A stretch of DNA of 64,000 nucleotides from Fimbriimonadaceae bacterium (GTDB lineage: Bacteria; Armatimonadota; Fimbriimonadia; Fimbriimonadales; Fimbriimonadaceae). Under the pieces are notes generated by a model, which was not told the origin of the DNA, ran no database searches, and was given only the letters and a program-made list of their open reading frames with translations. Made by a program: the position numbers and the translations under genes. Numbering within the stretch: position 1 is the first letter of the stretch; every line of letters starts with the position of its first letter. Positions 1 to 64,000 of this stretch are shown here, piece by piece. The stretch covers positions 1,054,001 to 1,118,000 of the forward strand of contig JABAQM010000001.1 in NCBI GenBank assembly GCA_019187105.1, in the 5' to 3' direction.

Positions 1-570
1 GGCGGTGCGGCAACCGACATGCTCCAGGACCGAAAGGGCAATGGCAAGCCCCTTTTTCCCGGCTTCTTCGTTCACCACGTGCTGCGCAACTGCGCGACGG
101 TTCCCGAAGCGCTCGCGGTCATACGTCGTTACGACATCGGCATGCCGCAGGGCCAGATTCTGCTCGGCGATCGCCACGGCGCCTCCGCCATCGTCGAAGC
201 GGGCAACGTGATCATCGAAAAGTCCGGGCGCTTCCAGATCATCACCAACTTCCGGTTGTCGACGGTCGAGAGCGGCAACGTCACGTGTGCCCGCTACCAG
301 AAGCTCGAGTCGATCCTCGCGCCGTCGCGGCCGCTGTCGGTGGACTTCGCGCGCGATGCGATCGCCGCCGTATCGGTGAAGCCGATTCCCGACTCGCTGG
401 CGAAGCGGCAGCCGGGCACGCAGTATTCGGTCGTCTTCGACATGACCCACGCCGTCGCCCACCTCTATAACCGCGCGACGTTCGAGCGAGCGGTCGCCGT
501 CGACGTCAAAGCGGAAACCGGCAAGGCTGCTTACGTCAAGACGCTGGCGGCGCTGTTTAGCCGGCAATAA
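1..570 (+). CDS. Linear amide C-N hydrolase / acyltransferase-like protein, 3' part
   Basis: The frame is open from the first base of the window, so the N-terminus is missing; the first ATG at 19 need not be the start. The visible 190 residues resemble the C-terminal half of the choloylglycine hydrolase / penicillin-acylase-like (Ntn hydrolase) superfamily: a segment with GDRHGASAIVE, then a strand carrying ITNF, then a YSVVFD segment near the end. Family members cleave or form linear amide bonds using an N-terminal Cys exposed by processing. That residue would lie upstream of the window and cannot be checked. The family call rests on overall pattern only. Confidence 0.55.
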   Translation, partial: GGAATDMLQDRKGNGKPLFPGFFVHHVLRNCATVPEALAVIRRYDIGMPQGQILLGDRHGASAIVEAGNVIIEKSGRFQIITNFRLSTVESGNVTCARYQKLESILAPSRPLSVDFARDAIAAVSVKPIPDSLAKRQPGTQYSVVFDMTHAVAHLYNRATFERAVAVDVKAETGKAAYVKTLAALFSRQ

Positions 571-732
571 TGCGGCCACCTGAAAAAGTTCCCCCAATGT
601 GGAAAGTCTCGTAGTTATGCTGGGGCTTACCTGGTAAAACTGGCATATAGTAGCGATACCGGTGCAAGACGCAAGCCGAAAAACGTTCGCGAGCTAGCGC
701 CATGCGCTGAGTGCCAAAAGAGGAGGGGAAAC

Positions 733-1479
733 TTGACAAACAGGCTCGTCCTGAAACTCGTAACGCTTGCTGGTGCAGCCACCGCGGTGACGCAAGCAGG
801 AGCCGTGACGCTCTGGGACACCGGAGCACCTCACACGGTTATCTTCAACGGTTCGGAAACGTACCTTGGCTACTCATCCGGAAATCTGGACGCCAACAAC
901 CAGCAACGGTGGGCGGCGGTGCCCTTCCGGATCGGAGCCGGTGGCGCCGTCATCAAGCAGGTGAACGTCGACTGGTTTGTCGTTGCCGGCTCTGAAGCTG
1001 ACGCCGTCAACTACATCATCTGGAAACGGAGCGGTCTCGCGGCACCGGTCGATGGCGACCAAGTGTCATCCGGCGTACTTGGCAAGTTCGGAGTCGGCAT
1101 CGACGATCCGCGCACGAGCAACGTTGACGACTGGCTACACCAATACACCGGCCTGAACATTGGATTGGCCGCAGGTGACTATTACCTTTCCATTTATGGA
1201 GATGGCGGAACGGCGCCCAACAACTGCGCCTGGCTGACCGGTGGCGACCTGCAAGACGAATCCCTTGAACAGGCGTTCATGTGGCGTTCGGCTCTGTTCC
1301 CGAACCCCGGGTTCGTTCAGTATGCTCCCGGCACGATCTTGCCCGGAACGGGCATGTCCGACGCCGACGACCGATGGAACCCATCGTTCTCGTTGGAAGG
1401 CGACATCGTTCCCGAGCCAATGACGATGGCAGCCCTCGCGAGCGGATTCGTCGCCCTTGCCTGGCGACGCCGCAAGTAG
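733..1479 (+). CDS. PEP-CTERM sorting domain protein
   Basis: 248 residues beginning with TTG, chosen because a strong AGGAGGGG Shine-Dalgarno lies at 721-728 and a signal peptide (LVTLAGAATAVTQAGA) follows. The mature part is a beta-rich, aromatic domain with no motif I recognise. The C-terminus has the sorting signature: VPEP, a hydrophobic stretch (MAALASGFVALAW) and the basic tail RRRK. Such proteins are exported, processed by an exosortase and placed at the cell surface or in the extracellular matrix. No exosortase is in the window. It is monocistronic, ending in a strong terminator. A second protein of this type lies at 5110-5790. Confidence 0.9.
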   Translation: MTNRLVLKLVTLAGAATAVTQAGAVTLWDTGAPHTVIFNGSETYLGYSSGNLDANNQQRWAAVPFRIGAGGAVIKQVNVDWFVVAGSEADAVNYIIWKRSGLAAPVDGDQVSSGVLGKFGVGIDDPRTSNVDDWLHQYTGLNIGLAAGDYYLSIYGDGGTAPNNCAWLTGGDLQDESLEQAFMWRSALFPNPGFVQYAPGTILPGTGMSDADDRWNPSFSLEGDIVPEPMTMAALASGFVALAWRRRK

Positions 1480-1494
1480 GGGAACTGCACATAT

Positions 1495-1535
1495 GGAGCC
1501 GAGCGGCAGTTCGCCGCTCGGCTCCTTAGTTTTCT
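1495..1535 (+). terminator. Intrinsic terminator of the PEP-CTERM gene
   Basis: A perfect 13-bp stem (1495-1507 with 1513-1525) closes a 5-base loop AGTTC and is followed by the T-rich run TTAGTTTTCT. It starts 15 bases after the stop codon of the PEP-CTERM gene. Confidence 0.9.
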
Positions 1536-1673
1536 CGCCCACGAAGAAATCCGATAACGGCTTAATCTGCGGTTTGCGAGCAACATTCAGCCGAGGAGTT
1601 TGCCCTCAACGTCAAGGGTTAGACCAATAAAGGCCCGGCGGCCAAAGGAATCGCCGACCGATTCCAGCAGCGT

Positions 1674-2015
1674 TCAGTCGGTCGGCGGCGATGTCTCGCC
1701 ATCGGCAAAGAAGACGTGGAAGCTCATGCCGAAGGGATCGGTGACGTGGAACCCCTCCGTCGATTCGTCGAAGATCCGGCAGCCCATCGCCTCGAACCGC
1801 GCTCTGGCGCCGGCTCGCGTCGGCGAAACGAATTCTTGCACCACGACCGGATGGTCGTGCGACACCACATAGATCAAAAAGTTCTCCCCAGAAAGCTCGA
1901 CGTGGCCATCATCTCTGCCCGTCTCCCGCACGCCAAGAAGGGAGACATAGTGGGCCACTGCCGCCTCGACCTGGTCGGGCCGAACCTTTACCGCGATATG
2001 AGAACTTCGCCGCAT
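1674..2015 (-). CDS. VOC family (glyoxalase/bleomycin resistance) protein
   Basis: 113 residues with the vicinal-oxygen-chelate fold pattern: an N-terminal strand (SHIAVKVRP), a helix containing AVAHYVSLLG, a middle strand (HVELSGENFLIYV) and a C-terminal DPFGMSFHVFF segment. The superfamily includes lyases, dioxygenases and antibiotic-binding proteins, so no substrate can be named. It lies downstream of the SGNH hydrolase gene on the same strand, 9 bases away, and is probably cotranscribed. A second VOC gene lies at 20844-21233. Confidence 0.75.
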   Translation of the reverse strand: MRRSSHIAVKVRPDQVEAAVAHYVSLLGVRETGRDDGHVELSGENFLIYVVSHDHPVVVQEFVSPTRAGARARFEAMGCRIFDESTEGFHVTDPFGMSFHVFFADGETSPPTD

Positions 2016-2024
2016 GACCGAAAT

Positions 2025-2738
2025 CTACCTGCCCGTCAGCAGCTTCTTGATGTCCGGCAATAGCGCCTTCGCCCAAATCTCATAGCCGCCCTCGCTCAGG
2101 TGCAAAAGGTCCGGCATCAGCGAGGCAATCAGAGTCCCATCCGATCGCACAAAGGGATAGCCGGTATCGAGGAAGAAAACCCGTTTGCTATCCGCAATCC
2201 GTTTGTAACCTTCGTTCGCTGCCGCCGCCGCTATTCGAAGCCGGTCGTTCGCGTCGCGGCCCCGCGGAAGGATGCCGACGAGCAATACCTTTGCCTTCGT
2301 GCCGGCGAGCAGCTTCGATATGATCAGCCGCATGCCGTCGACCGTTTGCTGTGGATTGGATGACCCGTGGCCCACGTTGTTCGTGCCGAGCATGATGACC
2401 ACCAGCCTGACCTTTGACCCAATGATTTCCCCATTGTCGAGTCGCCAAAGCGCATGCTCGGTGCGATCGCCGCTAAAGCCGAAGTTTGCCGAGCGAAGCG
2501 GTGCAAAGTCGCGCTTCCAAGCCGCCGCACCGCCCCCTTCCCAGCCCTGCGTGATCGAGTCGCCCAGGAAGGCGACGTCGAAATTGTCCGCCCTCGTCGT
2601 GGCCACGCAACGTTCGTGGCGCTCCTTCCACCACGCTTCGTCCCGAGATACGGGCGTGGTGGCGACGTGTCTTGGAATGTCTTGCTCGATGGAGCTAATC
2701 ATGGACGCCGCAAGGGAAAGCAGGATCGAAGCCAGCAT
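2025..2738 (-). CDS. Secreted SGNH/GDSL-type hydrolase
   Basis: 237 residues. After a short hydrophobic N-terminus (export signal or anchor) come the blocks of the SGNH family: block I AFLGDSITQGW with nucleophile Ser61, block II with FGFSGDRTEH, block III MLGTNNVGH, and a C-terminal DLLHLSEGGY supplying Asp and His. The layout resembles the platelet-activating-factor acetylhydrolase/acetylxylan-esterase-like branch that deacylates glycans or lipids. An extracytoplasmic esterase is likely; the substrate is unknown. Confidence 0.85.
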   Translation of the reverse strand: MLASILLSLAASMISSIEQDIPRHVATTPVSRDEAWWKERHERCVATTRADNFDVAFLGDSITQGWEGGGAAAWKRDFAPLRSANFGFSGDRTEHALWRLDNGEIIGSKVRLVVIMLGTNNVGHGSSNPQQTVDGMRLIISKLLAGTKAKVLLVGILPRGRDANDRLRIAAAAANEGYKRIADSKRVFFLDTGYPFVRSDGTLIASLMPDLLHLSEGGYEIWAKALLPDIKKLLTGR

Positions 2739-2787
2739 AGGCGAATTCTGGCATTATCGCCCCAAAAACCAGATATACAATGGAACG

Positions 2788-3423
2788 ATGAGGCTAGGGT
2801 GCTTCGCTATTGCGACCATGATTCTGCCATGTGCAGCCGCCGCCCAGCGTGTCGCCAAGTATGTTGCGAACCTCGATATCTCCGCCGAACTTCCCATCAT
2901 GTCGCGTTACGATGCCGATCGCAAGCTTTGGCTCCATTACGGCGGTGGCTGAGACGGCGCCCACCGGCGCTTGGTCCTAAGCACCGACCCGATCGCGATC
3001 CTGATCAACGAAGGCTATTCGCCAAATGAAGGGACAGCCGCCTTAGAAGATGCGCTTACCACTTACGCGTTGCGTAGGGAGAAGGGCCAGATCGTCCCTC
3101 TTCGTGGTTATGACTACGGTTCAGGAAGGGGTTGGATAAAGGCTCGGATCGATCCCGTCAATGGGCTCGGCATCCGTATCGGGATGACGAAGGCCGAGGT
3201 TGAACGCATCGCCGGCCGGCCAACCAGGCGGTTGTTTAGCAAGAGATTCAAGTGCGACGAACTCGTGTATCACCGGACGACTTACTTGCGCGACGACCGC
3301 GGACGAGTTGAAAAAACAATGGATGGCGAGAAGCTAAAGGTCAGGTTAGCGAACTACTACCTGTTCCGCAATGGCCGGGTCTTCTTCATCGAAGCCAGCC
3401 AAGACCTCCTCAACGGGGGATGA
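2788..3423 (+). CDS. Small secreted protein with one in-frame TGA (candidate selenoprotein or nonsense allele)
   Basis: ATG at 2788 begins a signal peptide (MRLGCFAIATMILPCAAAAQ), then about 35 residues ending LWLHYGGG, then TGA at 2950-2952. The same frame continues at once as DGAHRRLVLSTDPIAI and runs to the stop at 3421-3423, giving 211 residues if the TGA is read. Downstream there is an SmpA/BamE-like element (GIRIGMTKAEVERIAGRP), known from outer-membrane lipoproteins. The TTG at 2971 could start the second half but has no ribosome site. A hairpin with a GGUCCU loop follows the TGA (separate entry). Alternatives are a recent TGG-to-TGA mutation or a sequencing error. I recognise no family for the whole protein. 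Confidence 0.5.
2966..2985 (+). other. SECIS-like hairpin after in-frame TGA
   Basis: GG (2966-2967) and GCTT (2969-2972) pair with AAGC (2979-2982) and CC (2984-2985) around a C/A mismatch. The apical loop GGTCCT begins 20 bases after the TGA at 2950-2952. Loop start (GG) and distance fit the loose bacterial SECIS rule, but the stem is short. Confidence 0.35.
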
Positions 3424-3434
3424 TAGGAGGCTTG

Positions 3435-3456
3435 GGTCGCCCGTTGGGCGACCTTT
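3435..3456 (+). terminator. Intrinsic terminator
   Basis: Perfect 8-bp stem GGTCGCCC / GGGCGACC with a GTT loop (3435-3453), then TTT. It lies 11 bases after the stop of the preceding gene and shows that transcription runs through the TGA-interrupted frame to its end. Confidence 0.75.
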
Positions 3457-3495
3457 GACTCCGGAAACACCACCTATCAGCAGCATCTCAGGGCC

Positions 3496-3753
3496 ATGTC
3501 AGGAAGCTACCGCGACGTAAGAATTGTTCCTCACGGCAAGGGTGGGGCCGTCAAGCTGTCCGGTGGACGAGGCAACAAGCCAATCAAGATCACTGACGAT
3601 CTCGCCCTGGCCAAGGCCGTCGCGGAACAGGCGGCAACGCGCTTCGAGGTCCCGATTTTGACCTTCGACGCGGCTGGAACCCTCCTGAGCACGAAGGCGT
3701 GGACGGCCCGAAAGCGTAACCAGCGCAAGCATCCCCTTCCCCCACAGGATTGA
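3496..3753 (+). CDS. Small protein, possibly DUF2188-like
   Basis: 85 residues, no export signal. The order VRIVPHGKGGAVKLSGG, a central helix (DLALAKAVAEQAA) and a VPILTFDAAGTLLS strand resembles DUF2188 proteins (short strand-helix-strand proteins of unknown role), but the match is from memory and loose. The C-terminus is very basic (TARKRNQRKH). No clear ribosome-binding site is visible. Confidence 0.5.
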   Translation: MSGSYRDVRIVPHGKGGAVKLSGGRGNKPIKITDDLALAKAVAEQAATRFEVPILTFDAAGTLLSTKAWTARKRNQRKHPLPPQD

Positions 3754-3758
3754 TGGGC

Positions 3759-4412
3759 CTAGGTCCTCAAGCATCGCAGCCGCTCCCTTTCCTCCACCGG
3801 CAATCCCTCGACCGCCCGCGCGAAGGCCTTTGACCCCAACCGCCGGGCATGGCCTTCCAAGAATTCCATTATCTCGTCCGGGTGTTGCCGTGCCATCTCG
3901 CGCAGCACCCAGCCGACCGCCGTCTGCACGTAATGCCGGTGGTCGTCCAGGCACCGCTCCGCCATCGGCAGCACCGTTTCGGGCGGCAGAAACACGGCGT
4001 GCCTGCCGCTGTAGTGGATGAGGCTGACGAGCGATATCCGGCGCAGCCAAACGGAATCCTCCGCGTTCCAAGCCTCCAGCTGTGGAAACACGCCGGCGAC
4101 ATCCGCCTGGAGCAGCCGGGAATAGAGGCCGCACAGCCCGTCGGCGTGGCACCAATTGTCCACGCGCACCGGCCAGTTCCGCATCACTGGCCACAGTTCG
4201 GGCGACGGCGACTTTCGCACCACCGGCGCATAGAATTCGATCGCGGCAAACAGGACCTCGCCGATGGGAGACGTCATCCACAGATGGTTCCAAATCTCCA
4301 GAACCGCCGCGGGATCGTCGCGCGAAAACGAGAACCCTTCCTTAACGCGACGACGAAGCACGGGAAACGTGATGCCAAGGTGTTCGAGCTGGGAGCCCCG
4401 GTCCAGCAGCAC
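3759..4412 (-). CDS. AlkD-type DNA alkylation repair glycosylase
   Basis: HEAT-repeat-like protein matching AlkD, which removes alkylated bases such as 7-methylguanine without base flipping. AlkD landmarks are visible: NWCHAD (Trp/Asp pair of the lesion site), SVWLRRIS (the Arg) and VQTAVGWVLRE (the late Trp). The given start is a GTG. However the frame continues upstream to 4563 with sequence that completes the first AlkD helix (LAELHREVVEALAPLGNAER), without any ATG, GTG or TTG. A CTG at 4494-4496 is the only near-start. The real start may therefore be non-canonical and would give about 245 residues, the usual family length. Confidence 0.8.
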   Translation of the reverse strand: MLLDRGSQLEHLGITFPVLRRRVKEGFSFSRDDPAAVLEIWNHLWMTSPIGEVLFAAIEFYAPVVRKSPSPELWPVMRNWPVRVDNWCHADGLCGLYSRLLQADVAGVFPQLEAWNAEDSVWLRRISLVSLIHYSGRHAVFLPPETVLPMAERCLDDHRHYVQTAVGWVLREMARQHPDEIMEFLEGHARRLGSKAFARAVEGLPVEERERLRCLRT

Positions 4413-4543
4413 CGCCCGGCCACGTTCCGCATTGCCCAGCGGAGCCAGGGCTTCGACAACCTCGCGGTGAAGTTCCGCCAGCCGTTCTGTCGTCAGTCGT
4501 TCCGAGATAAGGGAGCATAGCGCATCGCGGGTAAAGTCGCGCC

Positions 4544-5107
4544 ATGCTCGCGCTCCTTCTCATCGCCTCCTCCGAAAAGATCTTCGACGGCAAGACCTTG
4601 GCCGGGTGGGAGGTGGTCGGAGATGGCAAGTGGGTGGTGGAAGGCGGCGCCATCAAGGGGACCTGTACCGTGGCCGACCAGCAGGGTTTGCTCGTCTACA
4701 AGAAGCCGGTGAAGGACTTCCATGCCACGTTCCAGTTTCGCATCTCGTCGGGCAACAGCGGCTTTTACTTCCGAAGCGAGCGCACGAAAGAACAGCCCCT
4801 GATCAAAGGATTCCAGGCCGAGGTCGACGCGATCGACGACGTGGGCGGAATCTGGGAGACCGGCGGGCGGGGCTGGGTCTTCAAGCCGACCGCCGAGATT
4901 CACGCGAAGACCCGATTCAAGCCCGGCGAGTGGTCACGAATGGAGGTCACCGCCATCGGCAGCCGCTATACGGTCAAGCTCAACGGCGCCACCGTAACCG
5001 ACATCGTCGACGAGAAAAGCCCAAGGGCGGGCATTGTCGCCCTCCAGCTGCATGGCGGGATGGACATGACGGTCGAGTTCAAGGACATCGAACTGACCGC
5101 CAAGTAG
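4544..5107 (+). CDS. DUF1080 / 3-keto-disaccharide hydrolase domain protein
   Basis: 187 residues forming one concanavalin-like beta-sandwich of the DUF1080 family, now linked to 3-keto-disaccharide hydrolysis. Signature pieces: FDGKTLAGWEV near the N-terminus, KDFHATFQFRISSGNSGFYF, then GFQAEV and a late GIVALQLHGGMDMTVEFKDIEL. A short hydrophobic N-terminus suggests export. It starts divergently over the upstream part of the AlkD frame and ends convergent with the next gene. Confidence 0.8.
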   Translation: MLALLLIASSEKIFDGKTLAGWEVVGDGKWVVEGGAIKGTCTVADQQGLLVYKKPVKDFHATFQFRISSGNSGFYFRSERTKEQPLIKGFQAEVDAIDDVGGIWETGGRGWVFKPTAEIHAKTRFKPGEWSRMEVTAIGSRYTVKLNGATVTDIVDEKSPRAGIVALQLHGGMDMTVEFKDIELTAK

Positions 5108-5109
5108 AG

Positions 5110-5790
5110 CTATCGGACGCGTCGTCGCCGGCAAATCGCGACGATCCCGAGACCAAGCGCAGTCATCGTAGCCGGCTCCGGCACGGCTTCGACCAGCATG
5201 CTCACATCCGAGGTTCCAGGCATGAAGGACGCCCAATTCGAGTGACCATAAACGCCTGCGTAACCAAAGCTTGAGAAGTCACGGCTATAGCTCGGCCATT
5301 GTGGGTTGACGCTGCTTCGCAGGACATATCCCCAGTCGCTGCTCTGCGGCTGCAATTGGACAACGATATCAGTGCCGGGCGCCGGCAGTGCAAGATTGAG
5401 CCCTGCTGCCTCCACATAGTGGATATCAATCCCAAACATCGTATCGAAACGGTCAAACACGGCGGTAATCGAGACCGTTGCCGAGGAGTAGGCGTTCGTC
5501 TGTGGTGTCCCGCTGATGACTTCATGCACGGACACCAGCGCCGTCGTGACATTCGTATTGAAGACCAACATTTCGACGGCAACCTTGGTGATGGCGGTCG
5601 CCCCGTTGGGCACGGTCATTTGCTGACCCACCTGACAACCAAAGCTCGAGCCGAAGATGTTGCTGCCTCCATCCCAGGCGGCGTCGGCTGTATCGAATTG
5701 CTGACCCAGCTGGTTATAGACCGTAATCGCCTGGGCGGAAACGCCGATGGCGGCCAGACCCAAAACTACAAGCGCTTTCATAATGAACAT
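5110..5790 (-). CDS. PEP-CTERM sorting domain protein
   Basis: I place the start at the ATG ending at 5790, preceded by GGGAAAGGGAAATCAAC, because the signal peptide (MKALVVLGLAAIGVSAQA) begins there. An upstream extension is open but not signal-like. The mature part is a beta-rich domain without recognised motifs. It ends with VPEPATM, a hydrophobic segment (ALGLGIVAIC) and RRRRVR, the exosortase recognition signal. Like the protein at 733-1479 it is probably exposed on the cell surface or in the matrix. Confidence 0.88.
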   Translation of the reverse strand: MFIMKALVVLGLAAIGVSAQAITVYNQLGQQFDTADAAWDGGSNIFGSSFGCQVGQQMTVPNGATAITKVAVEMLVFNTNVTTALVSVHEVISGTPQTNAYSSATVSITAVFDRFDTMFGIDIHYVEAAGLNLALPAPGTDIVVQLQPQSSDWGYVLRSSVNPQWPSYSRDFSSFGYAGVYGHSNWASFMPGTSDVSMLVEAVPEPATMTALGLGIVAICRRRRVR

Positions 5791-5979
5791 GTTGATTTCC
5801 CTTTCCCGATTCCGAGTGGAACGGTAGACGGGTTGCATCCGGAAGCGATACCGTTGCAGCTTGGGGCGTCCCAGGCCCACTTCAGCCGTGCGATTGGGCC
5901 AAAAGTCCCGCTAAATGCAAGCGGTTCTGCGTTCTTCGCCTGTTACCGTGCGGTCTCGAACTGCGGACATAATCTGCCC

Positions 5980-7005
5980 ATGCGCCGCATCGCTGCTCGA
6001 TTTGCTTTCTTCGGCTTTGCCGTAACCCCTTTCGTCGTCGCCATTGGCCAGACCCAGGAGCAGAAGGCCGAACAGGCGTTCAAGGACATCCAGGTTTTCA
6101 AAGGAATGCCGGCAAGCGACATCATCCCGGCGATGCAGTTCATGGCCGCCTCGATGAATTACAAGTGCACGGATTGTCACGTTCCCAACGACTATGCGGC
6201 GCCGCACAAGAACAAGACAGAAGCGCGCAAGATGGTGATCCTGCAGCGGGACATCAACAAGAACCACTTCGACAACCGGCTCGAGGTCACCTGCATGACG
6301 TGCCACCACAAGAAGGAGCATCCGGATGCGATTCCAATGCCGGCGAACATCCGCCGCCGCCACCAGGAAATGGAGTCGCCCGTGTTTCCCGAGGAGCTCG
6401 TCGACGCCCATGTGAAGGAGTCGGGCAAGCTCACCGCTGCCATTGTTCGCACGGGAACGTTGACGGCGCCGAACGAGACCACGCACAAGATCGAGACCGT
6501 TCCGCTTGAGCTGATCCAGGCTCCGGGCGGCAAGTATCGGATCGTGGCCGGGGATCGCAAGATCGCTTCCGATGGCAAGTCGGCTTGGTACGGCGAGTAT
6601 CCGCTCATGGACGAACCCATGGCGATCTTCGGCCGCATCGGGCGCACGTGGGTGGGGGATGCGGACTTCAAGGGTCTCACCGCCCTGACCGTATTGGGCA
6701 AGGAAGCGATCGGGACCAGTGAAACCATCGTCGTTCAGGGCTACCGCCAAGCGACGACCTCCGCCGAAGAGCTTTACTTCGATACGAAATCGAATCGACT
6801 GGTCCGGTTGGTCAACTTCCGAAAGTCCTCCCTTGGCACCGTGGTCTCGGCCATTGACTTCTCAAACTACAAGCCGGTCGGCGAGGCGAGCGTGCCGATG
6901 AAAGTCGTGTTTACGTCGGCCGAGGGGGATCAATGGGTCATGGAGTTCAAAACGGCAAAGGTCGATCCCAGCGTCAAGGAGAGCGCGTTCAAGCTCGGAG
7001 GTTAG
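5980..7005 (+). CDS. c-type cytochrome (reaction-centre cytochrome-like) with C-terminal lipoprotein-like domain
   Basis: 341 residues from the ATG at 5980; the open frame upstream overlaps the divergent PEP-CTERM gene and is ignored. Signal peptide, then a region resembling the photosynthetic reaction-centre cytochrome subunit family, with two haem sites CTDCH and CMTCH. Each has a Met-containing helix before it (IIPAMQFMAASMNYK). From about residue 150 a beta-rich part (VVQGYRQATTSAEELYFDTKSNRLVRL) looks like the LolA/LppX fold. Periplasmic electron transfer or sensing is likely. These cytochromes occur in many non-phototrophs, so photosynthesis is not implied. Confidence 0.8.
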   Translation: MRRIAARFAFFGFAVTPFVVAIGQTQEQKAEQAFKDIQVFKGMPASDIIPAMQFMAASMNYKCTDCHVPNDYAAPHKNKTEARKMVILQRDINKNHFDNRLEVTCMTCHHKKEHPDAIPMPANIRRRHQEMESPVFPEELVDAHVKESGKLTAAIVRTGTLTAPNETTHKIETVPLELIQAPGGKYRIVAGDRKIASDGKSAWYGEYPLMDEPMAIFGRIGRTWVGDADFKGLTALTVLGKEAIGTSETIVVQGYRQATTSAEELYFDTKSNRLVRLVNFRKSSLGTVVSAIDFSNYKPVGEASVPMKVVFTSAEGDQWVMEFKTAKVDPSVKESAFKLGG

Positions 7006-7060
7006 CCAGGGCGTCGTCGGGATTGATTTGGCGTTCGTTCTCTTAGGAGGTCGAACTACA

Positions 7061-7393
7061 ATGACCAATCAACCGATATTGGACCGCTGCATCGAGGCAT
7101 GCGCCGAATGCGAGCGCGAATGCCGTGCGTGCGAGGATGCGTTGCGAGGCGATGCGGAGATGAGCCGGTGCGCGGAAATGTGTCAGCGATGCGCGGATTC
7201 CTGTCATCAGTGCATTGCGGAAATGCAATCTGGATCCCACGACCGGTGCGCGGCATGCGCCGAAGTCTGCGGCAGCTGCGCCCAGGAATGTTCGAACCAT
7301 GATCGTGACGAAACCCGACGGTGCGCGGCCGTCTGCCGTCATTGCGAAACGACGTGCCGCGAGTCGGCGACGTACGCCACGACCACGATCTGA
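7061..7393 (+). CDS. Cys-rich four-helix bundle copper-binding protein
   Basis: 110 residues with 19 Cys, mostly as CxxxC and CxxC repeats along helices (for example CIEACAECERECRAC). This is the DUF326/copper-storage-protein (Csp) pattern, in which many Cu(I) ions are bound inside a four-helix bundle. The ATG follows a strong AGGAGG at 7045-7050. No signal peptide is visible, so it is the cytosolic type. It follows a cytochrome gene with a 55-base gap. Confidence 0.85.
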   Translation: MTNQPILDRCIEACAECERECRACEDALRGDAEMSRCAEMCQRCADSCHQCIAEMQSGSHDRCAACAEVCGSCAQECSNHDRDETRRCAAVCRHCETTCRESATYATTTI

Positions 7394-7430
7394 TTCAGCC
7401 GTTCTGCCAAGCTCCGGAGCGTGAGATGGG

Positions 7431-7931
7431 CTACCGGTTCAGCATGCCCGCAACTGGATGCACGACAAACGCATCGTAAAAAGCCAGTTCCTCTGTCGAG
7501 GGCGGTTCGAAGAGTCGCCAGGCCGATTCATGCTCCTCCCGGGACATGACGAAGGTCGGCGGCTCCAACCGGGCGTTGCGTTCCTCGATCCGCATCCACA
7601 ATTCGTCCGTCGACGGCGCGGCCAAGTAGTGCAGCTCGACTTCCGCGCCGATCTCGATAGCTTCCATGGCGTACTGGGTCCTTTCGTCAAACGACCAGAA
7701 GCCGTTTTCAAGGACGACCGGGCATCCGAGCTCCAGAACCTCCTTGGCCAACTCCCACTGCAGATTCTCGACAGGATCTCGCAACCGATCGCGCTCAACC
7801 TGATCCGCAGGTACTTCGAGGAGCGCTTCGATCCACTCGTCCGGTGCGAGGCGCACGGCATGGCGTTCGAGCACGAGTCGCTTGGCCAGTGTTGTCTTTC
7901 CGGTACCTGGCAGCCCGCAAAGCAGGATCAA
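7431..7931 (-). CDS. P-loop kinase-like ATPase (AAA/zeta-toxin-like fold)
   Basis: 166 residues. The N-terminus has a Walker A motif, LLCGLPGTGKTTLAKRL, and a later acidic strand (VVLENGFWSF). The size and single-domain form fit small nucleotide or sugar kinases of the AAA_33 group, related to zeta toxins and chloramphenicol phosphotransferase. No antitoxin partner is evident. Transcribed after the small membrane protein gene at 7951-8190. Confidence 0.75.
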   Translation of the reverse strand: MILLCGLPGTGKTTLAKRLVLERHAVRLAPDEWIEALLEVPADQVERDRLRDPVENLQWELAKEVLELGCPVVLENGFWSFDERTQYAMEAIEIGAEVELHYLAAPSTDELWMRIEERNARLEPPTFVMSREEHESAWRLFEPPSTEELAFYDAFVVHPVAGMLNR

Positions 7932-7950
7932 CCGCCCGGCTAGACCCGGC

Positions 7951-8190
7951 TCAATGTCGCAAGTCTCCAGAATTCGTTGGCTCCAGTGACCGGATGTAAA
8001 CAGCGAACTTCAGCTCTTTCACCTCCGCCTCCAACGCCTCGATGCGCTTCCTGGCTTCCTCGCCGGGCTTCTCATGGATCATCGACGCGATCGCCCTCTG
8101 GTGGCGAAGCAGCATGAACACAAGCGGCAGGATCACAACGGTGCCGAAGAGGGCCAACGCTGCAATGAGTTCGGGGAATTCACTCGGCAT
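7951..8190 (-). CDS. Small membrane protein with coiled-coil tail
   Basis: 79 residues. One membrane helix (LIAALALFGTVVILPLVFML) is followed by a charged helix (EEARKRIEALEAEVKELKFAV) that should form a coiled coil. The form resembles phage-shock or envelope-stress small proteins, but there is no specific match. It lies 19 bases upstream of the P-loop kinase gene and is probably cotranscribed. Confidence 0.6.
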   Translation of the reverse strand: MPSEFPELIAALALFGTVVILPLVFMLLRHQRAIASMIHEKPGEEARKRIEALEAEVKELKFAVYIRSLEPTNSGDLRH

Positions 8191-8266
8191 ATCCGATCAA
8201 CGATCCGGATTCGCAATAGGTTGCAGGTTGCCACGCGCTTCCGCCGATACTCCAGATTGGGACCGC

Positions 8267-8488
8267 ATGAGTTGGCAATCTGATGAGCGTACGTGGACCT
8301 CTTGGCGCACGCTCGCCCTCTTTGGTGTTTCATCGTCCATTGCCTGCTGGCTCTTCACGGCAATGGACTGCGCCGGAACTACTCCGTCTTCCAATAAGGG
8401 ACCGTCCGCCCCGATAGACCGTGAAACGCCGTTGCGCGAAGAGGTCGATGCCGTTCGGGCGCTGCGTGAGGACCTCGCCGAACCCTAA
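8267..8488 (+). CDS. Possible small single-span membrane protein
   Basis: 73 residues from an ATG at 8267 filling the gap between two minus-strand genes. One hydrophobic helix (LALFGVSSSIACWLFTAM) and an acidic tail (EEVDAVRALREDLAEP) suggest a membrane-anchored peptide. Its TAA overlaps the convergent stop of the next gene, as seen elsewhere in this window. No ribosome-binding site is visible, so it may be chance. Confidence 0.35.
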   Translation: MSWQSDERTWTSWRTLALFGVSSSIACWLFTAMDCAGTTPSSNKGPSAPIDRETPLREEVDAVRALREDLAEP

Positions 8489-8853
8489 CCCTCTCGGGTT
8501 CGCGGGACAAGGCTACGCCAAGCCTCAACGATCAGGTTCTCAAGATCCTCCAATGCTATCGCATCCAGCCGGACGAGCACCGCCGGGTACCCGTTGTAGT
8601 GCGGTTCCGTGAAGAACGTCTCAGGATCAGAATCGAGGAGCAGCTCTTTGGACGTTAGATTCGGGACCCTTACGGCCAGCACCGATTCGTTTGGAACCCG
8701 TTCCCTTTTGGGGTCGGTTCGCTCCATCCACGACCAAACGAAGCCCTTGCGCTTACCCTTGACTTCAACCTCGAAAGAGAACTGCGCACCTGTTCCTTCG
8801 GAGGCACCAGTCAGCTTGGCGGCAATCCTACGAACATCATCCAGTGTGGCCAT
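8485..8853 (-). CDS. MmcQ/YjbR family protein
   Basis: 122 residues from ATG at 8853 (MATLDDVRRIAAKL), the typical start of this family of small double-stranded-DNA-mimic-fold proteins. Further signs are FSFEVEVKGKRKGFVWSW, LAVRVPN, ETFFTEPHYNGYPAVLVRL and the closing helix LENLIVEAWRSLVP. Their biochemical role is not established. The longer frame upstream of 8853 has no matching sequence. Confidence 0.8.
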   Translation of the reverse strand: MATLDDVRRIAAKLTGASEGTGAQFSFEVEVKGKRKGFVWSWMERTDPKRERVPNESVLAVRVPNLTSKELLLDSDPETFFTEPHYNGYPAVLVRLDAIALEDLENLIVEAWRSLVPRTREG

Positions 8854-8908
8854 GGTCGCTCGATGTCGATCATAGCCCGCTGGACGATTGGCCAGGTAAC
8901 GTCTCTGA

Positions 8909-9694
8909 ATGCCGGGCAGCCATCCATCCGCCGACCACATGGCTTGGGCGATTCGGGCCATCTATACCGACAACTCGGCCCCGGACTATCGGCTCTTCTC
9001 CTCGGGTGGGGTCATGATATCCACCTGTGAACAGGATGTCTTCGGCAACTTTGCGATCGGGTTGCAGCCTGGCGATCTTGAAGAGGCCACCCGGCACCTC
9101 TCCGGCCTCGAGGCGCCTTCCATGCTTATCGAATCCGGCGAGCGAAAGGACGCCTATGAATCCGCGATCGCACCTTCGGGCTACGCCCATGTCGGCACCA
9201 TCCCGGCGATGACCGTGTCCCTCGACGTGCTGCCGGCGGTGGAGCTTCCCGAAGGCTATCTGTTTGAACGTGTATCTGCGGGCAGCGGTGGCGAGAGCTG
9301 GGCGGAAACACTGTCACTCGGCTACCCCGTTGCCACCAAGGCCGCCCAATCAATGAGCCCGGTCCATGCGTCGGTAGATGACGCTGCCGATGCCAAAGTT
9401 CAGTTCTTCCAGGTCAGGCAGGGTGAAGTCGTGGCGGGCGTATCCGCCATGGCGCTGCTCAACGACTTGGCAGGAATCTATTGCGTGGCGACCTTGCAGG
9501 AACATCGGCGCAAGGGTATCGGCGCTGCCCTCACTGCACTGCCACTTTTAGCCGCACGGGAGCTTGGCTTTGAAACGGGCGTGCTCCAATCATCGGAAGC
9601 CGGGTACCCCGTCTACCGGAAACTCGGGTTCGAAGACTCCGGGCAGGTCCAACTCTACTTACGAGTTCCACCCGGGTCTGATGTCGTCCACTAG
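8909..9694 (+). CDS. GNAT family N-acetyltransferase
   Basis: 261 residues. The acetyl-CoA-binding motif A is near the C-terminus: GIYCVATLQEHRRKGIGAAL, followed by AGYPVYRKLGFEDSG. The N-terminal half is a degenerate second GNAT-like repeat, as in several bacterial acetyltransferases of unknown target. The next gene, 8 bases downstream, is another GNAT protein. Confidence 0.8.
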   Translation: MPGSHPSADHMAWAIRAIYTDNSAPDYRLFSSGGVMISTCEQDVFGNFAIGLQPGDLEEATRHLSGLEAPSMLIESGERKDAYESAIAPSGYAHVGTIPAMTVSLDVLPAVELPEGYLFERVSAGSGGESWAETLSLGYPVATKAAQSMSPVHASVDDAADAKVQFFQVRQGEVVAGVSAMALLNDLAGIYCVATLQEHRRKGIGAALTALPLLAARELGFETGVLQSSEAGYPVYRKLGFEDSGQVQLYLRVPPGSDVVH

Positions 9695-9702
9695 TAGCCG
9701 CG

Positions 9703-10173
9703 ATGGCCGTTATCCACCGTACCGGACCCAATGATCCGCGACTGAGGCCGCTGGTGGAAGAGCTCGATCGATACCTTCGCGACCTCGACGGAGACGTGCT
9801 CCATCAGAAGGTCTCGCCCTACAACCGGCTCGAGCCCGGAACGAACGTGCTCATTGCCGAGCTCAATGGTGAGGTGGTAGGATGCGGGGCGCTGCGGAGC
9901 CTGGACAAAGAGACGGCTGAGATCAAGCGCATGTTTGTGCGTCCGACGGCGCGCGGCAACAAGATCGGCGCCGCAATCCTCACTGCCTTGGAAGATTGGG
10001 CCCGAGAACTGGGCCACACCCAGACGATTCTGGAGACGGTGCCCTATCTCGAGAGCGCAGTTGCCCTGTACTCGAGGTCCGGTTATGCTCGCATTCCCAA
10101 CTACCCGCCTTACGATGCGATTGCCGAGAGCATCTGCTTCGCCAAAAGCTTAGAACCGAAGCTCGACGTCTAG
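9703..10173 (+). CDS. GNAT family N-acetyltransferase
   Basis: 156 residues, complete single-domain GNAT: VGCGALRSLDKETAEIKRMF, then the CoA loop VRPTARGNKIGAAIL, then YLESAVALYSRSGYARI. Small proteins of this layout acetylate amines of metabolites, antibiotics or protein N-termini; the target here is unknown. The 3' end overlaps the convergent intradiol dioxygenase-like gene by 24 bases. Confidence 0.85.
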   Translation: MAVIHRTGPNDPRLRPLVEELDRYLRDLDGDVLHQKVSPYNRLEPGTNVLIAELNGEVVGCGALRSLDKETAEIKRMFVRPTARGNKIGAAILTALEDWARELGHTQTILETVPYLESAVALYSRSGYARIPNYPPYDAIAESICFAKSLEPKLDV

Positions 10174-10656
10174 GCGCTGGCCGTTGATCGACTTGTCGGG
10201 CTTCCACGCGAATCCCTTGTGATACGTGGCGGATCCACCCATCCTGCCCGTCGCCACGTGGAGCTTGTCGGTTGGGCGGTCATCGAAAAACTGTATCGTC
10301 GCGAAACTGTTCGGCAGCCCCCCGCCCGACAACTCTATGTGGAAGTGCTCGCCACTCTTTCCACCGGGATAGGGTACGGGCCGAATGGTTCGAAACTCGA
10401 ACTTTCCGTCGGCGTTGGTCCACATTGTGCCGCTGAGGCGATGCCCTTGCTTACCGGGCTTTTGATAGAGGCCATTGGCATCCGTGTGATAGACATGGAC
10501 TCGGACTCCGGCCATGGGGTTACGGCTCTTATCCACCACACGTCCGGAGACGATCATGGGAATGCCGGGCTCCCGGGCGTCAGTGATCCGGATCTTCCAG
10601 GGCCTCTCCGCCTGCTGCACGGTAAGGACGGCAACGATCAGAATGAGTAGCCTCAT
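10150..10656 (-). CDS. Secreted intradiol ring-cleavage dioxygenase-like protein
   Basis: 168 residues with an N-terminal hydrophobic signal (LLILIVAVLTVQQ). The fold is that of the catalytic domain of protocatechuate/catechol dioxygenases: GRVVDKSRNPMAGVRVHVYHTDANGLY (first Tyr ligand region), FRTIRPVPYP (second Tyr) and EHFHIEL (the two His ligands). The ligands of non-haem Fe(III) all seem present. Extracellular versions act on lignin-type catechols or are of unknown use. It lacks the N-terminal dimerisation domain of the classical enzymes. Confidence 0.75.
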   Translation of the reverse strand: MRLLILIVAVLTVQQAERPWKIRITDAREPGIPMIVSGRVVDKSRNPMAGVRVHVYHTDANGLYQKPGKQGHRLSGTMWTNADGKFEFRTIRPVPYPGGKSGEHFHIELSGGGLPNSFATIQFFDDRPTDKLHVATGRMGGSATYHKGFAWKPDKSINGQRLDVELRF

Positions 10657-10702
10657 GCCGGATGCTACCGGGCGCGGCTGCGCCCAAGTGCCACTAAAGC
10701 AC

Positions 10703-11020
10703 CTACTCGGTCTCCTCCACCAGCTTCCTGAGGGCTTCGAGCTTGCGATCCCACATGGCTCGACGTTCGGCGAGCCAGTCCTCTGCCGTGGACAAGACCT
10801 CCCGCTTGAGCTCTCGCACGACCTGTCTTCCTTCGGAACGGCTCTCGATCAGTCCGGCGCCTTCGAGCACCAGCAGGTGCTTTGTCGCCGCTTGGCGGGA
10901 CATGCCCAGGCCCTCGACCAGTTCCAGCGTCGGGAGCGGACCCCGATCGCCCAGCCGCTGGACGATTTCCAACCGTGTTGGGTCGCCCAGCGCCTGGTAG
11001 ATGGCGTATGGCATGGCCAT
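10703..11020 (-). CDS. ArsR family transcriptional regulator
   Basis: 105 residues from the ATG at 11020. Winged helix-turn-helix of the ArsR/SmtB type: YQALGDPTRLEIVQRL, then MSRQAATKHLLVLEGAGLI and the wing SRSEGRQVVREL. There are no Cys metal ligands. The ATG shares its A with the TAA of the upstream SRPBCC gene (TAATG), so the two are translationally coupled. ArsR/AHSA1 pairs are common, with the regulator repressing its own operon. The promoter at 11986-12014 carries two matching operators. Confidence 0.88.
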   Translation of the reverse strand: MAMPYAIYQALGDPTRLEIVQRLGDRGPLPTLELVEGLGMSRQAATKHLLVLEGAGLIESRSEGRQVVRELKREVLSTAEDWLAERRAMWDRKLEALRKLVEETE

Positions 11021-11922
11021 TATCCGACAGCGGCTCCAATCATGTCCATGACCTGGCTCCATCCCTCGCTGTTGCCCAACTTTGCGGCGGTCCGCCGAAG
11101 CTCGGGAACACGATCAAAGCCCGATTCGATGATGGTCAGGTGGGCTCCACCTTCGACTTCCTCGATGGAAAAGGTCGTTAGCGTCGCCTCGTCCTCCGGC
11201 AAATCCTCCCATCGCTTGCATTCGAGAGCATTGGGGTGGGAAAGGTACGCAAGGATCCTGGGCCGGTCGAGTTTCGTTACCTTGATAGGACCGTGAATGT
11301 CCTTACCCTGGTACTCGAAGACGAGCGTGGCCACCGTCCCGACGGCCAGCTCTCCGAGCACGTCTTTCACCCACGATCGTTTGAGGCCCTCTGGCGTCGC
11401 CACCAGGTTCCACAAGGCATCGGCCGTCGTAGGATAGACCCGCTCGCGCCTGATTTCATCCCTCGACATCGCCTGGCGCTGATCGAGCTCGACAAACACC
11501 TGCAGTTCGGCAAGCTCCCACTTCCAGCCATCGCTATTGAGATGAAGGGCGGACACTCTCCGATTTTCAGGCAGGTTCTCAAACCCGCTTTCGATGAGGG
11601 TTAGGTGAGAGCCCAGAGGGTGGTCGCGCAGCTCGAATGCGACCGTCGTCATCTCGCTTTCCGGGTACTTATCGATGGCGCAATCCTCGCCCGGATGCCA
11701 CTTATAGGCGAACCGCTCGAACTCCTTGCGGTCCACTACAATGCCGCAACACTTGCCAAAGTTTCCGAAGTCGAGAATCAGGGTTTCCCCGACTTGGAAG
11801 TCGCCCTCCACGTGATCGCTGAACCAACCTGTCCAGCCCTCGGGTGTCGTTATCGCCTCCCAAACTTTTGCTCGCGGGGCCCTAAGGACCAGTTCAGTCT
11901 TGATGTCTTGGACGGTTGTCAT
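11020..11922 (-). CDS. Tandem SRPBCC (AHSA1/CalC-like) domain protein
   Basis: 300 residues starting MTTVQDIKTELVLRAP, chosen for the GGAG site 12 bases upstream; the longer frame extends into the promoter. It contains two copies of the START-like AHSA1 domain. Copy one has KVWEAITTPEGWTGWFS, and LTLIESGFENLP at its end. Copy two has ALWNLVATPEGLKRSWV, and LTIIESGFDRVP at its end. These proteins bind hydrophobic ligands in a helix-grip cavity. The ligand may control the ArsR protein encoded next. Internal duplication is the notable feature. Confidence 0.85.
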   Translation of the reverse strand: MTTVQDIKTELVLRAPRAKVWEAITTPEGWTGWFSDHVEGDFQVGETLILDFGNFGKCCGIVVDRKEFERFAYKWHPGEDCAIDKYPESEMTTVAFELRDHPLGSHLTLIESGFENLPENRRVSALHLNSDGWKWELAELQVFVELDQRQAMSRDEIRRERVYPTTADALWNLVATPEGLKRSWVKDVLGELAVGTVATLVFEYQGKDIHGPIKVTKLDRPRILAYLSHPNALECKRWEDLPEDEATLTTFSIEEVEGGAHLTIIESGFDRVPELRRTAAKLGNSEGWSQVMDMIGAAVG

Positions 11923-11969
11923 TTTGGTGTTCTCCTGCAGCTGGTTAACGTGTTGTCGAATGCATTTAA

Positions 11970-11985
11970 GCAACCTAATGGTTGC
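11970..11985. promoter_or_regulatory. Operator inverted repeat 1
   Basis: GCAACC-TAAT-GGTTGC, a perfect 6-bp inverted repeat placed at the expected transcription start just after the -10 box of the SRPBCC/ArsR operon. The same half-sites recur at 12011-12026, 41 bp away (about four helical turns). Confidence 0.7.
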
Positions 11986-12014
11986 ATTATAACCAAAAAA
12001 TGGGAAAGACGCAA
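11986..12014 (-). promoter_or_regulatory. Promoter of the SRPBCC-ArsR operon
   Basis: On the minus strand, -35 TTGCGT (12014-12009), a 17-base spacer and a perfect -10 TATAAT (11991-11986). The -35 box lies inside operator 2, and operator 1 starts right after the -10 box, so binding of a repressor to either would block polymerase. Confidence 0.75.
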
Positions 12015-12026
12015 CCTTTTGGTTGC
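12011..12026. promoter_or_regulatory. Operator inverted repeat 2
   Basis: GCAACC-TTTT-GGTTGC, with the same half-sites and spacing as the repeat at 11970-11985. It overlaps the -35 box and sits 4 bases beyond the stop codon of the DUF4240 gene. Confidence 0.7.
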
Positions 12027-12029
12027 GTT

Positions 12030-12551
12030 TTAGACCCAGTTCCCGATCCGCCGTGCCACCGTCAAGCATTTCGGATACCTCAGATGCACGGTGTCCTCGT
12101 CCCAGCTTTCTCCCGAAGGCTCGTCGTCGGGACTGAGGTGTTCCTCCGCATCCCGCGGATCTGGGAGACCGCGCTCATCGGCGATCTCGGTTGCCACATA
12201 TTCGAGCAGCTCGTTATCGAGGGCGCAATCGTCCTCGACGAAAGCACTGATCCCGTCAGGGTCTGACCTGGCCACCTTGAACGCCGCTTCGCCTTTGCCA
12301 ATGATCCAGCTGCGGAAGTAGTGGAATCCGTCACCGCTCATGCCACCGGCCAGCACGTAGCCCGCTCCCCAGAGCGGCCAGGTGTTGAGATCGCAAAGCT
12401 TGTGGTAGAAGGCTGATCCAAACGCCGTAAGCTCGCCGTCGCTCAAGACCTGCAGAACCTCGGCCAACCGCTCCGGCTCGGCCGAGGGTGACAATGGCCC
12501 CGTTCCCGAACGGCACTTGTCGATGAGCTCCCAGAAGCGTTCGTCGGTCAT
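12030..12551 (-). CDS. DUF4240 domain protein
   Basis: 173 residues from ATG at 12551 (MTDERFWELIDKCR), the typical opening of DUF4240 proteins. Middle segment: YHKLCDLNTWPLWGAGYVLAGG, then DGFHYFRSWIIGKGEAAF, then a strongly acidic C-terminal part. Family function is unknown; some members sit near polymorphic toxins. Its 3' end abuts the operator region of the next operon, so the two are separate units. Confidence 0.8.
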   Translation of the reverse strand: MTDERFWELIDKCRSGTGPLSPSAEPERLAEVLQVLSDGELTAFGSAFYHKLCDLNTWPLWGAGYVLAGGMSGDGFHYFRSWIIGKGEAAFKVARSDPDGISAFVEDDCALDNELLEYVATEIADERGLPDPRDAEEHLSPDDEPSGESWDEDTVHLRYPKCLTVARRIGNWV

Positions 12552-12733
12552 GCCGCCGATTTTAGACCACCGCCAATCAGATTGGCTCTCCGCTCGCTCG
12601 AGCGAAGCCATCGGGGTTAGGTCAGTTTGGAATACGTATTCAAATTCATCTTTTCTGGAAAATCGCAAAAAGTTGCTATAAACCAGATTTCACACTGCCA
12701 ACAATCATAGGGGTCATTCCCTTACTTGGAGCG

Positions 12734-13819
12734 ATGCTAAGACTGACAGATCGAACTCTTCTGGATCAAATGCAGCTTCACGGCGTGGAGATCGAGCGCA
12801 GGAAGGAGCTAATTGGATTTAACACGTCGGACTGTGCGGTGCTTCTAAAAGTCAGACCCCTCCTGCTTCCAGAGGTCGACTCGATCGTGACCGAATTCTA
12901 CGATCACATCACCAAGATCGACGAAATCGTTCTGATCATCGGCGACAAGGAGACGATGCGACGCGTCCAGGCCTCGCAGAAGCAGTACATCGACGACCTG
13001 TTCTCAGGTGTTTACGACGAGGAATACGTCAACAACCGCCTGCGGATTGGTCTCGTCCACAAGCGACTGGGGGTTGAACCCAAGTACTACCTCGCCGCGC
13101 TCAAGCTGCTCAAAGACATCCTTGAAAGAAGGATTGAATCGAAGGTGCAAGACAGCAGCACGGCGGCCCAAGTGCTGGTGGCGCTGGACAAGCTCCTCAC
13201 GCTCGATACGATTTTTATCTTCGACACGTATATCCGGACCCTGGTGTCCGAAATCGAAGCAGCCAAGGCGGAAGTCATTCGGTACGCGTCGAGTCTCGAG
13301 GCCAAGGTCATCGAGCGAACCCAGGCCTTAGCGGAGCTCTCCCGAGTCGACTCACTGACCGGCATCCTCAACCAGCGGGCTTTTTACGAATCGCTGCTCA
13401 TCGAAGTGGCTCGGTGCAAGCGGCGCGGTACGCCCCTCACGGCCATCTACATCGACCTCGACGATTTTAAGGCCTATAACGACACGAACGGCCACCTGCG
13501 CGGCGACGAGCTGCTCATCCGAGTCGCCAATGCCATCCGAAGGATCACCCGGGAGACGGACATCGTGGCCCGCCTGGGGGGTGACGAGTTTTGCGTCGTC
13601 GTCACGGAGTGCGACAATGAGGGCGCGATGCAATACGTGGCCAAGCTTCGGGATCTCTTGGTGGACTTGGAGTTCTCCGCCGGCACCGTGACGGTCGGAC
13701 CGAAGGACTATCTGGAACCTAACGAGTTAGTCCGCTCCGCGGACGAGAGAATGTACGAAGACAAGCGCGTCCGTCGGGCGCACCTTTCGGGCGAATCGGA
13801 CCTGCGCGAAAGCGCTTGA
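12734..13819 (+). CDS. Globin-coupled sensor diguanylate cyclase
   Basis: 361 residues. Residues 1-160 form a sensor globin (protoglobin-like), with proximal His109 in GLVHKRLGVEPKYYLAA, expected to bind haem and sense O2. A linker helix (AEVIRYASSLEAKVIERTQ) leads to the GGDEF domain, with active site GGDEF at 282-286 and a product-inhibition I-site RETD five residues before it. It should make cyclic di-GMP under control of a gas ligand. Transcribed alone, divergent from DUF4240; a second diguanylate cyclase is at 34905-36869. Confidence 0.9.
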   Translation: MLRLTDRTLLDQMQLHGVEIERRKELIGFNTSDCAVLLKVRPLLLPEVDSIVTEFYDHITKIDEIVLIIGDKETMRRVQASQKQYIDDLFSGVYDEEYVNNRLRIGLVHKRLGVEPKYYLAALKLLKDILERRIESKVQDSSTAAQVLVALDKLLTLDTIFIFDTYIRTLVSEIEAAKAEVIRYASSLEAKVIERTQALAELSRVDSLTGILNQRAFYESLLIEVARCKRRGTPLTAIYIDLDDFKAYNDTNGHLRGDELLIRVANAIRRITRETDIVARLGGDEFCVVVTECDNEGAMQYVAKLRDLLVDLEFSAGTVTVGPKDYLEPNELVRSADERMYEDKRVRRAHLSGESDLRESA

Positions 13820-13827
13820 TTGCCGTC

Positions 13828-14679
13828 TCAACGAAGATACTTCTGAAGCCACACGTCGGTGCGGGCAAGGCAATACATGAAATTGTCGTGCGAGGAGAAG
13901 CCATGACCCTCGAGCGGGAATTCGACGTATTCGTGCGGAACCCCACGTTCAGAAAGAAGCTTCGCGTAGCGCCGGCTTTGGTCGACGGGAACGATGGGGT
14001 CGACCGCACCATGGAAGATGAGAACCGGATTGTCATCCGGAGATACGTAAGTTAATGGCGAAGCCTGCCGGTGTTTCAAGAGCCCCTGGGAAGTCGAGGT
14101 TCCCGCTAGCGAATTGATCAATTGCCAGATAATCGGGTCCCATTCGTTTGGATGGCGAAAGTCGGTAGGGCCGAAGTAATCGACGGCCAAGCTCACTCGC
14201 GATGAGTAGCCGTGGAGATCGGGATCGGCGTCGTTAAGCGTATCGATCGTACTCAGGAACAGCACCAGATGTCCGCCCGCAGAGGCGCCGATGGCGGCAA
14301 TCTTGGCAGGGTCCATTCCGATGATCGGCGCCCACTTCCGCATGAACCTCACCGACGCCTGGGTGTCATCGATCTGAGCGGGCCAGACGTGGTTTGGAGT
14401 CAGCCGATAATCGATGGATGCGCAGACGTAGCCTTGGGCAGCATAGTACCGAGCCCAATCCGCAAAATCGGCCTTGCTGCCAGAGACCCAACCACCTCCG
14501 TGGACGAAGATGATCCCTGGTCGCCCGGTACTGGATCCCAGGGCCGGCAGGTAGAGGTCCATCCGTTGTGGCGTTCCACCCCCTTGGGTGTAGACGATGT
14601 CCGGAATTTCGGTTACCGCAAACTGGGACCATGCGACTGACCCCACCGCCGCAAGCGCGATCGACAACGCTAGCCTCAC
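13828..14679 (-). CDS. Secreted alpha/beta-hydrolase (BD-FAE / HSL-like esterase)
   Basis: 283 residues, GTG start, with a signal peptide (LALSIALAAVGSVAWSQ). Oxyanion motif FVHGGGWVSG, nucleophile elbow IGASAGGHL, acid in HGAVDPIVP and catalytic His in LEGHGF: a complete esterase/lipase triad of the hormone-sensitive-lipase type. Exported carboxylesterase, probably acting on carbohydrate esters or small esters. The GTG start overlaps the TGA of the upstream DUF3303 gene (GTGA), so translation is coupled. Confidence 0.88.
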   Translation of the reverse strand: MRLALSIALAAVGSVAWSQFAVTEIPDIVYTQGGGTPQRMDLYLPALGSSTGRPGIIFVHGGGWVSGSKADFADWARYYAAQGYVCASIDYRLTPNHVWPAQIDDTQASVRFMRKWAPIIGMDPAKIAAIGASAGGHLVLFLSTIDTLNDADPDLHGYSSRVSLAVDYFGPTDFRHPNEWDPIIWQLINSLAGTSTSQGLLKHRQASPLTYVSPDDNPVLIFHGAVDPIVPVDQSRRYAKLLSERGVPHEYVEFPLEGHGFSSHDNFMYCLARTDVWLQKYLR

Positions 14680-14981
14680 TCCGACATTGTAACGCCAAGT
14701 TCGGTTTGGCCCAAATCACCTGCCAGTTTCCAAAACTCCTCCGATGGCACGATCGGTCTGACGTCGAAGTCGACAAGGTCGGCCCAAGCACTCAACCAAG
14801 GCTCCAGGGCCTCCAGAGACGGCGTCCTCATGATCTGGTAGCAGCGCTTTCCATCGGAATCGAACCAACTTGCCTGATAGGTTACGCCTTCCGGCAGCAT
14901 TCTTCCCTTCTCCTGGAATCGCTCGCCTACCGCTTTTGGATTGCCGCTTCGAAAGCACTCAATGACCAAAACTAGCATCAA
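14676..14981 (-). CDS. DUF3303 domain protein
   Basis: 101 residues, or 100 if the second Met is used. Ferredoxin-like small domain: LVLVIECFRSGNPKAVGERF, VTYQASWFDSDGKRCYQIM, then LEPWLSAWADLVDFDVRP. This matches DUF3303, of unknown function. It precedes and overlaps the esterase gene by 4 bases. Confidence 0.75.
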   Translation of the reverse strand: MMLVLVIECFRSGNPKAVGERFQEKGRMLPEGVTYQASWFDSDGKRCYQIMRTPSLEALEPWLSAWADLVDFDVRPIVPSEEFWKLAGDLGQTELGVTMSE

Positions 14982-15052
14982 ATCATCCTACTACCTGAAC
15001 AAATATGACATTATGCCGATTCCGCAGAACAGGACGGTACACTGGCCCGGGA

Positions 15053-16105
15053 ATGCCAAAAGGGGGCAGAGCATCGGGGAGGGCGACCCTCGCTGACGTC
15101 GCTTTGGTCGCGGGTGTTTCAGTTCAAACCGCCTCCCAAGTTCTCGCTAGAACGCCGGGAGTCCGTATCGCTGAAGCTACGCGCAGACGCGTGGAAGAGG
15201 CTGCCCGCCAAGTGGACTACGTACCGAATCGCCTAGCGCAGGCGATGCGTCGCGGGAAGACCAACGTGGTCTCCGTTTGGATGCCGGTCGACCGGCCAGT
15301 CATAACGTTCTTGCGTTTTCTCAATGCGATCAACGTCCAAGCGCGGACCGCCGGCTACGACATCATGATCGTTGGGTTGGATTCTTCTGTCGCCTACGGC
15401 ATCGATAAGCGGATTCCCCATCACTGGCCCAGTGACGGCATCATCAGCTACGACGCCGGCAGGGCAATCAAGCTATTCCGTCAAACCCCTGCGAACCGCG
15501 AGATCCCGACCGTCATCATGGGCTCCGAAGAGTTCGAGGGCGCCGACACCGTGACCTGGGATGTCGCCGGCTCTGCCAAGAACCTCGTCGAGCAGATGAT
15601 CACGATGGGGGCAAGACAGATCGTGCACCTTACCACCCGTTGGGTAATCTCTGAGTTTCCCCAAGAGCAGCGGCGAACAGGCTACCGTCGGGCAATGGAG
15701 GCGGCAGGGCTTGAACCGGTGTTCATTCAAGCCGCGGGCGAGTCCGCAAGCGACGCCTCAGAGGCGGTATCCGAATATCTGGATAAGCATGCAGTCCCTG
15801 AAGCCATTTTCGGGTTTACGGACACCCTGGCTCTCGGCGCGCTTCGCGAGCTTCATCGACGGGGCATCGGCGTACCCGACGACTGCGAAGTTTGGGGATT
15901 CGGCGACTTCCCGGAGGGAGCCGATGCCAGGATCCCTCTTTCGACCCTGCGTGTGCCACTGGATCGATTAGTCCCGGCAGCATGGACGTGGCTCGCCGAG
16001 CGCATGGAAGACCCCACGTTGCCCAAGCGACGCGAATCCCTGATGATGGATGTCGTTCCGCGGCGCTCGTCGAGATTGGGATCGGGCAACGGTTTGGTGA
16101 GCTAG
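15053..16105 (+). CDS. LacI family transcriptional regulator
   Basis: 350 residues from ATG at 15053. The N-terminal helix-turn-helix TLADVALVAGVSVQTASQVLA and the hinge helix YVPNRLAQAMRRGKT are followed by a periplasmic-binding-protein-like sugar-sensing domain (GYDIMIVGLDSS ... FGFTDTLALGALRELHRRG). No sugar-use operon is adjacent, so it probably controls distant genes. Fimbriimonas-type genomes carry many such regulators; this is inference. Confidence 0.9.
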   Translation: MPKGGRASGRATLADVALVAGVSVQTASQVLARTPGVRIAEATRRRVEEAARQVDYVPNRLAQAMRRGKTNVVSVWMPVDRPVITFLRFLNAINVQARTAGYDIMIVGLDSSVAYGIDKRIPHHWPSDGIISYDAGRAIKLFRQTPANREIPTVIMGSEEFEGADTVTWDVAGSAKNLVEQMITMGARQIVHLTTRWVISEFPQEQRRTGYRRAMEAAGLEPVFIQAAGESASDASEAVSEYLDKHAVPEAIFGFTDTLALGALRELHRRGIGVPDDCEVWGFGDFPEGADARIPLSTLRVPLDRLVPAAWTWLAERMEDPTLPKRRESLMMDVVPRRSSRLGSGNGLVS

Positions 16106-16204
16106 CCGGTCCTTTGTGGCAGGTAAGAATTTTCTTGCGTCCATCCTCACATTTCGCGACCAAGCGCGAAGTAAAGTTCGTACGAATGGTTACTAGGAGG
16201 TCTT

Positions 16205-16708
16205 ATGAGTACTGAAACGCAAGAAATGCCGATGGGAACCAAGCCTGTCTCGGAGCATGGGTGGCTGAAGAAGCTGGTTGGCGATTGGCGCACTGAAAGT
16301 GAGATGATGATGCCTAGTGGTGAGACCCAGCGGGCGACCGGAACCGAAAGTGTCAAGAGCCTCGGTGGCCTCTGGGCCTTTGGAGAAGGCACGGGTCAGA
16401 TGCCGGATGGTTCGACCATGGAATATCGGACCGGACTTGGATACGACGTCTCGTTCAACGAATACCGCGGCTTCTGGCTGGCTTCGATGTCCTCACACCT
16501 TTGGAAGTACGTGGGTGAGCTTAGCGCGGACGGCCGCACGATGACTCTCAATTGCGAAGGCCCACATATGGAAAAGGATGGCGAAACGGCGAACTACCGT
16601 GACGTGATCGAAATCATCGACGACAACCATCGCACGCTCACATCGTACGGTCAGGACGATGACGGGAACTGGCAGCAGTTCATGAAGGCGCACTACACCC
16701 GGATGTAG
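16205..16708 (+). CDS. DUF1579 domain protein
   Basis: 167 residues after a strong TAGGAGG site. HGWLKKLVGDWRTESEM near the start, a central SLGGLWAFGEGTG and YDVSFNEYRGFWLASM, and a C-terminal beta-strand pair give the lipocalin-like DUF1579 fold. Function unknown; no export signal. Monocistronic with a terminator after it. Confidence 0.85.
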   Translation: MSTETQEMPMGTKPVSEHGWLKKLVGDWRTESEMMMPSGETQRATGTESVKSLGGLWAFGEGTGQMPDGSTMEYRTGLGYDVSFNEYRGFWLASMSSHLWKYVGELSADGRTMTLNCEGPHMEKDGETANYRDVIEIIDDNHRTLTSYGQDDDGNWQQFMKAHYTRM

Positions 16709-16720
16709 CGGGATTTAACG

Positions 16721-16746
16721 AGGGTGGTCGACTTGGCCACCCTACC
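16721..16746 (+). terminator. Probable terminator of the DUF1579 gene
   Basis: AGGGTGG (16721-16727) pairs with CCACCCT (16737-16743) over a 9-base loop, followed by a short T-containing run (ACCTTT). It lies 12 bases after the stop. Confidence 0.5.
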
Positions 16747-16871
16747 TTTCACGGCTCGACTTCAAGGTCGCAATTTCCAATGGCAACCGCTGTACTGAAC
16801 TGATCAAACCGGTCGCCAGGCGTAATTAATAGAGGAAGGGCTGCAAACATTGCAGTCTCTAGGAGGTACCA

Positions 16872-17090
16872 ATGCACGAGCGAAAGAAGAAAGGCGGTCA
16901 GCGCAAAGACAAGAAGACCGCCCGAATGCACGAGCATGAGAATGCCAATGCCGCCGAGAAGGCAGCCGCCAAGGATGCAATCAAGTTCGACACCGACCAG
17001 AAGGACGTTGTCACTTACAAACAAGGCAGTCGGGGCGACAAGGGAGTAGATCCGACCGTTCGCCACAGCCAGGGCGCACCTAGACGCTAG
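16872..17090 (+). CDS. Small very hydrophilic protein
   Basis: 72 residues behind a strong TAGGAGG site. Almost half the residues are charged, with Lys/Arg at both ends (MHERKKKGGQRKDKKTAR and RRstop) and an Ala-rich middle (NANAAEKAAAKDA). No hydrophobic core is visible, so it is probably disordered. It could be a stress-type or nucleic-acid-binding protein; I do not recognise a family. Start and ribosome site are convincing. Confidence 0.65.
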   Translation: MHERKKKGGQRKDKKTARMHEHENANAAEKAAAKDAIKFDTDQKDVVTYKQGSRGDKGVDPTVRHSQGAPRR

Positions 17091-17132
17091 GCCAAGGCAA
17101 AGATTGGCCGCCGGCACGAACCGCCGATGGAG

Positions 17133-17486
17133 CTAGTCCGAGAAGATGTTGGTCTTCAAGGGATCCATCGGCGGAACCGCGTAAGACCCCATCACGAAAT
17201 GGGTGGGATAGTACTTCGGCTCGACGGATCCTAATCCCACATCCACCATCACCGGATGGAGCCGATCTTGGAACGCCATGAACTTCTTTCTGGATTCCCA
17301 TACGTCCAGAACCAGAAATCCCTCATCCGTTGTCGAGGCGGTGTGGAGAATGAGGCCATCCGGAACATTGGACTGGGTCACCCCAAGGATGCGGCAGGCC
17401 TCGATATACTGATCGATGCTCGCTCCAACTGCGTATAAAACAACGGTTACCAAGCCATGATCCTCTTGGCGATTTTGCGTCGCCAT
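17133..17486 (-). CDS. Dimeric alpha/beta-barrel (ABM-like) protein
   Basis: 117 residues from ATG at 17486. The pattern YIEACRILGV, GLILHTASTTDEGFLVLDVWESRKKFMAFQDRL resembles antibiotic-biosynthesis-monooxygenase-like proteins, in which an Asp-Val-Trp-Glu-Ser strand precedes a helix. Such proteins range from haem-degrading to unknown functions. No cofactor residue can be pointed to. Confidence 0.6.
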   Translation of the reverse strand: MATQNRQEDHGLVTVVLYAVGASIDQYIEACRILGVTQSNVPDGLILHTASTTDEGFLVLDVWESRKKFMAFQDRLHPVMVDVGLGSVEPKYYPTHFVMGSYAVPPMDPLKTNIFSD

Positions 17487-17621
17487 TGTGAGTATAACGA
17501 TACATTTTCTGTCGTTTATGCTGCTCTTTTCGAAGCGGTGCCAATCCTTACGCGGCTCATACGGCCAACCACAAGAATGTACGGCCGGAACCAGGGCAAC
17601 CATCCTTGAGGTAATTCGACC

Positions 17622-18422
17622 ATGAGTGGGAAAGTCTCACGGCGAACCTTGCTCGGCATGGTGCCTGGAATAGCCGTGGGCCGTGCTCTGCCCAGCTTTA
17701 TGGTTGACCAATCCACATCCAAGTCGATCTACGATGAGTTTCCGGCGCAGGACCCGAAAATGGTCCAAAGCATGGTCGGAGTTTCGCATTTCGACCTCGC
17801 TAAGGTGAAGGAGCTTGTCGGCAAATCCAAGGAGTTTGCCAACGCCGCCTGGGACTGGGGCTTCGGCGACTGGGAGACAGCCCTCGGCGCTGCTTCCCAC
17901 ACGGGCCAGCGCGACATCGCGAACTTCCTGATTGACAATGGCGCCCGCCCCGACATCTTCACGTTTGCGATGCTCGGACACGTGGCCGTGGTGAAGTCTA
18001 TGATCGAAGCCCAGCCCGGACTTCAACGCAAATTGGGGCCGCACGGCATCCCGCTCCTGTCCCATGCCCAGGCCGGCGAAGGTCAAGCGAAGGCCGTCGT
18101 GGAGTATCTCGAGTCGCTGGGTGACGCCGACCAGCGACGGACTAGCCTCGACATTTCGGAAACCGAAAAGTCCTCCTTCCTCGGGGAATATCGCTTTGGA
18201 CCGGGAAGCAACGACGTGATGATCGTTACCCAGAACAAGAACGGCATGATGCAGCTGCAGCGGGCGGAAGGCGGACGGCTGAACATCCGTCGAGTCGGCC
18301 CCGACGTATTCGCTCCTGCCGGTTCCGACAGCATCCGTATCCAATTCAAAATGGAAGGCGGCAAGGCTATCTCCCTGACCATCCACGATCCTGCCCCGGT
18401 CGTTATCGCCATCCGCAAGTAA
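17622..18422 (+). CDS. Tat-exported ankyrin-repeat protein
   Basis: 266 residues. The N-terminus [15 protein letters not shown] is a twin-arginine signal. Next come ankyrin-type repeats ([45 protein letters not shown] is the region at about 85-130). The C-terminal domain is beta-rich ([21 protein letters not shown]). A periplasmic scaffold protein folded before export is likely. It is followed 38 bases later by the S41 peptidase gene on the same strand. Confidence 0.7.
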
Positions 18423-18460
18423 CTGCAGCGGACTGGAACCTGGCCGGCCGATACCCCGTA

Positions 18461-20158
18461 ATGGCCTCCATGGGCCACTTCACGATTTGGAGGATTTGTG
18501 CAATCGCCGTCGTTTGGACCGGAGCGGCGTTCGCGACCAGCGACAGCGGACCCATCGCGGCTAAGGATTCTGTCCGCTACGCAAAATTGATCCAGGATGC
18601 GCGTGGCACGGCGGACAGCAAGAAGCAGATCGAACTCTTGGCCGAAGCCACCAAGGTCTTCGCAGAGGATGGAGACGTGTGGCTGCGGTATGGCCAGAGC
18701 CTGCTTCGAGAGAAGCAGTTTGACCAGGCAGAGGCGGCCTACCGGCAGGTTCTTCGTTTGGGCGCTTTCCAAGCGAAGGCGGCCGCGAACGCGCAGTACG
18801 ACCTTGCCTGCCTGTATGCCCTAAAGGGCGACAAGAAGAGTGCCGTCAAGTGGCTTCGTGACTCACTTGCCAGCGGTTTCCGGGACCTGAATCACCTCCG
18901 CACGGACTCCGATCTTGATGCCCTCCATGAGCTGCCGGAGTGGGTGGAGATCGCTGCCACAAAGGACGTTTCCAAGATGTCGCGCGACGAGGGATGGCGC
19001 TACGATTTGTGGCTCATGGACCGTGAGGCCCGGCGAATCCACTTCGATCCTTACCGCAAGACGCCCAAGAACGAGTTGGACCGATTCGTCGCCGACCTGA
19101 ACCGGAACATTCCGAAGATGTCCGACGAGGCGATCTCGACCGCCTTCATCCGCTACATGGCGATGTACGGCGACGGCCATACCGGAGTCCGGATGGCGGA
19201 GGGACCGATGCGTCACGTCGCCCCGGTCCTGATGGCGCAGTTTGCGGAGGGCACTTTCGTGATCGCAACGGATCGCGCCAACGCGAACCTACTTGGACAC
19301 CGGCTGGACGCCATCGAGGGGCAACCCGTCCAGGCGATCTGGGACAAGATGGCGCCGATCATCCGCCGCGACAACGACATGACGTTGGCGTCCAACATCC
19401 CATCGTTGATGGGTCGAACCGCGCTGCTTTACGGCTTGGGACTCTCCAAGTCGCCGGACAAGGCGACCTACACGTTCGCCGGTCCTGACGGGAAGAAGTC
19501 AACCGTTACCCTCACTCGCGGGCCCCAACCCAAGGACATCGCCCATGTGTACGACAGCGCCACGAACCCCGTACCGATGTACAAGCGAAACCCAGACAAG
19601 CCCTACTGGTTCGAATATCTTCCCGAGTCCAAAGTGATGTATCTGCAGTACAACGCGGTTCGCAATGATCCCCAGGAGCCGCTCGCCGCCTTTGCCGACC
19701 GGTTCTACAAAGCGGTCGACGAGAACGATGTCCGCGCCCTTGTGATCGACGCGCGGTTTAACGGGGGTGGCAATAGCTTTCTCAACCGGCCGCTGGTGCA
19801 CGGCATCATCAAGCGCGATAAGATCAACAAGCAGGGGTCTCTGTTCGTTATCATTGGCCGCGAGACGTTTTCCGCTGCGCAGAACTTCGTAACCGACATC
19901 GACCGGGAATGCAACCCGATTTTTGTCGGAGAGCCTTCCGGCTCAAGCCCGAACTTCGTAGGCGAAACCATTCAGTTCAGCCTGCCCTACAGCAAGATGT
20001 CGGGAAGCATCTCGGATCTCTATTGGCAGCGATCCTGGCCGATGGACGAGCGGTCGTGGATCCCGCCGGATCTGCCCGCTCCACCCACGTTCGAAGCTTA
20101 TTCCCAGAACCGGGATGTCGCGATGGAGGCGATCCTCGAGTATCTGAAGTCAGACTAG
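18461..20158 (+). CDS. S41 family peptidase with N-terminal TPR region
   Basis: 565 residues. A signal peptide is followed by tetratricopeptide-like helices (about 30-130, e.g. [26 protein letters not shown] as two segments). A long middle region leads to the tail-specific-protease core: [25 protein letters not shown] and nucleophile Ser471 in [11 protein letters not shown]. The Lys partner of classical CtpA is not evident; S41 enzymes with other partners are known. Probably a periplasmic or extracellular protease. The start could also be the Met at 18470. Confidence 0.8.
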
Positions 20159-20187
20159 ACCGCAGTTTGAAGTCGGATGCTGACGCT

Positions 20188-20838
20188 CTATTCAGCAGCT
20201 GACCGTAGGTGAAGAAGTTGGTCCTCAAGCTCCTTTCTTCGACGCGCCAACCGTTCCTTTTCGGGACGCCGGATGTCGTCGAATTCGGCCTGGAGGTCTC
20301 TCAATCGGTCTAAGAGCAGGCGCTTGTCCTCTTCCGCACGATAGACCTTCAGTCCAAGTCGCAGGTAGCAACTCGTCAACGAGTTCCAGACTTCAAGCTC
20401 CCGGCCCTCCGTTGGAAAACCCGGCCCTGTGAGCGTTCGAAGCTCTCGCATGATCTCCAAGGCCTGTTCCCGATGCTGCTCAGGAAACTCTTGCGAGAGC
20501 AACCGGTCAGTTTCGGATTCCAGCCGATGCCCGATTTGAGTTGCGATCTCTTTGGCCTCCACAACCCTCATCTCAGCGCCGGAAAGCTCACGCTCAAGTT
20601 CAACAATCTGCCCTTCGTTGGGGCATTGCTCATTGCGAACTTGCCTGAGTCGTTGCATCAACAGGTTCTTCTTCGTAATGGCGTCAACGGCCAGCCGTCT
20701 CTTTTCGTAACAAAGGGCGCGTAGCTCCCTCAATTCGGGCGGTCCATCTTCGATGAATGCCTGCTCGATCTCCACGTTACGCTCGCGTGCAGCCGCAGGG
20801 CCGGCCAACATTATTTCCGTTAGGGAATCCCAATCCAT
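20188..20838 (-). CDS. Coiled-coil protein of unknown function
   Basis: 216 residues from ATG at 20838 (MDWDSLTEIML). Nearly all helical, with heptad-like segments between about 20 and 110 and a closing helix rich in Arg/Glu (RRPEKERLARRRKELEDQLL). No signal peptide or membrane helix. The VOC gene upstream ends 5 bases before this start, so the two are probably cotranscribed. No family recognised. Confidence 0.65.
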   Translation of the reverse strand: MDWDSLTEIMLAGPAAARERNVEIEQAFIEDGPPELRELRALCYEKRRLAVDAITKKNLLMQRLRQVRNEQCPNEGQIVELERELSGAEMRVVEAKEIATQIGHRLESETDRLLSQEFPEQHREQALEIMRELRTLTGPGFPTEGRELEVWNSLTSCYLRLGLKVYRAEEDKRLLLDRLRDLQAEFDDIRRPEKERLARRRKELEDQLLHLRSAAE

Positions 20839-20843
20839 TTGAC

Positions 20844-21233
20844 CTACGCCAGGTCGAATGCCGTCGGGTGGTTCGGCTGATAGAGCTGAATGTCGTCGGC
20901 GCCGGGAATCTTGATCATGGTGACCCACCCGTAGCCATGATCCTCGATCTCGCCGGAAAACTCGGCCCCCTTACCTTTTAGTTCGGCTACCGTAACATGT
21001 ATGTCGTCGCACATCAGGGAAATTGAGTGGTGACGCGGAGTTTCGTAGCGATTCCCTTCCCATTCTCCTGATGTCGGGTGCACCCCGATCTCACCAGGGC
21101 CGCATTTGAAAATCAGCCATCCAGGTTCCGAATCGGCATGCTCGACAAATGGCCAGCCGAGCACGTCGCGCAAGAAGGCGCGGGTCGCAGCCGGATCATC
21201 CGAATAGATCATCGCGTGGATCGACGTGATCAT
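20844..21233 (-). CDS. VOC family (glyoxalase-like) protein
   Basis: 129 residues. Paired beta-alpha-beta-beta-beta units: MITSIHAMIYSDDPAATRAFLRDVLGWP, then WLIFKCGPGEIGVHP, then HHSISLMCDDI, and the closing ADDIQLYQP. Possible metal ligands are His6, His63-64 region and a late Gln or Glu. Enzyme or binding role unknown. Confidence 0.8.
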   Translation of the reverse strand: MITSIHAMIYSDDPAATRAFLRDVLGWPFVEHADSEPGWLIFKCGPGEIGVHPTSGEWEGNRYETPRHHSISLMCDDIHVTVAELKGKGAEFSGEIEDHGYGWVTMIKIPGADDIQLYQPNHPTAFDLA

Positions 21234-21256
21234 GCAGCCATTTTACGTTGCTGGAC

Positions 21257-21667
21257 CTAGAACCACCGCTTTTCGACGACGTACTTCTGGTGGAATTCCT
21301 CATCGCTTGCAACCAGATACAGAATGCCTTGGACGAGGGCCAGCGTCGCCACGACGCCGGACACTCCCCCGCACGTAAGGGCGCCACCAACCACCGAGAC
21401 GAGAAGCAGGACCAGGCCCATCTGCGTGTTGTTCAGATAGAAGGCGTGGATACCCAGCCATCCCAAGAAGATCGCGAGCAGCCCTGCGGCGATTTTGTTA
21501 TGGGTGCCGTATGACGAGCTGGTGATCGGGATCCTGGGGCCGACTCCCGTAGAAGACGGCGGAGGTGGGGGAGCAGCACTAAACGCGTATCCGCACATGG
21601 GGCAGACCGACGCCGTGGCATCGATCTGCACGTGGCACGATGGGCATTCCTTGGTGGAGGTATGCAT
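21257..21667 (-). CDS. Zinc-ribbon TM2 domain membrane protein
   Basis: 136 residues. The N-terminal CPSC ... CPMC ribbon binds zinc, followed by a Pro-rich linker. The TM2 domain (KIAAGLLAIFLGWLGIHAFY, then GLVLLLVSVVGG and a third helix) has the conserved short loop between helices. Integral membrane protein of unknown role. Confidence 0.85.
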   Translation of the reverse strand: MHTSTKECPSCHVQIDATASVCPMCGYAFSAAPPPPPSSTGVGPRIPITSSSYGTHNKIAAGLLAIFLGWLGIHAFYLNNTQMGLVLLLVSVVGGALTCGGVSGVVATLALVQGILYLVASDEEFHQKYVVEKRWF

Positions 21668-21689
21668 GTCGCCATTATGCGCGGATTGA

Positions 21690-23219
21690 CTACATGTCCT
21701 CTAAATGAGAGGTGACCGGCTCCAGCGGTCGCACGGCCGGTCCCTGAATGACGGTTCCGTCAGGCAAGAATCGGGAGCCATGGCATGGGCAATCCCACGT
21801 TTGTTCGGCGTTGTTCCAGGTGACCTGGCATCCCAGGTGCGTGCAAACGGGCGACACCAGCACCATATCGCCATCAGGTTTGGCATAGGCCGCCGCGCGC
21901 TCGCCCTCCAATTGCACGACGATGCCTTGGCCAGGCTCAAGCGCTTCCAAATTGTCGGCATCAGCCGGTGTGACGAGCGAGCCGAAGAATTCCCGCGCGA
22001 CATTGAGGTTTTCCTTGATGATCGTGGGGGCGGTACCCACTTCCGTGCGAGCGGGATTGTAGACGTCGGACCATTCGTTAGCCACACCCTTGATCTCATC
22101 GGTCAGTATCCGCGCCGCAACCAAGCCGTTGGTCATTCCCCACCCACAGAATCCGGTGGCGATGAAAATCCGCTTTCGGTTGGGGGAAAGACCGATGTAC
22201 GGAACTTCGTCTGCGGTCCAGTTGTCCTGGTTGGACCAGTGGTATCGGATGGATTTGACCGGGAAGTGGCGGCGGGCCCACCCTTCCAGTTCGGCAAAGC
22301 ATCGCTCCGTGTCCGGTTCCTGACCGACCTTGTGAAAGCCATTCCCGCAGATCAGCACTTTCTCGCCGTCGATTTCCGCGCGCCGAAACGAGCCGATCTC
22401 GCCCGTGTCGGTGGAAATCGCCATGCAGTCCGGCAGAGGTCCGTCAAGCTCGCAGGCCAAGGCATAGGATCGATAGGGAAAGAGCTTGGCGACGAACCAA
22501 CCCGAATCGTGAATCGGATAGTGGGTCGCGACGACGACGCTGTCGCACACGATCGCGCCGTGCTCCAGCTTGGCTATGCAGCCGGAAACGTGCTCTTCGA
22601 CCTCTAGAACCCGCGAGTCCTCGTAGAACTTCACGCCTGCCTGCATCGCGTGATGCACGAGCCCGGTCAGGAACTTGAGCGGGTGAAACCTGGCCTGGTT
22701 GTCGAGCATGATCGCTCCGAAGACGTCGAAGGGTATATCACTCGAATCCAATTCCGCGGGGATCCCGAGGTCTTGACAGGCGCGGTATTCCTCGAGCACC
22801 TGGTGGAGCCCATCGTCGTGGGTCGCGTAGGTGTATGCGGGCTCGGCGTACAGATCGCATTCGATATCGTAGGCTGACGAGGTGAGCCGGACAAAGGAGA
22901 TCGCCCAGTCGTTCGCTTCGTAGTACAGCTTTGCCCGGCGATCGTCCAGCATCTTGCGAATGCGCCGATACGACACACCATGGAGGGCGGTGAGCTTGCC
23001 CGTGGTGTTGCCGGTCACGCCGGAGAGGAGCCTCCTTGCCTCGACCACCGCCACCGAGAGCCCCGAGCTTGCAAGCAAATGGGCGGTCGCGACGCCGACG
23101 ATGCCGCCGCCGACGATCAGGACGTCGACGACGTGATCTCCCTGCATGGCAGGCTGCGGCTCGGGCCTTGACGTGGCAAGCCAAAGCGACCGACGCTCAG
23201 AAGCGATCAGTGGTGTCAC
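21690..23219 (-). CDS. FAD-dependent oxidoreductase fused to Rieske [2Fe-2S] domain
   Basis: 509 residues with a GTG start; an ATG at 23147 just before the FAD fold is a possible alternative. N-terminal DAO-type Rossmann fold (VLIVGGGIVGVATAHLLASSG). C-terminal Rieske domain with cluster motifs CTHLGC and CPCHGS. Such fusions occur in bacteria as putative amino-acid or glycine-type oxidases; the fold would pass electrons from FAD to the iron-sulfur cluster. Both cluster Cys-His pairs are intact. Soluble, no signal peptide. Confidence 0.9.
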   Translation of the reverse strand: MTPLIASERRSLWLATSRPEPQPAMQGDHVVDVLIVGGGIVGVATAHLLASSGLSVAVVEARRLLSGVTGNTTGKLTALHGVSYRRIRKMLDDRRAKLYYEANDWAISFVRLTSSAYDIECDLYAEPAYTYATHDDGLHQVLEEYRACQDLGIPAELDSSDIPFDVFGAIMLDNQARFHPLKFLTGLVHHAMQAGVKFYEDSRVLEVEEHVSGCIAKLEHGAIVCDSVVVATHYPIHDSGWFVAKLFPYRSYALACELDGPLPDCMAISTDTGEIGSFRRAEIDGEKVLICGNGFHKVGQEPDTERCFAELEGWARRHFPVKSIRYHWSNQDNWTADEVPYIGLSPNRKRIFIATGFCGWGMTNGLVAARILTDEIKGVANEWSDVYNPARTEVGTAPTIIKENLNVAREFFGSLVTPADADNLEALEPGQGIVVQLEGERAAAYAKPDGDMVLVSPVCTHLGCQVTWNNAEQTWDCPCHGSRFLPDGTVIQGPAVRPLEPVTSHLEDM

Positions 23220-23279
23220 ATAGAGGAGAACGTCTGGTCTTGTCCCACGCAGAGCTTGCGGTGTCCGATCCTAGCCGCC

Positions 23280-23738
23280 ATGACCTCAGAGGATCCCCAG
23301 TTGGCCGGTGGTACGATCCCGGTCTGGATGCACTGCGACAACCAAAACTGTCTGAGGGAGGTGCAACCAGGGTGGATGTCCTGCCCCCACTGTGGTTTCA
23401 GCCTTGCCGGAGATGCACCGCGCCCCGATGAGAGCAGCTGTGATCATGAGTTCGTGATCGAAGGACCCTTCTGCATCATCTGCGGCTTCTCGCCAGAGTT
23501 CGGCTACCAAACGGAGCGGATCGGCAAGCGGTTGGTGGCAACGCTTCTCGTCGTGGTGCTTACCCTCGTCAGCCTCTATTTGGCCTCGTTGCTCGTCAAT
23601 CCAACGGCCATATCCGAGGAAAACGTGTTTAGGGGGAGGCTGGCCGGACGGGTCGGATTTTTGTTGGCGGCGGCCCTCTTGGGACTGTCTTTCGCCGTGG
23701 GATGGCTGGTGCGATTGCTAACCCGCCGACCGAGCTAG
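23280..23738 (+). CDS. Zinc-ribbon membrane protein
   Basis: 152 residues from ATG at 23280. An N-terminal double zinc ribbon (HCDNQNC ... CPHCGF, then CDHEF ... CIICGF) precedes two membrane helices (LLVVVLTLVSLYLASLL and FLLAAALLGLSFAVGWLV). No family recognised beyond zinc-ribbon membrane proteins. Divergent from the FAD/Rieske gene. Confidence 0.65.
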   Translation: MTSEDPQLAGGTIPVWMHCDNQNCLREVQPGWMSCPHCGFSLAGDAPRPDESSCDHEFVIEGPFCIICGFSPEFGYQTERIGKRLVATLLVVVLTLVSLYLASLLVNPTAISEENVFRGRLAGRVGFLLAAALLGLSFAVGWLVRLLTRRPS

Positions 23739-23872
23739 ATACGCCCGAACATCGGGCCTTACTTCGGCTTCCGAAGAAACCGATCGACCACGTGAAAAAG
23801 AGCAACGATTCTGTTTCAAGGAAGGTCGACCCCGTGTCCCGTAACCCGGACCCCGGCCCAGCAACCCTTATA

Positions 23873-25033
23873 ATGAAATGCATGCTCTCCGCCCTACTTG
23901 CCCTCGCCATTCCCCAGGCAGTCGAACCCAATGCCGACAACTACCGGACCTGGCTGAAGTTCATCCAGCCCGACGCCAAGGAGCAGGCGTACAAGGAAAT
24001 TCCGTGGCGAAACCATTTCTGGACGGCGGTGCAGGAAGCGAGAACCCTGGGCCGGCCGATCTTGCTCTGGACGATGAACGGACATCCGCTCGGCTGCACG
24101 TGAAACAATGGCGTCCGCGGACGCCAGCTGGTCTGGTCAGACCCTGAAATCAAAAAGCTCAGCAGCGAGTTCGTTACCGTCGCCGACGAGGCTTACTACC
24201 TCTATCCCGAAAATCCCCAGCATCTGGAGCGAGCCCGCTCTCGCGAGGATCACCAGTTCTTCCGCCGCTATGGCGAGGCGATGCCAAAGGGCGACTGGAA
24301 TGCCGGCACGAAGCAGGGGATCTATATGATGGGGCCGAACGCGGAGTATCTGGAAGGACGCTTCGCCGCATCGGGCGAACCCGCCGATATCCGTGCCAGG
24401 CTGCAGCGTGCTCTCGATCGGTGGCAGAAGCTGAAGTCCGAAAGGGCCTACGCCGATAAGCCGATTCCACCCAAGGCATGGTCGCCTCCACCTGGGATAG
24501 AGGGGGAACTCGTCTTCCGTGTGAGCCTGCGCGACCTACCGCGAGGGAATGGCGACCGAAGCGGGGTGCGGCGGCATGAGCTGCCTGAATCGGGCATGTG
24601 GCGCGACTTCGTTCGATGGGCTTGGAACGAGAACTGGATCGCGCTCGCATCGGCTTCGATGCTCGTCCCCAAGGGCAACGACGCCGAAGCGGTCGATTCC
24701 GTGATCGTTAACCGTATCGCGCGCGAGGTCATCGTCGACAATGTCCGCGGCCAGGCGCCGGCGTGGCAGCCAGGCGAGGTTGTGGGCGCCAACCTGACGA
24801 TGAAACGGCTCGATACCCGGACCATCGAATACACCGGCGAGGTGGACTTGAGAGCGGGTGGCCGCAGCATCGTCGGCAAGATCTATGGTCGCGGCACTTG
24901 GACGGGCAAGTCCTTCGAGAGCCTGGACCTCGTGATGCTCGGTATGCGCCGGGGGGCATCCCGATTCAACCAGCGCGAAAACGACCCCGGACCGGCGTCG
25001 ATCGGGATAACGCTTAGTCTGAAACGACAGTAG
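23873..25033 (+). CDS. Thioredoxin-like secreted protein with in-frame UGA (candidate selenoprotein)
   Basis: ATG 23873 (or 23882) starts a signal peptide (MLSALLALAIPQA). Next come a helix and a thioredoxin-like strand (RPILLWTMNGHPLGCT), then TGA at 24101-24103. The frame goes on without a break as NNGVRGRQLVWSDPEIKK and on to the TAG at 25031, 386 residues in all. Cys-Thr-UGA sits where thioredoxins carry their redox pair, so Sec (or Cys in relatives) is reasonable. The region after it (GTKQGIYMMGPN ... LQRALDRWQKL) resembles, from memory, planctomycete proteins of unknown function. No usable start lies between the TGA and 24281. A GGUC hairpin follows (separate entry). A nonsense mutation is the alternative. 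Confidence 0.65.
24125..24146 (+). other. SECIS-like hairpin after in-frame TGA
   Basis: GGTCT (24130-24134) pairs with AGACC (24139-24143) around the tetraloop GGTC (24135-24138). Below a two-base CT bulge, CAG (24125-24127) pairs with CTG (24144-24146). The loop begins 31 bases after the TGA. The GGUC loop and a pyrimidine bulge on the 5' side recall the E. coli fdhF SECIS upper stem. A second perfect hairpin (24109-24126) lies just before it. Confidence 0.55.
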
Positions 25034-25045
25034 CCCGCCGGCGGT

Positions 25046-25088
25046 CGGAATGACGGCGGGAGGTGTTTTGGGGGATGCCGTCATTCCG
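25046..25088. repeat. 12-bp perfect inverted repeat between convergent genes
   Basis: CGGAATGACGGC (25046-25057) and its exact complement (25077-25088) enclose 19 bases. It sits between two convergent genes and could stop transcription from both sides, though there is no clean T-run. Confidence 0.55.
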
Positions 25089-25104
25089 AGGGGGGTGAGC
25101 TGCG

Positions 25105-26421
25105 TTACTTCCGGACGGTCCACACCGCCCGGTCGCATTCGTAACTCCACGACTTGCCCACTATGGGACCGCTGGATCGAACCGTTACGCGGACGGCTAC
25201 CGTTCCGTCGGCGGCAACATAGTCGGCGGGATCCCCACTGACGGCGAGCCGGGCCACGAGATTGTTGGTGTCGATCGCGTCGGTGCGCACAACAGAGCTC
25301 TCATTCCCGCTTTTGTCCAGCAGGGCAAGCTCCTGGGTGAAGGAGCCGGCTTCCGCCATCCGCCCGGTTACCGCGACGGACAACCCGCTCGGGGTCAGGG
25401 TCGTGGCCGTGGTGCGGAGGTCGAAGACGATCGGCGCTTCTGGATCGCCGCTGGCGACAACAGTCTTGGTAAGGCGCAGCACGGACCCGTCGGTTTCGGT
25501 CAGGGACCCTACGCTGCCACCCGTCACCTTGCCTCGATGCACGGTCAGGCCATTTGCCGACACGATGTCGGGACCACTCAGGATTTGGTAGCAATGCGGC
25601 AGGACGATGAACGCTCCGAGGTCGTTGCCGACGGAGTCGTAGCGCTCCACATACCCTCCGCTCCATGATGGCAGCAGGACGTCGCCGTTGGGCTCGACGG
25701 TGAGCCACTCCGGCTCCCACATGCCGGTGGCCGCGAACGTGCCGATCCACCCACCGGCGCTATCCAGGTGGTCGATAGTGTTATGGAACGTGTTGGACAC
25801 CAGGAGGCTCCCATCGCCCTTGAAGGCAAGACCGGTCGGGGAGAGAATTCCTGAGGAGCCATAGTCGGCGAAAACACCCAGGTAGTTCCCGTCTCGATCG
25901 TATCGATAGATGGTCTGTTCGCCGGGATAGAAGGAGCTGATGTAGATGTTGCCATCGCCATCCATTGCCAGTTGACCGTGGCGCGACAGCCCGGTAACGG
26001 CAAAGACGCCAAGATAGGCGCCAAGCGCCGAATAGCGTCGGATCCGGCCTCCGTAATAGTCGCTCACCAAGACATTGCCGTAGGAGTCGACGATGATCGA
26101 ATTCGTATCAGCCTCGGTTGCGAAGCTTCCGAGATCGGTACCGTCGGCATGGATCGCCCGCACGCCATTGAAGTAGTCGCAAACAAGGAGCACGTCGTCG
26201 GATGCAAAAGCGATTCCGATTGCGAGTCCGAGAACGTCGGTGCCAAAGGATCCTTTCGGAGTACCGTCGTCGGCAAACCGATAAATCGTGCTCGGACCGG
26301 TTTCCAAGCCGGTGGAGACGTAATAGTCGGCTCTTACGGCAGTAGTAATAAAAGATAAGGCACAGCAAAGTGCTGTTAGTCGAGTTGCTGTACCTGTTAG
26401 AGGACGGTTGCGATGAAACAT
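25105..26421 (-). CDS. Secreted NHL/beta-propeller repeat protein
   Basis: 438 residues with a signal peptide (LTALCCALSFITTAVRA). Six or so blade repeats follow the pattern GNxLVSDYYGGRIRRYSALG, each ending in G-x-F (LGVFAVTGL, LGVFADYG, IGTFAATG). After about residue 300 comes an immunoglobulin-like region. NHL propellers bind proteins or polysaccharides. An extracellular or surface role is likely; no PEP-CTERM tail is present. Confidence 0.8.
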   Translation of the reverse strand: MFHRNRPLTGTATRLTALCCALSFITTAVRADYYVSTGLETGPSTIYRFADDGTPKGSFGTDVLGLAIGIAFASDDVLLVCDYFNGVRAIHADGTDLGSFATEADTNSIIVDSYGNVLVSDYYGGRIRRYSALGAYLGVFAVTGLSRHGQLAMDGDGNIYISSFYPGEQTIYRYDRDGNYLGVFADYGSSGILSPTGLAFKGDGSLLVSNTFHNTIDHLDSAGGWIGTFAATGMWEPEWLTVEPNGDVLLPSWSGGYVERYDSVGNDLGAFIVLPHCYQILSGPDIVSANGLTVHRGKVTGGSVGSLTETDGSVLRLTKTVVASGDPEAPIVFDLRTTATTLTPSGLSVAVTGRMAEAGSFTQELALLDKSGNESSVVRTDAIDTNNLVARLAVSGDPADYVAADGTVAVRVTVRSSGPIVGKSWSYECDRAVWTVRK

Positions 26422-26572
26422 GCATTCAAGTATGCGGGTCCGTTCTCATATTGGAGTGGTCGTTTTCTGGCTTCGCTTGTCTGTATCAACAGGAAAAATA
26501 GGCTTATGCTGTCCGGATACTCCTCACTTTAGCGCGAACAAAGTAAAATTTACTGGTTATAATTAGAACCAC

Positions 26573-27328
26573 ATGCAGTACGTTAGAGCCGCACTGGGTG
26601 AGCCCCCTAAACGATTGTTTCTGCAGTGGGGCGACCTTCCCTTGGGCTTGGAGGAATGGGTCCAACCACCAGCAACCTGGCGCGTCGTCCTCTACGCCCA
26701 CGATGGGGTGGCACGCATCAACGGGCGGTCCTATCCCTACTTCCGCGGGACCGGGTTGCTCTTTCCGCCTTACGCGACCTGTGGCCACGCCAAGGTGGGA
26801 CCTCCTTCGCTAGAGGTGTCGGCGCATTTCGACTTTCCAGAGACGGAGGAAAAGACAGTTGCCCTGCCCCTTGAATTCCAATACCGACAGGAGTGGTATG
26901 ACCTGCTCTGGTTTGCCGGAGAACACGGGATGAGCGGCGCGGAAAGAGGCAAGGCGCTGGTATGGCATATGCTCTGGACCATCTCGGAACCAACCAGCAA
27001 GCTTCGGAATCAGTCTCGCATTTACGATGCCGAAGACCTGATCCGATCTCTAATGGCCAAGAGGTTCACTGTCGCCGAGCTTGCCCAGCAGCTCGACGTT
27101 TCGCAGAGCACGCTCCTCTCGTGGTTCCAAGCTGAGCACAACACCACGATCCAGGGCTTCATCCGCCAGACCAGGGCGAGAGAAGCATGCCGAATGCTGA
27201 CCTCGACGGATCTCGCCGTGAAGACGATCGCCGCCCGGGTCGGTGTCCCCGACCTGCAGCAGTTCAACAAGCTGGTGCGACAGCACTGCGGTCTCTCACC
27301 GCGAGAGTATCGCCAGCGAGCTTCCTAG
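26573..27328 (+). CDS. AraC family transcriptional regulator
   Basis: 251 residues. The N-terminal half is a cupin-like sensing domain (LEEWVQPPATWRVVLYAHDG). The C-terminal part has the two helix-turn-helix units: FTVAELAQQLDVSQSTLLSWF and LAVKTIAARVGVPDLQQFNK, ending in GLSPREYRQ, the usual AraC finish. The upstream 150 bases are A+T-rich and probably hold its promoter. No obvious target next to it. Confidence 0.88.
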   Translation: MQYVRAALGEPPKRLFLQWGDLPLGLEEWVQPPATWRVVLYAHDGVARINGRSYPYFRGTGLLFPPYATCGHAKVGPPSLEVSAHFDFPETEEKTVALPLEFQYRQEWYDLLWFAGEHGMSGAERGKALVWHMLWTISEPTSKLRNQSRIYDAEDLIRSLMAKRFTVAELAQQLDVSQSTLLSWFQAEHNTTIQGFIRQTRAREACRMLTSTDLAVKTIAARVGVPDLQQFNKLVRQHCGLSPREYRQRAS

Positions 27329-27345
27329 CTTGGGAGAGCCTTTCC

Positions 27346-28545
27346 CTATCGCTTGGGGCGCCCGATCCGACCGAATCGCCTCACCGAACCACCCCTGCGC
27401 TGATTTGCGCGAGCCGGGGCGGACTGCGGCTGGGCGGGACGGACGGTGCTCAGTTCCGAGATCGGAATCGAGGCACCCAGGATTCGCTCGATTTCACGAA
27501 CGTCCTTCGCCTGCTCCGGATGGGCCAGCGTGATCGAGCGACCCTTGGCGCCTGCGCGTCCGGTTCGGCCGGCTCGGTGAACGTAATCCTCCGGGTTTTC
27601 GGGAAGGTCGTAGTTGATAACCAGCGAGATGTCCTTCACATCGATACCCCGTGCGGCGATATCCGTAGCCACCAGCACGCGGTACTGCCCTTGCTTGAAT
27701 CCATGCAGCGCTTCCCGTCGCTGCGCCAGGGTTCGATCGGAATGGAGCTCGGCGGCCTTGTGGCCACGGCCACGCACCGACTTCGTGAGTTTACGAACGC
27801 CGTGCCGTGTTCTTGCGAACACCAGTACGGTGCCCCGCGAGCTGTTGAGAAGGCTAACCAGCAACTCCGATTTATCGGCTTGCGGAATAAAGACCATTTC
27901 GTGCTCGATCAGGGCGGCGGTGTCGTGCGAACGCTCGACCTCCACCGATTGCGGTGAACGAAGATAGCGCTGGGCCAATTCGAGAATGCCCTTCGGCATC
28001 GTCGCGCTGAAAAGGAGTGTCTGGCGACTCGTCGGCGTCTCGTCGAGGATCCGCTGGATCGCAGGGGCAAATCCCATGTCCAGCATCCGATCGGCTTCGT
28101 CGAGGACGGCGATCTTTACGTTTTTCAGACTGACGGTTTTCTTGAACAGATGGTCCTTGAGGCGGCCCGGAGTAGCGACAATGACCGCGGGCTTCTTCCG
28201 AAGCATCGCGATTTGCCGGTTCATACTCGCCCCACCAACAACGAGGGCACACTCGGTCTCAAGACTCCTGAAGGTCTCGAAAATCTGTTCCGCCAGTTCC
28301 CGGGTCGGAGCAAGGACAAGAGCGACTTCGTCACGCTGAAGCCGTTCGACGATCGGCAGAGCAAACGCGAGTGTCTTGCCGGTGCCCGTCTGGGCAATAC
28401 CGATCAGATCGCTGCCGGCTAGCGCGATGGGAATCGCCTTCTCCTGGATTGGAGTCGGGGTGACGATGTCGATTCGATGAAGGCGACGCAGGTTGCGCGC
28501 CGAAAGCTGGAGGGCTTCAAAGCCCCTAAGTTGTAGTGATTGCAT
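27346..28545 (-). CDS. DEAD-box RNA helicase (RhlE-like)
   Basis: 399 residues. All helicase motifs are visible: Q motif (TPTPIQEKAIP), motif I AQTGTGKT, PTRELAEQ, TPGRL, motif II VLDEADRMLDMGF, SAT, and in the second domain ATDIAARGIDV and HRAGRTGRAG. The C-terminal tail is basic (RRGGSVRRFGRIGRPKR), as in cold-active RNA helicases of ribosome assembly or RNA decay. The 209 bases upstream have no gene; a long 5' leader like those of cold-shock helicases would fit, with no specific structure proven. Confidence 0.92.
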   Translation of the reverse strand: MQSLQLRGFEALQLSARNLRRLHRIDIVTPTPIQEKAIPIALAGSDLIGIAQTGTGKTLAFALPIVERLQRDEVALVLAPTRELAEQIFETFRSLETECALVVGGASMNRQIAMLRKKPAVIVATPGRLKDHLFKKTVSLKNVKIAVLDEADRMLDMGFAPAIQRILDETPTSRQTLLFSATMPKGILELAQRYLRSPQSVEVERSHDTAALIEHEMVFIPQADKSELLVSLLNSSRGTVLVFARTRHGVRKLTKSVRGRGHKAAELHSDRTLAQRREALHGFKQGQYRVLVATDIAARGIDVKDISLVINYDLPENPEDYVHRAGRTGRAGAKGRSITLAHPEQAKDVREIERILGASIPISELSTVRPAQPQSAPARANQRRGGSVRRFGRIGRPKR

Positions 28546-28754
28546 TTATTGATTTCGCGCTGATGGCGCACTTGCCGCTGGGATCGTCTCGGAGCGCTCA
28601 AGGCAGCAGCAGTTCCGAGGCGCAAGGGCTTTTTGTGTGCTAGGCAGGGAAAAAACTTGCGCGAAAAACGAGTCGGCCCAATGCCGATGACGCTATAGTA
28701 CCCGATCGCGAAGACGCATGATCTGCCGTGCACATTTCATAGTTTGAACTTATA

Positions 28755-29312
28755 TCAATCGGCGGGGAGGCGGACCTCTGACCGCTTCCTCGCGAGCTGC
28801 TTGCGGGTCATGAAAACCCAGATTCCCAACCCGAAGGTCAGCACCGCCGAAGACATATAGCTCGTCAGGTGGGCCATGGCGACTGAGATCAGTCGACGAT
28901 CGTTCTCAAAGTCGCGCTTCCTTTCGGCCATGGGAACCAGCGTTGTGAGCCACATAAAGCTCACGAGAATCAACATAGCCGCAGTCAGGCTTGCGACAGC
29001 TACGATAAGGACCCCTCGCCGAAGCCACTGCCACTTGAGGGGCATAGTCGGACCGACCAGGTTGGTGAGGACGAGCCAAGCTCCCCCGAGAAGCCCAACC
29101 CAGAAGGTGGCGAGAAACCCCCACACGAGGGCGAGCGCAATGGGATTGTCGCTCTCGATCACCTTCGCGTGATGGATCGAGAAGTACTCGACGGCGACGT
29201 GTGCGGTGACGAGATCGTGGACCGTTCCATACAGCACTGCTACGACCAGGCAATAGAGAACAAACAGCAGTGCCGCCTTCCACGATCGGTCGGCGCCAGA
29301 TTCTGGTTTCAT
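28755..29312 (-). CDS. Four-helix membrane protein of unknown function
   Basis: 185 residues from ATG at 29312 (MKPESGADRSW). Four hydrophobic helices: AALLFVLYCLVVAVLYG, LALVWGFLATFWVGLLGG, GVLIVAVASLTAAMLILVSF and MSSAVLTFGLGIWVFMT. A soluble loop between helices 1 and 2 faces one side (VTAHVAVEYFSIHHAKV). No recognised family. Upstream it faces a GNAT gene in divergent orientation. Confidence 0.7.
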   Translation of the reverse strand: MKPESGADRSWKAALLFVLYCLVVAVLYGTVHDLVTAHVAVEYFSIHHAKVIESDNPIALALVWGFLATFWVGLLGGAWLVLTNLVGPTMPLKWQWLRRGVLIVAVASLTAAMLILVSFMWLTTLVPMAERKRDFENDRRLISVAMAHLTSYMSSAVLTFGLGIWVFMTRKQLARKRSEVRLPAD

Positions 29313-29350
29313 TCCTTCCCCGGCTGGAAATCTACCTAACCCTTTGGCCG

Positions 29351-29806
29351 GTGAGGTATCCCTTAGCCTTGAGCGAGCTGGAATATTCCTTCGACTCCCA
29401 TCGGATCGATTTCGAAAAGGTCGTGGCCTGGCTTCGCGATTCGTATTGGTCGCCGAAGATCCGGCCCGACGTGCTCCGCAAGGCCTTCGCAAACTCGATC
29501 CCGATTTCGGCCATCCACGCCGAGCACGGTCAGGTCGGATTTGCGCGAGCCGTCACCGACCATGCAACATTCGGCTGGATTGCGGACGTGTACGTCGAGG
29601 AAAGTTTCAGGGGCAGAGGGATCGGTAAAGAGCTTGTTCGTCGACTGATGGAGCATCCCGATCTGACAACGCTTCGTCGGTGGGTGCTCGCGACTCGGGA
29701 CGCGCAAGAGGTTTATCGCGCCCTCGGCTTTGAAGATGTTCCCCTCGGCCGCTTTATGATCTACCGCGCCGATCCGCTCGTTTGGCAGGATCTGCCGGTG
29801 GAATGA
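29351..29806 (+). CDS. GNAT family N-acetyltransferase
   Basis: About 151 residues. The start is uncertain (GTG 29351 or TTG 29369; the longer frame overlaps the divergent gene). Core motifs: YSFDSHRIDFEKVVAWLRD, DVYVEESFRGRGIGKELV (CoA loop) and VYRALGFEDVP. Closely resembles small acetyltransferases of the YjdJ/arsinothricin-like type. Target unknown. Confidence 0.8.
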   Translation: MRYPLALSELEYSFDSHRIDFEKVVAWLRDSYWSPKIRPDVLRKAFANSIPISAIHAEHGQVGFARAVTDHATFGWIADVYVEESFRGRGIGKELVRRLMEHPDLTTLRRWVLATRDAQEVYRALGFEDVPLGRFMIYRADPLVWQDLPVE

Positions 29807-29837
29807 AAAAAATGCCCCGAGCGAGCAGCTCAGGGCA
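29805..29837 (-). terminator. Intrinsic terminator on the minus strand
   Basis: TGCCC and GAGC (29813-29822) pair with GCTC and GGGCA (29828-29837) around a C/A mismatch and a 5-base loop. On the minus strand the stem is followed by a run of seven T (29812-29806). No minus-strand gene lies just upstream, so it must end a non-coding transcript. Confidence 0.8.
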
Positions 29838-30000
29838 TCAAAAGCAAACAAATATCTAGGTGCGATCCAATGGGTCGCTTCCGCTTATCGAGACGATTGC
29901 AGCGCACCCCGGCTAACAGCCTTCGCGCGCGGACCTGCCGTCCTCTCCTTGCGAAACAGTAGTCAGCCTCGACGCACCGCTCGCCTTCCAAACCAATGCT
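29805..30000 (-). ncRNA. Probable small structured RNA of unknown family
   Basis: The 412-base gap between two GNAT genes contains no gene. Its minus strand ends in a strong terminator and has nested complementarity upstream of it. TTCGC pairs with GCGAA around GGAC/GTCC (region 29908-29955), GGCT-GTT-AGCC forms a hairpin, and GGTGCG pairs with CGCACC at about 29855-29912. The 5' end is not defined; 30000 is a guess. I compared it mentally with 6S, SRP, tmRNA, RNase P and the common riboswitches and found no match. Confidence 0.4.
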
Positions 30001-30218
30001 CAAAAATTCGGATTGCGGGCCTGTGATCTTGGCTGACTTCGGAAACGACTCCTAGAAAAGAGAACGTCTAAATCGCGAATAGCTGACATCCCATCGAGGT
30101 GGCGGTTCCAGTGCGACAAGAGCGCCCTCGTTCCAGCCCGTATCATGTAGCCAGCGTGTCGCAGCTTGATGAAACCAACCCCATTGCCCGTTTCGCCCGT
30201 TCCGGCGCACCGCGGTCG

Positions 30219-30764
30219 ATGACGTTCGAGGATTACCTGGTGCGCGCCTATCAAGAAGGCGACGGGGCCGCCCTCTTTAGGGCAGTAGACGAATCGCGGG
30301 AGCACCTTCGCGCGACCATGCCGTGGATCGACAGCCACGATTCACCCGAGGCAAGTGAGGCGGTCACCCGCCAGATCATGGCTCGTTTCCTGTCCAACCA
30401 AGATTTCGGCCTCGGCATCTGGAACCAAGGCCACCTGGTCGGCGGCACCGGGTTTCATATGCGGGTCGGCGATCCTGAGACGGCCAACACGGAAGTCGGC
30501 TTGTGGATTCACGCGTCCCACGCCGGCAAGGGCTTGGGGAAGAAGGTGCTCCGGGCAATGCTTGAGTGGGGCTTTACAGAATGGGGCTGGTACCGGATCG
30601 TTTGGAAGTGCGATTCGGATAACTTGGCTAGCGCCGCCGTCGCCCGTTCCTGCGGCTTGGTGGAAGAAGGAAGGTTTCGCCAGGACCGCATCAAACCGGA
30701 CGGAACCCGCATCGACACCCTGGTCTTCGCGATCCTGGCCCACGAATGGCGGATCCGCCGGTGA
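30219..30764 (+). CDS. GNAT family N-acetyltransferase (RimJ/RimL-like)
   Basis: About 182 residues from the ATG at 30219 (MTFEDYLVRAYQEGD); the frame is open back to 30099 but that part does not resemble the family. Typical RimJ/RimL features: ALFRAVDESREHLRATMPWI, IHASHAGKGLGKKVL (CoA loop) and VARSCGLVEEGRFRQD, ending with FAILAHEW. Relatives acetylate N-termini of ribosomal proteins or antibiotics. Confidence 0.8.
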   Translation: MTFEDYLVRAYQEGDGAALFRAVDESREHLRATMPWIDSHDSPEASEAVTRQIMARFLSNQDFGLGIWNQGHLVGGTGFHMRVGDPETANTEVGLWIHASHAGKGLGKKVLRAMLEWGFTEWGWYRIVWKCDSDNLASAAVARSCGLVEEGRFRQDRIKPDGTRIDTLVFAILAHEWRIRR

Positions 30765-30816
30765 CGTTGCCGGGAATCCAAGCAATCGCTGATTTTTCGG
30801 CTAACATGCCTGTAGA

Positions 30817-31512
30817 GTGCGCCGCGCCTTTACCCTTATCGAGCTGTTGGTCGTCATCGCTATCATCGCCATTCTGGCAGCGATACTTTTCCCCGTCTTC
30901 GCATCGGCGAAGGCCAAGGGTCAGCAGACAGTCTGCCTGAGCAATGTCAAGCAGCTGGGGCTCGGCTTTCGCATGTACATGGACGACTTCGACCAGAAAT
31001 ATCCTGGCGCCGGATGTCTGAACGTCCGCGGCGGCTGGGTGGACGGGAGGAACCTAAAAGACGCGTCCAAGGGCGAGATCTATCCCTACCTAAAGAATAA
31101 GCAGGTTTACATGTGTCCCATGGATCCGAAGAAACAACGGTTCAACCTTTCCTTCAGCATGAACACCTGCATTCACCGCATCAAGGAGTCAGCCATCAAC
31201 TTCTCGAGCCGGACCATCCTGTTGCTCGAGGAGTCCGAGACCAGTGTCGATGGCAACGGTCTCAACGACGGCTGCTTCGTTCCGCATTACAACAACGATC
31301 TTTCTCCGATTCGCCATTCGGGCGGCGGCAATTATGTTCTCGCCGACACGAGCGCGAAATGGCTTTCCGCCCGCGACATTCGCGATCCCAAAGCGGACCA
31401 ACAGCGCGGCGCAAAGTGGCCGTGGCTTAACCCGTATCGCCTCGAGGAGGAGAGCGGGGAATTTGATAGCGCGATGCGCGGAGCGTGCGAGGTGGCACTC
31501 CGGGGTCCATAA
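30817..31512 (+). CDS. Type II secretion/type IV-like pseudopilin (DUF1559-like)
   Basis: 231 residues with a GTG start. The N-terminus RRAFTLIELLVVIAIIAIL has the prepilin peptidase site (short basic leader, then Phe, then Glu5 of the mature chain). The next region KGQQTVCLSNVKQLGLGFRMYMDD and YPG are typical of the large families of such proteins in Armatimonadota and Planctomycetes, and YVLADTSAKWLSARDI is the usual ending. Probably processed and inserted into the membrane as a pilin-like fibre subunit. It starts a tight three-gene cluster. Confidence 0.9.
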   Translation: MRRAFTLIELLVVIAIIAILAAILFPVFASAKAKGQQTVCLSNVKQLGLGFRMYMDDFDQKYPGAGCLNVRGGWVDGRNLKDASKGEIYPYLKNKQVYMCPMDPKKQRFNLSFSMNTCIHRIKESAINFSSRTILLLEESETSVDGNGLNDGCFVPHYNNDLSPIRHSGGGNYVLADTSAKWLSARDIRDPKADQQRGAKWPWLNPYRLEEESGEFDSAMRGACEVALRGP

Positions 31513-31516
31513 CCCG

Positions 31517-32074
31517 ATGTGGTGGATACGCAGCGCTTTCCAATTTGCACGAAATCCGGGCAAGAATCTGGAAAATCTGTGCAAGGCCTTCTTCCCTCAC
31601 CTATCTCCTGGCACCGCCGTGGGCCTGGTGCTTCAAGCGGCACTTTGCCTTACGATCTATTGCTCGATCCTTCCAAGGCTCTTCAGACCCTCAATGTACT
31701 GGACCGAGGGCGCGGTCATTTGCGGCCTTGGGATTGTTGGCTGGTATTCGGCGATCCTCGCTCTGCGGAATCACGCAATTGGCTACGTCATTCAGGGTCT
31801 GCTCACCTCCCTAATCTGTTTAGCCGCATCGGTGGTCGTCATGGTGGCCTCGGTCCAGTCAATGGATAACGCGGAGTTCTATCTACGTTTGCTGATTCCA
31901 CTGAGTATTGCTGTAACCAGTTTTAGGATCGCTTTGAAGGGCCTCGGTTGGGCCCGAAGCGGGTACCGACGGATGAAAGCCGAGAAGGCAAACCTTCTGC
32001 TTCCCGAGAACAAGGTCGCCGAACCTTCCATTGATTCGTCAGTTACCGATCAGGTAAAAGTGCACCATGCATGA
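31517..32074 (+). CDS. Membrane protein of unknown function
   Basis: 185 residues from ATG at 31517, 4 bases after the pseudopilin gene. After an amphipathic start (WWIRSAFQFARN) come four hydrophobic segments: TAVGLVLQAALCLTIYC, GAVICGLGIVGWYSAILA, GYVIQGLLTSLICLAASVV and LRLLIPLSIAVTSFRIAL, then a basic tail. Overlaps the next gene by 8 bases. No family recognised. Confidence 0.65.
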   Translation: MWWIRSAFQFARNPGKNLENLCKAFFPHLSPGTAVGLVLQAALCLTIYCSILPRLFRPSMYWTEGAVICGLGIVGWYSAILALRNHAIGYVIQGLLTSLICLAASVVVMVASVQSMDNAEFYLRLLIPLSIAVTSFRIALKGLGWARSGYRRMKAEKANLLLPENKVAEPSIDSSVTDQVKVHHA

Positions 32075-32357
32075 CAAGCCGTGGCCGTGGTGGGTCAAAC
32101 TCAACCTCTGGGGAATCAAGAACGAAATGGGGGCCTGGATCGCCCTGGTGCTGCTTGCGGGCTTAATGCTGTTCGCCGGGATAGGAGCCTTCCTCAAATG
32201 GATGCTCGGACGTCCTATTACACTTGACCTCGTTGTGGCGACCTTTGCGATCCCCGCTTGCGCCTGGTATGTTGCCGCCATCCTATGGGTTAAGAAGCAT
32301 TCATCCTTCCCAAATCCAGCAACGCGAAACGTGCTTAACGATCCGGCTCGTAGGTAA
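32067..32357 (+). CDS. Small two-helix membrane protein
   Basis: 96 residues. The start ATG lies inside the last codons of the previous gene (ATGCATGA), so coupling is likely. An aromatic N-terminus (PWPWWVKLNLWGIKN) precedes two helices (WIALVLLAGLMLFAGIGAF and LVVATFAIPACAWYVAAILW). Its end overlaps the convergent reductase gene by 23 bases. Unknown function. Confidence 0.6.
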   Translation: MHDKPWPWWVKLNLWGIKNEMGAWIALVLLAGLMLFAGIGAFLKWMLGRPITLDLVVATFAIPACAWYVAAILWVKKHSSFPNPATRNVLNDPARR

Positions 32358-32877
32358 GTCCCACAATCCCATTCGAGTAGCGTTTCGATTCCAGAAGCCG
32401 GAGTCGATGGGTTCGAATTTCGCCGGCAAACATCGGTATTCCCGACCCCAACAGAACCGGTATAACACTTAGCTCCCAGAGATCCACCAAGCCGAGGGCG
32501 GCAAAGGAAGCGACGGAATTGCCTCCTCCCATGTGCCAGATGTCCTTGCCAGTTCCCGCCAGTCGGCGGACCAAATCCTCTTTCACGGCATCAAAGCGGT
32601 CCGAAGCCGTGATAACGCCGGGCGTTTCAAGCGGACGGTGAGTGACCACTACCGTCGGCATTCCCTGTCCAAGCGGCATTCCATTCGCCACGGCTTCGTC
32701 GAACGTGCGGCGGCCCACGATCACGGCGCCGAACCGAGACATAAAGGCTGCCCAATCGATTTCTGGTGTGTGGTACGGCTCGAGCCACTTCATGCCGCCT
32801 TCCGCATTGGCGATAAAGCCATCGACGCTCATAGCCAACGACACGATCAGTCGAGGTTCGGACCCCATTTCCGGCAT
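32335..32877 (-). CDS. Dihydrofolate reductase / RibD C-terminal-like reductase
   Basis: 180 residues. LIVSLAMSVDGFIANAEGGMKWL (NADPH/substrate pocket start), GAVIVGRRTFDEAV, then DIWHMGGGNSVASFAALGLVDLWELSVIPVLLGSG in two parts, and a closing YSNGIVGLTYEPD. This is the DHFR-like family, widespread and mostly unassigned; a pteridine or ribityl-type reduction with NADPH is expected. Confidence 0.88.
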   Translation of the reverse strand: MPEMGSEPRLIVSLAMSVDGFIANAEGGMKWLEPYHTPEIDWAAFMSRFGAVIVGRRTFDEAVANGMPLGQGMPTVVVTHRPLETPGVITASDRFDAVKEDLVRRLAGTGKDIWHMGGGNSVASFAALGLVDLWELSVIPVLLGSGIPMFAGEIRTHRLRLLESKRYSNGIVGLTYEPDR

Positions 32878-33080
32878 CTTACCGCCCTGCTATCCCGGTT
32901 AAACTGCGGCGCGTAAAGTTCATGGATTCCTTTAACTTTAGGTTCCCTGGTGAGTTCACCGTAGGTTCAACGAGCCCAAACCGGGAAATCCATTATCGGA
33001 GGCGGTCTCTGCCCAGACTGTTCTCCGAAACTAAACGGGACATCAAGCCCGAAGTTCCAGCCCATAAACCTCCAGCCCCT

Positions 33081-33119
33081 GGGGTCGGTCTCGCCAACCG
33101 GCCCCTTCTGATTTTTTCT
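33081..33119 (+). terminator. Terminator-like hairpin on the plus strand
   Basis: GGGGTCGGT (33081-33089) pairs with ACCGGCCCC (33097-33105), including one G-T pair, followed by TTCTGATTTTTT. It points along the plus strand, where no gene ends nearby, in a 240-base gap where I see no gene. Confidence 0.45.
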
Positions 33120-34866
33120 ACGGCGCCACCGAGAGCCACTCGTCCCAACGGGAGTCGGCGGCGAACTTGAGTTTCGAATAGTCGCTCGCCAAAGATGTGA
33201 AGACATCGGCGGGAGAAAAGTCAATGCTGATTCCCGCGCTATTGGCGCTGTTGGCGTTGTGCCCTTCGTGGACGATCGCCGCCTGAGCCGCCGCAATGAC
33301 GGCAGCGGCAAGCGACTTCGTACCGGCCGGCACGGTTGCGTCGGCAACCAAGATGCGGCATAAATCGATCAAGTCGCGATAAAACCGGTTCGTCCTCGGG
33401 CTGTAGCTTTGGGCGGTATCTCGAGCATTCTTGATCGCGGTGGCCAGCGTGGTCTTGTTAAGGGCAAGGTCGTCGGCCAGAGCGTCCACCGCCGTCACCA
33501 GATTCGGGAACTTCGACGTGTCGAGCACGGACTGGGTGATCTTACGGTTCACGTAGTCTTCAACCGCAAGCATGCCGTCTACGAAGGCCTTAGTGAGATC
33601 GCGGGTCGAGGCGTCCGGATTGTCGCGCCAGTCGTCGAAAATGAGGTGGTAGGGATAGCCTTCGCCCGGAGGACTCTCTTCCGACCCAGCCACCAACGGC
33701 GTACGATCCTTGACTTCGTAAGCGACCTCGAGCATTTGCATCAGACTGGCATCCCAGGCGAGAAACTCGAAGTTCTTGTTGCCCAAGGCCGCATTCAGCT
33801 CCCACGTCATGATGGCGCTACCGGTCTCATCGTCGTAGCTCACGCCACGACCCATCTCTTCGGGTCCACGCTTCCATCCGGCGCCATGGTTCCAGAAAAT
33901 GAACCCGTATTTGTCAGCCGGATAATAGGTTTGAACCCAGGCGATGAAATCGCTGGACGTCTGGGGCTTGCCCATGTCAATGCCTTCGCCCATGTCTTGA
34001 ACGAGCTCGCTCGCAATCGTGTCGGTCGTGTCGAACTTGACCAGATAACGCCGTGTACCGCTGAATGTCGAGCCTGCAAACAGGTTCTTCGACTGCTTCC
34101 ACTGGACCACGAACCGCACGTCGGGATTCCCGGCCACTTGCTCCATTTGGTTCATGTTCAGACTGCTGTATTGGTACAGATCGTTGGCCGCATTCATGAA
34201 CACAATGATCGTCCACTTCGATTTGGCGGTAATGAACGGGTCGACCATGATCGCAGCTGCCCCGGTTTTGCCAGAATCGGCATCGGTGGCTCGAATCGAG
34301 CCCGAGCCTTGCTGGACCCCGGTGGCAATGCCTTCCTCGTTAACGGTCGCGACACCCCCAAGGGCCTCCCACGTCAGGCTTCCCGGTCGCAGGAACGTCG
34401 CCGCGCCCGAAGAAGTCTGGGCAGTGGCGGTGAACCGCTGCGACTGACGAACCTGAAACTGGGCGGTCGTGGGTGAAACGGTCAGTGAAGCCACCGATCC
34501 GCCGACATCGACTCGATAAGTCGCCGCACCGTTTACCACCAGATCGGACTCAAGAACGCCGACTCGCGTGCCCTGGCCGTTTGCGCTGGAGAATAGATCG
34601 GCGCGCAATCGGTAAGTTCCATTCGACAACTTGCCTAATTCAGTCGAACTTACGCCGGTACCGGCCTTATTGAAGATCTTGGTGATCAAGCTCGTTCCAG
34701 CGCCATTGGTCACGGTGATGACTTGGGACTGCCCGTTGACGGGGCCGCCTTCGAGCCAATTCGCGACATAGGTGACCGTACCGTCGGTTACGACCGTCGA
34801 TCCGCCTCCGCCACAGCCGAACGTGACAAGAAACAGGGCTAAAAACCAGGGGATGCGGGTCCGCAC
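33118..34866 (-). CDS. Clostripain-family (C11) lipoprotein with Ser in place of catalytic Cys
   Basis: 582 residues. Lipobox-type signal (FLVTFGCGGGGS) for membrane anchoring. An Ig-like region (about 80-205) precedes the C11 peptidase domain starting WTIIVFMNAANDLYQYS. Catalytic His327 lies in FWNHGAGW. The nucleophile position, Asp-Ala-Cys-Leu-Met in clostripain, reads DASLM (Ser374, codon AGT at 33747-33745). One base change from TGT would explain it. The enzyme is therefore probably a pseudoprotease or uses Ser. Family otherwise cleaves after Arg. Confidence 0.85.
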   Translation of the reverse strand: MRTRIPWFLALFLVTFGCGGGGSTVVTDGTVTYVANWLEGGPVNGQSQVITVTNGAGTSLITKIFNKAGTGVSSTELGKLSNGTYRLRADLFSSANGQGTRVGVLESDLVVNGAATYRVDVGGSVASLTVSPTTAQFQVRQSQRFTATAQTSSGAATFLRPGSLTWEALGGVATVNEEGIATGVQQGSGSIRATDADSGKTGAAAIMVDPFITAKSKWTIIVFMNAANDLYQYSSLNMNQMEQVAGNPDVRFVVQWKQSKNLFAGSTFSGTRRYLVKFDTTDTIASELVQDMGEGIDMGKPQTSSDFIAWVQTYYPADKYGFIFWNHGAGWKRGPEEMGRGVSYDDETGSAIMTWELNAALGNKNFEFLAWDASLMQMLEVAYEVKDRTPLVAGSEESPPGEGYPYHLIFDDWRDNPDASTRDLTKAFVDGMLAVEDYVNRKITQSVLDTSKFPNLVTAVDALADDLALNKTTLATAIKNARDTAQSYSPRTNRFYRDLIDLCRILVADATVPAGTKSLAAAVIAAAQAAIVHEGHNANSANSAGISIDFSPADVFTSLASDYSKLKFAADSRWDEWLSVAP

Positions 34867-34904
34867 GCCTATAAGACGCGGAACTCCAACACAAGTTCTG
34901 CGAT

Positions 34905-36869
34905 TTGGCGGTTAGATCGCGGTTCGGCCTACCGATAATCCACGAAGGAGTGGTGCGATCGGAATCCGCCGAACGTGTCGTCGAAGCTCTGCAGGCTATC
35001 GGCATCACGGCACATGCAGCGTGGCCAGACCATAAGCCAACTGGCTTTCCCGTCATGCTGCGTGGACAGGATGGCAGTGAAGTCATCCTCGATCTGCCGT
35101 CTCCGCCCCTCATCGGCCAGCTCGATCGTCACCAGATCGGCGTCGCACTCCTTGATCACCTCGGCTACGTTTCCCAGCGATGGGGCCTCGCCGAATCCTG
35201 CCCGCTCCTCTCTCCGATCGAATGCCTTCTCGAAAACGACCTGTCCGAGCTTGTCCGCGCCGCGTTCATGGGTAAGTCTGGGGATACGTTCGTCGATAAC
35301 TATCGGTTCTTTGCGCTTCCCTATACAGATGCGCCCGTGCCTTCGGCAGCCTTGATTGTGCTCAACGCCGAGGAGGAACGTGAAGCCCACCAGCGTGCCG
35401 AGCAGGCGGATCGAATGGTTCGCGCCCTCAGCAAGGTGGGCATCGCGCTTTCGATGAACCAGAACCTGGACCCGCTATGCACGGAGGCGGTTCACCAGAT
35501 CGCCTCGACAACGGAGCTTGCTGCGGTTCTCCTCTGGACGCGCGACAGCGACAGCGATCAATTGAGTCTGATGGCATCGGTCGGCGTCAACCGGCAAGGG
35601 ATCACGGTTGTTCAGAACCTATCGCCGCAGTCCGGTTCGACCTGCGTCGCAGAACTCGCCGCCGCAACCCGCCAGGCTATTTATCTGCGGTCGGTTCAGG
35701 CCAGCATCATGACCTCAGAGCTTGAGGCAAAGTTCTGCTACCTACGACCGGGCGGGGTCTCGGTCGTTCCCCTCGTTATCGGCGACCGGTTGATCGGCGT
35801 GCTGGAGTTGGTCGGCAAAGACGGAGACCCGTCCTTTGCCGAGAACCAAGGTTTGTTCCGAACGTTGGCCGAACAGCTGGCCCTGGCCCTGAACAGCGCT
35901 ATGCTCTTCGAGTCCCTGGAGCGGCTTGCGACCTTTGACCCGCTAACCGGAATCGCCAACCACCGTTCGATGCAGGAATTCCTCCATCGGCGGATCTCGG
36001 AAGCCCAGCGCGCGAACACCGAGGTCGCCGTTCTCATGATCGACGTCGACCACTTCAGGTCCTTCAACGAGGAAGAGGGCCACGATGCCGGAGACGAGGT
36101 TCTCAAACGGGTCGCCGAGGTCCTCAGCAACGCGGTCCGGCCCTATGACCTCGCCGCTCGGTACGGCGGCGAAGAGTTCACCGTCATCATGCCGGGCATG
36201 GGCAAAGAGGGAGCGATGGCGGCCGCCGAGCGGATCCGCAAACGCATCGAGCAGATCGACTACGTCGCCAAGAGCGGTCGAAGCCGACTCCTCACGGTCA
36301 GCGTGGGATGCGCCATCTTCCCCACGGCAGCGTCAGACGCGAGTGAAGTCCTCAAGGCAGCCGATATCGCCCTGTTCCACGCCAAGCGAACGGGCCGGAA
36401 CCGGGTTGTCTACCATAGTCCGGAGCTCAAGAACTTCGACGCCCATCGCCACCAGTCGATCGACCTTTCCCCCTGGATCAAGCAAGGTATGGTCGACGAG
36501 TCCATTGCCTTGCAGGAGGAGGTTGAGGAACTGATGCCCCAACTAACGGCAAAACTCCACTTGAGGCCGGCCCAACAGCGGATGTTGTCCAATCTGGCAT
36601 TGCTCGCTCCGAGCTACCTGCACGCCGTGGAAAACGAGGAGGCTGAATACCTCGAGCGCCTGGCCTCTACCGGTGAGCTGCGAGCACTCATGCCCAGCTT
36701 GAGCGGGCTGATGGATCGGTTCGCCGACGAGGGAAAAGGCGAGCGAATCCCGCTGCTTGCCCGAGTTATCGTGATCGTCATGTCCGCGATGAAGGGCACG
36801 GAACGCGATGCGGGGCGGTTCGACCCCGAGCTCGTGCGGCTTATCGATGGCCTCGACCGCGCAGCTTGA
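34905..36869 (+). CDS. GAF-GGDEF diguanylate cyclase
   Basis: 654 residues from a TTG start (start uncertain). Roughly 1-150: unassigned input part; 165-330: GAF domain (ALSKVGIALSMNQNLDPL ... SVVPLVIGDRLIGVLELVG). Then GGDEF-type domain with GGEEF at 421-425 and I-site RPYD five residues before it. The last 140 residues are helical and not recognised. It should make cyclic di-GMP in response to an input to the GAF domain. No EAL phosphodiesterase is in the window. Confidence 0.88.
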   Translation: MAVRSRFGLPIIHEGVVRSESAERVVEALQAIGITAHAAWPDHKPTGFPVMLRGQDGSEVILDLPSPPLIGQLDRHQIGVALLDHLGYVSQRWGLAESCPLLSPIECLLENDLSELVRAAFMGKSGDTFVDNYRFFALPYTDAPVPSAALIVLNAEEEREAHQRAEQADRMVRALSKVGIALSMNQNLDPLCTEAVHQIASTTELAAVLLWTRDSDSDQLSLMASVGVNRQGITVVQNLSPQSGSTCVAELAAATRQAIYLRSVQASIMTSELEAKFCYLRPGGVSVVPLVIGDRLIGVLELVGKDGDPSFAENQGLFRTLAEQLALALNSAMLFESLERLATFDPLTGIANHRSMQEFLHRRISEAQRANTEVAVLMIDVDHFRSFNEEEGHDAGDEVLKRVAEVLSNAVRPYDLAARYGGEEFTVIMPGMGKEGAMAAAERIRKRIEQIDYVAKSGRSRLLTVSVGCAIFPTAASDASEVLKAADIALFHAKRTGRNRVVYHSPELKNFDAHRHQSIDLSPWIKQGMVDESIALQEEVEELMPQLTAKLHLRPAQQRMLSNLALLAPSYLHAVENEEAEYLERLASTGELRALMPSLSGLMDRFADEGKGERIPLLARVIVIVMSAMKGTERDAGRFDPELVRLIDGLDRAA

Positions 36870-36895
36870 CGCGAGCCGGCTCGGCATGCCATACT
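36866..36895 (+). promoter_or_regulatory. Probable rplU-rpmA promoter
   Basis: TTGACG (36866-36871), 18-base spacer, CATACT (36890-36895). It overlaps the last codons of the preceding gene and gives a leader of about 35 bases before the rplU ATG. Confidence 0.55.
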
Positions 36896-36937
36896 TTCTG
36901 TTCGCGCCAAGACTCGAATCAAGGCGGTGCCAAGACC

Positions 36938-37255
36938 ATGTATGCGATCGTGAAAACCGGCGGTAAGCAGTTCAAGGCTGCTCCAGAAGACGTCCTCCTC
37001 GTCGAGAAGATCGACGGCGAGCCAGGAACCAAGATCGACCTCGAAGAGGTGGTCATGGTCCACACCGGCAGCGAGCTCAAGGTCGGCAGCCCGTTCGTGA
37101 AGGGCGCTAAGGTCAAGGTCGAAATCGTTCGTCAGGCAAAGAGCAAGAAGATCAACGCCTTCAATTACAAGCCGAAAAAGAACGAGCGGAAGCGATGGGG
37201 CCATCGCCAGCCGCAGACGTACCTCAAAGTTCTCGATGTGGTAGCAGGTAAGTAA
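36938..37255 (+). CDS. rplU: Ribosomal protein bL21
   Basis: 105 residues. [14 protein letters not shown] at the start and [17 protein letters not shown] at the end are diagnostic of bL21, which binds 23S rRNA domain II in the large subunit. The ATG at 36938 is chosen; upstream residues are not L21. Its TAA shares a base with the rpmA ATG, the usual gene pair. Confidence 0.97.
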
Positions 37256-37509
37256 TGGCACATAAGAAAGGTCAGGGTTCATCCCGCAACGGTCGCGATT
37301 CGAACTCCCAGCGCCTCGGCGTCAAGCGCTATGGGGGCGAAGTCGTTCGCGCCGGAACCATCATCGTTCGGCAGCGCGGCACCCAGTTCCACCCCGGTCC
37401 CAATGTGGGCATCGGCAAGGACCACACGATTTACAGCCTGATCGACGGCCAAGTCAAGTTCGAAGGGCCAACCAAGCGGCGCCGAATCGCGGTCTATCCG
37501 CATCAGTAA
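37255..37509 (+). CDS. rpmA: Ribosomal protein bL27
   Basis: 84 residues beginning [20 protein letters not shown], with [21 protein letters not shown] and [11 protein letters not shown]. This is bL27, whose N-terminal tail reaches the peptidyl-transferase centre. There is no extra N-terminal cleavage leader such as that of Firmicutes. ATG overlaps the rplU stop (TAATG). The end overlaps the convergent kinase gene by 7 bases. Confidence 0.97.
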
Positions 37510-38210
37510 AGCCGCTCTTCAATCGCTTCCTGCAGCCTCGTCATGAGGCTGTTTTTGTTTCTGCCGGCCTCATCATACTGAAGGTCGACGTAGCTCCACG
37601 CCATCATCCGCCACCGATCCCATCCGAACCGCGCCTCGAAGAAGTCGAGGCGCGCATCGAGCAAGTCGATCGCGATTTGGCTCTCCAACGGGTTCCGGAG
37701 CCAGGCGATCGCTTCGAACGCCGGATCCCCCACCAGTCCCTTGGGGTCGATGGTAACCCAACCATCCGCCTCGCTCAGCAGCAGGTTCTCGTGGTGGAGA
37801 TCGCCGTGAAGGAACACCGGGTCGGGACTCGTGTTCAGCAGGTGGAGCAGCAGCTCCGACTTTCTCGACCAACAGGAGTCAAGCGGTGTCGAGCTAAACG
37901 ACGCTACGCCGGATAGCCTGGCCGCTGCCGCCGCGAAGATTTCGATGTTCTCGTTCTCGCCAAGATCGGCATCCAGCAGCGACGTGCCCGGCAGAACGCG
38001 TTCCATGACGATCGCACCGGTTGCGGGATCGGCATCGATGACTTTAGGTCCACCGCTATCTTGCAGGGAAATCGTCGCCCAGAAGCCGCTGGTCATCTCC
38101 TCGCCCTGGAACGGGACCTTGAGAACATGGGTTTCATTGGCCCAGATCCTCGAGCAATGCCCCCCGGGAAGCTCCTCAGTCGGTTGAAAGCCAAAGGGCA
38201 ACGCGATCAC
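37503..38210 (-). CDS. Aminoglycoside/hydroxyurea phosphotransferase-like kinase
   Basis: 235 residues from the GTG at 38210; the open frame far upstream is antisense to metH and not used. Catalytic loop [12 protein letters not shown] and metal site [21 protein letters not shown] match the APH(6)/hydroxyurea kinase family, which includes streptomycin 6-kinases. The family includes many proteins of unknown substrate, so resistance cannot be inferred. Confidence 0.75.
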
Positions 38211-38333
38211 GCCAAGAACATTACCGCCGCAGCCATGGTTCTTTAGGCCACACCCTCCATGTGCCTCATATCGTTCGCCACGAGGCCAAACCTGGCGGGG
38301 TTGAACCTGGCTCTGCCGATATACTGGATGAAT

Positions 38334-40283
38334 ATGGCGATCTCCTCTCCGTTTCTGGATGCCCTGGCGGAACGCGTTCTCATTTTCGATGGCGCGATGG
38401 GCACGCAGATTCAAGCGGCGGGGCTCGCGAACGACGACTTCATCATTCCCAGCGGGCCGCAGTTCTCTGAAGCGGTCAACGAAGCCGCAGGCCGCATTGG
38501 GGACAAGTTCCTCGACGGCTGCAACGAGATCCTTTGTATCAGCCGACCGGATGTGATCGAAGCGATCCATCGACGCTATTTCGCCGCCGGCGCCGACATT
38601 GTCGAGACGAACACGTTTGGCACGACCAGCATCGTCCTGGGTGAATACGATATCCCCGAACTCGTCTACGACCTCGCGAAAGCGGCCGGACAGATCGCAC
38701 GCAAGGCTGCCGATGACGCCTCGGCCGATGGTAGGAAGCGATTCGTGGCGGGGGCGATTGGTCCGGGCACCAAGCTCATCAGCCTTGGACAAACGACATG
38801 GGAGGAGCTTGAGGCGACATACCGCAACGCTTTCATCGCCTTGCTGGAAACCGGTTCCGACGTCTTGATGCTGGAGACCTTGCAGGATCTGCTGATGGTC
38901 AAGGCGGGCGTTGTTGCCGCCAACCGTGCGATGGCGGAAACCGGAATCAAGGTGCCGATCATCGTCCAGGTAACGATGGAACAGACGGGCACCATGCTCG
39001 TCGGCAGCGAGATTGGTGCTGCCTTGAACATGCTCGAGTGCTTCCCCGAAGTGTGCGTGATCGGCATGAACTGCGCTACCGGACCGGTCGAGATGGCGCC
39101 CCATGTGAGGTTCCTGAGCGACAGCTCTACCCGACCGATTTCGGTTCTGCCGAATGCCGGACTCCCGGTCATGGAAGGCGGGCACGCGGTCTACAAGCTC
39201 TCGCCCAAGGACCTCGCCGACCACCATCGCCGGTTCGTGGAGGAGTTTGGCGTCGCCATCGTCGGTGGCTGCTGCGGCACGACGCCGGAACACATCGAGG
39301 CGGTCAGCGGGGCCCTGGCCGGCCATGCCCACAGCGGTAACGCCCACTGGCAACGGGTAAGAAACGTCTTCCCTGGCTTCGACTTCACGATGCGGAACGA
39401 CGAGCAGGCGGCTGCCCTGAAGTTGCGGGGTTGCAGCAGCCTCTATCAGTTCGTGCCCTACGTCCAGGATGCCAGCTTCCTGATCGTGGGAGAAAAAACC
39501 AACGCCAACGGCAGCAAGGCTTTCCGCGAAATGCTTGCCAACGAGAATTGGGAGGGCCTTACCGAGCTTGCCCGCGAACTGGAGGCGGAAGGCTCCCACG
39601 TCCTCGACGTCTGTGCCGCCTATGTTGGGCGCGATGAAGCTCGGGACATGGGCATTCTTCTCCAGAGCTACAACAAGTCGATCACGGCCCCCATCATGAT
39701 CGACTCGACGGAGGCCCCGGTCGTCGAGAAATCGCTCCAGACGCTCGCCGGCAAGCCCATCGTCAACTCGATTAACTTCGAAGACGGGGAAGCCCGCACC
39801 GACCGCGTCCTCAGCCTCTGCCGCACCTATGGCGCTGCCGTCGTCGCCTTAACGATCGACGAGGATGGGATGGCCAAAACGGTCGACAAGAAGGTCGAGG
39901 TGGCCGAACGGATCTTGGCGAAAACCCGCGAGTACGGCTTGCCCGACCACGACGTCTTTCTCGACTGCCTGACCTTTACCCTTGGCAGTGGAGACGAGGA
40001 GTTCCGAAAGTCCGGGGTCGCGACGATCGAGGCGATCGCCGAAGTTCGCCGGCGGCACCCCCTGGTGAATACGATTCTAGGCGTGAGCAACGTGAGCTTC
40101 GGACTCAAACCTGCGGCGCGGCAGATCCTCAACAGCGCCTTTCTCCACTACTGCCGCGACGTCGGCCTTACCAGTGCAATCGTGCATTTCAGCAAGATTC
40201 AGCCGGAAAATCGCATCGATCCGGAGATTTGGAAGATTGCAACGGATCTTATTTATGATCGCCGCGAGTGGAAGGCCGCGTAG
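38334..40283 (+). CDS. metH: Methionine synthase, homocysteine- and folate-binding half (split MetH)
   Basis: 649 residues from ATG at 38334 (38328 is also possible). Residues 1-330: homocysteine S-methyltransferase domain with zinc ligands in GMNCATGP and VGGCCGTTPEH. Residues about 350-645: pterin-binding domain (FLIVGEKTNANGSKAF, DVCAAYVGRDEARDM, PIMIDST). The chain stops at LIYDRREWKA, exactly where the cobalamin cap would begin. The B12-binding and reactivation domains must therefore be encoded elsewhere. Followed 9 bases later by sufS. Confidence 0.9.
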   Translation: MAISSPFLDALAERVLIFDGAMGTQIQAAGLANDDFIIPSGPQFSEAVNEAAGRIGDKFLDGCNEILCISRPDVIEAIHRRYFAAGADIVETNTFGTTSIVLGEYDIPELVYDLAKAAGQIARKAADDASADGRKRFVAGAIGPGTKLISLGQTTWEELEATYRNAFIALLETGSDVLMLETLQDLLMVKAGVVAANRAMAETGIKVPIIVQVTMEQTGTMLVGSEIGAALNMLECFPEVCVIGMNCATGPVEMAPHVRFLSDSSTRPISVLPNAGLPVMEGGHAVYKLSPKDLADHHRRFVEEFGVAIVGGCCGTTPEHIEAVSGALAGHAHSGNAHWQRVRNVFPGFDFTMRNDEQAAALKLRGCSSLYQFVPYVQDASFLIVGEKTNANGSKAFREMLANENWEGLTELARELEAEGSHVLDVCAAYVGRDEARDMGILLQSYNKSITAPIMIDSTEAPVVEKSLQTLAGKPIVNSINFEDGEARTDRVLSLCRTYGAAVVALTIDEDGMAKTVDKKVEVAERILAKTREYGLPDHDVFLDCLTFTLGSGDEEFRKSGVATIEAIAEVRRRHPLVNTILGVSNVSFGLKPAARQILNSAFLHYCRDVGLTSAIVHFSKIQPENRIDPEIWKIATDLIYDRREWKAA

Positions 40284-40292
40284 AATAGTCCG

Positions 40293-41525
40293 ATGATGCC
40301 TCTGGCAGCCCATGCGGTTCGGGAGACGATCCGTCAGCAGTTTCCCGCCCTCGACCAAGAGGTGAACGGCAAGCCGCTCGTTTACCTGGACAACGCGGCC
40401 ACCACCCACCGGCCGAAAGCGGTGCTGGCTGCGATGGATGAGTTCTATACCCGGGACAACGCCAACGTCCATCGGGGCGTGCATGCCCTGAGCCAGCGAG
40501 CAACCGACCGATTCGAAGCTGCCCGCGAGGAGGTTCGGCACTTCATAAACGCCTCCGATCCGTCGGAGATCATTTTTACAAAGGGCTGCACGGAGTCGAT
40601 CAATCTTGTCGCCGGATCGTATGGCGCTTCTTTGAAGGCAGGCGACATCGTGCTCCTCAGCCATATGGAGCATCATGCCAATATCGTGCCCTGGCAGGTG
40701 GCGGCCGGCCGGGTCGGCGCAAGCGTCAAGCCGATTCCGATCACCGACGGGGGCGAGATCGACCTCGACGCCTTTGGGGGGATGCTCACGGATCGAGTCA
40801 AGGTTGTGGGCGTCAAGCACGTCTGCAACGCCATGGGCACGGTCAACCCGATCGCCCGAATCATCGAAATGGCCCATGCGGTCGGCGCGGTCGTGGTTGT
40901 GGATGGCGCCCAGGGCCTTGCCCATGCCGCGGTGGATGTCCAGGCCCTCGACGTGGATTTCTATGCCATGAGCGCCCACAAGACCTACGGCCCAATGGGC
41001 GTCGGCGCCCTTTACGGCAAGCGCGCCCTATTGGAAGCCATGCCGCCCTACCAGACAGGAGGCAGCATGATTCGCAAGGTCACTTTCGAGGAGACCACCT
41101 ATGCCGGGTTGCCTGACAAATTCGAACCGGGAACGCCCAATGTGGCCGGGGTGATCGGGTTTGGCGAAGCGTTAAAGTGGATCCGCTCGCTTGGCATCGA
41201 TGTCATTTCGGCCCATGAAGACCGCCTCCGGGATGCCGCCCACGAAGCACTTGGGCAGATTCCGGCGGTGCGTCTCATCGGCATGGCACGAGCAAAGGTC
41301 CCGGTCATCAGCTTTACGTTGGACGGCATTCATCCCCATGACGTGGGGACGGTTCTGGATTCAGAAGGGGTTGCGGTGCGAACCGGCCACCATTGCTGCA
41401 TGCCGTTGATGGAGCGGCTTGGCCTACCAGCCACCACGCGGGCCTCGTTCTCGGTTTACAACACCGAAGGCGAAGTCGCTTCCTTGGCGCGCGCAGTCAA
41501 GCGGGCCGCCGACCTCTTTCGCTAA
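40293..41525 (+). CDS. sufS: Cysteine desulfurase, SufS type
   Basis: 410 residues, PLP-dependent. NAATTHRPKAV, the PLP lysine Lys230 in AHKTYGPMGVGAL, and the persulfide Cys368 in RTGHHCCMPLM mark group II desulfurases, which supply sulfur for iron-sulfur clusters. The expected SufU or SufE partner is not adjacent. It follows metH by 9 bases and is probably cotranscribed, linking sulfur metabolism. The extra Cys369 beside the active one is slightly unusual. Confidence 0.9.
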   Translation: MMPLAAHAVRETIRQQFPALDQEVNGKPLVYLDNAATTHRPKAVLAAMDEFYTRDNANVHRGVHALSQRATDRFEAAREEVRHFINASDPSEIIFTKGCTESINLVAGSYGASLKAGDIVLLSHMEHHANIVPWQVAAGRVGASVKPIPITDGGEIDLDAFGGMLTDRVKVVGVKHVCNAMGTVNPIARIIEMAHAVGAVVVVDGAQGLAHAAVDVQALDVDFYAMSAHKTYGPMGVGALYGKRALLEAMPPYQTGGSMIRKVTFEETTYAGLPDKFEPGTPNVAGVIGFGEALKWIRSLGIDVISAHEDRLRDAAHEALGQIPAVRLIGMARAKVPVISFTLDGIHPHDVGTVLDSEGVAVRTGHHCCMPLMERLGLPATTRASFSVYNTEGEVASLARAVKRAADLFR

Positions 41526-42121
41526 ACGGCAGCCATCGGTCGGAGGCGAGAGCGAATGCGGCGTATCTGGGTCTTTACGGCTTCGGCATCCATATCCAAC
41601 CGCTGAGCCACAGACTTTAGCATCCCGTTCTCATCGGCGGAGGTCTCACCACGGAAGTACTCGAGCCAAGCGTCCCAAACCTCCGTCTGCTTGGCCGTGA
41701 GCTTCGCACGCAGAGCCTCGATTGTCTCCGCAAGCTCCGGCTCCTCTACCACTGGCATGGCCGGTTCAAAGTCCTCCGGCATCTCGGTTTCGCGTTCGCG
41801 GACTCGGCTGACGCGTCGAGCGGCGTCCTTGACCGCGGTTGCAGCGAGGAGGCGAATCTTACCGACCGCTCGCTGGAAGTCTGGTTCCACTTTGTCGAGA
41901 TGGCGCAGGAACAGGCGCCCAACCTCGGCAAACAGGTCTTCCACGGTCTCGCCTCTTGCGCCGGCTTGGAAGAGAGCGCGACGGGCATGTGCACCGAGCG
42001 CTTGCCACACGGCTTCTGTCGCTCGCGGATCGCCGGAATGAGCTAATTCGACCAGCCGGTTAAACGGCAGGGTGAGCACTTCGGCGGCTCCAATTCCTTG
42101 GTTGGCTCGAATATCGTCCAT
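41522..42121 (-). CDS. RNA polymerase sigma factor, ECF-like
   Basis: 199 residues from ATG at 42121 (MDDIRANQGIGAAEV). Sigma-2 region: GETVEDLFAEVGRLFLRHL and FQRAVGKIRLLAATAVKDAARR. Sigma-4 HTH: ENGMLKSVAQRLDMDAEAVKTQIRRIRSRLR. The order fits an extracytoplasmic-function or related sigma-70. It is the third gene of a coupled minus-strand operon after a helical protein and a 30-residue membrane peptide. The stop overlaps that of sufS. Confidence 0.75.
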   Translation of the reverse strand: MDDIRANQGIGAAEVLTLPFNRLVELAHSGDPRATEAVWQALGAHARRALFQAGARGETVEDLFAEVGRLFLRHLDKVEPDFQRAVGKIRLLAATAVKDAARRVSRVRERETEMPEDFEPAMPVVEEPELAETIEALRAKLTAKQTEVWDAWLEYFRGETSADENGMLKSVAQRLDMDAEAVKTQIRRIRSRLRPMAAV

Positions 42122-42134
42122 CGTCGTTTCCGTC

Positions 42135-42227
42135 TCAGGAGCCCGACTTCTCAACGGCCAGCACCACGTAAGGAAGCATGGCTATCGTCAGCAGGAGGCA
42201 CCGAATGAAGAGCTTGCGTAAGTTCAT
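42135..42227 (-). CDS. 30-residue membrane peptide coupled to sigma-factor gene
   Basis: A 31-codon frame: ATG overlaps the TGA of the upstream gene (ATGA), and its own TGA is 13 bases before the sigma-factor ATG. The peptide starts MNLRKLFIRC, then a hydrophobic core (LLLTIAMLPYVVLAV) and a short tail (EKSGS), giving one membrane span with a basic cytosolic start. AGGAC lies a few bases upstream. Too short for general gene callers. Possible role: regulator of the sigma factor, but this is inference. Confidence 0.55.
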   Translation of the reverse strand: MNLRKLFIRCLLLTIAMLPYVVLAVEKSGS

Positions 42228-42985
42228 GACTTCTGTCCTAGGTGGTTCTGAATTCGATCTTTCAAGTGGGCGTAGGCGTCGGACCGGTCCAGGTAGCTTC
42301 GCGTAAACCCTGAATTAATATACAGCGCTTTCGCAAGAAGTCGGTCAGCTTCTTGAACCTCGTCTCCTTCAAGCCGAACAACGGCTTCTCGAAGAAGACG
42401 CACGAGATAGTTGGCAGGGTACGCCTTGGCGTCGGTCAGCGATCTGGAAAGCCTAAAGAAGGTGGCGGCCCGGAGAAAGGCGTCGCGGCCGCCACCATCG
42501 AGGGCAAGGTCGTGGAAGTCGTCGCCGAGATTGTAGTAGTGCCTTGCCAATTCGAACCGAAGCCCATGATCGGGAATGGGCCGGATGGTGGGTGGCATGG
42601 CTTCGAGCCCGGCAAGCTGTCGCTGAAGCGAGCCGATCGCCTCAAGGCGCAGCGGAATCATCGTTTTTGGCGAGGCGCCTGCCCGTAGGCCGATTGCCTC
42701 GATGAGAATGGTCTGGTTGAAGCAATAGCCTGGCGCCGATGCCTCGACTTCGCGAGCCCAGGCTTCTGCCGACGTGCGGTCGCCGCTTCGAATCGCCTGC
42801 TGAGCGGCGTCGACCTTGGCGGCCAATGCGGGGTCGGCAAGAGGCACCCGCCAAGGATTGATTTCCTGGATGATCAGCTCGCCATAGCCGGGCTCCTGGT
42901 GAAGGAAATCGCGGTCCTCGGGCAGCAGTTGTTCGGGCCGTTCCACGGGCGTCGAGATCGGTATCTTGTCGAAGCCTTCGCTCAT
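42224..42985 (-). CDS. Helical protein of unknown function (TPR-like)
   Basis: 253 residues from ATG at 42985 (MSEGFDKIPIS). A Pro-rich start is followed by helical pairs, such as AAKVDAAQQAIRSGDRTSAEAWAREVEA and the late ADRLLAKALYINSGFTRSYL, consistent with tetratricopeptide-like repeats. No signal peptide. It overlaps the micropeptide gene (ATGA) and thus heads an operon with the sigma factor. A partner or regulator is possible. Confidence 0.65.
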   Translation of the reverse strand: MSEGFDKIPISTPVERPEQLLPEDRDFLHQEPGYGELIIQEINPWRVPLADPALAAKVDAAQQAIRSGDRTSAEAWAREVEASAPGYCFNQTILIEAIGLRAGASPKTMIPLRLEAIGSLQRQLAGLEAMPPTIRPIPDHGLRFELARHYYNLGDDFHDLALDGGGRDAFLRAATFFRLSRSLTDAKAYPANYLVRLLREAVVRLEGDEVQEADRLLAKALYINSGFTRSYLDRSDAYAHLKDRIQNHLGQKS

Positions 42986-43115
42986 GCTTGGTAACGAACC
43001 GCTGCCTGTCACCAAAACCGGGGTCAGTTCCGCGGGCCTTTTTAGACAGTCGCGAGGCGTGCCCGTCATTTTCGTCAAGCAATTTCGACGAACCTGTGAC
43101 CATAAAATAGGCATC

Positions 43116-44210
43116 ATGCTCTCGATTCTTGTCGCCCCGTTATTCGCCTACGCACCGGCCGGTTGCCTTTGCTGCGCGATGCTGCCGCAGGAGCGCACGC
43201 CGGGCGGATGGCCAAAGGGCCAGCCCGATTCGGCGCCAATCGCGCTGCATTCCGAGGAGATCAACTTCGATCAGGTCCGACAGCTGACATTTGGGGGCCA
43301 GAACGCCGAAGCCTATTGGAGCCAGGACGGCAAGAAGATCATCTTCCAGTCGCGACAGGAGGGCTATCCCGATGAGCAGATCTTCACGATGAGTGCGGAT
43401 GGCTCCAAGAAAACGCTGGTGAGCACCGGCAAAGGCCGTTGCACCTGCGGATACTGGTCGCCAGACGGCAAGAAGATCTTCTTCAGCAGCACCCACACGA
43501 AAAACGAGGGAGCCCAGCCGCCGGTGGACATGTCCAAGGGCTACGTTTGGATGGTGAATCCGCAGTTCTCCCTCTACACCGCCAATGCCGACGGGTCGGA
43601 CAAGAAGGTCGTGATCGACAAGAACCAGTACGTGGCCGAAACAACCGTCAGTCCGGACGGCAAGTGGCTTTACTTCACCGGCGGATTCGAAAACGATCTC
43701 GAGATCTACCGCGCCAAGATCGACGGCAGCGGAATCGAGCGCATGACGAACGAAGTCGGCTACGACGGCGGACCATTCGTGTCGTGGGATGGAAAGAAGA
43801 TCGTCTACCGCCGCGCCGGGTTGGCATCAGAAGAGGCCAAGAACGACTATCTGGAGCTGTTCAAGCAGCATCTCGTTCGCCCGAGCAAGCTCGAAATCTG
43901 GATCATGGACGCGGACGGAAGGAACCGCCGGCAAGTGACTTCGCTGAATGCCGCGTCGTTTGCGCCGTTCCTTCACCCCGACGGCAAGCGCATTATCTTC
44001 AGCTCGAACTTTGGCGATCCGAAGGGCCGAGAGTTCGATCTGTTCATGATCGATACCGATGGCAAGAATCTCCGCCGCATCACCCACACGCCTGAGTTCG
44101 ACGGCTTCCCCATGTTCTCGAAGGACGGCAAGCGCTTGGTCTGGGCATCGAACCGGAACGGCAAAGTCCGAGGAGAGACCAATATCTTCGTCGCCGACTG
44201 GGTCGACTAA
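43116..44210 (+). CDS. Secreted TolB-like beta-propeller (PD40 repeats)
   Basis: 364 residues from ATG at 43116. Signal peptide (LSILVAPLFAYAPAG, with a Cys cluster CLCCAM that could be lipidated). Then TolB/PD40 blades, each with an S-PDGK-type turn: WSQDGKKIIFQS, WSPDGKKIFFSS, VSPDGKWLYFTG, LHPDGKRIIFSS and FSKDGKRLVWAS. Probable extracytoplasmic propeller of unknown ligand. Faces the sigma-factor operon divergently. Confidence 0.85.
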   Translation: MLSILVAPLFAYAPAGCLCCAMLPQERTPGGWPKGQPDSAPIALHSEEINFDQVRQLTFGGQNAEAYWSQDGKKIIFQSRQEGYPDEQIFTMSADGSKKTLVSTGKGRCTCGYWSPDGKKIFFSSTHTKNEGAQPPVDMSKGYVWMVNPQFSLYTANADGSDKKVVIDKNQYVAETTVSPDGKWLYFTGGFENDLEIYRAKIDGSGIERMTNEVGYDGGPFVSWDGKKIVYRRAGLASEEAKNDYLELFKQHLVRPSKLEIWIMDADGRNRRQVTSLNAASFAPFLHPDGKRIIFSSNFGDPKGREFDLFMIDTDGKNLRRITHTPEFDGFPMFSKDGKRLVWASNRNGKVRGETNIFVADWVD

Positions 44211-44809
44211 CCACTCAGCAGAACATAGAGCAGCACGCCGGCTATGACGAGGTTGTAGGTGGCGTGCTTCCATGTCGAGTGCCTGATGCCGCCGCCAAGA
44301 TAGGCCTGAGTCAGCCACATGCCCGTAATCGCCAGGGCCAGACAAAACGCTATCGGGACGCCCACCCCGGCGTGGGCGATTCCAAATTTGAGACTCTTGC
44401 CGACGCCCTGGCCGAGACTTTTCGTGCCGTCCCGAAAGACATACTCCTCCCACCTTGCGAGGCGAGGAATATTGAATGCAAGCAGGAGAACGAAGACGAT
44501 GCCAATCCAAGGTATGGCGGCTCCGCCCGAGATGAGCGATCGTGGTGTTTCACGCTCCTCGGGCGTGGAGATGAGCTGAAGCCAGCTGAACTGCGCGACA
44601 GCGCCGCCATAGATATAAAGTACGGTGCCTACCGTGCCGACCAGTGCCAGCACGAGGAGAGTTTCCGCAAGCACGCCCACCCACTCAATCGGCGTCCGAC
44701 GGGCGAACACGGACCAGTAGCGCTTCCACCTTCGTTCCTTGATCGGCAGCAAGAGCGACCATCCCGCATAGGCCAAAAAGGCATACTGGATCACGGTCAA
44801 TACGGTCAT
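44207..44809 (-). CDS. Integral membrane protein coupled to an ABC permease gene
   Basis: 200 residues. Hydrophobic segments: VIQYAFLAYAGWSLLLP, VLAETLLVLALVGTVGTVLYI, IPWIGIVFVLLLAFNI, GVPIAFCLALAITGMWL and NLVIAGVLLYVLL. The ATG overlaps the TGA of the permease gene (ATGA). No family recognised; being coupled to a transporter it may be an accessory membrane subunit. Confidence 0.65.
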   Translation of the reverse strand: MTVLTVIQYAFLAYAGWSLLLPIKERRWKRYWSVFARRTPIEWVGVLAETLLVLALVGTVGTVLYIYGGAVAQFSWLQLISTPEERETPRSLISGGAAIPWIGIVFVLLLAFNIPRLARWEEYVFRDGTKSLGQGVGKSLKFGIAHAGVGVPIAFCLALAITGMWLTQAYLGGGIRHSTWKHATYNLVIAGVLLYVLLSG

Positions 44810-46323
44810 CGTTCACCGGGAAGAATGATGCCGCGCATGATGACCCGCTGAGCCAAGAGGAACACGATGAGCGTGGGAAGGGCAGCGATGGTCAGGGCGG
44901 CGAAAATGACCGCCTTTGGCGCGCTTTGCTGCATCTGATAGATCCACACCATCAGCGTCCACATACGCCGGTCCTGAGCCACGAGGAAGGCATACATGAA
45001 GGCGCCATACGCGCTCATGAAGGCAATCAGCGAAATATAGCCGAGCACCGGCTTGCTGAGCGGGAGGGCGATCTTCCACAGCATCGTGCCTTCTCTCGCG
45101 CCGTCGATTTGGCCGCTCTCGAAGAGCTCGGCCGGCAGCGAATCGAAAAAGCCCTTCAGGAGGTAGATCATGTAGCCTGAGGCCGCCGTTGGAAGAACGA
45201 GGGCGGCGAAGGTATTGAGCAGGCCGAGATCCTTCAGCAGCAAGAAGGATGGGATCATCGCGACCTCGGCCGGAAAGGCCATCGTGGCGAGCAGGAACAG
45301 GAGGATCTTCGCCGTTGCCGGCATATGGAATCTCGAGAGGGCGTATGCGGCGAGCGGATTGACGATCAAGTGGGTGAGAACGGCGAGACCGCAGAAGATA
45401 ACGGTGTTGAGAACGGCCCTACCCTGGACCAGGATGTAGTCCAGCACATAGCGGTAGTTCCTGGTCGCGAACTCCCGCTTCAGGGCAGGCGCCTCGGCGG
45501 CGAGAATCGTCCGCTCGAAAGCCTCGATCGGTAGGGGTCCGCCGAACCGTCTCTCCGGCCAATCCTTGGCGAAGCGGGGATGGAGCGACACCCGCTCGAA
45601 CTCCGCCAATGCGTCGCCGCCAAGGGGAAGGGCCACGGTTTCAAAAGTCTTCGCATTGCCGCGCACGTCAGCGGGAACCGTGGAGAACTGATTCTCGTGC
45701 CGACCGCGCAACCATTCCTGAAAAAGGCGCTGTTTGGCAATCGGAATGCGCAGCTCGGCCGGGAGGCTCTGCTTAAACTCGAGCCATTCGCTCCACTTTC
45801 GCCCCTCGACTGGCTTCCAGTTTCTTCGATCGAACCACTCGACTGGTGGCACGACGGTCTGGAACGACGTGTTTTCCTCCAGATAGGCGATATTCAAGTC
45901 CCGGATTCGGAGGTATCGCGTTCTGAGCCACGCCTGATACTCCATCGCCAGCCGACCGGTCACCTGGTTTCCGGCGGTCCTGAACCCCGCCACCCACCAA
46001 TCCAAGGGCAGCTCCATCAGCCAGCGGCTATAGTCATCAACGCGGTCCGCCGCCTGCTGACCAGTGCGGGTCGCGGCGATCAAGCTCAGGTCGCCCGCGT
46101 ATTTATCATTCAAGTATTTTTCGAAAAGCTTATCGTTGTCGCCAAAGTAAGCCGGCACGATTCGGTTTTCGTTCTGGTCGGTGGGCCCGGTCAGGCTCGT
46201 TCCAACCATCAGGAGAAACGGGTACAGCGTGGTCACTGCCCCGACGATGAGAATGGCATAGACCAGCGCCATTGCAAGCCTTGCCCTCCATCGCCTCCTT
46301 CCGACCTTTCCAACCAGTGGCAT
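44806..46323 (-). CDS. Carbohydrate ABC transporter permease (MalG-like) with large insertion
   Basis: 505 residues, against about 280 usual for MalG-type permeases. Helix 1 (ALVYAILIVGAVTTLYPFLL) is followed by about 270 polar, Trp- and Arg-rich residues that should lie outside the membrane. The normal core follows: VFCGLAVLTHLIV-type helices, then the EAA loop ELFESGQIDGAREGTMLWKIALPLSKP (in two parts) and the last helices. No binding protein, partner permease or ATPase is adjacent. The insert could replace a binding protein or contact one. Confidence 0.82.
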   Translation of the reverse strand: MPLVGKVGRRRWRARLAMALVYAILIVGAVTTLYPFLLMVGTSLTGPTDQNENRIVPAYFGDNDKLFEKYLNDKYAGDLSLIAATRTGQQAADRVDDYSRWLMELPLDWWVAGFRTAGNQVTGRLAMEYQAWLRTRYLRIRDLNIAYLEENTSFQTVVPPVEWFDRRNWKPVEGRKWSEWLEFKQSLPAELRIPIAKQRLFQEWLRGRHENQFSTVPADVRGNAKTFETVALPLGGDALAEFERVSLHPRFAKDWPERRFGGPLPIEAFERTILAAEAPALKREFATRNYRYVLDYILVQGRAVLNTVIFCGLAVLTHLIVNPLAAYALSRFHMPATAKILLFLLATMAFPAEVAMIPSFLLLKDLGLLNTFAALVLPTAASGYMIYLLKGFFDSLPAELFESGQIDGAREGTMLWKIALPLSKPVLGYISLIAFMSAYGAFMYAFLVAQDRRMWTLMVWIYQMQQSAPKAVIFAALTIAALPTLIVFLLAQRVIMRGIILPGER

Positions 46324-46507
46324 CCGTGAAATTCTCCACGTCCGTTTACCGGATTTGGAGTGAATCCCGCATTTTTACTCAATACCCGCATAAATACTTG
46401 GGACTCAGGCAGAGATACCAGGGAATGGACTTCATGAAGCCCGTATCATTTCGGGCCGGTAATCACGGAAGGTTCCGGTTCGGTAGGGGCAGCTCACGGA
46501 GGAATAC

Positions 46508-47950
46508 ATGTCTGCTTTTCGCGTAAACACGAACGTCACTGCAATGAATGCCCTGCGCAACCTGGGCATGACCGGATTGGAGTACGGCAAGTCCGTCACT
46601 CGGCTCTCGACCGGTCTTCGCATCAACTCGGCTGCCGACGATCCCGCCGGACTGATCGGATCTGAGACTTTCCGAGCTCAGATCACGGGTATCGACCAGG
46701 CGTTGAAAAACAGCCAGGACGCTGTCAACTACGCCAAGACGGCCGAAGGTGCGATGGACGAGATGAACAAGCTGCTGCGTGATGCGAGGGCGCTGGCGGT
46801 TCAGTCCGCCAACTCGGCCACCCTGACCGAAGCCCAGAAGCAAGCCAACCAGAACCAACTGAACTCGATCGTCGCATCGATCACGAGAATTTCCCAGAAC
46901 ACGTCGTTCGGCGGCAAGAAGCTGCTCGACGGCTCGGCCGGAACTTACGCGGCGTCGATCAGCGCTGCCAACGTGTCCTCGATGTCGTTCAGCGGCATTT
47001 TCAACGGCAACTCGATTTCTCAGGCCAGCACGGTTACTGTCGATATGACGACGGCAGCCACCCGCGCCAGTGTGACCGGCACCCGGCTCTTCACCAATGC
47101 CACGGACACCGTTCAGGCCGGCTCGTTCACCATCAACGGCGTCACCTTCTCAACGGCCTCGAGCGACACGATTCTCGACGTCGTCGCCCGCATCAACAAC
47201 TCAAGCGATCAGACCGGCGTCACCGCCACCTGGACGGCCGGTGGTAGCGGCGTGGTGCTTCGCAACAAGAACTACGGCTCGGATGCAAAGGTCGAGCTGA
47301 TCGACTCCAATGCCATCCTTCGAACCGCTGCGGGCGCCCAGTCGAGCACGGGCGTGGATGCGATTGCCGATGTGGTCATCAACACGTCCAGCGGCTTGGT
47401 CACCGTGAGCTTTAACGCGGGCAAGGGACTGACACTTCGCGACAAGTACGGCAACACCGTCCAGCTCACTGAGAACGGCAACCTCGACACGACCGCCGGC
47501 GGCGCCGCCTGGGGTCAGGTCTACGTCGGTTCGTCGAACTTCCAGATCGGCGGCAATGCGGGCGAGACGACGCAGCTGTCTCTTTCCAACATGGCAGCTT
47601 CCAACCTTGGCACCGGCGTGGTCTCCGGCAAGAACCTCAGCAACCTCGACCTGACCACCGCAAGTGGCGCGACCGACGCCCTGAGTGTGATCGACAAGGC
47701 GATCAACGACGTTTCCGAGTCGCGCGGTCGTATCGGCAACTTCAGCCGCAACGTCGTCGAGTCGAACATCCGGTCCCTGGCCGTTTCACGGGAAAACCTC
47801 TCGGCAACCGAGTCGTCGATCCGAGACGTGGACGTCGCCGAGGAAATGACCAACTTCACGAAGATTCAGATTCTGCAGCAGAGCGGCATGGCGATCCTCG
47901 CCCAGGCCAACTCGGCTCCGCAGAGTGTGCTTTCCCTTCTCAGGGGATAA
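46508..47950 (+). CDS. Flagellin
   Basis: 480 residues. Classical N-terminal D0/D1 helices (NTNVTAMNALRNLG, LSTGLRINSAADDPAGL) and C-terminal D1/D0 (SRGRIGNFSRNVVESNIRSL, ESSIRDVDVAEEMTNFTK, LAQANSAPQSVLSLLRG). The variable centre (about 150-390) includes a flagellin-hook-IN-like part. GGAGG precedes the ATG. No other flagellar gene is near, so the filament gene stands alone. A TAAA box and a poor GCCGATAA-like box upstream (near 46392) hint at sigma-28 but are weak. Confidence 0.95.
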   Translation: MSAFRVNTNVTAMNALRNLGMTGLEYGKSVTRLSTGLRINSAADDPAGLIGSETFRAQITGIDQALKNSQDAVNYAKTAEGAMDEMNKLLRDARALAVQSANSATLTEAQKQANQNQLNSIVASITRISQNTSFGGKKLLDGSAGTYAASISAANVSSMSFSGIFNGNSISQASTVTVDMTTAATRASVTGTRLFTNATDTVQAGSFTINGVTFSTASSDTILDVVARINNSSDQTGVTATWTAGGSGVVLRNKNYGSDAKVELIDSNAILRTAAGAQSSTGVDAIADVVINTSSGLVTVSFNAGKGLTLRDKYGNTVQLTENGNLDTTAGGAAWGQVYVGSSNFQIGGNAGETTQLSLSNMAASNLGTGVVSGKNLSNLDLTTASGATDALSVIDKAINDVSESRGRIGNFSRNVVESNIRSLAVSRENLSATESSIRDVDVAEEMTNFTKIQILQQSGMAILAQANSAPQSVLSLLRG

Positions 47951-47975
47951 CCGGGCTATCGTGAGCCCACGCGAA

Positions 47976-48016
47976 AAGAAGCCCCCGGACTCCGGTCCGG
48001 GCGGCTTCTTGCTTTT
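47976..48016 (+). terminator. Intrinsic terminator of flagellin gene
   Basis: AAGAAGCC plus CCCGGAC (47976-47990) pair with GTCCGGG plus GGCTTCTT (47995-48010) around a TCCG loop, one C bulged, followed by GCTTTT. Confidence 0.85.
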
Positions 48017-48037
48017 AGCTAACGCTGGGTTGCCAGC

Positions 48038-50665
48038 TCACTTCTTCTTGGCAAAACGGCGCTTTGGCCGCGGGGGGGCGGCAGCCTTTGCCTTGATGAG
48101 TTCGATGGCCTGATCCGCGGTTAGCTCGTTGGGATCGATCGACTTGGGAATGGTCGCATTGATCTTGCCATCGGTGACATAGGGTCCGTAAAAGCCATTT
48201 AAGACCTTGACCGGCCCGGCCAGACCATCGAGAACGCCGAAGTCCTTGATCGCGGTCTTGGGCGCCCCAGGTGTACGGGCCCGCTTGGCTTCCTTTGGCG
48301 ACCTTACGATTGCCTCCGCCTCGGCCAAGGGCATGGTCGCCAGCGATCGCCAGCTATCGACGTTTCGGAATTCGTCGCCCCATTTCAAGTAAGGGCCATA
48401 GCGACCGATGTCGCCGGTCAATGGCTTGCCGTCGATCTCACCGAATTTCCTCGGCAGCGAAAAGAGCAGTTTCAGATCCTCCTCGGAGAGCGCCTCCGGC
48501 TTGAGGTCCTTTGGCAGAGCAGCTCGTCTCGGCGCCGTCTTTGCTTCCCGTTCTTCTGGAGTCTGGTCCAGTTCCAAATACGTTCCAAATCGGCCGCGCT
48601 TAAGGAACACGCAACGCCCAGACGAGGGCTCGCGACCAAGCGCCTCGGGGCCACTCAGCAATTCCAGGGCGCGGTCGTAGGTGAGCTCGGCCGGCGGTAT
48701 CGATTCTGGAACCGAAGCGGTGTTGCCGGTGCCGCCTTCCCCACGCTGAATAAAGGGGCCATTCTTCCCAATCCGGACGACGATTCGTTCCGGCGAGCCG
48801 TTCTGCCCCGGAACCGAAATAGCCGGAAATGGAATCTCCTTCTTCCGCTCTTCGATCATCTTTTCGAGACCGGGGGAATCCTGACCCAGATAGAAATCCT
48901 TCAAGTACGCGACGCTATCGCGGTCGCCATTGGAAATCTCATCCAGCTCGTCTTCCATTCGGGCCGTGAACTTCAGGTCGACGAGCTCCCCGAAGTTGTT
49001 CTCAAGAAGCTCGGTCACGGCAAAGGCGGTAAAGGTCGGAATGAGCTCATTGCCCGCCTTGAAAACGTACCCGCGGTCCTGAATCGTGGAGATGATCGAA
49101 GCATAGGTGCTGGGCCGCCCGATGCCCTCTTCCTCCAGCTTCTTGATCAGCGATGCTTCGGTGTAGCGTGCAGGTGGCCGGGTGTGGTGCTCCTTCGCCC
49201 CGACGGACTTCAAGTCGACAACCTGCCCCTTTGCCAGCGGAGGCAGGACGGTCTCGCGCTCGCCAAGCTCGGCCTCGGGATCGTCACTCCCCTCGACGTA
49301 GGCTCTCAGAAACCCGGGAAATTCGATGACCTTCCCCGATGCTCCGAACCAGAGGTTCTTGCCGCTTGCATCGACCGCGATCTTCGCCTGCGTTCTCAAA
49401 ACCCTTGCCGGCAGCATCTGGCTGGCGATCGTGCGCTTCCAGATCAGGTCGTAGAGTGCGAACTCCTCTTTGGAGAGAAACTTCTTGATATCGTCCGGTC
49501 GCCGGGAAAGATCGGTTGGCCGGATGGCTTCGTGCGCCTCCTGCGCGTTCTTCGATTTGGTGGTGTATCGCTTCGGCTTATCGGGCAGGTATTCCTTGCC
49601 GTATAGCTGCTGGATGACCTCGCGGGCCTCGGTGAGAGCGCGTTCCGCCAGCGTGAGGCTGTCGGTTCGCATGTACGTAATCAAGCCGACGCGTTCGCCA
49701 TCAAGGTCTACACCCTCGTACAGCTTCTGCGCGATCTGCATACACGCCTTGGACGACATCCGGAGCTTCCGGTTGGACTCCTGCTGGAGGGTGGAAGTCA
49801 TGAACGGCGGCGGCGGCGATTCCTGCCCTGGGTTCGATTCGACTTCAACCACCGTCCACGGCGTTGCCGAACGGCAGGCCGATTCCAGGTTCTCCGCCAT
49901 CTGCCGGTCGACAAGGATCGCCTTGGCGTCCTTCAGTTGCCCGGTTTCGGCGTCGAAGCTCTTGCCGCTGGCGATACCCTTTCCATCAATGCGCTCAAGG
50001 GTGGCCTTGAACTCCGTGCCTTTTGCTCCCAGCAAGGCTTCAAGGTCCCAATACTCGGCTGACCGGAAAGCTATTCGCTGCCGCTCACGCTCGACGGTAA
50101 GGCGGACGGCAACGCTCTGCACACGCCCCGCACTGAGCCCACGCTTGACCTTGGTCCACAAGAGCGGCGATAGCGTGTACCCGTAGAGGCGATCGAGAAT
50201 TCGCCTGGCCTCCTGCGCCTTGACAAGATCGGCATCCACGGCCCGGGGCTTCCTCAGCGCTTCCTGGATCGCTTCCTTCGTGATCTCATGGAAGACGATG
50301 CGCTTGACATCGACCTTCTTGGAAGGCTTGAGCACCTCCAGGACATGCCAGCTAATGCTCTCGCCTTCGCGGTCTTCATCAGTCGCGAGGAGGATGACTT
50401 CTTTGCCCTTGGCCGCTTCCTTGAGTTTGGCGACGTGGCGTCGTTTGTCGTCGGGCACGATGTAGATCGGTTCGAAGTTGTTGGCGGTGTTGACGCCAAG
50501 GCGCGCCCATTTCTCCTTTTTGAACTCGGCCGGAATCTCGGCCGCACTTTCCGGCAAGTCTCGCACGTGACCGAAGCTGGCTTCGACCTGGTAGTCCGAG
50601 CCCAAAAAGCGCTCGATGGTTCGAGCCTTTGCAGGCGATTCGACGATGACAAGGTGTTTGGGCAT
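48038..50665 (-). CDS. topA: DNA topoisomerase I
   Basis: 875 residues, type IA. Toprim domain at the start (KHLVIVESPAKARTIERFLG, then ATDEDREGESISWH). Catalytic Tyr331 in LITYMRTDSL. The C-terminal part has repeated CRPT-like units (GPYLKWGDEFRN, GPYVTDGKINATIPKSI) in place of the zinc fingers of E. coli TopA, and a Lys/Arg-rich tail. Relaxes negative supercoils. Own promoter at 50687-50716. The ATG starts within about 15 bases of the predicted transcript start. Confidence 0.96.
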   Translation of the reverse strand: MPKHLVIVESPAKARTIERFLGSDYQVEASFGHVRDLPESAAEIPAEFKKEKWARLGVNTANNFEPIYIVPDDKRRHVAKLKEAAKGKEVILLATDEDREGESISWHVLEVLKPSKKVDVKRIVFHEITKEAIQEALRKPRAVDADLVKAQEARRILDRLYGYTLSPLLWTKVKRGLSAGRVQSVAVRLTVERERQRIAFRSAEYWDLEALLGAKGTEFKATLERIDGKGIASGKSFDAETGQLKDAKAILVDRQMAENLESACRSATPWTVVEVESNPGQESPPPPFMTSTLQQESNRKLRMSSKACMQIAQKLYEGVDLDGERVGLITYMRTDSLTLAERALTEAREVIQQLYGKEYLPDKPKRYTTKSKNAQEAHEAIRPTDLSRRPDDIKKFLSKEEFALYDLIWKRTIASQMLPARVLRTQAKIAVDASGKNLWFGASGKVIEFPGFLRAYVEGSDDPEAELGERETVLPPLAKGQVVDLKSVGAKEHHTRPPARYTEASLIKKLEEEGIGRPSTYASIISTIQDRGYVFKAGNELIPTFTAFAVTELLENNFGELVDLKFTARMEDELDEISNGDRDSVAYLKDFYLGQDSPGLEKMIEERKKEIPFPAISVPGQNGSPERIVVRIGKNGPFIQRGEGGTGNTASVPESIPPAELTYDRALELLSGPEALGREPSSGRCVFLKRGRFGTYLELDQTPEEREAKTAPRRAALPKDLKPEALSEEDLKLLFSLPRKFGEIDGKPLTGDIGRYGPYLKWGDEFRNVDSWRSLATMPLAEAEAIVRSPKEAKRARTPGAPKTAIKDFGVLDGLAGPVKVLNGFYGPYVTDGKINATIPKSIDPNELTADQAIELIKAKAAAPPRPKRRFAKKK

Positions 50666-50686
50666 TTTTGGCCGTTGGCGGACGCA

Positions 50687-50716
50687 ATACTACCGACGCC
50701 CTTTCGAGACTGTCAA
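50687..50716 (-). promoter_or_regulatory. topA promoter
   Basis: On the minus strand TTGACA (50716-50711), 18-base spacer, TAGTAT (50692-50687). The start would leave a leader of only about 15 bases before the topA ATG. Confidence 0.7.
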
Positions 50717-50802
50717 GGGCACGGATAAGTTTCCAATAATTCTGATATCCCGCCGAACTTCGGCACGGCAACAATCTCGGAAGCGTCTGGGTAGTTTAAG
50801 TT

Positions 50803-52197
50803 ATGCGGATTCTCGCGCTAGTGTTCCTTGTCGTCGCAACGGCTGCAACCCGTGCCGAGGAGCTGTGGATCAAGATCTCGCTCCAAGGAATCAAGCTCGG
50901 TTACGCGTCGTACCAGCGACTTCCCGATCCGAAAGGATTCCGGTCGGAATCGATCATGGTGCTGAATTCGAAGATGCTGGGCAGCGCACTGGGGATGCGG
51001 ATTTCCAGCGTCACTTGGACGGACAAGGCAGGCAAGACGCTTCGGATGAGCACCGTTTCAGAGAGCTCGGGACGAAAGCAGGTCCTCCTCGCCAAGTTTA
51101 CGCCGAAAACGATCGAGATCGACCTGGACAATAACGGCCAAAAGTCGAAGAAGAGCCTGAAACTGCCCAAGGATGGTTTTGTGCTCGACGACCCGACGCA
51201 ATCAATTCTTTCCGGAACCACGCCGGCGGTCGGAAAGCCGGTCAAGTTCTATATTTTGGATCCCACCACCATTTCGCTGGTTGCGAACGAGGTCGTGTAC
51301 AAGGGCAAGGGAAAAGCCAACGTGGAAGGTCGGACGGTCGACGCCGAGATCATCGAAGTGCGTGACCCGCGGGCCAACTCCACGATGTATGTGAGCGCCA
51401 AAGGGGACCTCATCTACGCCGAGGGGCCGATGGGTATGAAGATGGTGCCAACGGCAAAGGAAGATGCGATCGCGACCGAGGAAAGCAATGGCGCGGTCGA
51501 TCTGGCCTTCGCAACCGCCTTGACCCCGCAGCCGACGCTCGAGAACCCTCTGGCGGCCAAGCGTCTGGATCTTACGATTTCCGGCGCCGATCTCGGCAGA
51601 ATTCCTTCCGACGGCCACCAAACTGTCACGAGGTCGGGATCGTCATGGTCGGTCATCGTGCATCCGGTCAAACGGAATCCGAAGCCGGTGACGATCGCCG
51701 CCGCGCGCAAGGCTCAACCTCAGTGGGTGAAACCCGACCTGCATGTGCCAAGCGATTCAGCGAAGTTCAGGAACCTTTCCAAGAAGCTGGTCGGCAATGC
51801 TACCGACGTGATGGGTGCGGCAAGCCGGATCAAGGCCTACGTCCATAACAACATGAAGCCGAACGCCGGAATCGGCGTGCTGCGTGATGCCACCGAGGTT
51901 CTGGAAACGAAGGAAGGCGTCTGCCGCGATTACGCGATCCTGACTGCCGCGCTCATGCGGGCAGCGGGAATCCCGACGAAAATGGCGAGTGGCTTGGTTA
52001 GCCTGGATGGCCGGTTCTTCTACCACGCATGGGTCGAGATTTGGGATGGAAAGGGTTGGTTTGCGATCGACTCGACAAGGCCAGAAGCGTCCGTATCCGC
52101 AAGTCACGTCAAGCTCGCAGGGGGCACGGTTGGCGACGCTTTCGTGTTCAAGGTGCTTCACGGGGCTACAATTAAGGTCAATTCGGTTCAGTACTGA
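50803..52197 (+). CDS. Secreted transglutaminase-like protein
   Basis: 464 residues with a signal peptide (LALVFLVVATAATRA). The first 300 residues are beta-rich and unassigned. The C-terminal transglutaminase core has the full triad: Cys374 in GVCRDYAIL, His408 in FFYHAWVEIW, Asp423 in FAIDSTRPE. Papain-like proteins of this family cleave or cross-link peptides in the cell envelope. Precedes the PIN-TRAM gene by 11 bases on the same strand. Confidence 0.85.
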   Translation: MRILALVFLVVATAATRAEELWIKISLQGIKLGYASYQRLPDPKGFRSESIMVLNSKMLGSALGMRISSVTWTDKAGKTLRMSTVSESSGRKQVLLAKFTPKTIEIDLDNNGQKSKKSLKLPKDGFVLDDPTQSILSGTTPAVGKPVKFYILDPTTISLVANEVVYKGKGKANVEGRTVDAEIIEVRDPRANSTMYVSAKGDLIYAEGPMGMKMVPTAKEDAIATEESNGAVDLAFATALTPQPTLENPLAAKRLDLTISGADLGRIPSDGHQTVTRSGSSWSVIVHPVKRNPKPVTIAAARKAQPQWVKPDLHVPSDSAKFRNLSKKLVGNATDVMGAASRIKAYVHNNMKPNAGIGVLRDATEVLETKEGVCRDYAILTAALMRAAGIPTKMASGLVSLDGRFFYHAWVEIWDGKGWFAIDSTRPEASVSASHVKLAGGTVGDAFVFKVLHGATIKVNSVQY

Positions 52198-52208
52198 AAG
52201 GAAATAAC

Positions 52209-53330
52209 GTGAATCGTTCTCGCGTTGCGGTTATTGTGCTTTTTGCCATTGCCGGCGCAGTAGGCGCCGCGCTCGCCGCACCGTACCTGCTTCAACAGCT
52301 CTTCGAATATCTCAAGCGGCTGAACATGACGCCGGCCGAGTTCGAAGCGTTTATGCGCAACCCGCGGCCGGAAACCCCCTACGCAGGGGCGACCAATCCC
52401 GCCAGCATCTTTGCGATCGGCCTACTGGGGCTCCTTCTTGGCGCCTTTATCGGCAGCGTCTTCCATGGGGTCGGGATCCGAATCGGCGAACGCTGGGACC
52501 AGATGCGGGTCGGCGACAAGGTCACCCTCTTTCTTGGCATCTTCGCCGGCATCGTCATGTCGATGCCGTTCCTCATCCTCTTCCTGAATTTGGGCCGGGT
52601 GGTGGGCCCGCTGCTCACCGTCGGCTTCATCCTTGGCCTGAGCTCCATCGCCATCTACGCCCTCAAGTCGATGGAGGAATTCCTGCCCTGGCAGCGCAAC
52701 GCCGGCCCAGCGAGAAAGTCCGGCAAGAAAATCCTAGACACCAACATCATCATCGACGGCCGCATCTACGATGTGGTCCGGTGCGGATTCCTCGAGGGCC
52801 AGATCTACGTGCCCAACTTCGTCCTGGAGGAGCTCCAGCACATTGCGGACAGTGCCGACGCGATGCGGCGGCAGCGTGGTCGGCGGGGCCTAGAGGTCCT
52901 TCGTCACCTGCAAAACGACTACCAAATCGATATCGGATCGCAAGACCGATACGCGGGTGATGCCGCCGAGGACGTCGACGCCCGGCTCGTGAAGCTTGCC
53001 AAGGCCCTCGGAGCCGACATCGTGACGAACGACTTCAATCTCAATCGAGTGGCCCGCCTGCAAAACGTCAACGTGCTGAACGTCAACGACCTGGCGCTGG
53101 CGATGAAGCCGAATGTGCTTCCCAGCGAAAGCCTCATGGTGCAGATTCTCCGCGAAGGCAACCAGCCGGGCCAAGGCGTCGGATACCTCGACGACGGCAC
53201 GATGGTGGTGGTTGAGCAGGGGCGACGGGCGATGGGCGAGACCGTCGAGGTCACCGTGACTCAGGTCATTCAGACCGAACGCGGCAAGATGATTTTTGGC
53301 GATATTCGCCAGCAGCGCGCCGAAGCATGA
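52209..53330 (+). CDS. Membrane-anchored PIN-TRAM domain protein (YacL-like)
   Basis: 373 residues. Four membrane helices in the first 155 (e.g. GLLGLLLGAFIGSVF), then a PIN nuclease domain from KILDTNIIIDGRIYDVV (Asp177 acidic ligand) through DVDARLVKLAKALGADIVTND. A C-terminal TRAM domain follows (GQGVGYLDDGTMVVVEQGRR). This is the YacL family, with RNA or DNA nuclease activity proposed. Overlaps the ispDF gene (ATGATG), as is common in bacteria. Confidence 0.92.
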   Translation: MNRSRVAVIVLFAIAGAVGAALAAPYLLQQLFEYLKRLNMTPAEFEAFMRNPRPETPYAGATNPASIFAIGLLGLLLGAFIGSVFHGVGIRIGERWDQMRVGDKVTLFLGIFAGIVMSMPFLILFLNLGRVVGPLLTVGFILGLSSIAIYALKSMEEFLPWQRNAGPARKSGKKILDTNIIIDGRIYDVVRCGFLEGQIYVPNFVLEELQHIADSADAMRRQRGRRGLEVLRHLQNDYQIDIGSQDRYAGDAAEDVDARLVKLAKALGADIVTNDFNLNRVARLQNVNVLNVNDLALAMKPNVLPSESLMVQILREGNQPGQGVGYLDDGTMVVVEQGRRAMGETVEVTVTQVIQTERGKMIFGDIRQQRAEA

Positions 53331-54442
53331 TGATCGGCGCCGTGATCGTCGCCGCCGGCCGCAGCGAGCGGTTTGGCGAAGACAAGCTCCAGCTCAAGCT
53401 TGGAAACAAGCCTTTGTGGAAATGGAGCTTCGACACCTTGGCGTCCCACCCGCGAATCAGCCACGTCGTGATTGTCGCCAGGGACGGTTGTCAAAACGCA
53501 TTCGACGTACCCGGAGCCCTTGTCGTCGGAGGAGGGAGCACCCGCACCGAAAGCGTTCGGAACGGGCTGGCGGCGCTGCCGGCGACCGCAACCTTCAGCC
53601 TGATCCACGATGCCGCCCGGCCGTTCCTGAGCCATGCGCTGATCGATACGCTGCTGCAGGCTCTACCTGGTTCATCCGGCGCGGTGATTCCGGCCCTACC
53701 CTTAACCGACACCATTCGCCAGCGAGGACAGGATGGGACCGCGGTCGTCGACCGGGATAGTCTCTTTGCCGCTCAGACGCCCCAAGGCGCGCGTCACGCG
53801 CTGTGGCTGGAGGCATTCGACTCCAATGGGGGTGCCGCGACCGATGACGCTGCGGTGGTCGAGGCCCTGGGCTATCCGACGACGGTCGTTCCAGGCGACC
53901 AAAATAACTTCAAGATCACGACATCCGCCGATTACGACCGCGCCAATCGAATGCTATCACCTGCTGAGACCCGAACCGGATTCGGCTACGATATCCACCG
54001 ATTCTCCGACGATCCCTCGCGACGCTTGATGCTGGGTGGCGTCACCCATGACGGCCCGGGATTGGAAGGTCATTCCGATGCAGACGCCCTGGTTCATGCG
54101 GTGGTCGATGCGCTTCTCGGCGCATCCGGCGGAGGCGACATCGGGATTCTGTACCCGAATACCGACCCAACTTGGAAGGACGCCGACTCCCTTCGTTTCT
54201 TGAGCGAAACCGCCGATCGACTCCGGGGCGAAGGATGGACTATAGTGAATATAGACGCGACGATCTTGGCCGAGCGACCGCGGCTTCGGCCTCGATACGA
54301 CGACATGAGGCAAGCGATGGCGGTTGCGGCAGGGATAGACGTGGAGAGAATCAACGTGAAAGCCACAACCCATGAGGGGCTCGGCAGTATCGGGCGGGCG
54401 GAGGGCATTGCCGCTCACGCCGTAGCGACGATCGCGCGTTAG
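53327..54442 (+). CDS. ispDF: Bifunctional IspD/IspF (methylerythritol phosphate pathway)
   Basis: 371 residues. IspD part (1-205): AVIVAAGRSERFGEDKLQL, LIHDAARPF and DRDSLFAAQTPQ. It makes CDP-methylerythritol. IspF part (from GFGYDIHRF): GLEGHSDADALVHAVVDALLG, DIGILYPNTDPTWKDADS, NIDATILAERPRL and ATTHEGLGSIGRAEGIAAHA. It forms methylerythritol cyclodiphosphate. Fusion is known in other bacteria. Start ATG overlaps the PIN-TRAM stop. Confidence 0.95.
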   Translation: MMIGAVIVAAGRSERFGEDKLQLKLGNKPLWKWSFDTLASHPRISHVVIVARDGCQNAFDVPGALVVGGGSTRTESVRNGLAALPATATFSLIHDAARPFLSHALIDTLLQALPGSSGAVIPALPLTDTIRQRGQDGTAVVDRDSLFAAQTPQGARHALWLEAFDSNGGAATDDAAVVEALGYPTTVVPGDQNNFKITTSADYDRANRMLSPAETRTGFGYDIHRFSDDPSRRLMLGGVTHDGPGLEGHSDADALVHAVVDALLGASGGGDIGILYPNTDPTWKDADSLRFLSETADRLRGEGWTIVNIDATILAERPRLRPRYDDMRQAMAVAAGIDVERINVKATTHEGLGSIGRAEGIAAHAVATIAR

Positions 54443-54451
54443 GAGAAGATA

Positions 54452-54982
54452 ATGGAAGTTTCGGTACGAAACGCAGAAGGCAATCTTTCCCAGCATGACA
54501 AGGACTACGCAGCCAAAAAGCTGGGCCGGTTGGACCGGTACTTCAACCAAGTCAAGAAAGTGGAGATGGTCCATCGCGAGGACAAGCTCAACCATCACGT
54601 CGAAATCACCCTGCTTGCCGACGGATTCACGGTTCGGGCCGAAGAAGAGGACCAGAGCGTCGTCGCCGCCATCGACAAGGTGAGCGACAAGCTCGAGAAC
54701 CGGTTGCGAAGGCTTAAGGGCCGCCTCACCAAGGCCCACCGCCGGAAGGGCGTGTCACTGCCGCCGGCGATGGCCGAGGAGGATCACGAAGAGGACCACC
54801 ACATCGACATCCGGTCCCGGAAGCACTTTCTCATCAAGCCCATGTCGCTCGACGAGGCAGCGCTTCAGCTCGATATGATCGAAGAGCCGTTTTATCTCTT
54901 CCGTAACGAGGACACCGGCCTCGTGGAAGCGCTCTACAAGCGGAAAGACGGAAAGTACGATTTGATGCAGCCGGAGATGTGA
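54452..54982 (+). CDS. hpf: Ribosome hibernation promoting factor, long form
   Basis: 176 residues. The N-terminal HPF/YfiA domain (MEVSVRNAEGNLSQHDKDYA, VVAAIDKVSDKLENRLRR) is joined by an acidic linker (EEDHEEDHH) to the C-terminal dimerisation domain (KPMSLDEAALQLDMIEEPFYLFRN). The long form makes 100S ribosome dimers. Nine bases after ispDF, so cotranscribed with it. Confidence 0.95.
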   Translation: MEVSVRNAEGNLSQHDKDYAAKKLGRLDRYFNQVKKVEMVHREDKLNHHVEITLLADGFTVRAEEEDQSVVAAIDKVSDKLENRLRRLKGRLTKAHRRKGVSLPPAMAEEDHEEDHHIDIRSRKHFLIKPMSLDEAALQLDMIEEPFYLFRNEDTGLVEALYKRKDGKYDLMQPEM

Positions 54983-55353
54983 GCGGTCGCCGAGGGACCT
55001 TATCGAACCCGCTCCACCAGCTTTTGCACCAAAGCCCAAAAAGGAAATGGCCCCGGTTGAGGTGTGGGGCTGCCGGGGCCGTTGAGGGGTTGCGTTATTC
55101 TATTTTCTGAAGGAGCCGGGCCCGTTTTGCGCCGAGCCCGGTAAGGAGTTTGTCAGGCTATGAACATTTCGGATCTTGCGATCCACCTCGAATGATAACC
55201 GGGGTTTCTCGCGCTTCCGTACCTGTTAGAGCCAAAGGCCCATGCCACTGTTGCGGTGCCTTCATTGGATTGGGACCTTAGACCCAAAAAGACCCTCGGC
55301 TGCCCCACATCCGGGGCACAACGAACCTGGGTCCAATCCGTCAAACTTACGTC
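54983..55353. other. Intergenic region with two GC-rich hairpins
   Basis: 371 bases without a convincing gene. GGCCCCGG (55049-55056) pairs with CCGGGGCC (55073-55080), and CCGGGC (55116-55121) with GCCCGG (55136-55141). The first could end the hpf transcript, though the T-rich part follows only after 15 bases. A 35-base frame (55160-55195, 11 residues) exists behind TAAGGAG but is too short to call. I see no promoter I trust for the next gene. Confidence 0.4.
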
Positions 55354-56952
55354 ATGCTACTTTCGCTGTCCGTGCTCGGCATGGTCGTTGCCGCCAGCCC
55401 CTACCTGGTACCGAAGCCGCGGTCGATGGCGGTGGGCAACGGGGTCTTCAGCTTGACGAGCGAGACCGCGATCGTAGCCAACGGTCCCGCCGGCAGAGTT
55501 GCCCGCTATCTCCAAAGCGCCCTGAGGCCGGCGACCGGCTATGACCTTCCGATCCGGGGCCGCGCCACCGGAAACCGGATCGAGATCAGAGTCCGCGACG
55601 ATGCCGAGGTCCGCGGCGACGAAGGCTATCGGCTCGTCAGCGATAGCGGCGGGATTCGAATCGACGCCAAGACCGACCATGGGGCGTTCAATGGCGTGCA
55701 GACGCTCCGGCAGCTTCTGCCATCCGCGATCTTTTCACCTCGCTGGCAGACCAATGTACGGTGGACGGTGCCGGTTGTTACGATCGACGACAGCCCCAGA
55801 TTTACATGGCGGGGTGGCCACCTCGACGTCGGTCGGCACTTCATGCCGGTCGAAACCGTGAAGCGCTTCATCGACCTCCTGGCCATGCATAAGATGAACG
55901 TCTTCCACTGGCATCTCACCGAGGATCAGGGCTGGCGCATCGAAATCAAGAAGTATCCGAAGCTCACCCAGATTGGATCGAAGCGACGCGACACGATGCT
56001 GAAGTACGACCCTAAAACGTACAGCGGCAAGCCGCACGAGGGGTTCTATACCCAGGCCCAGGTGCGCGACATCGTGAAGTATGCGAGCGACCGCTTCGTG
56101 ACCATCGTGCCGGAAATCGAGATGCCGGGCCATGCGGCGGCGGCCATCGCCGCCTACCCTGAGCTTGGCAACACCGGAAAGCCGATCGAGGTGAAAGTCG
56201 ATTGGGGCGTGCACGAGGACGTGTTCAACGCCGAGGACTCGACCATCAGCTTTCTCAAGGATGTCCTGACCGAAGTCATGGCCCTATTCCCTGGCAAGTT
56301 CATCCATATCGGCGGAGACGAATGTCCGAAGCAGCAGTGGAAAGCAAGCCCAAAGGCCCAAGAGAAGATCAAAGCGCTGGGATTGAAGGACGAGCACGAG
56401 CTACAAAGCTGGTTCATCCGCCAAATGGACCAGTTCCTGGCCGCCAAAGGACGCCGCCTGATCGGGTGGTCGGAGATTTTGGAAGGGGGGCTCGCGCCGG
56501 GGGCGGCCCTGATGGTTTGGCTGGGGGACGAGGGCGCGTTGCAGGCGGCTTCCAGCGGCCACGACGTGGTGATGGCCCAGACCTCCCACACTTACTTCGA
56601 CTACTACCAGTCGCAAGACCGAGCGCGAGAGCCCCACGCCATCGGTGGCTTCGTCCCCTTGGAAAAGGTCTACTCCTACGAACCGATTTTGCCGGCGATG
56701 ACCGCTGAGCAGGCGAGGCATGTGATGGGCGCGCAGTTTCAGATTTGGACGGAATACATACCGGATGGATCCCGGGTCGAGTACATGGCTTATCCACGCG
56801 GCTGCGCCCTTGCCGAGGTCGTCTGGTCACCGAAGGATCAACGGAACGTGGAGGACTTTCTGGCGAGGCTTCCGTTCCACCTCGACCGGCTCGCCGCGAT
56901 GGGGGTCAACTTCCGCCGGCTCGATGCCGGAATCGGTGGCCGCGACCATTGA
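55354..56952 (+). CDS. Secreted beta-N-acetylhexosaminidase (GH20)
   Basis: 532 residues with a signal peptide (MLLSLSVLGMVVAAS). N-terminal GH20b domain, then the TIM barrel: FTWRGGHLDVGRHF, MNVFHWHLTEDQGWRIEI and the catalytic Asp322-Glu323 in FIHIGGDECPK. The barrel ends with AMTAEQARHVMGAQFQIW and a conserved Glu-containing WTEYIPD. Removes terminal GlcNAc or GalNAc from chitin or glycoprotein. Stop overlaps the next start (TTGA). Confidence 0.95.
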   Translation: MLLSLSVLGMVVAASPYLVPKPRSMAVGNGVFSLTSETAIVANGPAGRVARYLQSALRPATGYDLPIRGRATGNRIEIRVRDDAEVRGDEGYRLVSDSGGIRIDAKTDHGAFNGVQTLRQLLPSAIFSPRWQTNVRWTVPVVTIDDSPRFTWRGGHLDVGRHFMPVETVKRFIDLLAMHKMNVFHWHLTEDQGWRIEIKKYPKLTQIGSKRRDTMLKYDPKTYSGKPHEGFYTQAQVRDIVKYASDRFVTIVPEIEMPGHAAAAIAAYPELGNTGKPIEVKVDWGVHEDVFNAEDSTISFLKDVLTEVMALFPGKFIHIGGDECPKQQWKASPKAQEKIKALGLKDEHELQSWFIRQMDQFLAAKGRRLIGWSEILEGGLAPGAALMVWLGDEGALQAASSGHDVVMAQTSHTYFDYYQSQDRAREPHAIGGFVPLEKVYSYEPILPAMTAEQARHVMGAQFQIWTEYIPDGSRVEYMAYPRGCALAEVVWSPKDQRNVEDFLARLPFHLDRLAAMGVNFRRLDAGIGGRDH

Positions 56953-57422
56953 ACACCGTCGACCTCGTACGAGGAACGATGACCGGCCCGGACGTGGTTA
57001 CCACCACCCGATCGGTTCGGGACCTGATCAGGCTCTGGCAAGACCAGCAGGCTGCCGAACGGTTTGCTAACCAGATCGTTTACCAAACCTATGCGATTGA
57101 GGATCGCGATTTGCTTTACGGAACGACCGTGCTTCAACCGGGCCGAATCGGCGATCAGCACTTTATGACCCGCGGGCATTTTCACCTGCGGCCGGATCGG
57201 GGCGAAACGGTTTTGACGCTATCCGGCAAGGGCGTATTGAAGCTGATGAGCCGCTCGGGCGACCGTCAGTCGGAGGTGCTAAGCACCGGCTCGGCCCACC
57301 GGATCGACGGGGCATGGGCGCATCGCGTGGTCAACACCGGTTCGGAGCCCCTCGTGTTCTATGTCACGTGGATGGCGGATTGCGGCCACGACTATGACTC
57401 GATCACGGTTGATTCGTTTTAG
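56949..57422 (+). CDS. Cupin-type phosphoglucose isomerase
   Basis: 157 residues from a TTG that overlaps the GH20 stop codon (TTGA). The cupin motif FMTRGHFHLRPDRGETVLTLSGKGVLKL has the His, His, Glu metal ligands of archaeal-type glucose-6-phosphate isomerase (cPGI), and WAHRVVNTGSEPLVFYVTW gives the second His. Interconverts glucose-6- and fructose-6-phosphate. Its place behind an exported hexosaminidase fits amino-sugar use feeding glycolysis. Confidence 0.8.
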   Translation: MNTVDLVRGTMTGPDVVTTTRSVRDLIRLWQDQQAAERFANQIVYQTYAIEDRDLLYGTTVLQPGRIGDQHFMTRGHFHLRPDRGETVLTLSGKGVLKLMSRSGDRQSEVLSTGSAHRIDGAWAHRVVNTGSEPLVFYVTWMADCGHDYDSITVDSF

Positions 57423-57435
57423 AGAATTTTGCCCT

Positions 57436-57465
57436 TGGAGGGCGAGGGTCCCCCGAGCCGCGCAC
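57436..57465 (-). repeat. REP element (left copy, inverted)
   Basis: 30 bases whose reverse complement is identical to the copy at 58051-58080. Contains an imperfect palindrome (GGC..AGGG..CCCC..GCC). It flanks the RAYT transposase gene on its 3' side. Confidence 0.8.
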
Positions 57466-57493
57466 ACCGCCCAAAAACACCGAATCCGTATAT

Positions 57494-57970
57494 TCAGCGG
57501 TCGGAAATCCAGCGAAGCGGATTCAATTCACCTTGGTACTCCCAATCATCGGCGTTTTCGATGAGACCATGGCGAACCGGATTCTGTCGCACGTACTGCC
57601 ATCGGTCCGAGTAGGACTCGCCAGATCTTAGTTGTCGATCCCAGAATTGGGACTGCCATAGCGGGCGCTCTTCAGGTTGAGGCCACGATCGCGATACGAT
57701 GGTCTTCCAGTACCTCACCCAGGCCTCTAGAGGTCCAGGCTCAGCGGAAGACGGAGCACAAAAGAGGTGAATATGGTCGGGCAGCACCACGTATCTTCCG
57801 ACGAGCCAATGCCTTGCACGCAGCCACGCATCCAGAAGCAACTGGTGCGCATGGGGTGAAGCGAGGATTGGCTGTCGAGCCTTCGTCACGACCGTTACGA
57901 AGATGATGACGGGACGATTCCCGATGTCCAAGTAAGGTCGATGCACCGGTCTCTTTCTGGTTGGCTCCAT
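57494..57970 (-). mobile_element. REP-associated tyrosine transposase (RAYT, Y1 family)
   Basis: 158 residues from ATG at 57970 (MEPTRKRPVHRPYLD). Y1 (IS200/TnpA-like) transposase: the HUH metal site in VVLPDHIHLFC (His-Ile-His), the Trp-rich lane LWQSQFWDRQL, and the active Tyr probably in DRWQYVRQNPVRHGL. RAYTs move or copy short REP palindromes. Here matching REPs lie on both sides in inverted orientation. It is a single-copy gene without insertion-sequence ends. Confidence 0.88.
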
Positions 57971-58008
57971 CGTGCGGTTTGAGGTGCAGTATGTAGGGTA
58001 AGTGGCAC

Positions 58009-58036
58009 GCACGGCTCGGGGGACCCTCGACCTCCA
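58009..58036 (+). repeat. REP element (right copy 1)
   Basis: 28 bases with the same core (GGCTCGGGGGACCCTCG) as the other two REPs; it differs by A/G and G/C at one position each. Directly repeated with copy 2 at 58051. Confidence 0.75.
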
Positions 58037-58050
58037 GGAGATGTAGCGTC

Positions 58051-58080
58051 GTGCGCGGCTCGGGGGACCCTCGCCCTCCA
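58051..58080 (+). repeat. REP element (right copy 2)
   Basis: Exact 30-base inverted match to 57436-57465. It lies 15 bases after right copy 1, so the right side has two tandem REPs and the left side one. Confidence 0.8.
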
Positions 58081-58095
58081 GGATTTTGCAGCGCT

Positions 58096-60891
<2,796 letters not shown>

Positions 60892-61023
60892 TTACCGCAC
60901 CGGCAACCCAATGCCCTGCCCCGGCGTAAACTGTCGCGCAACCGATGCCAATTACACGGGAATGTTCGTCGGTCTCTTGCGGTTGATTCGAAATAGCCGT
61001 ATGGTAAACAAGAAGGAGAGCGT

Positions 61024-61692
61024 GTGAACGTACCTGAACTGGAGCCGCTGGGCGATGATATGTTCCTTAACACCGAGCGGCGTTGCCCGGTGGTGTTACT
61101 TCTCGACACGTCGTCCTCGATGCGCGGCAGCATCGACCTCGTCAATGTGGGCCTGCGCGACCTCAAGACCGATCTTCATTCCGACCCGCTCGCCAGCCAG
61201 CGCGTTGAAATCGCCATTGTCACCTTCGGACCGGTTTTCCTTGCCCAGGATTTCGTGACGGTCGATCGCTGGATCCCCCCGCGTCTTGCCGCCGCCGGAA
61301 ACACGCCGATGGGTGAAGCTCTTGAGTTTGCACTTGAGCAGCTGCGCCACCGAAAGCGCGCGTATCGGGAGGCCGGTCTTCCCTATTACCGCCCTTGGAT
61401 ATGGCTCGTGACCGACGGACTGCCCACCGACTCCTGGCAGCGAGCGGCAGAGGAAGCCCAAGCCGAAGTTCAAAACGGCGGACTCGAAGTGTTCACAATC
61501 GGCACCGACAAGGCAGACTTCAGCGTTCTTCGTCAAATCAGCAAGCCGCGAAAGCCGGTTCGGCTGCGCGAAGCGCGCTACCGGGAAATGTTCGTTTGGC
61601 TCAGCCAGTCGCTCAAACCCGTTTCGCGCGCCCTACCTGGCTCGCCCCTACAGCTTGACCCCACCGAAAACTGGGGTGACCAGGCGGGCTAA
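61024..61692 (+). CDS. vWA domain protein, TerY type
   Basis: 222 residues, GTG start with AAGGAG 6 bases upstream. von Willebrand A domain with MIDAS DTSSS (in VVLLLDTSSSM), a Thr in NTPMGEAL, and WLVTDGLPTDSW. TerY-type vWA proteins of ~220 residues accompany a PP2C and a kinase gene in the TerY-P triad; the same order is present here. Cytosolic; binds metal and a partner protein. Confidence 0.9.
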   Translation: MNVPELEPLGDDMFLNTERRCPVVLLLDTSSSMRGSIDLVNVGLRDLKTDLHSDPLASQRVEIAIVTFGPVFLAQDFVTVDRWIPPRLAAAGNTPMGEALEFALEQLRHRKRAYREAGLPYYRPWIWLVTDGLPTDSWQRAAEEAQAEVQNGGLEVFTIGTDKADFSVLRQISKPRKPVRLREARYREMFVWLSQSLKPVSRALPGSPLQLDPTENWGDQAG

Positions 61693-61700
61693 GGAGCGAG

Positions 61701-62453
61701 TTGGCGGTGGCATGGTCCTACGCATTGGCAACCGCCCGCGGCCAAATCCACGGCGAAAATGACCCCTGCCAAGATCGCGTTCTCTGCCGCCAGGATCCGG
61801 AAACGGGCCGTATCGTCGCGGTGGTGGCGGATGGGGCGGGAAGCGCCCGGCTGGGCGGGCTCGGCGCCGAAGTCGCTTGCCGGACGTTCGTCGACATGCT
61901 GCTCGCCTGGCCCGAACCATCCGTTGGGGAGGAGCAGGCACGGCGATTGGTAACGGCGATCGGCGAGCGTGTACGCCAGGTTGCCGAAGAAAGCGTCGCC
62001 GATGTCGCGGAGCTCAGCTCGACGCTGGTCGGCGTCTGCCTGGGAGGCGGACTCTCGGTTGCAATCCAGGTCGGTGACGGGGCAACCGTTTATGCCAATG
62101 GCGACGGATTCGATGTGGCCATGTGGCCGCTCCAGTCGGAATTCGTCAACGAGACGACGTTTCTAACGTCGCCCCAGGCGCCCGAAAGAGTGCAGGTTCG
62201 ACCGTTCGAGCACGAACCGGATTCGGTGTTCCTCTTCTCGGACGGGTTGCAGTACCTGCTGCTCGACTTCTCGAACAAGGTGGTCCACGCGCCGTTCTTT
62301 GCCGCCGTCCAGGCGCGAATGATCGATCAGGAGCCAGGCGAATCCGCGGCAATCAACCGCTGGTTGGAAGCCACCCTTTCATCGCCGGCGGTGACGTCCC
62401 GGTCCGATGACGACACGTCGCTCATCGTGCTGCAGCGGAAAGCCACGCCATGA
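61701..62453 (+). CDS. PP2C-family protein phosphatase (triad member)
   Basis: 250 residues, TTG start 8 bases after the vWA stop. Metal-binding Asp motifs of the PP2C type: HGENDPCQDRV, AVVADGAGSARLGGLGAE, the middle VFLFSDGLQYLL and SRSDDDTSLIVLQ at the end. Removes Ser/Thr phosphates, presumably made by the next gene product. The stop overlaps the kinase ATG (ATGA), so the two are translationally coupled. Confidence 0.9.
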   Translation: MAVAWSYALATARGQIHGENDPCQDRVLCRQDPETGRIVAVVADGAGSARLGGLGAEVACRTFVDMLLAWPEPSVGEEQARRLVTAIGERVRQVAEESVADVAELSSTLVGVCLGGGLSVAIQVGDGATVYANGDGFDVAMWPLQSEFVNETTFLTSPQAPERVQVRPFEHEPDSVFLFSDGLQYLLLDFSNKVVHAPFFAAVQARMIDQEPGESAAINRWLEATLSSPAVTSRSDDDTSLIVLQRKATP

Positions 62454-64000
62454 GCGAGTACACCTCGAGCCGCTACATGGGTGATGCCGAAACCTATGAG
62501 CCGCATGCCCGCATCGGCGAGGGAGGCGAGGGTCGGGTGTTCTCGCTGCGCAGCCACAAAGACCTGGTTCTCAAGCTCTACAAAGACTTGGATTCGAACC
62601 AGCGACTTCGGATCGAGGGACTTGTCTCCCGCCAGTCCGAGAAGCTCCGGCGGGCAGCTGCATGGCCGATCGACTTCGTCCGCGATCCCGGGGGCAACTC
62701 GGCCGGGTTTGTGATGGAGTACCTGAAGGACTACCGACCCCTTTACTCCATCTACCAAGTCAAGTCCCGGATGCAGACGCTGCCGGACAGGAACTTCCAG
62801 TTTATGGTCCGGGTCGCCCGCAACCTCGCCACTTGCGTCCATTTCGTCCACGAAGACGGCCTCGTAATCGGTGACCTCAATGAGTCGAACGTCATGGTCG
62901 CCGCCAACGCGATGGTCAAGCTGATCGACTCCGACAGCTTCCAGATCGATATCGGAGGGCAAACCATCCTGTGTGAGGTCGCCAAGGCGGAGCTGCTCGC
63001 ACCGGAACTTCATGGCGTGAGACTGGATACGACGCCACGGATTCAGAACAACGACCTGTTCCCCCTTGCCGTACTCATCTTTCAGGCCCTGGTATTCGGA
63101 CGCCATCCCTTTGCGGGCAAACCCAAGGATCACCAGGAGGTGAGCCTCGAGGATGCGATCCGGGAGGGCCATTACGTCTTCACGAAGCGTCGGGAGATAC
63201 CGCTCGATCCCCCCGCTGGGATCAGCCTTGACTGGCTGCCGGAGGAGATCAGGGAGCTGTTCGAACGCGCATTCGACCGAAGCGAACCCCTGAGGCCCTC
63301 GGCGCTTGAATGGTTTGAGGCACTGCAGCGACTGGAGTCCTCGTTGGTTGTCTGCGACACGGAGTTGGCGCGCGACTCAGCGGTCACGACGGGGAATGCC
63401 GCCCACGTGCATTGGAGCGGCGTGGACCACTGCCCATGGTGCGAGATGGAAGGCCGTTGGCGGTTTTCGCTGTTCGGATCCCGTACGTTATCGGCCCCTG
63501 ACGATCTGCTTGCCGAATCAGCAAGCCTGAAGGAGCTTATTGACACCATTCAGGCAGTGCCCTTGCCGGACCTCGATCCCTCACCGGTCCTCGCGAATGA
63601 ATTGCCAAAGCCCTTTGGCGCCAACGACGTGCTCGCGAGTATTGCCGTCGCATCATGGCCCCTCTCGATCACCCTCCTGACCACGATTGGCAACCAGGTA
63701 TGGACGCTTCCGTGGGCGATCGTTGCCGGTGCCGCTCTGCCCTTTGGCTTGACGGGCTGGCTGACGTGGCGATCGACTGAGCGCTGGCGCGAAACGCGGC
63801 GATATCGGGCGGTCCTTCGTCGGTTGGAGCCCTTCTTCGATCGCTGGCAAAGGCTGGCCGACCGAGACCTCTATCAAAAGAAGCTCGACCACTACCAGGG
63901 ATTGATCAAGAAGTATCAGGACGTCAACCGGCGCATGGAGCTGGAACGGTTTGCCGTGTTTCGCAAGATGTACCAGCCCGAAATCCGGCGCTTCCTGTCG
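62450..64000 (+). CDS. Protein kinase-like protein of the TerY-P triad, partial at window end
   Basis: At least 517 residues; the frame is open at 64000. Start ATG overlaps the PP2C stop. Kinase fold: glycine loop RIGEGGEGRVF, Lys in LVLKLYK, catalytic loop VIGDLNESNVMV, metal Asp in KLIDSDSF, and LFPLAVLIFQALVFGRHPFAG. After residue 290 comes a Cys/His ribbon (VDHCPWCEM), then two hydrophobic helices (WPLSITLLTTIGNQVWT, AIVAGAALPFGLTGWL) and a coiled coil. So it is membrane-bound, unlike the usual soluble triad kinases. The canonical DFG is DSD. Confidence 0.85.
   Translation, partial: MSEYTSSRYMGDAETYEPHARIGEGGEGRVFSLRSHKDLVLKLYKDLDSNQRLRIEGLVSRQSEKLRRAAAWPIDFVRDPGGNSAGFVMEYLKDYRPLYSIYQVKSRMQTLPDRNFQFMVRVARNLATCVHFVHEDGLVIGDLNESNVMVAANAMVKLIDSDSFQIDIGGQTILCEVAKAELLAPELHGVRLDTTPRIQNNDLFPLAVLIFQALVFGRHPFAGKPKDHQEVSLEDAIREGHYVFTKRREIPLDPPAGISLDWLPEEIRELFERAFDRSEPLRPSALEWFEALQRLESSLVVCDTELARDSAVTTGNAAHVHWSGVDHCPWCEMEGRWRFSLFGSRTLSAPDDLLAESASLKELIDTIQAVPLPDLDPSPVLANELPKPFGANDVLASIAVASWPLSITLLTTIGNQVWTLPWAIVAGAALPFGLTGWLTWRSTERWRETRRYRAVLRRLEPFFDRWQRLADRDLYQKKLDHYQGLIKKYQDVNRRMELERFAVFRKMYQPEIRRFLS

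Follow-up and report, generated by a model that had tools for sequence, protein, structure and literature searches.

A probable selenoprotein family with a U/C-D-G motif in Armatimonadota

The locus and its interrupted reading frame

Within the window, by which we mean the whole 64-kb stretch of DNA analysed, an open reading frame (ORF) on the + strand (2788–3423) starts at ATG 2788 and runs for 54 codons to an in-frame TGA (2950–2952), beyond which a further 156 residues are encoded before the true stop (TGA, 3421–3423). An earlier, sequence-only reading had described a gene interrupted by TGA at 2950 and continuing in the same frame to a proper stop, which the read-through translation confirmed; its count of 157 residues past the TGA is here corrected. 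Read through, the ORF would encode a 211-residue precursor with selenocysteine (Sec) at residue 55, in the motif GGG-U-D-G-A-H, and homologues cover both halves of this product.

The first part of the ORF (2788–2847, + strand) encodes a putative signal peptide region, MRLGCFAIATMILPCAAAAQ, judged by eye from a hydrophobic stretch followed by AAA-Q. Most homologues have hydrophobic N termini, and the protein is probably exported. The conserved C-terminal part (residues ~62–211; 2971–3420, + strand) shows a weak resemblance to BamE/OsmE proteins, discussed below. Beyond the stop lies a perfect 8-bp inverted repeat, GGTCGCCC-GTT-GGGCGACC (3435–3453, + strand), which is a possible weak terminator with a TTT tail only; an intrinsic terminator had been proposed at this place, and the repeat and the TTT are indeed there, but a terminator scan did not accept them. 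Elsewhere in the window, two predicted exported proteins with PEP-CTERM-like tails (VPEPMTMAALASGFVALAWRRRK; VPEPATMTALGLGIVAICRRRR) are encoded at 733–1479 (+ strand) and 5110–5880 (− strand).

Homologues carry UGA or cysteine at a single conserved position

A single gene of this kind, viewed alone, would permit the reading of a pseudogene, truncated by a nonsense mutation (e.g. from TGG) or by a sequencing error, and we therefore compared the gene with its relatives. When the read-through protein was used as query against 61 relatives, a single homologue was found, encoded by a member of the same family but another genus (G017). This homologue is 38–45% identical and also bears a TGA, at the identical codon (GGG*DGAHRRLVLS in the window, GAD*DGSHRRLVLS in G017). 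A family-wide search returned six further homologues without a stop, all six with Cys at the TGA codon, and when 291 genomes from the phylum were searched with a profile, 26 gave matches, some of them weak and partial. The third TGA homologue (L063) is encoded by a member of the same order but another family (G050), with the context GGE*DGAYLGLVLS; a DNA-pattern scan of genome contigs found the G050 gene in an Armatimonadetes metagenome-assembled genome as well, as its sole match. No relatives were found when genome contigs were scanned with the protein as query, nor in a scan of viral contigs.

The final alignment comprised 21 sequences and left out L056, a more distant match in which the motif is absent; the remaining partial matches from the profile search were not informative at the TGA site. 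The evidence for the Sec form comes from three TGA homologues, the TGA of the window gene being kept in L002 and L063, and the other 18 sequences in this column carry Cys (TGC/TGT), with neither Trp nor any other residue found. The sequence-only reading had proposed that Cys at this position would support recoding and Trp a mutation; with Cys in 18 of 18 non-TGA rows the column favours recoding, and the suggested origin by mutation from TGG is rejected. The frame is conserved on both sides of the TGA throughout the 21 homologues, and its 3′ part is conserved across 37–45% identity. A truncated pseudogene is thus highly improbable, as the TGA occupies the same codon in three species from two families, the homologues carry Cys rather than Trp, the downstream frame is conserved, and the hairpin described below is common to the TGA genes only.

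Only four positions are invariant in all 21 sequences (C/U55, D56, L64 and G132), and [U/C]-D-G forms the conserved core motif of the family. In two of the Cys homologues (L054 and L061) CDG is replaced by CDF or CDY, so the Gly following Cys-Asp is not strictly required. On the phylogenetic tree the Sec rows require at least two label changes, which indicates that Sec and Cys have been exchanged more than once or that one of them has been lost repeatedly.

The same comparison bears on whether the locus encodes two proteins, namely a 54-residue secreted peptide and the product of a second ORF of 150 codons starting at an internal TTG (2971). Both halves form one continuous ORF in the 18 Cys homologues, and TTG 2971 lies inside the hairpin and, in the AlphaFold model, within the strand just after the Sec turn, which makes this arrangement improbable in the extreme.

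A conserved hairpin downstream of the UGA

A hairpin with the loop GGUCCU had been noted twenty bases past the TGA, and we confirmed it at 2965–2986 (+ strand), with stem arms 2965–2972 and 2979–2986 and, 20 nt from the UGA, the loop at 2973–2978. The stem contains one C.A mismatch, and RNAfold gave a minimum free energy (MFE) of −9.9 kcal/mol for 2959–2991. This energy is only modestly better than that of shuffled sequence (z −1.74; matched by 9 of 200 shuffles) and is unremarkable by itself. In a mechanical scan of the 64-kb window, an open frame with a TGA and a following GGT[C/T]-loop hairpin turned up 15 times, so that the pattern by itself is weak evidence; homologues support two of the 15, at TGA 2950 and at TGA 24101, the other interrupted gene of the earlier reading. 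The pattern noted in that reading is thus real but of limited strength when taken by itself.

It is the comparison with relatives, not the folding energy, that raises the hairpin above chance. The 14-nt core GCTTGGTC[C/T]TAAGC is common to the window gene and the G017 and G050 genes, with the hairpin at the same distance, and neither the core GCTTGGTCYTAAGC nor a GGTC-loop hairpin was found at that place in any of the 18 Cys genes. The core constrains the second Leu of LVLS in the TGA genes to CTA or TTA, codons that account for 4.4% and 2.1%, respectively, of Leu codons when 27 long ORFs from the window are counted. Across the three TGA genes, 87.5% of the cells of the 8-pair stem pair, compared to at most 54% after shifting the partner by as many as 3 columns. 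A single compensatory pair was seen (C-G to G-C), a result reached in 166 of 500 shuffles, and a covariation test would need more than three sequences. The published limits for bacterial SECIS (bSECIS) elements are a G in the first two loop positions, a spacing of 16–37 nt and an MFE of ≤ −7.5 (PMC13188914), and the hairpin lies within all of them (loop GGUCCU, 20 nt, −9.9 kcal/mol).

Selenocysteine machinery in the TGA-bearing genomes

The genome to which the window belongs (G000) encodes a tRNA-Sec with anticodon UCA (69 bits; ARAGORN agrees) together with SelB (355 bits), SelA (445 bits) and SelD (347 bits), and is thus equipped with the Sec system for which the sequence-only reading had suggested looking. 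As the tRNA-Sec search also matched ordinary tRNAs in every genome, only matches of 66 bits or more and the ARAGORN UCA call were accepted as tRNA-Sec. SelA, SelB, SelD and tRNA-Sec are encoded in all three TGA genomes. SelA is present in all three of these as compared to 7 of the 18 Cys genomes (absent in 11), and it was not found in G095, the genome with the closest Cys homologue.

In each of the three TGA genomes, selD itself contains an in-frame TGA (L087, L088 and L089; context [A/C]G*ASKLGP) at the known SelD Sec site, which provides Sec decoding with an internal positive control. The hairpin loops of these selD genes are unlike the GGUC type.

It might still be supposed that the UGA is read as an amino acid other than Sec (Trp or Cys via a near-cognate tRNA, or through low-level programmed read-through) and that the hairpin is incidental. 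Against this stand the full Sec system with its UCA-bearing tRNA-Sec, the TGA in selD, and the conservation of the GGUC-loop hairpin at the cost of common Leu codons; we consider such a reading most unlikely. Taken together, the conserved UGA, its equivalence to Cys, the conserved hairpin and the Sec machinery strongly suggest that 2788–3423 is a selenoprotein gene in which UGA 2950 is very probably read as Sec, and incorporation of Sec at residue 55 would be expected.

Predicted fold and motif of the protein

The sequence-only reading had described an SmpA/BamE-like tail, which proved right as a weak resemblance in both fold and profile. The BamE profile PF04355 matched residues 129–161 with 16.5 bits, below its gathering cut-off of 23.2, and matched 5 of the 21 family members at E ≤ 0.1. 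The AlphaFold model (pLDDT 84.7, pTM 0.80) places the Sec turn between strands 47–53 and 59–65. VIA-align aligned 68–75 residues with BamE/OsmE structures (5d0o_E, 4dm5_A) at Z 5.7, within the background of unrelated folds, and the structurally aligned part is about 16–20% identical. The best structural match was YjgB (DUF4309) from Bacillus subtilis (PDB 4ygt; Z 7.9, rmsd 3.5 over 105 residues), but the two share 12% identity, and a VIA-align Z below 8 may reflect merely a common arrangement. Foldseek returned no match with E ≤ 0.001, and a sequence search of the PDB gave weak BamE and BLIP matches only. With the profile score below cut-off and a weak fold resemblance (Z 5.7), the protein was not filed as a BamE member.

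No redox motif had been recognized around the TGA. This is correct insofar as a UxxC/CxxU motif is absent, with no Cys within three residues of the Sec in GGG-U-D-G-A, but the [U/C]-D-G core is conserved throughout the family. Proteins of the family often lack a second Cys, and L002 and L063, two of the three Sec forms, contain the Sec but no Cys at all, so a separate reductant would be needed to reset the Sec, and a one-Sec mechanism appears to be the likeliest chemistry.

A second TGA-containing gene

A second TGA gene in the window (~23870–25033, + strand; TGA 24101–24103) encodes a Trx-like N-terminal region with the motif GCT-UGA-NNG and has no match in Pfam or NCBIfam. Relatives were found in 15 of 31 genomes, most of them with the TGA, and a GGTCTGGTCAGACC hairpin is conserved in the closest ones. 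One genome (G046) holds four matches to this family, three with TGA, which makes it a multi-copy selenoprotein family.

In the window, 21 kb separate the two TGA genes, which share a strand. In G017 (L003, G017:C1:934000-937500), the orthologue of the 24101 gene is found directly downstream of the orthologue of the window gene, on the same strand and separated by about 109 nt, and the pair are tandem selenoprotein genes. The relative in G050 is located on a separate contig, and neither G095 nor G009 contained a match to the 24101 gene. Since linkage was seen only in G017 among the genomes examined, the idea of a partnership is weak.

Proposed role and relation to known systems

According to the proposed mechanism, the hairpin with its GGUC loop 20 nt downstream would recruit SelB with Sec-tRNA(UCA) to UGA 2950. 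Once its signal is cleaved off, the exported product would measure about 190 residues and adopt an alpha/beta fold that loosely recalls BamE/OsmE, with two beta strands flanking the U-D-G-[A/S]-[H/Y] turn in which its one Sec sits. The Cys/Sec family to which it would belong occurs in Armatimonadota. In the cell envelope the product may possibly carry out a redox step of the one-Sec/one-Cys kind, involving peroxide, thiol or selenium chemistry, an assignment that we put forward tentatively from sequence. The reductant could perhaps be the thioredoxin-like selenoprotein with the CTU motif whose gene is directly downstream in G017. That an exported BamE-like Armatimonadota family with a lone U/C in a U/C-D-G turn partners the thioredoxin-like GCTUNNG selenoprotein in a selenium-dependent envelope redox pathway is a speculative extension, and we regard it as rather unlikely.

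The novelty lies in the protein family, and its decoding follows a known mechanism. Among the 119 prokaryotic selenoprotein families and subfamilies listed in a 2026 catalogue, no BamE-like or U-D-G-motif family fits (PMC13188914), and the window protein had no match above cut-off in NCBIfam and Pfam. No description of such a selenoprotein family was found in the literature searched, the scope of which excluded subscription papers and preprints, and an earlier report is possible; Armatimonadota were unmentioned in the selenoprotein surveys searched. Annotation pipelines would label the gene at 2788–3423 a truncated fragment or overlook it. The family adds a selenoprotein whose fold and motif depart from the usual thioredoxin-like ones, and the lone Sec in a presumably exported protein raises a testable question on selenium chemistry in the envelope. 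The Sec/Cys switch between near relatives (G000 and G017 versus G095) offers a natural comparison of the benefit of selenium to this protein.

Compared to BamE/SmpA/OsmE proteins (PF04355), to which it is linked by the weak profile match, a possibly similar fold and predicted export, the window protein is larger and has an extra N-terminal part bearing the U/C-D-G motif; in contrast to BamE, no clear lipobox was seen by eye. Thioredoxin-like selenoproteins carry UxxC/CxxU next to the Sec, which the window protein does not. FdhF and SelD are bacterial selenoproteins decoded via SelB and a bSECIS element, and it is the selenoproteins of this SelB/bSECIS type that the window gene resembles, in its in-frame UGA, a G-starting loop within 16–37 nt downstream, the SelA/SelB/SelC/SelD set and the existence of Cys homologues.

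Follow-up and report, generated by a model that had tools for sequence, protein, structure and literature searches.

The question raised by this locus is whether a single TGA codon within an otherwise long reading frame is a stop, an error, or a codon for selenocysteine (Sec). It lies in a window of 64,000 nucleotides from a Fimbriimonadaceae bacterium (assembly GCA_019187105.1, contig JABAQM010000001.1, positions 1,054,001 to 1,118,000), and "the window" here always means that whole stretch. The initial annotation had described a 386-residue frame with one in-frame TGA at 24101, and re-reading the frame at 23873-25033 of the forward strand gave the same picture: 386 codons, with the TGA (U77) at 24101-24103 as sole interruption and a TAG stop at 25031. 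On comparative evidence, without experiment, we consider it nearly certain that this is a selenoprotein gene. The Sec insertion proposed in the initial annotation is supported by the machinery of the genome, the conservation of the TGA and the hairpins behind it, and none of the observations that would have refuted it (a genome without the machinery, a sequencing error, or relatives with unrelated residues and no hairpin) was made.

Judged from the alignment of homologues, ATG 23882 is a more likely start than ATG 23873 (Table 1). A TANNNT motif lies 5-8 nt upstream of a start in 17 of 23 genes of subfamily A, to which the window gene belongs, compared with about three expected from shuffling. 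As the spacing between the TATAAT box and ATG 23882 recurs in most subfamily A genes, this suggests that the transcripts are leaderless and that 23882 is the start. No conserved neighbour gene was found across the 12 subfamily A loci examined, which therefore offer no operon clue. An Rfam search around the window gene returned only matches at chance level, and a plasmid search returned no match.

Table 1. Features of the selenoprotein gene, in positions of the window
Feature	Position	Strand	Remarks
TATAAT -10 box	23869-23874	+	7 nt upstream of ATG 23882; leaderless-type promoter
Putative selenoprotein gene	23882-25033	+	383 aa from ATG 23882 (386 aa from ATG 23873); homologues align to MLSALLAL...
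N-terminal hydrophobic segment, probable signal peptide (approximate; inferred)	23882-23929	+	hydropathy
Thioredoxin-fold domain, residues ~40-190	23990-24442	+	AlphaFold model and fold match 3f9u
Cys75 of CxU motif	24095-24097	+	Cys at -2 or -1 in 124/132 Sec contexts and 0/14 non-Sec contexts
UGA codon, Sec77	24101-24103	+	directly before helix 78-87
Hairpin 1, GGCGTC-CGCG-GACGCC	24110-24125	+	between UGA and SECIS loop; conserved in subfamily A
SECIS hairpin GGTCT-GGTC-AGACC	24130-24143	+	GGUC loop 24135-24138; loop start 31 nt after UGA
C-terminal beta-rich domain, residues 213-386	24509-25030	+	AlphaFold model

The source genome (3.3 Mb in 2 contigs, 99.55% complete) was searched for selA, selB, selC and selD, and all four were found: SelA at 445 bits, SelB at 355 bits, SelD at 347 bits, and a tRNA-Sec with anticodon tca at 69 bits. 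The SelD gene (L206, G000:C1:1769561-1770469) contains one internal TGA of its own (SCAGUASK), so that SelD is likely a selenoprotein itself. Across the relatives, SelB exceeded its curated cut-off in 27 of 31 genomes bearing the TGA versus 31 of 70 without it (Fisher p 4e-5), and it was present in all 23 TGA-bearing genomes that are at least 90% complete. The four TGA-bearing genomes without SelB above the cut-off are MAGs of 68-88% completeness, one of which has a SelB fragment. Two genomes with a degenerate site (G024 and G045) lack SelB, and two others (G005 and G034) keep a divergent SelB-like gene. A tRNA-Sec above cut-off was also found in three genomes carrying loci of the Planctomycetota type.

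Among the 101 relatives examined, 38 have the window protein, mostly with exactly one TGA, and a scan of the genome collection yielded 11 loci in Fimbriimonadales and in MAGs titled Planctomycetota. A family profile matched in 83 of 291 Armatimonadota genomes and in 137 of 392 genomes of the phylum of one Planctomycetota-titled MAG (L023), the weakest matches in both phyla being distant thioredoxin-like proteins. Because this profile was built with C replacing U, Cys forms would have been favoured in the search. The site codon, read in 149 distinct contexts, was TGA in 132, Asp in 6, Ser in 6, Cys in 4 and Pro in 1, and TAA or TAG never occurred there. We also ran a test that needs no profile, in which the pattern H-P-x-[GA]-C-T-(TGN)-N/G-N-G, with any TGN allowed, was sought in 683 genomes of the two phyla. 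Among the matches listed, the codon was TGA in 43/43 and 87/87 cases, or 130/130, with TGC, TGT and TGG at none of these sites, and reversed control patterns gave no match among those listed. The TGA is thus kept in many independent assemblies, including a complete genome (CP075364, L019), and the protein sequence is conserved on both sides of it. The relatives keep the TGA together with conserved hairpins rather than unrelated residues without one. These sequences form a large family, spread over Armatimonadota and Planctomycetota, with the motif W-x-M-N-G-H-P-x-[GA]-C-T-U-[NG]-N-G. The source genome holds a second member on the minus strand (L059, G000:C1:1332006-1333121), which reads GCTUNNGLWDR and whose hairpin, 19 nt after the UGA, is of the subfamily C type. 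Elsewhere, a genome with intact copies also holds one member with four TGA codons and one TAG (G117:C93:71435-72457), apparently a pseudogene.

The SECIS of E. coli fdhF has a GGUC apical loop and lies in frame just downstream of the UGA. The window hairpin has a GGUC loop as well, but it differs in its 31 nt spacing and in the conserved hairpin that precedes the SelB-type hairpin. The initial annotation had noted a GGUC-loop hairpin with its loop beginning 31 bases after the TGA, and this was recovered at 24130-24143; its five-pair GGTCT/AGACC stem is kept in 22 of 23 subfamily A relatives, and the lower CAG/CTG stem that had been drawn beneath it is not conserved. The hairpin meets the loop and spacing terms of the bSECIS model, which calls for a loop of 3-9 nt starting with G and then G or U, 16-37 nt after the UGA (PMC13188914). 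Its energy of -7.6 kcal/mol (bSECIS limit -7.5) is not below that of synonymous resamples (p 0.7), and folding of the window sequence alone is unremarkable (z -1.55). A generic test of hairpin energy by synonymous resampling gave a modest excess over the whole family, with a mean z of -0.89 and 18% at p <=0.05, and none for subfamily A, and it was superseded by codon tests specific to the register of the hairpin. The significance comes from the family-level data (TCA in 23/23; TGA in 130/130) and not from the window hairpin alone.

Each of the three subfamilies has a different G[G/U]-loop hairpin 3' of the UGA, upheld by unusual synonymous codons. In subfamily A the rare Ser codon TCA is used in 23/23 genes at a hairpin position, compared with 7-11% elsewhere in these genes; the hairpin of subfamily B uses Arg AGA/AGG in 31/53 (background 8%) and that of subfamily C Arg CGT in 25/56 (background 11%), while hairpin 1 of subfamily A uses Gly GGA in 20/23 (background 13%). 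In all three subfamilies, the conserved positions with the strongest codon bias anywhere in the gene follow closely on the UGA. Full SECIS stems are seen in 96% of subfamily A, 54% of B and 70% of C, against 11%, 1% and 16% under synonymous resampling, and the full stem of hairpin 1 is seen in 83% of subfamily A against 8%. The frames align without indels just after the UGA, and yet the loop stands at +31 in subfamily A, +22 in B and +18/19 in C. A covariance comparison of relatives, proposed in the initial annotation as a check, was positive for subfamily C, where paired sites covary beyond codon-controlled permutation (z 6.4, p 0.0005); permuting codons within columns revealed nothing in subfamilies A and B, because the paired sites there hardly vary. 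Because the sequences share ancestry, the codon and stem counts show constraint rather than independent events. We infer that hairpin 1 probably serves to fold out the extra distance between the UGA and the SelB hairpin in subfamily A.

The site reads Gly-Cys-Thr-Sec-Asn-Asn-Gly, so that Sec does not adjoin Cys, as had been supposed; Thr76 stands between Cys75 and Sec77 in a CxU arrangement. The family does not meet the criterion of a classical thioredoxin site (CxxC, UxxC or CxxU). CxU is found in 110 contexts, CU in 14. In one subfamily (L070-L073 and L075) the Cys directly precedes Sec (GDPRGHCUQNGVKTR), the partner having moved by one residue. The pair is not universal, as 8 of the 132 Sec contexts have no adjacent Cys, but the absence of Cys at -2 or -1 from all 14 non-Sec contexts points to a joint function of the two residues. 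Loss of the TGA leaves a codon for Ser, Asp or Pro and is accompanied by loss of the nearby Cys. A quick FastTree tree implies at least six changes from Sec to another residue, of which only one (L078) leads to Cys. This protein is the only clear family member with Cys at the Sec site, in a rearranged motif (SCDDCNA), and the other three contexts with Cys (L079-L081) belong to distant proteins whose match is confined to the surroundings of the active site. Relatives with Cys at this position, expected in the initial annotation as support for Sec, are thus essentially absent. Judged by these sequences, Sec is practically never exchanged for ordinary Cys in this family. On two contigs, a Sec copy adjoins a Ser or Asp copy (L148/L183 on G403:C37; L146/L156 on G454:C321).

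An AlphaFold model with Sec modelled as Cys (mean pLDDT 94.3, pTM 0.90) supports the thioredoxin-like fold that had been read from the sequence. The thioredoxin domain matches 3f9u (Z 13.1, rmsd 1.8, 104 aligned), AGR2 (Z 11.2) and DsbD-gamma (Z 9.9), although sequence support for the likeness to 3f9u is weak (profile match E 0.033). In the model, the first active-site helix (78-87) begins right after Sec77, which is the place expected of the redox residue in a thioredoxin fold. A fold search with the C-terminal domain found no convincing PDB relative, the best hits being generic beta barrels (Z up to 7.2). A strongly hydrophobic 10-mer occurs within the first 35 aa of 88% of the scored family members, which makes export likely on hydropathy alone.

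Together, these results make it all but certain, on comparative and not experimental grounds, that SelB, bound to the hairpin or hairpins 3' of the UGA at 24101, delivers Sec-tRNA, and that the ribosome inserts Sec77 and completes a protein of 383-386 residues. In one genome, a single in-frame stop left by a sequencing error or a decaying pseudogene would look the same. Such a nonsense mutation has next to no standing here, since well over 100 genes from the two phyla share the TGA at this codon, one of them in a finished genome, with conserved protein on either side, neither of the other stop codons at the site and TGA at every pattern site; conservation refutes this reading. The inserted residue itself is without direct proof, so that UGA could be read as Trp or another residue, or be passed by readthrough independent of SelB. 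We regard this as very improbable, since TGA is an ordinary stop elsewhere in the window, where it terminates 18 of 40 long ORFs, SelB co-occurs with the TGA, the SECIS-like hairpins are conserved, TGG stands at 0/130 sites, and the residue is functionally linked to the neighbouring Cys. It is only marginally less improbable that the family is a catalogued one, either the VPGUxxT thioredoxin-like selenoproteins or Trx7/PDZ, which the models failed to recognize. Some distant members do match NF041382/NF041383 (best E 4e-6) and NF041199 (1e-3) weakly, but with 12-27 bits against cut-offs of 275-350 and over only 60-90 N-terminal residues. Moreover, neither NCBIfam nor Pfam matches the window protein at E 1 or below, no VPGUxxT member exceeds the cut-off in the 101 related genomes, and the motif is absent from Table 1 of PMC13188914.

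The main functional rival follows from the apparent inability of Cys to replace Sec: the residue may be inserted and yet bind a metal or a selenium species, in a chaperone, storage or sensor protein, rather than catalyse thiol redox chemistry. That Sec gives way to Ser or Asp and not to Cys, as if a thiol were no substitute, fits such a role, as do the unusual CxU or CU motif and the fused beta domain of unknown role. We nevertheless think a binding role unlikely, given the thioredoxin fold, a Sec that opens the helix in the manner of redox thioredoxins, and the Cys two residues away in most members. Cys75 and Sec77 are inferred to be a probable selenenylsulfide/selenol redox pair, and the C-terminal domain may, speculatively, hold a substrate or partner. 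That the protein is exported and uses this pair to reduce disulfides or peroxides in the cell envelope is an inference to which we give slightly better than an even chance.

By the sources consulted, the family appears to be new and undescribed: no Pfam or NCBIfam (June 2026) model covers it, and its motif is absent from the 119-family prokaryotic selenoprotein catalogue of PMC13188914, a review from 2026. The VPGUxxT proteins are likewise thioredoxin-like selenoproteins and share a weak N-terminal profile likeness with some distant members, but their Sec motif differs, the window protein itself has no match to them, and neither their curated cut-off nor their VPGU motif is met. The fold is common to Thioredoxin_7 (PF13899), DsbD-gamma, AGR2-AGR3 and 3f9u-type proteins, in contrast to which the family has CxU with surrounding inserts instead of CxxC, and an extra C-terminal beta domain. 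The PF13899 gathering cut-off was not reached: 7 of 49 members had a match with E no higher than 0.1 (lowest 2.3e-4; L070 with 18.6 bits against 27), and the window protein did not match. A CxU motif is also found in the thioredoxin-like selenoprotein Sec.1 (PF13192; PMC13188914, Table 1), but no scanned family member matched PF13192. The distant Cys proteins L079-L081 (SMFGxxDExxPCANAR) align a Cys with the Sec position in similar active-site surroundings, but they match over only ~70 residues and are unlike the family in motif and overall protein. As they exist, the absence of Cys forms can be claimed for the family, not for the superfamily.

Cys homologues at the Sec position are customary support for selenoproteins, not a strict requirement. 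According to the authors of deep-Sep, every selenoprotein known so far seems to have Cys homologues, and any that lacks them may be lost by their method (PMC12013277). The present family comes close to being an exception, if it is not one outright, and we think it reasonably probable, though by no means settled, that it is the first effectively Sec-obligate bacterial selenoprotein family, with a SECIS re-formed at three places and one tandem two-hairpin type. If so, loss of Sec would mean loss of the redox pair and not its replacement, more than 100 genes in two phyla would have no Cys orthologue in the standard motif, and SECIS positions would differ along an unshifted coding frame. Current finders rely on Cys/Sec pairs, an assumption that a widespread family without Cys forms contradicts; this suggests that selenoprotein families without Cys forms systematically escape detection and stand in databases as truncated entries. 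The family is also a natural setting in which to test why selenium is indispensable to some proteins, and its SECIS variants are natural material for work on the tolerance of SelB to changes in spacing and hairpin position. To two phyla with little-described selenoproteomes it contributes a redox protein. Apart from this, four distant relatives carry GRCUGGA (L082, L154, L195 and L196), one of them with a C-terminal DNRLRE domain, and these are possibly another undescribed selenoprotein family.

Follow-up and report, generated by a model that had tools for sequence, protein, structure and literature searches.

In our judgement, a 30-codon frame lying between a gene for a helical protein and a gene for a sigma-like protein in a Fimbriimonadaceae genome is probably translated and, going by its sequence, a real gene for a small membrane protein. 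What sets the frame apart is its content: its hydropathy is seldom reached by chance, whereas its geometry is ordinary. The product would be a translationally coupled, single-span membrane protein of 30 residues with its N-terminus inside and about six residues outside. The frame would be the middle gene of a unit that starts with a TPR-like protein and ends with an ECF-like sigma factor. The window analysed is a stretch of 64,000 nucleotides (1054001-1118000 of contig 1) in a genome of 3.3 Mb; coordinates below are those of the window.

Layout of the unit and features of the frame

Read from the sequence, the 30-codon frame MNLRKLFIRCLLLTIAMLPYVVLAVEKSGS occupies 42227..42135 on the minus strand. 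Along that strand the order is a 253-aa helical protein (42985..42224), the 30-codon frame and a 199-aa sigma-like protein (42121..41522). The ATG of the peptide shares the letters ATGA with the TGA stop of the upstream gene, its own TGA is found at 42137-42135, and after another 13 nt the sigma-like ATG follows at 42121. A preliminary description of this DNA had given the location, the ATGA overlap and the 13-base spacing exactly. The features are as follows.

42224..42985, minus strand: first gene of the unit, a 253-aa all-helical, TPR-like, apparently soluble orphan protein (P0003), based on codon use and a structural model
42236..42239, minus strand: AGGA, 8 nt ahead of the ATG of the peptide and possibly its ribosome-binding site, read from the sequence
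42135..42227, minus strand: 30-codon frame with a basic N-terminus, one hydrophobic span and a signal-peptide-like VLA/VEKSGS end, based on hydropathy and codon use
42129..42131, minus strand: GGA, 7 nt ahead of the ATG of the sigma-like gene and a weak candidate for its ribosome-binding site, read from the sequence
41522..42121, minus strand: last gene of the unit, a 199-aa divergent ECF-sigma-like protein (P0002), based on TIGR02937 and a region-4 fold

The basic start and single hydrophobic span described earlier are borne out: R4, K5 and R9 precede a span with a best hydropathy of 2.19 over 17 residues and 2.28 over 19. With its 30 residues and one span, the short frame falls within the size of small membrane proteins (under about 60 aa), and neither Pfam nor NCBIfam contains a family that matches it. 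According to the positive-inside rule, basic residues before a span place the N-terminus inside and the C-terminus outside. Since the three basic residues lie before the span and almost no net charge is present after it, this orientation is predicted for the peptide. By eye, VLA before VEKSGS looks like a signal-peptidase site, and cleavage with release of the hexapeptide is possible. Ribosomes ending the TPR-like gene would restart at the overlapping ATG, and the peptide would therefore be made in step with the helical protein.

Geometry and content compared with chance

Genes were called with our own codon-score script over 285 kb, comprising the window and 12 further stretches of the same genome, trimmed for overlap. 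The counts depend on this script and on its choice of starts, which favoured ribosome-site matches. Both flanking genes were within the codon training set; the peptide was outside it.

The preliminary description held that an overlap on one side and tight spacing on the other are hard to explain by chance. This argument is weak, because small frames near upstream stops and -4 overlaps are both common in the genome. A -4 overlap is present in 23 of 167 co-directional gene pairs. Gaps of 60-300 nt occur in 45 pairs, and in 19 of these, the peptide's gap included, a small frame lies near the upstream stop (at least 20 codons, start at -5 to +40 of that stop, end by the next start; 24 frames listed). 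One of them, L082 (gap after 9555, plus strand), is nearly identical in layout: a 40-codon frame with its ATG at -4 that ends 3 nt before the next gene. Its hydropathy is only 0.47 and its codon use neutral, which means that it has the geometry of the peptide without the coding content. In random DNA of 57% GC that is given an ATGA start, at least 28 open codons ending inside the gap are found in 8.7% of trials, against 0.0075% for an open frame that also has the peptide's hydropathy.

Hydropathy separates the frame from these backgrounds. The next-highest value among the 23 other listed small frames is 1.04, compared to 2.19 for the peptide. None of 142 real intergenic frames of 25-40 codons reaches 2.19 (two reach 1.6). 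The value is attained by 19 of 26,591 frames in Markov-resampled intergenic DNA, by 36 of 11,712 resampled frames with the composition of the gap itself and by 3 of 2,215 out-of-frame frames inside genes. For the N-terminal 30-residue stretches of called genes the count is 11 of 213, as expected of signal and membrane segments.

The codon score of the peptide (0.144 nats per codon) ranks at the 44th percentile of true 30-codon segments and at the 99.2th percentile of shifted ones. Taken alone the score is not unique, as one of the 23 other small frames scores higher. This frame, L079 (gap after 15891, plus strand), is a 21-codon TTG frame in a 103-nt gap and has, at 0.23, the best codon score among the sampled small frames. 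When the score is slid along the three minus-strand frames, the signal leaves the helical frame for that of the peptide and finally continues in that of the sigma-like gene. The handover is blurred: over its final 30 codons the helical gene scores neutral (-0.008), and around 42424-42388 a third frame scores at least as high as the helical frame. As to the start region, a ribosome-site match of at least 4 is seen at 42% of the 213 called starts against 23% of control places. The AGGA is therefore weak evidence, given that such matches are modestly commoner at called starts and that the choice of starts favoured them. The start region of the peptide is cheaper to open than in 91% of the 213 genes.

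Composition, codon use and start region support a one-span peptide within a three-gene unit. The membrane micropeptide proposed earlier thus stands as a prediction on these grounds, while overlap and spacing drop out as reasons for it. The opposite reading, in which the frame is not a gene at all, having either arisen by chance or been left behind by a lost membrane or secreted protein, seems unlikely. Position and openness of the frame are ordinary, as the gap counts indicate, and no conservation was seen in the genomes searched (see below). Moreover, by our own estimate roughly 0.2-0.9 such hydrophobic frames are expected by chance genome-wide, calculated from 0.07-0.3% per frame and the 24 frames listed in 45 gaps of 285 kb. 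The ATG overlap, the codon use and the open start, however, would in our judgement lower the chance well below that figure.

A further possibility is that the span constitutes the C-terminal membrane tail of the helical protein, separated from it by a programmed slip, a recent mutation or a sequence error. The span resembles a tail anchor in its basic, hydrophobic and short-ended make-up, P0003 has no span of its own and ends in the neutral codons mentioned above, and the peptide frame remains open for 29 codons upstream of its ATG. Codon use in these 29 codons is, however, not gene-like (-0.24 per codon), and any frame change would therefore have to lie close to the junction. No obvious slippery heptamer is visible there by eye, ATGA with AGGA fits a restart better, and inner stops are absent from all 34 rows of the sigma search in the own genome. 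Of the readings considered, we regard this one as the least probable.

Only slightly more credit is due to the idea that the frame is translated solely so that ribosomes from the helical gene reach the sigma start, its product being irrelevant; we consider this quite improbable. The upstream overlap fits such a spacer, as do the 13 nt and the weak GGA that precede the sigma-like gene. Also in its favour is the pairing of the sigma start within a fold of the surrounding 61 nt (-16.5 kcal/mol, z -0.76). Against it, a spacer has no need of strong hydrophobicity, and the sigma start is not strongly closed: its opening cost in context lies at the 24th percentile of the 213 genes, and the 156-nt RNA region folds less well than 193 of 200 shuffles. 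A leader-peptide attenuator was considered as well and is not supported, given this poor folding and the outcome of a search of 41300-43400, where no promoter-like or terminator-like sites were found (shuffles give 0.5 and 2.1, respectively).

Partner proteins, neighbourhood and relatives

The upstream protein P0003 shows gene-like codon use from ATG 42985 (the gene being in the training set); an extension to 43117 is not gene-like. Its AlphaFold2 model, made without an alignment, has a pLDDT of 56.9, with block means of 63-82 over residues 51-180. The folds most like it are those of TPR proteins (E 2e-3 or weaker, low TM-scores), so the helical protein of the preliminary description holds in the form of a weak TPR-like model. 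Pfam and NCBIfam gave no match over cut-off for P0003 and no anti-sigma family at E up to 1. A hydrophobic span was not found in it (best 17-residue hydropathy 0.90).

For P0002 the family match is TIGR02937 (25.3 bits, E 1e-5), which stays under the curated cut-off of 42.9, and Pfam yields no sigma family at E up to 1. The 11 extra codons of a start at TTG 42154 lack gene-like codon use, which makes ATG 42121 the likelier start. The single-sequence model has a pLDDT of 60.3 overall. Block values are 68-88 over residues 131-190 and at most 66 over residues 1-130, the part considered for a region-2 core-binding fold, and the N-terminal part of the model is uncertain. Mostly over residues about 120-199, the model aligns with sigma region-4 domains of solved structures at Z 7.9-9.4, values which, as the comparison tool warns, can reflect a common helical arrangement. 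Among the 50 chains listed, 48 are sigma factors or their complexes; the other two belong to the light-activated regulator EL222, which means that this fold is not unique to sigma factors. Given that EL222 scores alike and that the tool issues this warning, the sigma assignment is carried by the TIGR02937 match. The best Foldseek match overall is E. coli sigma-E (1or7, E 0.03), and sequence searches of structure databases returned nothing meaningful, neither a sigma factor nor a TPR protein (best E 0.2). Hydropathy reveals no membrane span in P0002. To call this protein a sigma factor, as was done at first, is reasonable in view of the family match and the region-4-like helix-turn-helix; it should be added that the protein is divergent, under the cut-off and passed over by Pfam.

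The unit lies between genes of common families. Tail to tail with P0002 is a gene that we take by eye to be SufS-like, overlapping the sigma-like gene by 4 nt (41522..41525), and back to back with P0003 is one that we take, likewise by eye, to be TolB-like. Both are widespread (SufS in 33 and the TolB-like gene in 37 of 41 genomes, own included). Around 30 of the 33 SufS matches, where flanks of up to 1.5 kb were inspected, no relative of P0003 or P0002 was present except in the own-genome copy. The TolB/WD40-like protein (43116..44210, plus strand) diverges from the unit and its first residues look hydrophobic and leader-like; 22 of its 36 other matches begin at residue 30 or later. Beyond it, a 505-aa frame resembling a transporter permease and a 200-aa membrane frame, both named by eye, overlap by 4 nt (44207..46323, minus strand).

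Homologues were sought in genome sets that, own genome included, counted 85 (family) for the peptide and 61, 85 and 291 for P0003 and P0002. The 84 other family genomes, none of the same genus, contained no homologue of the peptide, with just three chance-level rows at E 0.44-0.58. A search of 290 other genomes from the phylum returned nothing for P0003 at E 0.001; within the family, 22 of the 84 other genomes gave rows at E 0.025 or higher, which resemble chance hits and were set aside. At E 5e-4, P0002 has remote matches in three of the 290 other phylum genomes (26-30% identity, E 1.6e-4 to 4.2e-4) and one paralogue in its own genome; in some genomes this search scored part of the candidates (in the rows shown, 11 of up to 18). 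When the limit is relaxed to E 0.1, 22 of the 84 other family genomes have matches to P0002, which is no surprise for so large a protein family. Two contig collections gave no match for P0003 or P0002. Altogether, the genome sets searched held no usable orthologue of any of the three, and the unit looks like an orphan in the phylum.

The own genome has 34 sigma-family rows, of which 25 are over the cut-off, two of these in one frame. We scanned 30 of the 34 rows, the peptide's included (L134 and L135 being one frame), leaving upstream frames in the sigma gene's own reading frame uncounted. In the 29 other rows (of 33 others), no short hydrophobic frame abuts the sigma gene upstream in another reading frame. 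Upstream of L139 there are hydrophobic frames of 40 and 42 codons with a codon score of -0.01, ending 43 nt before the first possible sigma start, and at L121 and L132 hydrophobic frames start at least 176 nt downstream of the sigma-like gene. Among 21 remote sigma-like loci (L099 and L104 were left out on account of inner stops), six have a hydrophobic frame nearby (L092, L093, L094, L095, L103 and L109). The one at L093 is the end of a 458-aa membrane-protein frame.

Possible role and known systems

From its position we infer that the peptide most likely anchors the TPR-like protein to the membrane or assists it there, and that the sigma factor would be held or released through that protein. 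As the best explanation we put this forward tentatively; translation, topology and partnership are predictions, and the control of the sigma factor is a guess. The observations underneath it are the frame, its overlap, hydropathy and codon use, and the weak family and fold matches. In its favour are the hydropathy, codon use, AGGA and open start of the frame, the lack of a membrane span in P0003 and P0002 themselves, and a precedent in B. subtilis. Several points argue against it: conservation evidence is lacking, the peptide and P0003 being without homologues in the genomes searched; the other 29 sigma rows scanned have no abutting hydrophobic frame; P0003 matches no anti-sigma family in Pfam or NCBIfam; and the sigma gene is last in the unit, unlike in sigM-yhdL-yhdK.

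The latter system is the precedent. The anti-sigma complex of B. subtilis sigma-M is described as two membrane proteins from one operon, where YhdL binds the sigma factor and YhdK is needed for full activity (PMC6827917). Similarly, the ECF-like sigma factor here shares a unit with two other genes, at least one of which encodes a predicted membrane protein, possibly an accessory one. Compared by description, the differences are that the sigma gene comes last, that the larger partner has no membrane span, so that the partners are not both membrane proteins, and that the peptide has only 30 aa. If it is an anchor or helper, the peptide would resemble YhdK in its accessory role beside YhdL, as that account presents it (PMC6827917).

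The preliminary description also suggested a small anti-sigma factor, which is poorly supported. Class I (ASDI) anti-sigma domains are reported to average 101 +/- 33 residues, in a set that omitted domains of less than 50 residues as possible class II, and about 65% of class I factors are reported to carry at least one membrane helix (PMC7406223). The peptide is like these factors in being co-encoded with an ECF-like sigma factor; unlike them, it has no room, at 30 aa in total, for a domain of about 100 residues. With about nine cytosolic residues, too few for a class I domain, the peptide alone is unlikely to hold the sigma factor, and a stand-alone anti-sigma role is unlikely. As to the other role proposed in that description, keeping the sigma factor at the membrane, the evidence speaks neither for it nor against it.

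An arrangement in two parts may be imagined as well: a minimal split anti-sigma or sigma-anchoring device, in which overlapping genes would supply, in a constant ratio, a TPR-like protein that is soluble and an anchor of 30 residues, the two together tethering the divergent ECF sigma factor to the membrane. We think this improbable. If true, none of the co-encoded anti-sigma parts in the papers cited here would come near the small size of its membrane component. ECF sigma factors with a TPR-rich C-terminal extension have been described (PMC8999054), and in the present unit a sigma-like protein likewise adjoins a TPR-like one; unlike there, the TPR-like part is a separate upstream gene, linked by position only. 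The literature searched offered no direct parallel for a membrane peptide of 30 residues that acts on a sigma factor, an absence limited to that search.

Small membrane proteins such as KdpF and MgrB are reported to carry signal-sequence features in some cases (PMC10903887). Like KdpF, CydX and MgrB as treated in that source, the peptide is small, has one span, resembles a signal sequence and lies in an apparent operon with possible partners. Unlike these, it is a candidate predicted from sequence, with no family match or relatives in the libraries and genomes searched. This likeness, together with an orphan-like unit as would be seen for a young or fast-changing gene, also suits a translated small membrane protein unconnected with the control of sigma, which would owe its place in the operon to history: a membrane or stress peptide of general function, or a de novo gene of recent origin. 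Codon use and hydropathy fit this equally well; the tight coupling to the preceding gene and a sigma-like gene 13 nt further on speak against it. On balance it is rather unlikely, yet it has more in its favour than the other alternatives discussed.

As it stands, the frame is one candidate small membrane protein without known relatives, of an ordinary kind in a suggestive place. It illustrates that small genes are not identified by overlap and spacing alone but can be by their hydropathy and codon use compared to a local null. Should the peptide be made and act on the neighbouring sigma factor, this would amount to membrane control of a sigma factor by a 30-residue part that annotation pipelines would probably skip.
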